IMG/VR virus record: IMGVR_UViG_3300010354_000899
Span: 1-20,164 of that record
Reading direction: 5' to 3' (one strand)
Source of the DNA: a virus
Length of the DNA: 20,164 nt
Numbering within the stretch: position 1 is the stretch's first letter; every line of letters begins with the position of its first letter. A program made the translations under genes and the position numbers. The notes beneath the pieces were generated by a model. It saw only the letters and a program-made list of their open reading frames with translations, did no database searches and was not told where the DNA came from. This document shows, in pieces, positions 1 through 20,164 of this stretch.

Positions 1-15
1 AATCATGATGCCATC

Positions 16-3000
16 CTAGTAGTTACAGTCGTTCGGTGCGCTTTGGAACGGCGACATGCAGTAACCCTGCATGTTGCAGATTTCGTTTGCGTAGAGGAAT
101 TCTGAGCAAACCTGACCGTTGAATGCCGGCGGCGTAACCGGAGGAGTCACAGGAGGCGTAACGGGCGGTGTCACTGGTGGCGTAACTGGAGGAGTCACGG
201 GCGGCGTAACTGGCGGTGTTACTGGCGGGGTCACGGGAGGCGTAACCGGAGGACTTACTGGTGGCGTGTATATGCCATAGCAATCGTTTGGTGCGTTTTG
301 GAACGGCTGCAAGCAGTAGTTCTGACAGCAACAAAGTTCGTTTGCATACAAGAATTCTGAGCACAACTGCCCATCGTTCGCTGGCGGTGTAACTGGTGTT
401 ACTGGAGAAACTGGGGCCACTGGGGCCACTGGTGCCACTGGGGAAACTGGGGAAACTGGGGAAACTGGCGGCGTCACTGGCGCAACAACGGGTCCTTCGT
501 TTGAACCACATCCAGCAATGCAGTACTTGATGTAGTTGTTGTTTCCGTACATAAAAGCAAACAAGGTTCCTTCGGCAGAGCCAGTTGTATCCGATGCATC
601 AAACCAGAACGAAATAGCCCAAGGCGGGCCGGCCAAACCCTCTTCAACGGCATGTGGACGCCAGTAATAAATGCCTTTTGAGTCCGTGCTGGTTGTGCTT
701 GCCGGGTCTCGCACTTCTATGTTTTGAATCAGCGCTTCACCGTTGCCAATCAAAATTCCTGCTGCAGAAATTTCGCCGGTTCCAGAGTTTGCATTTGGGT
801 CGAACACCATTGGTGTTCCGCCAGTCGACTGGAGTTCTCCAGTTGCAAGAATCTCCCAGTCTCCAATGAATCCTTGCGTCGCGGAAATTGTTCCAGTGAT
901 GTCGGCGTTATCAGCCACAAGATTTCCCGCGTTATCAACGGCAAAGTTTGAGCCGATAGTGATGCTTCCTCCAGTTATATCTCCTGAGAAATCTCCTGCT
1001 GTTGCTGTTATATATCCACCAGAGGTGACAGAAAATGGAGCGGTGGCAAAACTCGCCGAACCCATCCACATGTCTCCACCTGCATTGACATGAAAAGACG
1101 TGCTATCAGCACCGCCAACGTCGATAGTCGCACCAACAATTTGACCAATAAAATATCCGTCTTGTGTATAAAAATCACCGGTATGTGAATCAATTTGAGT
1201 AACAATGTCTCCTGCGTTGTTGTAGGCAAACAAACCGTTTCCATTGATAACCAGGCGCGGATTTGTGGTACCAGTTTGAAGTGTTGGAGCAGTAAGTGTT
1301 CCTTGTACCCATGCTCCGTTACGAATCGTCACTTGGTTTAGTTCAGCGTTCCCATCTGCTTCAATCGTCCAACCACTTGTGTTTTGAACGTAATTGTTCG
1401 AGCGAATTGCGCCATTCAGTACCACTTGCGCGCTGGCAGAAGCGGTGAACGGGAAAGGGTCGGAAGGTACGCCAGACTGACCATTTGCCGTATACGGAAC
1501 AATTGTGAAGTTGTATTGTCTTCCAGGTGCTCCCAAATTCTCGAACGCTGCGGAAGTTTGACTTGCTGGGACCGTCACGGAATGTCGCTCTATTACCCTG
1601 ACAACATCCCCTGAGGTATATGTGCCAGACGGTATGTCAGGACCAACGTCATCAAAAGTAAAAGAAGCACTTGCGGAACTGGTCAAAAAAACATTTGTTC
1701 GGTCAAAATAATTGTTTGTTGTGTCATAGATGTTTATCCAATCTCCAACACCAAAACCAGTTGAAGCACTGAGTTGAACATAGGCAATATTGCCATCTCG
1801 GTAAATGTTTGTTATCGGATAGGTGATTGCAATTCCTACATTGTCTTGTTCTTCTCGGTATACCACCGCTTCATACTGGACTGCGCTCGTGTTGTCTGCT
1901 GGTTCCCAGCCAACAACAACGCGATTGCTTAGTCCCTGAACTTCGGCACCGATTGACGTCCCCGTCGGTTTCAATGGCTTGGAAGAAGTACCGCGCAGAG
2001 TAAATGTGGGTACGTCCGCGGCAGATAAGCGGCCGTAGTTTGCTGCATATTTGAGATTCGTGGCTATGTCAGCAAAAATATCCCCGAATGTCACCTCGAC
2101 AGTTTCATTTCCTGCCTCGTCAACTGCTACGCCGATTGCACTTATGATTCGCTCGCTAAAAGTACCGGTATCAATCTCAACCAAAACCTTGTCGCCAATA
2201 TCAAAGTCAAACCAAGCGAGCATTCCATCACGCTCAGTAAACTGAGCGGTGATTTGCAACTTGCCGTCTTTCACCTGCCTTACCGCAGATGCGGTGATGT
2301 TTGCCACTGCAGGAGCGTCGTCTGCGGTATTTTCCACAAACATTTCTCTGAATCCGTACGTGCCTGTTCGCTCAGAAATTTGTCTGTCTAAGTTGAAACC
2401 GTCGGAGCCATAAACGACCGTGCGCATTTCCGATACAGATGTTCGAGTCTCTACCGACGAAAGCATTGGAAGACTAAACAAGAGGGCCGCAGAGCCTGAA
2501 GTCATGTCGTTGTTGAATGCTCCGTCAAATACCACGGTGTCTGTAACAAACGGCCGAACGGCGATACTTATGACGCCAAGTGGGGATACGTGCCAGTCAA
2601 CTCCAGTATTTGCAGATACTTCGTTTAAAACATCCAGCAATGTGCGACCTACGGCGATATTAAAATTGCCACCGTCTTTTACGACCTGACCCTTTGAGTC
2701 GGTCTTACCGAGTGAGGAATTTAGGGTCGAGTCGAGCGACAATGGCCAATCGACTGCGTATCCAGTTCCACCTCGTCCGTAAAGTGTTTTTACCGTTCCA
2801 AAATCCGCTTTTTTTGTTGAATATTCGTAACCCGTATCCGCTTCCTTGAACAGGACGTAGAAAGCAGATATGCCAGTAAACGAGCCGAGCGAGACCAAGG
2901 TCCAAACGAGCGAAACCGAGCCAACTTGATTCGAGTTTGAAAGACCACCGTTGTTGCTTAGCGACCAAGACGTGTACCCGTTTGTGTTTCCTTCGTTGAC

Positions 3001-3747
3001 AAAAGCGGCATTATCTACTGCAAGGTCATCAATTGGAGAACCGTCTGCCCGAGCAGTTCGCTGGATTACCCACGGTGTTCCTGCTGAACCAACCGAAGCA
3101 ATCCAGTAAATGCCGTTGTGGGCGGCATTGGACTGGTCTTTTACGAGAACAGTATCTCCGACAACCAAGTCATTGACACCATCTATACCGCCACTGTTAT
3201 TGATTGAGCCGTTTGATGTCGCGGTAAGTCGCGCTCCGGCACCAGGGACATCTGTTTGTGGGCCATTTGTATAGTTGGCAGAAAGATTTGCAGTCGTGGC
3301 CACGCGAACGTTGTAGGCGTACCCAGGGAAAAGTCTGTCAAAGAATCGTGGTCTTTGTGTAGTTCCTGCAGTCGCTCGTGCCTGATTGGTGAAATCTTCC
3401 GGTAGTACGATTCCCCATTCGAGTGCAGCGCCAATGCCTCGCCCGCCCAAAGTCAGCGGCTGACTTACTCCTGCTCTGTCGACCTGAACGTCTTCAATAA
3501 AGAAAGTAAATACCGAAGTACCGTCGCGACGTATCTGAAGCGCGTATGGACCTTCTAGTAACGAGTCGCCTCGGTCTGCCTGAAATGCAGCAAAGAACGG
3601 GTCGCTAAAGTCGTGCTCCAAAGTCGCAGAACCGACATCGTTAAGTTGGTCTGAAAACTGAATGCTCTTCCAGCGCGGGACATACGCAATTCTTTGGGCT
3701 GGGTCGTTTGCTAGAACAACCCAGACATCCCAGGTCGTTTTCGCCAT
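16..3747 (-). CDS. Tail hub / tip protein (ReqiPepy6 Gp37-like) fused to a fibre with Cys-rich C-terminal modules
   Basis: Structural virion protein of 1243 aa at the tail tip, probably hub plus host-contacting fibre. Residues 1-150 and about 290-560 resemble the siphovirus Gp37-like/Tal hub (for example the [19 protein letters not shown] stretch near 369-387). The hub is interrupted at about 160-290 by the common phage tail domain containing [15 protein letters not shown] and a final W. A fibronectin-III-like region (about 594-770) is itself split by a [12 protein letters not shown]-type beta domain (about 645-718). Residues 775-1060 are Gly/Asn/Thr-rich fibre repeats. The C-terminus is Pro-rich repeat, Cys module, Pro-rich repeat, Cys module. 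The ATG overlaps the stop of the distal tail gene by one base (TAATG), implying translational coupling. It is the last gene of the tail operon visible here. Domain names are pattern recognition from the translation, not searches. Confidence 0.85.
19..122 (-). repeat. Cys-rich module, copy 2 (C-terminal end of the hub/fibre)
   Basis: Encodes about 35 aa ending the protein, with the pattern [15 protein letters not shown], YC, PFQxAPNDC. It has four cysteines. It is clearly homologous, at both DNA and protein level, to the module at about 271-378, and so is a within-gene duplication. Confidence 0.85.
128..264 (-). repeat. 12-bp tandem repeat encoding (PPVT)n
   Basis: Eleven in-frame 12-bp units encode Pro-Pro-Val-Thr; one unit reads Val-Ser instead of Val-Thr. 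Third codon positions vary (GTAAC, GTCAC, GTTAC on the + strand), so the repeat is held at the protein level and is not a pure recent microsatellite. It probably forms a stiff polyproline-type spacer between the two Cys modules. Confidence 0.9.
271..378 (-). repeat. Cys-rich module, copy 1
   Basis: Encodes about 35 aa with the pattern [15 protein letters not shown], then two more adjacent Cys, YC and PFQxAPNDC. It has six cysteines, two more than copy 2 (a CCC run replaces CNM). It is flanked on both sides by Pro-rich repeats. Confidence 0.85.
391..480 (-). repeat. 9-bp tandem repeat encoding PV(S/A/T) triplets
   Basis: Consecutive 9-bp units encode Pro-Val-Ser, Pro-Val-Ala and Pro-Val-Thr. 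Three identical GGGGAAACT units sit next to three GGGGCCACT-type units (+ strand). They form the spacer before Cys module 1. Identical neighbouring copies make this stretch the more likely of the two repeats to change length by slippage. Confidence 0.8.
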
Positions 3748-4619
3748 TAGTAATATGCCTTCCTATAAGAAATACTTACAGTTCCAGTCCCACTCATTGC
3801 AGAGAATGTCACATCATTCGCCAACGGGAACAACTCAAACCAGGACTGACGAGCGCCAGCACGATAGAGATAGGCTATGTCGTTCACTGCGTTTTTTTCT
3901 AGCGTCAAAGCATCTGTGTCAATGACTACAGACTGGCCAGTTGGTATGGTCCCGTTGTAGCCGATTGACGAAAGGCTGTCCGGATATGTCTCGTTAGTTA
4001 TCTTCGGGTTTTGAAGATTTGATGTTGATGTAAAAGTTATCGTCATATATGTCGACGGTGCTGTCCCAACTGCAGATGCCGGCATTGGAACTGCAATATT
4101 TGAACCAGAAAATGCAGCAGAAGCAGAGAACGAGGTCGGTGAAAACCACCTTGGGTCAGGAAACTGTACATCAACACTGAATTCTGTGTAGTTCAACTCG
4201 CGGTGGTCGGACACGTTTATTGCACTGACCACTTCTCCGTAAGCAACCCTTGATGAGTAGACGCCTGGGTTAGACGGGTCTACGCGCACATGAGTTACGG
4301 TGAGAAGTTGTGGCATTTCGTTGAGAAGATTGAATACGGTGTCGTAGTTCTCGTTAAACTGAGAGCGTCGACCAGCCTCTGTAGTTGCAACAGAGCCGCT
4401 GACCGGGTCATTATCGGTAATCCAAATTGTCCAAGTTTCATTGCGCACATCAAGGCGCTTTTCGCGCCACTGTTGACCATGAATGATTGCGGAACCGACG
4501 TTGTCGCCCTTTTTGGCCGGTATCTCTCGCTCAACATTGGACAGCATGTATCCATGAGTGGCAAGTTCGACGCCATTGACGTCGTACCATTCAAGGACTT
4601 TTGGAAGAACTGTTGCCAT
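3747..4619 (-). CDS. Distal tail protein (Dit-like, Sipho_tail family)
   Basis: A 290-aa protein that probably forms the ring joining the tail tube to the tip hub. Supporting features are position and composition: it lies directly after the tape measure gene (5-base gap) and directly before the hub gene (1-base overlap). Its N-terminal half has the expected WYDVNGVEL opening, the EREIPAKKGDNVGS stretch and a central PDPRWFSP motif. The C-terminal half is a beta-rich domain of the sort that carries galectin-like folds in other Dit proteins. The size suits a Dit with a C-terminal domain. Start ATG is the natural choice, given the short gap to the tape measure gene. No catalytic residues are expected. 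Confidence 0.82.
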   Translation of the reverse strand: MATVLPKVLEWYDVNGVELATHGYMLSNVEREIPAKKGDNVGSAIIHGQQWREKRLDVRNETWTIWITDNDPVSGSVATTEAGRRSQFNENYDTVFNLLNEMPQLLTVTHVRVDPSNPGVYSSRVAYGEVVSAINVSDHRELNYTEFSVDVQFPDPRWFSPTSFSASAAFSGSNIAVPMPASAVGTAPSTYMTITFTSTSNLQNPKITNETYPDSLSSIGYNGTIPTGQSVVIDTDALTLEKNAVNDIAYLYRAGARQSWFELFPLANDVTFSAMSGTGTVSISYRKAYY

Positions 4620-4624
4620 TTACA

Positions 4625-7600
4625 TCACCCGAACAAACCGCTGTTAGCCAGAACCTTCATACGGCGAGTAATTGAGTCTTCTGCTGCTGCCGGTACTGGA
4701 TTGTTTACTGTGACGACAATATTATTTGCTGGCGCTGCCGAACTTGCTGCACCCTTGCTGTCATTTGTCCTGGTGTAGCGCTCAAGGGCCGACGTGGTGA
4801 CGATAGTTCCAGACACCTTTGGCACGAACATTTCCGGACCACGTTCGCCGACCATGTAGGGGCTCATCCCGGAAACAGGACCTCCGACTGCTTTTCCAAC
4901 AAACTTGACTTTGCCAGTATTTACATCACGAACGTAGTACCCGCCTCGTCCAGCCGAATAAAAACCGCCTTTTGTGAGGTCGCCAAGAGTGTCACCGCCC
5001 AGGTCCGTGTCGTCGGCGGGTTTTGAATCGTCTTTTTTGCCGCCGCCACTACTGCTGATAATCACGTCAACGGGTATCTTCAACTGCAATGGAGACTTGG
5101 CAAATCGTTCGTTCGCTCCGATTTCAATTGCCTTTGCTATTGACGGACCCATCGACTTGAGAATCGAGGCAAACTCAGAATTGGGGTCGATTAGGCCTTT
5201 GCCCATATTCACGAACGATGCTCCGACAGCCTTTGTCATGATGTCTGCGTTGGTGCCAATCGATGTGAGTTGACCGAAAACACCTGCTGGTCCAAGCATC
5301 TTGGAGTCAAACTTCGTTTTTGTCGTGTCAACTTCGACGCCCATAGCGTTGACGTATCCGCCCACGGTAGATACGAAAGTCCCGGCAGAAGTTCCTATCG
5401 TCGTCAGGTCTACCGAGCCAACCTGCAGTTTTCCACTGGCAATTCCTGTTGCCGTAGCAAGGTCGTTGTAGACCTTGTTGAGTTCTGTGTGATTCATGTA
5501 CAGGTTTGCCGCTGCTTCTTGCAGGTCCTGATATGACTCAAGAATCTTGACAGTTGCGCTGGCTACTTCCAACTGGGCATTTTCAATATTTACTGCGGCG
5601 TCAACTGAAGCATTCTGAGCGTTGAGAACCTCGTCAGAAACCTCGCTGGCCGCAGCGCGAGCCTCAAACAACGCAATCTCTGCGTCAACCAAATCCACGT
5701 ACGAAGCGCGACCCATCGCGTAATCGCGCGAAACTCGCTCAAAGTCAAGTTGCAGCGCATCCAATTGCGCCTGTTCGTATCCCGTCACCATCGCCCCGCC
5801 ATCAGCGCCAAACCGCGTCTCTGCATATGACTGGGAGCGCAGGGCTTTCTGACGGCGTGACTCAAGGCCTCGCTGCATGTTGATGAGTTTTGCCAGGTCC
5901 GTCTTTGCTTTTCTGAAGTCAAGTTGCGAACGGATATAACTGCCCAACGAGCCAATGATGTCTTTCATGCGGCTCATTGTTTCCTGCACGAAGTCCTGGG
6001 CTGGTGTTTCTACGTTGCCTTTCTTTTCCAAGAAATTCTTCATGAACATGGACAGGCTCTTGTTTCCGCCAGATTTGAACGCTGATTTCATCGCGCTGTC
6101 CAGTGCGCCGGAAAGAGCGCCTCGGAATCGACCGGATTTTGTCTCATTGGTAAAGCCGACGGAAATACCTTGCGCAAGTGGCTTACCGACTTCTTTTTCA
6201 GTTCGCTTTGACGGGCTCGAAATGGCGAACGTGTCCTTGATTGCTTTGATAACCGTTTCGGAAGCAGCCCCAGCAGCAGCCTTCAGGGCCGGTTCTCCAG
6301 CCTTGATGCCTTCGGCGATTCCGTTTGAGATTGCCGTTCCGATGCCGTTTGAATCTTTATTAACGGCTTCTGCCTCGTTCAGCAGTGTGTCGGCAATTTC
6401 TGGACCAAAGCCGATTTGGTCGAACAGGGCCTGAATCTCTCCTGCTGACAGTCCAGCCTTGATTCCTTCTGCGAAGATGAGAGCAGTACCTTGACCAAGG
6501 GCCCTAGTTGCTTTTGCGGAGTCTCCAGAAGCAGCAGCAACGTTTACGACGTCCAATACAGACTGAGCGGCCTTGATGATTGATTCCTTGGCTTTGTCGG
6601 CATTCTCAGAGCCACTTGAAATGTCGGCACCGCTTTCTTTTACAGCCGGCCCAATATCACGCAACGAATCACGGAAGTCCATGTTTGCCTGAACCGCGTC
6701 AAGTTTGAGCCCCATAAGGGCTCGTTGGCCGTTTTCGTAGTTCTTGATTGCCTCTGTTGCAGCATCATAAGCCTCTACTGCATCTCGTACCGCAGGAGCC
6801 AAACCACTTTCAAACTTGCCAGCCACATCGTCCACTGAGGACAGAATGCGTTCTGCGCCATCAGCGGTTTGTCCTTGCGCAGCACGGTGAACGGCGTATT
6901 CTTTGTTGAGGATTTCAAACGCTTTTACGTTTCCTGCAGCACCATCATCTAGTCCACGCATGGACTTTCGTAGTTTGGACAACATGGCATCAACTTCAGC
7001 CTGAGTGTCAAGGCCAAACATAGTCGCAATAGAACGTCGTGCAACTGTTTCGTTGTCTTTTTTAAGGAACAAGTTGCGGAGATTGCCGAACTTGTCTCCA
7101 ACCAAATCCATTTCTTCTGTGAGTCCGGTCAGAGCGGGACCAAATGTTTTGGCAAAAATGTCAGACTGTTCTTGGGCGCTTTGGCCCATGAAATCCGCGT
7201 TGCTGGTGAACTGGTCCATTGCCAAAAGGAGTGGCCCAAAGTCTCCAGTCCGCTGAATTCCTTCGGTGAATGCCTTACCAAACTGACCGAGTTGGTCAGA
7301 AACGTTGTAGTCAGCCAAAGACATGCGGCTGATGAAATCCTGTAACCCTTTCGCTGGGTCAATTTTGCCCATGTTCTCGGTGAAGTTGTTGCTGACCGCC
7401 GCAGCATCGACCAAGCCAATATTTATTATCGCATCAGTTACCTTGTTGCTTGTTGCAAATGCGACGTCTCTGGCGGTTCCTGCTTGGTCTAGCGCCGTTT
7501 GGATTGCAGACGCATCAAGTGTGAAATACTCGGCGAAGAAATTTATGAGGTCTTTCTGAGTTTCTCTTGTTTGACCAGCAAACAGTGTCTGGAGGAACGA

Positions 7601-9442
7601 TGCCACATATCGTGATTTCACCTTCGCATCTGACAAATTTTGTAGCGACGTGTTGATGGCTGGCAAAAAGTCTGGAGCGTTTTCTTCAAACTGTTGCTTG
7701 ATTCGCTCGCTCGTCGCCTTGATTTTGGCTTCTTTGTAGTCGATATCGGCAGACAGGATAATTCCAGATTGAGCGTATTTGATGGTTTCGTCAAGAACTT
7801 CGTTTACCTGCTTGATTCCCTTTGCTGTTCCAACAATTTCTTTTTCTCCGCCGAACATCTTGCCGAATATCCACTTCATCCCCTTGAATGCTTCAATGGC
7901 AAGCATGATGACCATTAGACCAACGCTTGCAACGGCAATCGCTTTTGAAACCATGGAAACAGATACGGCGACCATTTTGAGTGCGCCAGACAAAAGCGTG
8001 CTTGATGCAGTCCAGTAACCAAAAGTCTTAGTAACTGTTCCGGTGGCCGTAGTTGCGGTAACAGTGGCGGTCGTGTATCGCTGCACTTCTTTGGTGAGGG
8101 CGTTGTATCGGAATTGTGTGCCGAACAGGCTGATTTGAACGTTTGAGAACAAACGAATAAAAGCGGATTGTGTTTTAAGCAAAGTTGCAAACACCGTGAT
8201 TGCTATGGCAACAACTCCAACCAAGCGAATAAACGGAGCGGCAAACTTGTTCCCTGCAATTTTACCAACGAATTTTGCAACACCGGTAGCAAGTTTCAAA
8301 AGGTCGGCAACCAGTGGTTTCAATGAATCGCCGAGGTTAATAAGGGCGGCTTGTTGCTCGGCCAATGCGGTATTGAACTTTGCATCAATCGTTTGCGTAT
8401 ATGTCTCGAACGCATAATTCAAGTCGCCGCTCGCATTGTTCATTCGTTCAAAAATCACCGCATTTTCTTCTGCAGCAGGACCCATGAGCGAAAGGACTGC
8501 AGTCAACGCACGAACGTTACCGAATACCTTCGTGAAGTCAGAAGCATTTTCAACACCACCAAGGCGAGTGCTCAATTCCTGAAGTGCTGGGAAGAGTCCT
8601 TTTGTTTGCACGTTTTCGCGAATTTCTTCCGCACTTGTTCCGACCGCCTTCAGTGCTTCCGCACCTTGCTTTGACGGCTTCAGCAATTGAGACAGCGTCT
8701 GACGTACGTAGATGGCTGCTGTTCCTGCCGACAAACCACCTCGCGAGAGAGCGGCGATAGCGGCAGACACGTCTTCAAAACTTGCACCGAATGCAGCAGC
8801 GACTGGGAGAACCTTGCCGAGCGCCGGAGCGAAGGTGTCGGCTTCGGCCTTACCTTCTCGCACTGTCGCCACGAGGATGTCCGTTGCTTGTGCTGCGCTG
8901 TAGTTTTCTGTACCGTACGCATTGAGGGTCGACGTGACGGCATCCGCCACCGTTCGTGTATCTCCGAGGCCTGCGGCTGCTGCTTTAGCCGATGCCTCAA
9001 GCACTTCCATTGCGACTGTTGCATCTTTGATGCCGGCTGATGTTATGTAGTAAAGGGCGTCAGCGAGTTCCAATGGGGCGCGTGTCGTTTCTCCACCAAG
9101 TTTGAGAACCTGCTTGCGCATCGACTCCATCGAGTCGGTTCCAATGTTCACCAAACCCTTGATTCGGTTAAACGAAAGTTCAAACTGGCGGGACATTTGA
9201 ATTGCTTGTTTGCCAATGTTCATGAACGCGCCAGCAACTGTGTATTTCATCAACATCGCCGACTGGCGCATTGCGTCGCCAAGGGTTCGCGTAGAGATGG
9301 TTCCCATGGCCATCGTCTTGGACATCATGCTGCTTGTCCTTGTGACGTTGCTCATTGCGCGAGCAGCATTCGCAGCACCGGTAGTGGTGATGCGAATCGA
9401 TACGTTAATCGGCGGTACGCCGCCTGCTGCTGATGCCGGCAT
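4625..9442 (-). CDS. Tail tape measure protein
   Basis: A 1605-aa protein that sets tail length and is carried inside the tail tube. Residues 95-330 match the PhageMin_Tail/TP901 type (Ala-rich helical, with the TRAPLELADALYYITSAGI and GLSAGTAAIYVRQTLSQLL stretches). Two hydrophobic segments at about 401-424 and 490-518 are typical of tape measures and may act in DNA entry. A long helical region follows. Near the C-terminus is the family signature VGERGPEMFVP (about 1531-1541) after a Gly-rich GGPVSG loop. The start ATG has only a weak Shine-Dalgarno sequence, and the frame is closed just upstream, so the start is fixed. It lies directly after the assembly chaperones, the canonical siphophage order. 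By the usual 0.15 nm per residue rule the tail would be about 240 nm. Confidence 0.95.
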   Translation of the reverse strand: MPASAAGGVPPINVSIRITTTGAANAARAMSNVTRTSSMMSKTMAMGTISTRTLGDAMRQSAMLMKYTVAGAFMNIGKQAIQMSRQFELSFNRIKGLVNIGTDSMESMRKQVLKLGGETTRAPLELADALYYITSAGIKDATVAMEVLEASAKAAAAGLGDTRTVADAVTSTLNAYGTENYSAAQATDILVATVREGKAEADTFAPALGKVLPVAAAFGASFEDVSAAIAALSRGGLSAGTAAIYVRQTLSQLLKPSKQGAEALKAVGTSAEEIRENVQTKGLFPALQELSTRLGGVENASDFTKVFGNVRALTAVLSLMGPAAEENAVIFERMNNASGDLNYAFETYTQTIDAKFNTALAEQQAALINLGDSLKPLVADLLKLATGVAKFVGKIAGNKFAAPFIRLVGVVAIAITVFATLLKTQSAFIRLFSNVQISLFGTQFRYNALTKEVQRYTTATVTATTATGTVTKTFGYWTASSTLLSGALKMVAVSVSMVSKAIAVASVGLMVIMLAIEAFKGMKWIFGKMFGGEKEIVGTAKGIKQVNEVLDETIKYAQSGIILSADIDYKEAKIKATSERIKQQFEENAPDFLPAINTSLQNLSDAKVKSRYVASFLQTLFAGQTRETQKDLINFFAEYFTLDASAIQTALDQAGTARDVAFATSNKVTDAIINIGLVDAAAVSNNFTENMGKIDPAKGLQDFISRMSLADYNVSDQLGQFGKAFTEGIQRTGDFGPLLLAMDQFTSNADFMGQSAQEQSDIFAKTFGPALTGLTEEMDLVGDKFGNLRNLFLKKDNETVARRSIATMFGLDTQAEVDAMLSKLRKSMRGLDDGAAGNVKAFEILNKEYAVHRAAQGQTADGAERILSSVDDVAGKFESGLAPAVRDAVEAYDAATEAIKNYENGQRALMGLKLDAVQANMDFRDSLRDIGPAVKESGADISSGSENADKAKESIIKAAQSVLDVVNVAAASGDSAKATRALGQGTALIFAEGIKAGLSAGEIQALFDQIGFGPEIADTLLNEAEAVNKDSNGIGTAISNGIAEGIKAGEPALKAAAGAASETVIKAIKDTFAISSPSKRTEKEVGKPLAQGISVGFTNETKSGRFRGALSGALDSAMKSAFKSGGNKSLSMFMKNFLEKKGNVETPAQDFVQETMSRMKDIIGSLGSYIRSQLDFRKAKTDLAKLINMQRGLESRRQKALRSQSYAETRFGADGGAMVTGYEQAQLDALQLDFERVSRDYAMGRASYVDLVDAEIALFEARAAASEVSDEVLNAQNASVDAAVNIENAQLEVASATVKILESYQDLQEAAANLYMNHTELNKVYNDLATATGIASGKLQVGSVDLTTIGTSAGTFVSTVGGYVNAMGVEVDTTKTKFDSKMLGPAGVFGQLTSIGTNADIMTKAVGASFVNMGKGLIDPNSEFASILKSMGPSIAKAIEIGANERFAKSPLQLKIPVDVIISSSGGGKKDDSKPADDTDLGGDTLGDLTKGGFYSAGRGGYYVRDVNTGKVKFVGKAVGGPVSGMSPYMVGERGPEMFVPKVSGTIVTTSALERYTRTNDSKGAASSAAPANNIVVTVNNPVPAAAEDSITRRMKVLANSGLFG

Positions 9443-9457
9443 ACGAGTATTTTCTCA

Positions 9458-9493
9458 TAGCCTTGTCAAATACGCAAACGACGAAAAAGGCTA
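9458..9493 (-). other. Inverted repeat between chaperone G-T and tape measure genes
   Basis: Arms TAGCCTT (9458-9464) and AAGGCTA (9487-9493) are exact 7-base complements with a 22-base loop. One arm contains the stop codon of the frameshifted chaperone. It lies where the tape measure ribosome-binding site should be, and that gene has no good Shine-Dalgarno sequence, so the fold might limit its translation. The loop is long and chance cannot be excluded. Confidence 0.35.
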
Positions 9494-9718
9494 GGTCTTG
9501 TTGACAGCCAATCCCATCTGGGCAGCGAATGCCATGAGTTGTTCAGCGCCAGCGCGCTGCTTCATCCAGCCTTTTGCTTCAAAGACTGCTCCGACTTGAG
9601 CCGGGCTTAGTTCCCAGAAGATTTCGAGCGACTGGCCCGTTTGGGCCCAGAGTCCGTACCACTGTGCCCAAGGGAGTCGTTGTCCTCGTTCTTGTCCAGC
9701 GCCTCGTTGAGTAGTCTT
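9491..9718 (-). CDS. Tail assembly chaperone, T extension (reached by -1 frameshift)
   Basis: A 75-codon extension in the -1 frame relative to the chaperone gene upstream. It is expressed only if ribosomes slip near 9717-9723. The product would be a 214-aa G-T fusion: 139 aa from G and then about 75 aa. The extension has the features expected of the second half of such chaperones, a Trp-rich stretch (LPWAQWYGLWAQTGQ) and then EIFWELSPAQVGAVFEAKGW, close to the FWxLTPxE motif of siphophage G-T proteins. It ends 48 bases before the tape measure gene. G-T proteins bind the tape measure and recruit tail tube subunits. An ATG at 9799 in this frame exists but encodes an Arg/Gln-rich shadow, so independent initiation is unlikely. 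Confidence 0.75.
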   Translation of the reverse strand, partial: KTTQRGAGQERGQRLPWAQWYGLWAQTGQSLEIFWELSPAQVGAVFEAKGWMKQRAGAEQLMAFAAQMGLAVNKT

Positions 9719-10134
9719 TTTTGTTCTTCGGCGAGTTGGGCGCTGTTTGCGAGCATCCGACTCGCCACGGTAGGGTCCACGCCGTTGGCAATTGCCCATG
9801 CCGCTCCGATGATGTTGGAGTAAGTGACAACTTCTCCGTCGAGCATCGCTTCGCCGATTTCTTCCACGTCTTTCTTCAGCGCGAAGGCAAGAGTCTGTCG
9901 AATGGTGTTGACGGGAAGTTTTTCAAGTTTTTCCTGCCATGCTTCAAGACCGCCGAAGTGGTCTTCGATGTCGGCGATGCTGTTATTGGTGAAGCGAACG
10001 AACGTCGACTCAATGATGTCGTCACCGTCTTCGGTCATCTCGCGCACCCAGACGTTCTCTGGTTGCACTTTCTTGACCTTGTAGAAGCGGATTGAAACAG
10101 ATTTGTTCTTTAGGATTGTGGGTGTATAGTCCAT
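9607..10134 (-). CDS. Tail assembly chaperone G
   Basis: A 175-aa soluble protein lying between the major tail protein and the tape measure gene, the invariant place for siphophage assembly chaperones. I chose the ATG at 10134 (MDYTPTILKNK) over the ATG at 10200. The extra 22 residues of the longer version would be encoded by the hairpin that follows the tail tube gene, and they do not look like protein. Upstream of 10134 only a distant GGCAGG resembles a Shine-Dalgarno sequence, so the start is not certain. The protein is acidic in the middle (AWQEKLEKLP, KKDVEEIGEAM) and ends in a Ser/Lys/Arg-rich low-complexity tail, which is replaced by the T domain after frameshifting. Confidence 0.8.
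   Translation of the reverse strand: MDYTPTILKNKSVSIRFYKVKKVQPENVWVREMTEDGDDIIESTFVRFTNNSIADIEDHFGGLEAWQEKLEKLPVNTIRQTLAFALKKDVEEIGEAMLDGEVVTYSNIIGAAWAIANGVDPTVASRMLANSAQLAEEQKRLLNEALDKNEDNDSLGHSGTDSGPKRASRSKSSGN
9716..9723 (-). promoter_or_regulatory. Probable -1 programmed ribosomal frameshift site
   Basis: The minus strand reads C-AAAAAA-G, with zero-frame codons CAA AAA AGA. The next long open frame, carrying the T domain, is exactly -1. A P-site Lys tRNA on AAA re-pairs perfectly after slipping back one base. The A site would move from AGA to AAG, so this is not a textbook X-XXY-YYZ heptamer. It is still the only homopolymer run in the overlap and the best candidate I found there. Confidence 0.6.
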
Positions 10135-10169
10135 GCAGTCAGCATACACACCTGCCCAGATACGCGCAA

Positions 10170-10217
10170 ACGCCAGCCTTGGGACCACACACAATCCCAA
10201 GGCTGGCGTACGCCAGC
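10170..10217 (-). terminator. Strong hairpin after the tail tube gene, with an overlapping alternative palindrome
   Basis: Arms 10170-10184 and 10195-10209 are perfect 15-base complements with a 10-base loop. In the direction of transcription the stem is followed by only three T residues and then GCGCG, so it is a GC-rich terminator or attenuator with a poor U-tract. The right arm is also half of a perfect 16-base palindrome, GCTGGCGTACGCCAGC, at 10202-10217. CGCCAGC occurs on both sides of one GCTGGCG, so the two folds exclude each other. Partial termination here would lower chaperone and tape measure transcripts relative to the abundant tube protein. Confidence 0.65.
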
Positions 10218-10232
10218 AGAACTATTTAGTTA

Positions 10233-10790
10233 TTAGGCGGAAAGGCCAGTTGCGGCTTCACGCAGGGTGATGGTGCCGAACCCGAGACCTGTCGCGATTG
10301 GGAGGATGGCCTCCGCGTCAAACGAAGGTGTCGAGAAGTTGTCGGTCGAACCCGACATCAGCGTGCCACCAGTAATCTGGCACTTGTTGAGCACGAACAC
10401 CATTTCGGCAAGTTCGCTCTCAAGGTCGTTCACCAGCACTTCAATCTTGAAGTACGGGAGGCTGTCGCCGTCGAACTCGTACGACGCGGCTTCTGCCGAG
10501 CCAGAGCCCGATGTGCCGACCGAACCACCGAACAACGTCGCGAGGACGCCGAGGCTGAGTTCGCTGTAGGTGGCCGAGAAGTTCAGACGGTCGACTTTGC
10601 CCTTCTTGGCAAGAACCTTTCCGTCACCCTTCAACTCGACGCTGATGAAGTTCGGTTCAACCGAAACTTCTTGAATACCAGGAACATCGACGGCCGCGCC
10701 GTAAGTGATGCCACCAGTTGCGTCTGCAGTGACGGGGTAGACCTTGCAGTCATGAACGTCAAATGAGATTGTGGATGTTGATGCAGCCAT
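10233..10790 (-). CDS. Major tail protein (tail tube subunit)
   Basis: A 185-aa protein that stacks as rings to form the tail tube. It is identified by its place directly before the assembly chaperones, by size, and by a beta-rich, Gly/Ser-rich sequence with the typical VPGIQEVSVEPNFISVEL and KGKVDRLNFSATYSELSL strands. The loop GGSVGTSGSGSAEAAS (about 89-104) is likely exposed or flexible. The start is certain: AAAAAAGGAG lies 8 bases before the ATG, the strongest ribosome-binding site in the window, as expected for a highly expressed structural protein. Unusually, the gene upstream is the endolysin and not a head-to-tail connector or tail terminator. Confidence 0.88.
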   Translation of the reverse strand: MAASTSTISFDVHDCKVYPVTADATGGITYGAAVDVPGIQEVSVEPNFISVELKGDGKVLAKKGKVDRLNFSATYSELSLGVLATLFGGSVGTSGSGSAEAASYEFDGDSLPYFKIEVLVNDLESELAEMVFVLNKCQITGGTLMSGSTDNFSTPSFDAEAILPIATGLGFGTITLREAATGLSA

Positions 10791-10798
10791 TGTTATGA

Positions 10799-10808
10799 CT
10801 CCTTTTTT
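10799..10808 (-). promoter_or_regulatory. Strong ribosome-binding site of the major tail protein
   Basis: The minus strand reads AAAAAAGGAG, ending 8 bases before the ATG. An A-rich stretch next to a near-perfect Shine-Dalgarno sequence is typical of the most highly translated phage genes. Confidence 0.8.
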
Positions 10809-10819
10809 GCTCTGCTAGT

Positions 10820-10837
10820 CGTGCCGTTTCCGACACG
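10820..10837 (-). other. GNRA-tetraloop hairpin in the 5' leader of the tail tube gene
   Basis: On the transcribed strand CGTGTCG-GAAA-CGGCACG forms a 7-bp stem (one G-U pair) closed by a GAAA tetraloop. It lies just upstream of the strong ribosome-binding site. It has no U-tract, so it is not a terminator. It could stabilise the mRNA of an abundant protein. The function is inference. Confidence 0.5.
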
Positions 10838-10848
10838 GATGAAGTCTC

Positions 10849-10862
10849 ACACGTTTACGTGT
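10849..10862. other. Short palindrome upstream of the tail tube gene
   Basis: ACACGT-TT-ACGTGT is a 6+6 inverted repeat with a 2-base spacer. It overlaps the end of the promoter-like motif at 10857-10882. It could be a protein-binding site or the base of a leader structure. Confidence 0.35.
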
Positions 10863-10882
10863 ATAGACGAAGTATTCTCTAC
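10857..10882 (-). promoter_or_regulatory. Promoter-like motif, copy A (before the tail tube gene)
   Basis: This 26-base stretch matches copy B at 12337-12362 in 18 of 26 ungapped positions. Shared features are TAGA, ATA, CG and CTATAC at identical spacing. The TATAC core resembles a -10 element, but neither copy has a TTGACA-like -35 at the right distance. It starts at the endolysin stop codon and precedes a highly expressed gene. Confidence 0.35.
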
Positions 10883-11733
10883 GGATTTATCTTTGCCCAC
10901 GTTTTGTGGTTGACAATTCCGGTTGCTTCAAGTCCGACTTTTGTCTGGAACTCTTTGACCGCTGCTTCGGTCTTTGGTCCGAAGTCTCCATCGTTTGCGC
11001 ACTTCACGCCTGCTTTGTTGAGCAGTTGCTGGAGCGTGCGAACAGCAGCGCCCTTTGAGCCAAGTTGAAGAATCGGATTTGCGGCGGCATTTGCCTTTCC
11101 GCGCTTCACTTGCTCTTCTCCGCTTGCTGCAGGAACCGCAGGTGTAACGATTGGCTTTGGTGCTTCTGGGGCTGGTGCTGCGGCACCAGGAGAGGCGACC
11201 TCTGCCGGGTTGGCATCCATCCAAGCCTTTACCGCCTCGGGAACGTTGTCACCTTCCGTGTAACGAATATGCCATGGTTCCTCTGGAACAACTTCCCAAC
11301 TCCACCCGAACTTCGCACAGTTTGCAATCATCCACTCAAGACGTGGGCCACTTGCGGTATGAACGTCACAGGCCAAACCGCTGTTGTGCTGCGATGTGCC
11401 TGGCGCAGCCAAGGGAGCCATTCCTTTCTTCAGCCAGTATTTCTTGCCCTCAAAGGTACGGGTCGACTGACCCGGGATTTCATGCTCCACATAGCGTTGA
11501 TTGAACGCTGCAAGTTGAGCATCGTAGGAACGGTACAAATCACCTGCTGAAGTCGGCTTCAGTTCGACCCCGTCAGCCTTTGCCGCTGCCTTCATGGCCT
11601 TCCATGCGTTCGCAGCACGCCAATGCAGTTTTCCGCCATCGACTTTCGTCAGAATCGCTTCTGGAAGACGGCCTGGCTTATGTCCAGCGACGTCAGCGGG
11701 GGGGGTGACTTTCTTGATGTACAGTTCCGACAT
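10879..11733 (-). CDS. Endolysin: M15 peptidase with C-terminal PG_binding_1 domain
   Basis: A 284-aa cell-wall hydrolase that probably cuts the peptide part of peptidoglycan as an L,D- or D,D-peptidase. The VanY-type M15 metal site is intact: SQHNSGLACD (114-123) gives His116 and Asp123, and EPWH (152-155) gives the catalytic Glu152 and the third ligand His155. An Ala/Pro linker (about 176-205) leads to a peptidoglycan-binding domain (about 220-282) with LGSKGAAVRTLQQLL and DGDFGPKTEAAVKEFQ. There is no signal peptide, so it needs the holins upstream. AGGAG lies 6 bases before the ATG and overlaps the stop of the holin-like gene. A run of eight C at codons 10-12 (11698-11705) is a possible frameshift hot spot. 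Confidence 0.93.
   Translation of the reverse strand: MSELYIKKVTPPADVAGHKPGRLPEAILTKVDGGKLHWRAANAWKAMKAAAKADGVELKPTSAGDLYRSYDAQLAAFNQRYVEHEIPGQSTRTFEGKKYWLKKGMAPLAAPGTSQHNSGLACDVHTASGPRLEWMIANCAKFGWSWEVVPEEPWHIRYTEGDNVPEAVKAWMDANPAEVASPGAAAPAPEAPKPIVTPAVPAASGEEQVKRGKANAAANPILQLGSKGAAVRTLQQLLNKAGVKCANDGDFGPKTEAAVKEFQTKVGLEATGIVNHKTWAKINP
11698..11705 (-). repeat. C8 homopolymer within the endolysin start region
   Basis: The coding strand has eight C in a row across codons Thr-Pro-Pro (about residues 10-12). A one-base change would truncate the endolysin. It is either a mutable site or a place where the assembly should be checked. Confidence 0.6.
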
Positions 11734-11742
11734 TTTTATCTC

Positions 11743-11991
11743 CTAGGCGTGAGGTGGGTTGTCTTGTTCGACTTTGCTGAACACTTCGTTGACTTCTTCT
11801 TCGGACAACTTTCCGTCAGTCAGGAAGGCGCGAGCCAGCCCTTCAAGCACATTCGCCACGCCGCCGATTCCGGCCATAAATATGGCCTTCTCCATCGACA
11901 CGCCAGCAATGGTGCCGGCGCCAATGACGCCAAGACCAGTCACGATGAAAGTTGCGAAGATTCGCAGGATTACGTTTTTGATGAGTTCCAT
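11743..11991 (-). CDS. Holin-like small membrane protein (downstream member)
   Basis: An 82-aa protein with two likely membrane helices, about residues 8-30 (ILRIFATFIVTGLGVIGAG) and 33-52. A charged C-terminal tail follows (DGKLSEEEVNEVFSKVEQ), a pattern common in actinophage holin-like proteins. It lies immediately before the endolysin, whose ribosome-binding site overlaps this gene's stop codon, so the two are probably co-translated. The predicted role is the membrane hole that lets the unsecreted endolysin reach the wall. The ATG has no clear Shine-Dalgarno sequence, and a 10-bp hairpin lies 17 bases upstream. It could be a holin, an antiholin or a pinholin, and sequence alone does not decide. 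Confidence 0.68.
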   Translation of the reverse strand: MELIKNVILRIFATFIVTGLGVIGAGTIAGVSMEKAIFMAGIGGVANVLEGLARAFLTDGKLSEEEVNEVFSKVEQDNPPHA

Positions 11992-12008
11992 GTTCTGTCA
12001 GCCAGAGT

Positions 12009-12043
12009 GAGCGCCCAGCGGAGTGTTTACGCACTGGGCGCTC
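12009..12043 (-). other. Perfect 10-bp hairpin between the two holin-like genes
   Basis: GAGCGCCCAG (12009-12018) and CTGGGCGCTC (12034-12043) are exact complements with a 15-base loop. No T-tract follows in the direction of transcription. It lies 17 bases before the next ATG, so it is better read as a translation-tuning or RNA-processing element than as a terminator. Differential holin expression would affect lysis timing. Confidence 0.55.
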
Positions 12044-12060
12044 CTCCGAGGTAGCGATAC

Positions 12061-12285
12061 CTACTTCTTGGCCGCCTCCTTGCTATCTGCGGGCTTTTTC
12101 GCAAGGAATGAAGCGACAGTTGGGTCACCAATCTTTGTGCTCGCCCACGCAAATGCTGCGGCAGCAAGAGGCATGAGAAGTGCCGTCAAGGTCGGGTCGA
12201 CGTTGTACTTATCGCACAGATAAACGACGACACCGAGTGCGCCGCCTTTGACGACCTGGTCCAGAGTTTGGCTCTTCTTGTCCAT
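12061..12285 (-). CDS. Holin-like small membrane protein (upstream member)
   Basis: A 74-aa protein with two hydrophobic segments (about 13-27, KGGALGVVVYLC, and 33-50, TALLMPLAAAAFAWAS) joined by a short charged turn (DKYNVDP). A Lys/Ala-rich C-terminal tail follows. Size, topology and position in front of another small membrane protein and an endolysin support a holin or antiholin. AAAGGAG sits 6 bases before the ATG, so this gene should be translated better than its partner. The 73-base gap upstream holds the second copy of the promoter-like motif, so the lysis cassette may be transcribed separately from the helicase. There is no homology evidence beyond this pattern. Confidence 0.65.
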   Translation of the reverse strand: MDKKSQTLDQVVKGGALGVVVYLCDKYNVDPTLTALLMPLAAAAFAWASTKIGDPTVASFLAKKPADSKEAAKK

Positions 12286-12336
12286 GAGGTGCTCCTTTGT
12301 TGAGGGCCGTTCGGCCTCCTACAGTCTCAACGAAGG

Positions 12337-12362
12337 ATGCGTATAGTCGGACTATGGTCTAG
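12337..12362 (-). promoter_or_regulatory. Promoter-like motif, copy B (before the lysis cassette)
   Basis: It matches copy A (10857-10882) in 18 of 26 positions and also starts exactly at the upstream gene's TAG stop. It contains CTATAC with the imperfect palindrome ATAGT-CCG-ACTAT. No -35 box is evident. A phage-specific promoter or binding site is possible. Confidence 0.35.
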
Positions 12363-14548
12363 TCGCTTTTCTTCTCCATCAATCTCTTCATCAAATCCTT
12401 TACGAGCGATTGTTGCTCGACTTCATCGCCTTCAGTTACTGCGTCAACAACAGTGCGTTTTGCATCGACCAAATCGTAGATATCTTCATCAATTGTTCCT
12501 GATGCAAGCAAGTACCAAGCCTGCACGTTGTTCTTTTGTCCGATTCGGTGGCAACGGTCTTCTGCTTGGTCGTGCTCACCTGGTGTCCAACCCATCTGAA
12601 CGAACACAACGTCTGAGCCTGAGGTCAATGTAATACCAACACCACCAGCCTGAAGGTTGAGCACGATGACTCTTGCGGCGGGGTCGTTTTGGAAAGCATC
12701 AACAGCAGCCTGTCGCTCTTCCAGGGAGTCTCTTCCGCTCACACGGAGATTGCCGTACTTCTCGGCAAGGTGGTCTACTACGTCAACATTGTGGGCAAAC
12801 ACAACCAATTTACGGTCACAAGACTCAAGGAAAGAATCAATCCATTCCTCAACGGCGTCCATTTTCGCCCATGCCGCAAGACGCTTGAGAACTTGCGTCC
12901 TTGCTAGGTGTTCTCCAGAGTCTTTTGCCTTATATCCATTCTCCCTAAGAAACAGCACCAAGTCGTTCTCTGCAGATGAGTAATCCTTGTGTCCTTTGCC
13001 TGCCGGTTCCAAGTGGACGATGTTGCGGCTCTTGTCCGGGAGTTCTTTCAGCACTTCGTCTTTCGTGCGACGGATGTAGCAGTTCTGCCTCAGTTTGGTG
13101 TTGAGTTCGATGAGGTTGCTTGCGCCGCTGGTATCCCATCCGAAACCATTGTGATAAGCGCCTGCATATCGCTTCAAGAACGCCCACTTTCCACCGAAAC
13201 GACCGAGCATCCCCATGATTTCAAGTTGACTGACCAGTTCTGACGGACGATTCGTTACCGGAGTTCCGGACAGCAATAGAACGCTTCCGGAGTTTGGAAC
13301 CATTTCGGCTATGTCTTTTGCGGCCTTGGTGCGCTTTGATGCAGCCGTCTTTACGTAATGCGACTCGTCCAATACGAGTCCATTGATTCCCAAGTGTTCG
13401 ATTGCCTCCACGAATTTGTACAAAATGTCGTAGTTCACTACGTTCACATCGCACGAAACTATATCCGTTTTGCCAGACACGATGTTGACCGTTCGGTGCG
13501 GCAACCACTTGTTTATTTCGCGCCTCCAGTTCTCTTTCAGCGAGGCAGGGCACACTATGACGGCAGGGAAGGCATCACGCATTTCAAGCGTCGCTATTGC
13601 TTCTACCGTCTTGCCAAGACCCATCTGGTCCGCAACAAGACATCTTCCCACCGATGACGCATACGCCACTCCGGCCTTCTGATAAGGCATCAAAGTGCCC
13701 GAAAGGTTTGGCACATTGATATCTGCATCGGTTGAGGCTGACTTCTCAAGCAATTCTGCTTCCCGCTTTGCAGAAGTAAGCAGCGTCTTGCGAAGGCTTT
13801 CTGACATTGAGAATCCGTACTTGTCTGCTATTTCAACGACCGACAAAACCGGTGGAGTTGACCAGACCTTCTTCTTGGCGTCCCACAGTCGACCAGGAAT
13901 TGCCTTGATGTCTGCGACGATGTCTGGATGATAAGCAAATTCAAAGAGCAGACGCCCGCTCTTGGATGTGGTTATCTTGCGTTCTTCTTTTTGTGTTTGT
14001 TGCATTGTTGTGTTCATGTGATTGAGTTCTTCCGATGGGACAAATCCGTACTGGGAGACAAGTTTAGCGACATCCTCAGAACTTGACAAGGGGGCAACCC
14101 AGACGAGTGCCTTGTTGTTCCATGAGACTCCGGGTATTTTTCTAATTTCTTCTATAAGTTGTTCGTCGTATTCGCAACGAACCACGAACAAATCTCCGTT
14201 GCTCGATACGGTATTTCGTGCTGAGGCGTTGGTTGATGAAATCATTTCATTGAAGCCGTAGGTGAAGTCGTCTGGGCGCATTGGAGTGGGAATGCTGTCG
14301 TATGGAATGCCAAGACCAGAAAGTTGCCCTTGATACTTTGCAAGCATTTTCCATGCTTCATAAATGACCACTTGGTTCCATTTAGATGGGGGAACTAAAG
14401 CCAGCATGGTGCCGTACCTGGCATCCGCCTTGTTGAAACCTATTCCGTCGGTGGATTCAGCACCGTCACAAATTCCGGCAAGCGTGCGTATCGCTTTTAC
14501 AAGCAGCGACGCGTCGTAGCCGTCTATTTGTCGTTCAGGTTTGACCAC
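12359..14548 (-). CDS. SNF2-family helicase/ATPase with tandem HARP-like repeats (SMARCAL1-like)
   Basis: A 729-aa superfamily 2 ATPase that probably remodels or anneals DNA at forks or recombination intermediates. The motor is complete: motif I DQMGLGKT (307-314), motif II DESH (394-397), motif III LSGTP (426-430), motif V region QAGGVGITLT (633-642) and motif VI QAEDRCHRIGQ (661-671). Before it are two related repeats, about 119-170 and 199-246, each with a strand, a helix ending in IPG, W and (V/K)W, and a final YGF. They resemble the HARP/substrate-recognition domains of SMARCAL1-type annealing helicases. The first 80 residues carry DGIGFNKADARYG and KMLAKYQGQL, seen in other phage and bacterial helicases. 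The start is GTG with a weak AGG, overlapping the upstream gene by 25 bases, so translational coupling is likely. Confidence 0.93.
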   Translation of the reverse strand: MVKPERQIDGYDASLLVKAIRTLAGICDGAESTDGIGFNKADARYGTMLALVPPSKWNQVVIYEAWKMLAKYQGQLSGLGIPYDSIPTPMRPDDFTYGFNEMISSTNASARNTVSSNGDLFVVRCEYDEQLIEEIRKIPGVSWNNKALVWVAPLSSSEDVAKLVSQYGFVPSEELNHMNTTMQQTQKEERKITTSKSGRLLFEFAYHPDIVADIKAIPGRLWDAKKKVWSTPPVLSVVEIADKYGFSMSESLRKTLLTSAKREAELLEKSASTDADINVPNLSGTLMPYQKAGVAYASSVGRCLVADQMGLGKTVEAIATLEMRDAFPAVIVCPASLKENWRREINKWLPHRTVNIVSGKTDIVSCDVNVVNYDILYKFVEAIEHLGINGLVLDESHYVKTAASKRTKAAKDIAEMVPNSGSVLLLSGTPVTNRPSELVSQLEIMGMLGRFGGKWAFLKRYAGAYHNGFGWDTSGASNLIELNTKLRQNCYIRRTKDEVLKELPDKSRNIVHLEPAGKGHKDYSSAENDLVLFLRENGYKAKDSGEHLARTQVLKRLAAWAKMDAVEEWIDSFLESCDRKLVVFAHNVDVVDHLAEKYGNLRVSGRDSLEERQAAVDAFQNDPAARVIVLNLQAGGVGITLTSGSDVVFVQMGWTPGEHDQAEDRCHRIGQKNNVQAWYLLASGTIDEDIYDLVDAKRTVVDAVTEGDEVEQQSLVKDLMKRLMEKKSD

Positions 14549-14994
14549 AGCCTAATGTCGTGCGGTTCGGCGGTGTAATCGCCTTCGAACGAAGCCCTTT
14601 TGTGCTCGACTATTGCCTTGACCAAGCGGGCATTCTCTTCAACAATGTCAAGCGAGTCCATGTTGCTAAGAATGGTCTTGACTTCCGACAAGCGCTTATT
14701 GATGCCGTTGCGATAGCGCTGGGCCTTGCGTAGCCACTCGTCAAACTTGATTTTCTCTTCGGCGAAATCATCTTGATTCATCAAGCCAAGTTCTACGTCT
14801 CTTGCAAGCATGTCAATGCGAGTTTTGTGGAAAACCATTTGCGAATCAGAGTCTGACAACGCTGTAATTAGCGCGTGGCACCAAGCGAGGCGATTCTCCT
14901 CGTCGTGCAGCCAAGCAATTTCTTCGGAAGTAGCGTCTCCCTTGCATTCGCGTTTTGCCATGTCAAGGACGTCTTTATTGGGAAGCATGTTCAC
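14524..14994 (-). CDS. Hypothetical helical protein upstream of the SNF2 helicase
   Basis: A 156-aa protein I do not recognise. It is strongly charged and almost all helix by composition, with a likely coiled coil around residues 70-110 (DEWLRKAQRYRNGINKRLSEVK). No membrane segment, signal peptide or metal motif is visible. GAGGTG lies just before the ATG, and its 3' end overlaps the helicase start by 25 bases, so the two are probably co-translated in fixed ratio. That makes a helicase partner or loader a reasonable guess but no more. The leader contains the hairpin at 15014-15036. Confidence 0.75.
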   Translation of the reverse strand: MNMLPNKDVLDMAKRECKGDATSEEIAWLHDEENRLAWCHALITALSDSDSQMVFHKTRIDMLARDVELGLMNQDDFAEEKIKFDEWLRKAQRYRNGINKRLSEVKTILSNMDSLDIVEENARLVKAIVEHKRASFEGDYTAEPHDIRLWSNLNDK

Positions 14995-15013
14995 CTCGTT
15001 GAGTGGTTGTGTT

Positions 15014-15036
15014 GTCCGTCTAGTCTACAGACAGAC
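15014..15036 (-). other. Hairpin in the leader of the hypothetical/helicase pair
   Basis: On the transcribed strand GTCTGTCT pairs with AGACGGAC (8 bp, one G-U) around a 7-base loop. It contains TAGAC twice in 10 bases, a word that also occurs in the gaps near 10864 and 17579-17600. There is no U-tract downstream. It may be an operator or an RNA structure between the surface-protein gene and the next unit. Confidence 0.45.
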
Positions 15037-15044
15037 ACGAACAT

Positions 15045-17549
15045 TTACTCGCCGTCTGGCTCTTTCATGTGCAGCCACATTGCAGCGGCAATTGCAAGGA
15101 CTGTTGAGATACCTGCAATTTTCTGAATAGGCCCAGACAAAGTTAAATAAACAACAAGTGAGCCTGCAATCGTGAAGCCCATGTTCATGAGCCCGTACGA
15201 GAACTTCTTGAAGAATGCTTTCCAGTTCATCACTTTCACCCCATTGACGTACTTAAAGATGCTGATGTTCTTTATCCAATCTAAACCATCGCCGGCAATC
15301 TCTCCTTGAGGCTCTTCTTCTTCATCATCTCGTCTAGCCGCCGTGTCCTGCTTTGTGGACGGTGCATTTGGCCCAGAAGATGACGGTGAGCCGCCAGTCA
15401 TACCTCCAGAGGCAGTCATTGATACTGCGGCTGCAGAGGTAAGAAGTCCCGCTGCGATAACAGTACGTCGCTCGCCGACACTGATGTTTTGATTCAGCAT
15501 TTTGTATCCGTCAAATGCTCCTTGGAACAGGTCAACAACATCTTCAAAGACCTCACGGACATCAGATGGCGCTTCTTGCACGGCATCCACGATTTGTTCG
15601 GCAACCTCTTCGGTCAACTGTTCTGCCTCTACGCTCTCAAAAACCTGTTCTGCCTGTTCAGTACTTACCGACTCAAGAACCGCCGGATTTGAAGCAAGAG
15701 TCGCCGCTACTTCTTCGCTCACTCCAGCCTCAATAACGGCCGCGACAACAGCAACAATCTGCTCTTTTTGCTCTTCCGTAAGTTCCTTTGGGTCTTCTAC
15801 TTCTGTAATGGCATCAAGAACCTCTGCGACAACCTCCGCAATCTTGTCTTCTGGTACCGACTCAATCAGGTCGGCCACAACCTCTGCCGTCTCTTCCGGA
15901 GATGCGTCCTGAAGTTCGGAAACAGCCTCTTCTACGGCCGCAGAAACCTCTGCATCTGTCTCTGGTACCGTTGGTTCCTGTGCGACAGGCTCTTGGTCTT
16001 CTTGCTCTTGGGGTAATTCTGTTGTTTCAGATGGCTGTTGTTCTTGCCCTGGCTCTTCGGGGCTCTCTGGAAGAGTCGTATCTGGAGAAGCATCGTCGGG
16101 GGTAGTCGGTGTCGTTGTTTCGGCTTCTTCTTGAGGCACTTCGGTCGTGGTTGTCGTTGAATCGGGCTCTTCGGGAATGGTCGTCTCGACAGGCTCAGGC
16201 TCAGTGGTCGTCGTCACCGGAACGGGAGCGGGCTCGGTCGTTGTTGTCGGAGGAACAGTCGTTGTCGGGAGAGGCGCTTCCGTCGTCGTCGGAGCGGGGG
16301 CTTGAGTCGTAGTCGTCTGGGGCTGAGGTGCCCCGGTTGTTGTTGTTGTTGTTGTTGTTTCTGGAACCGTAGTAGTCGTAGTGGTACTAGTGGTAGTAGT
16401 CGTGGTCGTAGTTACTGGCTCGTCAACATACCATTCGGCTGGAACAACCGCCCAGTTTCCTCCATCTGTGTAATAAAGAAGTTGGACAAACGCGCCACCA
16501 CCGTTCTCGTAGAACCAGAAAGTTATTTGTTTTTGTAGGCCATCAGAGAAGTCTGCATCTGCCGTTTGGCCACAGCCTCCACCACGGTCGTACCAGTCGT
16601 CGATAACTGTTACTCCGTCTAGAATGACACGTGAACCATCGTCAGATGCAGCACATAGGTAGTACATCTGTGCAGTCGGGGGCTTGATGTAGCCCATGAA
16701 TTTTATGACTACATCATCAGATATCCCAGTGTTGAAAATTTGTCCACCGCTCCATGCTTGGTTAATCGACGCAACAGTTCCAGTAGCGATTATTGGTGTC
16801 GTTGGGGGAATCGGCGGAGAAGCGTTGTACTGATTGAACTGTCCAGTTCGATTGTCATAGACCCAGTAATTCAGACCGCTTGTTGCTGCAGATTGCTGAG
16901 GAACGGTAGTAGTTGTCGTCGTAGTAGTTGTCGTGGTGGTGGTGCTAGTCGTAGTGGTGCTGGTCGTGGTTGTAGTGGTGGCAGAAGAAACATCTTCGTA
17001 AATCAAGGTATCCAAGAAGTAAATGTCTCCTCCATATGCGGGGAGTCTGAACCTGGAAATGGTCGTTCCGTTGCCCTGAAAAGAAACAACCCTGTAGTAG
17101 CCGGGTCCTTGGCATGTTTCGCACCCAGCCGTGAGAACTGAATTGCCCAATGTCAGAGATTCTGTTGTCCCGTCCGAGTAGTAAACCGTCGCCGTTTCGT
17201 CACCATTTTTTGCTCCGATGACAAAACTGAAACTGCGTGTGTTGGAGCCGTCCGGGAAAAAAATATCTAGTGGGGCAGTTGGACTTCCGGCATAAAGTGC
17301 CATCCCAGAAGTCCCGTAGTTGCTACCCATATTGGCGTAATACCAACCGCTTTGATTGCTAGTCGTAACAGCAGTATCGCCGCTTATCTTTACCAGCACT
17401 CCAGTGGTTGGACCAGGGCCCTCAAATCCTTCTGTTGTCGATGCCGCCATCGCATCGCGTGATGGCGCGAATCCACCAATAAGGATGGTCAAGATAGCGA
17501 CAAGCCATGCCAATGCTTGAATTTTACGCGTCTGATTTTGCGGCCACAT
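15045..17549 (-). CDS. Secreted, membrane-anchored PA14 surface protein with poly-Thr linkers
   Basis: I chose the ATG at 17549, giving 834 aa. A TTG at 17561 would add 4 residues, and neither start has a clear Shine-Dalgarno sequence. Positions below count from the TTG. A signal peptide (about 5-39: basic TRK, a hydrophobic LAWLVAILTILIGG core, AMA cleavage) is followed by a beta-rich domain (45-190). Next is a Thr/Ser linker (195-219) and a PA14 domain (about 225-380) with the Asp-rich sugar/calcium loop SDDGSRVILDG. A Thr/Pro/Glu linker follows (383-530). Acidic helical repeats (535-680) lead to a helix at about 698-716 and a final membrane pair at about 790-808 and 812-830. It looks like a cell-surface lectin or adhesin rather than a virion part. 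The linker style suggests an actinobacterial origin. It starts 48 bases after the glycosyltransferase gene. Confidence 0.85.
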   Translation of the reverse strand: MWPQNQTRKIQALAWLVAILTILIGGFAPSRDAMAASTTEGFEGPGPTTGVLVKISGDTAVTTSNQSGWYYANMGSNYGTSGMALYAGSPTAPLDIFFPDGSNTRSFSFVIGAKNGDETATVYYSDGTTESLTLGNSVLTAGCETCQGPGYYRVVSFQGNGTTISRFRLPAYGGDIYFLDTLIYEDVSSATTTTTTSTTTTSTTTTTTTTTTTTTVPQQSAATSGLNYWVYDNRTGQFNQYNASPPIPPTTPIIATGTVASINQAWSGGQIFNTGISDDVVIKFMGYIKPPTAQMYYLCAASDDGSRVILDGVTVIDDWYDRGGGCGQTADADFSDGLQKQITFWFYENGGGAFVQLLYYTDGGNWAVVPAEWYVDEPVTTTTTTTTSTTTTTTVPETTTTTTTTGAPQPQTTTTQAPAPTTTEAPLPTTTVPPTTTTEPAPVPVTTTTEPEPVETTIPEEPDSTTTTTEVPQEEAETTTPTTPDDASPDTTLPESPEEPGQEQQPSETTELPQEQEDQEPVAQEPTVPETDAEVSAAVEEAVSELQDASPEETAEVVADLIESVPEDKIAEVVAEVLDAITEVEDPKELTEEQKEQIVAVVAAVIEAGVSEEVAATLASNPAVLESVSTEQAEQVFESVEAEQLTEEVAEQIVDAVQEAPSDVREVFEDVVDLFQGAFDGYKMLNQNISVGERRTVIAAGLLTSAAAVSMTASGGMTGGSPSSSGPNAPSTKQDTAARRDDEEEEPQGEIAGDGLDWIKNISIFKYVNGVKVMNWKAFFKKFSYGLMNMGFTIAGSLVVYLTLSGPIQKIAGISTVLAIAAAMWLHMKEPDGE
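16336..16359 (-). repeat. (GTT)8 trinucleotide repeat in a poly-Thr linker
   Basis: Eight GTT units on the + strand encode consecutive ACA Thr codons in the second linker. The surrounding Thr codons are mixed (ACC, ACT, ACG), so this pure stretch is the part most likely to vary in length. Confidence 0.7.
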
Positions 17550-17578
17550 TTGCCGCGACAATAATGAAACTATTCAGA

Positions 17579-17600
17579 TAGACGTGATATCACGCGTCTA
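17579..17600. promoter_or_regulatory. Near-palindrome before the surface protein gene
   Basis: TAGACG (17579-17584) and CGTCTA (17595-17600) are complementary and enclose the perfect palindrome CGTGATATCACG (17583-17594). The outer arm contains the glycosyltransferase stop codon. Compact symmetry of this sort suggests a dimeric regulator site controlling the surface protein, or an RNA hairpin. No U-tract follows. Confidence 0.45.
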
Positions 17601-18692
17601 CATGTTATGTATGGCCCTGAAAACTTCCACCCAAGATTTTGCTGTGGCAGAAATAGAGAACTTCTTTTCCACTATCTCCCTGTTCAAAACTGATTCGTCT
17701 TCGCGAATTTTTATATCCATCAGTTCATCCATGTGCTTTTGCCATTCTTTTGCGTTTTTCGCAACGCGGCCTACGCCATTTTCGGCAAGGAATCTATATT
17801 CTGGCAAATCAGACGCAACGAATGGAATTCCCGCTGCTGCGTATTCGATACCCTTGATAAATGACTTGGCGCGATTAAAAGGAATGTCATTGAGGGGGAC
17901 TATCCCGATATCAAAGTGGTTGTATGCCTCTGGCAATTGATACAGGGGAACCATTGGCGAGGCTGTACAACGTTGTTTGTTTTGGATTCCCAATTGCAAA
18001 AACGCCGGCGGGGCCCACGGTATATGTCCGGCGTGATGAAATATCAAGTCGCGTGATTCGATGTATTTGGGAAAGAAGTCGGCGATGGCCTCTAGGTCTT
18101 TAGAGCGCCATGGTGTTGCTCCAAGCCACCCAATTATCGGCTTTCGCTTTACTACGCTCAGCCTTTTCCATCTGTCTATGTCTATTGCGTTACGCACGAC
18201 GAACATTGGTTTGCTCGGATACATCTTTCGGTAGTACTCCTCGATGAACGGAGTTGAACAAATCAAAGCGTCAGCCTCGGCAATTATTTGCTTGTAGATT
18301 TCCCTGTTGCGGTCTTTGTTTTTGTCTGGGTCAGTCGATGAAGCAGCAAAATTTGTCTCGTGAATTTCATCAAATAAATCGTCAATGTCTACGACTATTT
18401 TTTGACCTCGCGCTTTGCAGAATGGAATAGCCTCCAAGGCGACCCTATCCATAACGACTTTTAAGACAATAATGCTGTGATTGTCTGCTCGCGTATTGTT
18501 GGTCCTTGTTATCGAGAATCCTGCATTCTCTCGCTTTGATAGCATCCCAACCGTTGAATGTATGCCGGCAATATTGAGTTGCTGTGCTGGGAGCATGCAA
18601 CGGTACCAGGTACATCCATTCGGGACAACAAACCCGTCAACACGTGACCAGTCGGTTGAAGCAAATCCTACGCTAAGCCGTCTGGTTTGCAT
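17598..18692 (-). CDS. Glycosyltransferase, GT-B fold (GT4-like)
   Basis: A 364-aa cytoplasmic enzyme that should move a sugar from a nucleotide-sugar donor to an acceptor not identifiable from sequence. The N-terminal acceptor half has VDIDDL (101-106). The C-terminal donor half opens with NAID (168-171) and IGWLGA (187-192), and carries the GT4 donor-site block around 277-300 (KGIEYAAAGIPFVASDLPEYR-like, with Glu283). There is no membrane segment or signal peptide. It starts at ATG with no convincing ribosome-binding site and is followed after 48 bases by the Thr-rich surface protein. It is preceded by tail-fibre genes. Possible acceptors are the Thr-rich linkers of that protein, the glycine-rich fibre, or a host wall polymer, and I cannot choose among them. 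Phages often carry such enzymes to decorate virions or alter host surfaces. Confidence 0.88.
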   Translation of the reverse strand: MQTRRLSVGFASTDWSRVDGFVVPNGCTWYRCMLPAQQLNIAGIHSTVGMLSKRENAGFSITRTNNTRADNHSIIVLKVVMDRVALEAIPFCKARGQKIVVDIDDLFDEIHETNFAASSTDPDKNKDRNREIYKQIIAEADALICSTPFIEEYYRKMYPSKPMFVVRNAIDIDRWKRLSVVKRKPIIGWLGATPWRSKDLEAIADFFPKYIESRDLIFHHAGHIPWAPPAFLQLGIQNKQRCTASPMVPLYQLPEAYNHFDIGIVPLNDIPFNRAKSFIKGIEYAAAGIPFVASDLPEYRFLAENGVGRVAKNAKEWQKHMDELMDIKIREDESVLNREIVEKKFSISATAKSWVEVFRAIHNM

Positions 18693-18703
18693 GCCTATAC
18701 ATT

Positions 18704-18729
18704 AGCCAAAAAACCGGCCGTGGTTGGCT
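18704..18729 (-). terminator. Weak intrinsic terminator candidate
   Basis: On the transcribed strand AACC-ACGGCC-GGTT forms a short stem followed directly by a T run (six T in all, 18713 down to 18708). An outer AGCCAA/TTGGCT pair can extend it with a bulge. It lies between the small fibre-associated gene and the glycosyltransferase. The stem is short, so read-through is likely. Confidence 0.4.
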
Positions 18730-18734
18730 TAAAT

Positions 18735-19007
18735 TCACTCTCCTGTTGGAGCCTCTTCTGCGGCAACAGGCGAAACAAACTCATCACTGGTCGCATCATA
18801 AGTATCTCCGATACCTGCATACTTCCCACGGAAGTTGCCGTTGTACGATGTCTGCTTCCAAGTCTTGCCCGAACCGTGAACGCTAGTGAGGTAAGCAACA
18901 CCCACTGCTTCGGATTCGGGGAACGGAAGGTCTTGAATGTCGGAGTTGTTGACCACCGACACTTGATACACCTTGTTGTCTGAGTCAATCCATGCAAAAT
19001 GTGCCAT
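18735..19007 (-). CDS. Small conserved phage protein (WKQTSYNGNFR family)
   Basis: A 90-aa soluble protein of a type found widely in aquatic phages, recognised from MAHFAWID at the start and the core TWKQTSYNGNFRGKYAGIG (about 49-67), then DTYDATSDEFVSP. I know no proven function. It is usually found near tail-fibre or structural genes, as here, so an assembly or structural role is a guess. The ATG overlaps the previous stop by one base (TAATG). A strong GAGGAGGA ribosome-binding site lies inside the Glu codons at the end of that previous gene. The C-terminal block is shared with the neighbour upstream (GIGxTYDAxxDxFVxP). Confidence 0.82.
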   Translation of the reverse strand: MAHFAWIDSDNKVYQVSVVNNSDIQDLPFPESEAVGVAYLTSVHGSGKTWKQTSYNGNFRGKYAGIGDTYDATSDEFVSPVAAEEAPTGE

Positions 19008-19207
19008 TATTCCTCCTCGGATGGGGGTGGGGGTGCGACGAATACATCGTTGACCGCATCATAGGTGTAGCCGATGCCAACGGTAAGCGTTTCGCCACCC
19101 AAGTCATGCCAATCACCTTGAAGGTTCGCTGTTGTCCATGCGTAATCGGCAACAATGATTTCGGTGACGATGCCACCAACAACTAATGCGCAATAGTTTT
19201 TGCTCAT
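19007..19207 (-). CDS. Small protein sharing the TYDA C-terminal motif
   Basis: A 66-aa protein with no function I recognise. Its C-terminal half, VGIGYTYDAVNDVFVAPPPP, matches the end of the next gene's product, so the two are probably paralogues or share a small C-terminal domain. The N-terminal half (NYCALVVGGIVTEIIVADYAW) is beta-like and hydrophobic in alternation, not a membrane helix. The ATG overlaps the stop of the glycine-rich fibre by four bases (ATGA), and the gene's own stop overlaps the next start by one base. The three genes are therefore translationally coupled, and a job in fibre folding or attachment is a reasonable inference. A chaperone role is untested. Confidence 0.75.
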   Translation of the reverse strand: MSKNYCALVVGGIVTEIIVADYAWTTANLQGDWHDLGGETLTVGIGYTYDAVNDVFVAPPPPSEEE

Positions 19208-20164
19208 ACCTTGAACCTCACGAACACCACACCATCTGAACCTGCACCCGACGTGGTTGCACCGCCACCACCGCCGCCAGACCCATAGAAAGTAGAAGTA
19301 GCGTTGCTTCCAGCCGTACTTCCTCCAACACCACCATTACCACCAGAAGAGTTGCCAGCCGTACCACCCGTTCCACCTGAACCAACAGCACCGCCGCCGC
19401 CACAACCAATGTGCGTCACAACTGTCGCGCCCGTGAAAGTTGTGGTGGCTGTTCCTGTGCCACCGTTCCCACCCGTAGTTGAACCACCGTTCCCACCGAC
19501 AGAAGTAGAACCGCCGCCACCGCCGCAACCCGATGTGCCAGATGCAGTGTTTCCATCGCCACCATTGTTGCCTTGAATGGAAATGAGCGTGATGCCACCT
19601 GTTGTACGACTGAATCCACCATTGCTGCCCACACCACCACCACCAGAACCAGCCGCATCACCATTGACCAATCCCGTTGAATCATTACCAATCCCACCAG
19701 CACCACCACCAGCGGCGATAGAACCCACCCTGCTAAACGACCCACGATTGCCACTACCTGCAACAGTTACTGCAACACCTTTCGCACCGACAGTCACAGT
19801 TTGATTTGCGCTCGCATAGAAAGTTTGCTCAACAACGCCGCCACCACCGCCACCACCAGCACTGCCAAAGTTGGTTCTGAAACCGCCAGAGCCGCCGCCG
19901 CCGACCATCAACACATCAAAAAAACCAGCCTTCGTCACCGTCAAGGTGCCAGACGAAGTAAAAGTCAGCAGTTTGTAAGATGCGCCACCGACAGTAATCG
20001 TGGACTCGGTTCCACCAGTCGCACTGCCGTAACCATCCGTGCCGATAGTTCCGTAACCAGTACGACGACGAATAAGAACGATACCTGAACCACCGAAACC
20101 ACCATCATTTTGATTACCACCACCGCCGCCGCCACCTGTGTTAGCAGTACCGTTGTTTTGACCA
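19204..20164 (-). CDS. Glycine-rich tail fibre protein, partial (5' end beyond the right edge)
   Basis: At least 320 aa. The frame has no stop up to the window end, so an internal TTG at 19944 is not the real start. Two modules are visible. The distal part of one ends in a GGGGGGG stretch and GGSGIVLIRRR (about 20060-20120). A full one begins TYKLLTFTSSGTLTVTKAG-like, continues with FFDVLMVGGGGSGG, and runs through long Gly tracts to SDGVVFVRFKV at the C-terminus. This is the known Gly-rich fibre domain in which a beta strand pair precedes a polyglycine-type lattice. Such domains form host-binding tips in other phages, and the Gly loops are the usual site of receptor specificity. Two small genes follow with 4-base and 1-base overlaps. 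The number of upstream modules is unknown. Confidence 0.87.
   Translation of the reverse strand, partial: GQNNGTANTGGGGGGGNQNDGGFGGSGIVLIRRRTGYGTIGTDGYGSATGGTESTITVGGASYKLLTFTSSGTLTVTKAGFFDVLMVGGGGSGGFRTNFGSAGGGGGGGVVEQTFYASANQTVTVGAKGVAVTVAGSGNRGSFSRVGSIAAGGGAGGIGNDSTGLVNGDAAGSGGGGVGSNGGFSRTTGGITLISIQGNNGGDGNTASGTSGCGGGGGSTSVGGNGGSTTGGNGGTGTATTTFTGATVVTHIGCGGGGAVGSGGTGGTAGNSSGGNGGVGGSTAGSNATSTFYGSGGGGGGATTSGAGSDGVVFVRFKV

Follow-up and report, generated by a model that had tools for sequence, protein, structure and literature searches.

The window analysed here, a 20,164-nucleotide stretch from a virus of aquatic actinobacteria, encodes a protein (S) that we tentatively read as a phage version of a lectin display protein of host type, probably masking glycans of the infected cell's envelope, with the function argued from sequence features. 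Much firmer is the predicted display anatomy of the protein, which very likely consists of a signal peptide, outer domains that can be exchanged and in many cases are of lectin or carbohydrate-binding type, Thr-rich stalks and a constant anchor. The anchor itself is predicted to comprise a helical domain, a transmembrane helix (TM1), a flexible linker and a membrane hairpin. Upstream of S on the same strand lies a gene for a putative glycosyltransferase (GT).

Domain anatomy of S

The two genes and the parts of S are as follows (all on the minus strand).

17598-18692, minus: GT, cytoplasmic GT4-like glycosyltransferase, 364 aa, family phrog_7162 (PF13692, phrog_7162 and a seven-member alignment)
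15045-17561, minus: S, lectin-like surface protein, secreted and membrane-anchored; 838 aa if started at the TTG, 834 aa if started at the ATG at 17549
17445-17549, minus: signal peptide of S, residues 5-39, cut between AMA and AS (sequence and hydropathy)
16986-17438, minus: N-terminal beta-sandwich of S with a CBM-like fold, residues 42-192 (AlphaFold, Foldseek)
16896-16979, minus: poly-Thr linker 1 of S, residues 195-222, mixed Thr codons
16413-16886, minus: PA14 domain of S, residues 226-383, with invariant DDG at 307-309 (Pfam, alignment, PDB profile)
15927-16412, minus: linker 2 of S, Thr/Pro/Glu-rich, residues 384-545
15471-15860, minus: helical membrane-proximal domain of S, residues 568-697, followed by conserved V-G-x-R-R (model, A6 profile)
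15411-15479, minus: TM1 of S, about residues 695-717 (hydropathy and model)
15066-15224, minus: C-terminal membrane hairpin of S, about residues 780-832 (model)

The earlier note on this DNA had described a GT4-like enzyme followed 48 bases on by a protein with a signal peptide, a beta-rich domain, a PA14 domain, two Thr-rich linkers and C-terminal membrane helices, and each of these elements was recovered, including the signal peptide and the PA14 domain whose absence the note had named as refuting its view. Both reading frames were confirmed, and the 48-base gap holds when counted from the likely start of S, the ATG at 17549. By hydropathy and the AxA rule, S carries a signal peptide with a basic N-terminus, a hydrophobic core at residues 14-32 and a cleavage site at AMA|AS. 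The segment proposed as beta-rich (residues 40-190) models as a CBM-like sandwich of ten strands at moderate confidence (AlphaFold pLDDT 67); many of its Foldseek matches, with TM reaching about 0.5, are to carbohydrate-binding modules, and it was found in S-family proteins only. The Thr tracts of the two linkers span residues 195-222 and 384-412. The poly-Thr runs use all four Thr codons in scrambled order, which indicates that they are kept at the protein level and led us to reject an origin by DNA triplet expansion. At the C-terminus, hydropathy and the model place one membrane helix (TM1) and a helical hairpin.

The PA14 domain scored above the Pfam cut-off (PF07691, E 3.5e-7, 30.6 bits vs 24). 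Its DDG was invariant in an 11-sequence alignment and aligned with the DDG of the Marinobacter Lap adhesin (PDB 6m8m); in PA14 lectins the consecutive Asp pair binds calcium and sugar (PMC8092209). By profile, the domain belongs to the same beta-sandwich family as those of Lap and of Marinomonas MpPA14, with the Ca-holding dipeptide retained and sugar binding predicted; unlike in those adhesins, it sits on a phage-encoded, membrane-anchored protein.

When the PA14 profile was searched against the PDB, the best match was RsgI3 (2e-33), an anti-sigma factor, ahead of the Lap adhesin (3e-7). This match, together with a conserved inner segment past TM1 (GEIAG..., SI[FY]KY) and a hairpin that is either separate or fused, would suit a transmembrane sensor that relays glycan binding outside via TM1 to the inner linker and hairpin. 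However, no signalling domain was recognised, and 18 of the 45 complete family members lack the fused hairpin, several ending just past TM1; a sensor role is thus highly unlikely.

The helical domain was modelled with pLDDT up to 95. It had no match among PDB folds below E 0.3 and no convincing Pfam family among the S members scanned, and the anchor fold matched only uncharacterised phage proteins in BFVD. An LPxTG/LAxTG-type motif before the C-terminal helix, as expected of a sortase anchor, is absent from S; a Rhodoluna PA14 protein, by contrast, ends in LADTG plus a helix and has a sortase-like gene adjoining. The topology of S was taken from hydropathy, and the conserved RR right before TM1 is uncommon in segments that lie outside the membrane. 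A holin function of the hairpin was considered unlikely, as a separate possible holin gene lies at 11743-11991. S was also rejected as an anti-phage defence gene, PADLOC giving no meaningful match.

The earlier note had described neither the helical domain (at about residues 571-695) nor the two-part anchor; relatives on bacterial chromosomes and exchanged outer domains are likewise additions to it.

Constant anchor and exchanged outer domains in phages

S is a member of a large phage family, so far uncharacterised and represented by 54 non-redundant loci. The hydropathy and AxA rule called a signal peptide in 43 of the 45 complete members, whereas among 250 other long ORFs taken from these loci it did so in 6; all 45 carry the R[RK] motif. 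In some phages and one bacterial genome the hairpin is encoded as a separate small ORF (L058:9389-9652, L145:6763-6954 and, in the bacterium, L136:13348-13626). Only one annotated phage record, DSL-LC01, had a long match to S, where the protein is labelled hypothetical, and no description of the family was found in the literature searched.

While the anchor is constant, the outer domains range over PA14, L-type, C-type and SUEL lectins and repeats: for example, an L-type lectin (E 6e-43) and a SUEL lectin (1.5e-7) in L149, a C-type lectin (6e-5) in L089 and PA14 (1.5e-12) in L147. Several flanking proteins of the window are 94-99% identical to those of L089, yet DNA similarity between the two ends at 16412; that with L018 ends at the same base, which is the PA14 boundary. 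Outer domains of S are thus swapped between viruses on a constant anchor.

Of the 54 loci, 37 have an endolysin gene on the same strand no more than 5 kb away and 33 have fibre-type genes within that distance, and the S of L052 has beta-propeller-like repeats in common with tail-fibre-like proteins (only 26-30% identity). Such proximity and shared repeats would be expected if S were itself a virion fibre or spike. On the other hand, nearly all members have a signal peptide, the protein has membrane helices, relatives occur on bacterial chromosomes, and the S of the window had no PHROG match at 0.1; a place in the virion is thus very improbable. The proposal that S is exported, anchored and lectin-like, and should act at the envelope, is supported, with no virion family among its matches.

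Relatives on actinobacterial chromosomes

A profile search found the S-type anchor in 14 of 201 genomes of one actinobacterial family, and the idea of a phage-only anchor was rejected. Scanning 84,980 species genomes by pattern had returned no match, which reflects a limit of that method since the profile search did find the anchor. Five relatives read in context (L136, L139, L159, L161 and L162) lie beside housekeeping genes and have the signal peptide, Thr-rich linkers, helical domain, RR motif, TM1 and hairpin; in place of lectins their outer domains are RCC1, DUF4082 or PARCEL, and no phrog_7162-type GT adjoins them in the contexts read. By sequence, aquatic actinophages have the S family in common with some chromosomes of actinobacteria. 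The anchor domain is short, and trees built on its few columns gave no clear direction of transfer.

A possible role in masking the infected cell's glycans

We propose that S would be exported by Sec and held in the membrane of the infected cell, its PA14 and CBM-like domains facing outward. Its lectin would then most likely bind the infected cell's own glycans, a step that is less certain, and S so bound could mask the receptor, which would hinder superinfection and keep progeny from being trapped on debris. Binding to own glycans is suggested by the setting of the gene, next to those for tail fibres and endolysin, and by the rapid change of its outer domains, as in receptor-binding modules. 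A phage precedent exists in T5 Llp, which is exported and blocks the receptor (PMC9586334). The comparison extends only to how the two would work at the infected cell's envelope: Llp is a periplasmic lipoprotein made early, while S is a large multi-domain lectin-type protein. Among the points that weigh against masking are these: i) superinfection-exclusion proteins are usually made early, while the neighbours of S are late-type genes; ii) the bacterial relatives suggest an ordinary adhesin role, which need not concern phage receptors. The moderate confidence of the CBM-like model, the hydropathy-based topology with its RR ahead of TM1 and the low identity of the fibre-like repeats also count against the reading as a whole. 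An effect of S on the infected cell's surface is probable; receptor masking in particular is possible but somewhat doubtful.

The main alternative to binding of own glycans is binding to other cells, whereby S would make infected cells, or pieces of them, adhere to other cells, to particles or to grazers and shift phage encounter rates. Lectins on flexible stalks are typical of adhesins, the PA14 profile matches the Lap adhesin, and the bacterial relatives, with their RCC1, PARCEL and DUF4082 domains, resemble ordinary surface proteins. However, the sequence evidence for such binding is identical to that for binding in cis, and a site beside fibre and lysis genes is uninformative about it; we regard it as rather unlikely.

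The neighbouring glycosyltransferase

The GT is predicted to be a GT4-like glycosyltransferase by its curated profile score (Glyco_trans_1_4, PF13692, E 1.9e-7, 31.9 vs cut-off 27); its N-terminal PF13439 match was under the cut-off (22.7 vs 28.5), and it matched phrog_7162 at E 3.1e-34. The palindrome between GT and S was examined as a terminator, and its RNA fold did not outperform shuffled sequences (z -0.34); upstream of S no hexamer rose above shuffle level, and a search for RNA elements gave no match in Rfam.

It had been proposed that the two genes form a glycosylation module, in which the GT would glycosylate the Thr-rich linkers and so give the infected cell a glycosylated lectin coat. 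Several observations are consistent with this: i) the 48-base gap; ii) adjacency kept in six or seven phages of the window's clade, often with two tandem GTs; iii) a second arrangement in another clade, where the GT lies downstream of S; iv) cytoplasmic glycosylation of Ser/Thr-rich adhesins by streptococcal GtfA/GtfB (PMC7661464). However, the GT adjoins S in only nine of the 54 non-redundant loci and a phrog_7162-type GT was undetected in 17 of 23 S-bearing records. Moreover, Thr tracts are equally long where the GT is missing, Thr-rich linkers also occur in the bacterial relatives, and the known O-mannosylation in actinobacteria is carried out by Pmt outside the membrane (PMC12757957). Thus the close spacing and some adjacency stand, while the module as a whole is improbable.

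GT relatives also occur with no S nearby; one, for instance, adjoins a head-tail adaptor gene, with S about 38 kb away. The enzyme could instead glycosylate virion proteins and neighbour S only through a common fibre and late-gene region. In L114 and several similar records, phrog_7162 relatives lie directly upstream of genes for a head-tail adaptor and a tail sheath, and in L098 and L088 they come after tail-fibre-like genes; F1 mycobacteriophages likewise encode GTs and carry glycans on their major capsid proteins (PMC11256854), which these phage-encoded enzymes are thought to glycosylate. Although the GT of the window is nearer to S than to any obvious capsid gene, a virion substrate is quite possible. 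The GT may therefore decorate virion proteins or envelope glycans, with S as a putative substrate only.

The streptococcal serine-rich repeat loci likewise combine a Ser/Thr-rich stalk, a binding domain and an adjacent cytoplasmic GT; unlike them, S lacks a cell-wall sorting signal and the GT is not constantly linked. The accessory Sec genes of such loci (SecA2, SecY2, Asp) had no match among the scanned ORFs of the window, whose contig is a fragment.

Implications

Aquatic actinophages and their hosts may, we tentatively suggest, share a lectin display platform that has gone undescribed, in which phages shuffle glycan-binding domains at linker boundaries onto a constant anchor and so reprogram the surface sugar recognition of the infected cell. 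Few phage proteins are known to alter the infected-cell surface. If the proposal is true, freshwater actinobacterial phages would possess a large family of lectins that are anchored in the membrane, can be exchanged and have kin on the chromosomes of bacteria. This would offer a testable route to phage control of superinfection, of progeny loss on debris and of cell contacts in the plankton, and would give meaning to many unannotated genes.

Genomic context of the surface protein

The window spans an entire IMG/VR record (20,164 bases) that is classed as linear, so it is probably a fragment. Its minus strand carries the tail portion of a siphovirus, with genes for a minor tail protein, Dit, tape measure, major tail protein, an endolysin of the VanY/PG_binding type, a putative holin and an SNF2 helicase. 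Upstream of all these genes lie a glycosyltransferase (GT) and a membrane-anchored surface protein (S):

17598-18692, minus strand: GT, 364 aa
15045-17561, minus strand: S, 838 aa counted from TTG; alternative start ATG at 17549

The earlier note had read this pair as a two-gene module that coats the infected cell with a glycosylated lectin-like protein. The GT4-like nature of the first gene was confirmed (Glyco_trans_1_4, E 1.9e-7; phrog_7162, E 3e-34), and the spacing is 48 bases if S begins at ATG 17549. A near-perfect palindrome, TAGACGTGATATCACGCGTCTA, occupies 17579-17600 in the GT-S gap, as a single copy in the window (match in 6 of 100 shuffles). Directly downstream of S, 14995-15044 forms a stem-loop that folds better than shuffles (z -2.34).

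Anatomy of S

The proposed anatomy of S also held: i) a signal peptide (residues 5-39, ending AMA|AS); ii) a beta-rich domain (residues 42-192), modelled as a beta-sandwich (pLDDT 67), for which Foldseek matches were weak (TM about 0.5 or less) and many were carbohydrate-binding modules (CBM6, 11, 16, 29 and 61); iii) a PA14 domain (residues 226-383); iv) two Thr-rich linkers, in which the four Thr codons are all used and intermixed; and v) C-terminal membrane helices. In the predicted model of residues 568-838 (pLDDT 74.8 overall), a confidently modelled helical domain (pLDDT up to 95) leads into a membrane helix, after which an acidic, disordered linker connects to a helical hairpin; this region had no fold match in the PDB below E 0.3. 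A DDG motif is kept in the alignment of 11 phage PA14 copies and aligns with DDG in the solved Marinobacter Lap PA14 domain; in PA14 lectins of this type the Asp pair holds the sugar-contacting Ca ion (PMC8092209).

A phage family with exchanged outer domains

Scanning viral contigs with a profile of the C-terminal anchor recovered at least 79 loci and at least 54 non-redundant S proteins (90% identity; all family counts are lower bounds), 45 of these 54 being complete. Among the matches listed, a signal-peptide rule held for 43 of the 45 complete proteins versus 6 of 250 other ORFs (250 aa or more, same loci), and a Thr/Ser run of at least six occurred in 42 versus 7. Outer domains include L-type lectin (L012, L020, L149), C-type lectin (L089), SUEL lectin (L149) and PA14 (L046, L147 and others), while S of L052 carries tail-fibre-like repeats; WTTRTSNFG repeats in tail-fibre-like proteins of L007/L088 and L098 are related to this outer part. 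The N-terminal domain of the window's S was confined, among the matches listed, to S-family proteins. The hairpin is fused to S in the window and is a separate small ORF in L058, L065, L070, L145 and L147; such ORFs (L058:9389-9652, L145:6763-6954 and, on an actinobacterial chromosome, L136:13348-13626) encode small two-helix membrane proteins right after S, weakly like phrog_29041. In L063, S is seemingly split into two overlapping ORFs (7650-8171 and 8149-9786, signal peptide on the first), which appears to be a frameshift or assembly error.

The nearest relative among the matches listed was L089/L009, a 104.8 kb contig whose flanking proteins (156-aa neighbour, helicase, major tail protein) are 94-99% identical to those of the window. 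DNA similarity ends at base 16412, the linker/PA14 boundary, past which a C-type lectin and other parts replace PA14; similarity to L018 likewise ends at 16412. At the sequence level, these comparisons show that outer domains of S were exchanged between viruses.

At least 37 of 54 loci have an endolysin on the same strand within 5 kb of S, and at least 33 have fibre-type genes within that distance; both are lower bounds, since one flank is truncated in many loci. 2OG-Fe(II) oxygenase genes, often consecutive, are abundant near S and GTs (46 ORFs in 18 S loci, neighbour cluster 4; also L095-L099).

Bacterial relatives

The anchor profile A6 detected S-like genes in actinobacterial genomes sampled across the phylum (1 of 397) and within an order (2 of 248), and in those of two families (14 of 201 and 2 of 37). 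Their neighbours, read from the sequences, are DnaK/DnaJ, GroEL/TsaD or metabolic genes, which shows a chromosomal location; no such GT adjoined them in any context read. Outer parts are RCC1, DUF4082 or PARCEL, and one relative has its hairpin as a separate 92-aa ORF. In a Rhodoluna MAG, the PA14 protein encoded at L131:4761-6389 has LADTG and a helix at its C-terminus, and a sortase-like gene comes next; this is a bacterial PA14 surface protein with an anchor different from that of S.

Association of GT with S

Co-occurrence of the two genes in related phages proved limited. Among the matches listed, 9 of 54 loci have GT next to S. Two arrangements occur: GT lies upstream of S in the window clade, frequently as two tandem GTs, and downstream in another clade, with PhyH and methyltransferase-type genes. 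Such a GT was not detected in 17 of 23 S-bearing records, which may be fragments. Conversely, A6 detected S in 4 of 17 GT-bearing records, always away from the GT locus; in L114 the GT relative (8989-10071) directly precedes the genes for a head-tail adaptor and tail sheath, and S is about 38 kb away. Thus the GT family has an existence of its own. Glycosylation of virion proteins, which has been proposed for F1 mycobacteriophages (PMC11256854), is no less likely a role for GT than glycosylation of S. GT relatives also sit amid head-tail/tail-sheath genes in other myovirus-like records (L113, L119 and L123, similarly to L114), which suggests virion glycosylation in aquatic phages.

Possible function of S

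The observation in the earlier note is confirmed, and about half of its interpretation stands. At the sequence level the surface lectin is real and is part of a notable family; the glycosylation module of two genes has not been established. Judged from sequence, S has an exported-type architecture, lectin-type domains and a shared anchor, and would be displayed on the infected cell. There it may bind the cell's own glycans and so mask the phage receptor; phages do block their own receptor, as with T5 Llp, and it is recognised that phages pay a cost when they adsorb to debris or to cells already infected (PMC9586334). Trans adhesion by S follows close behind in likelihood.
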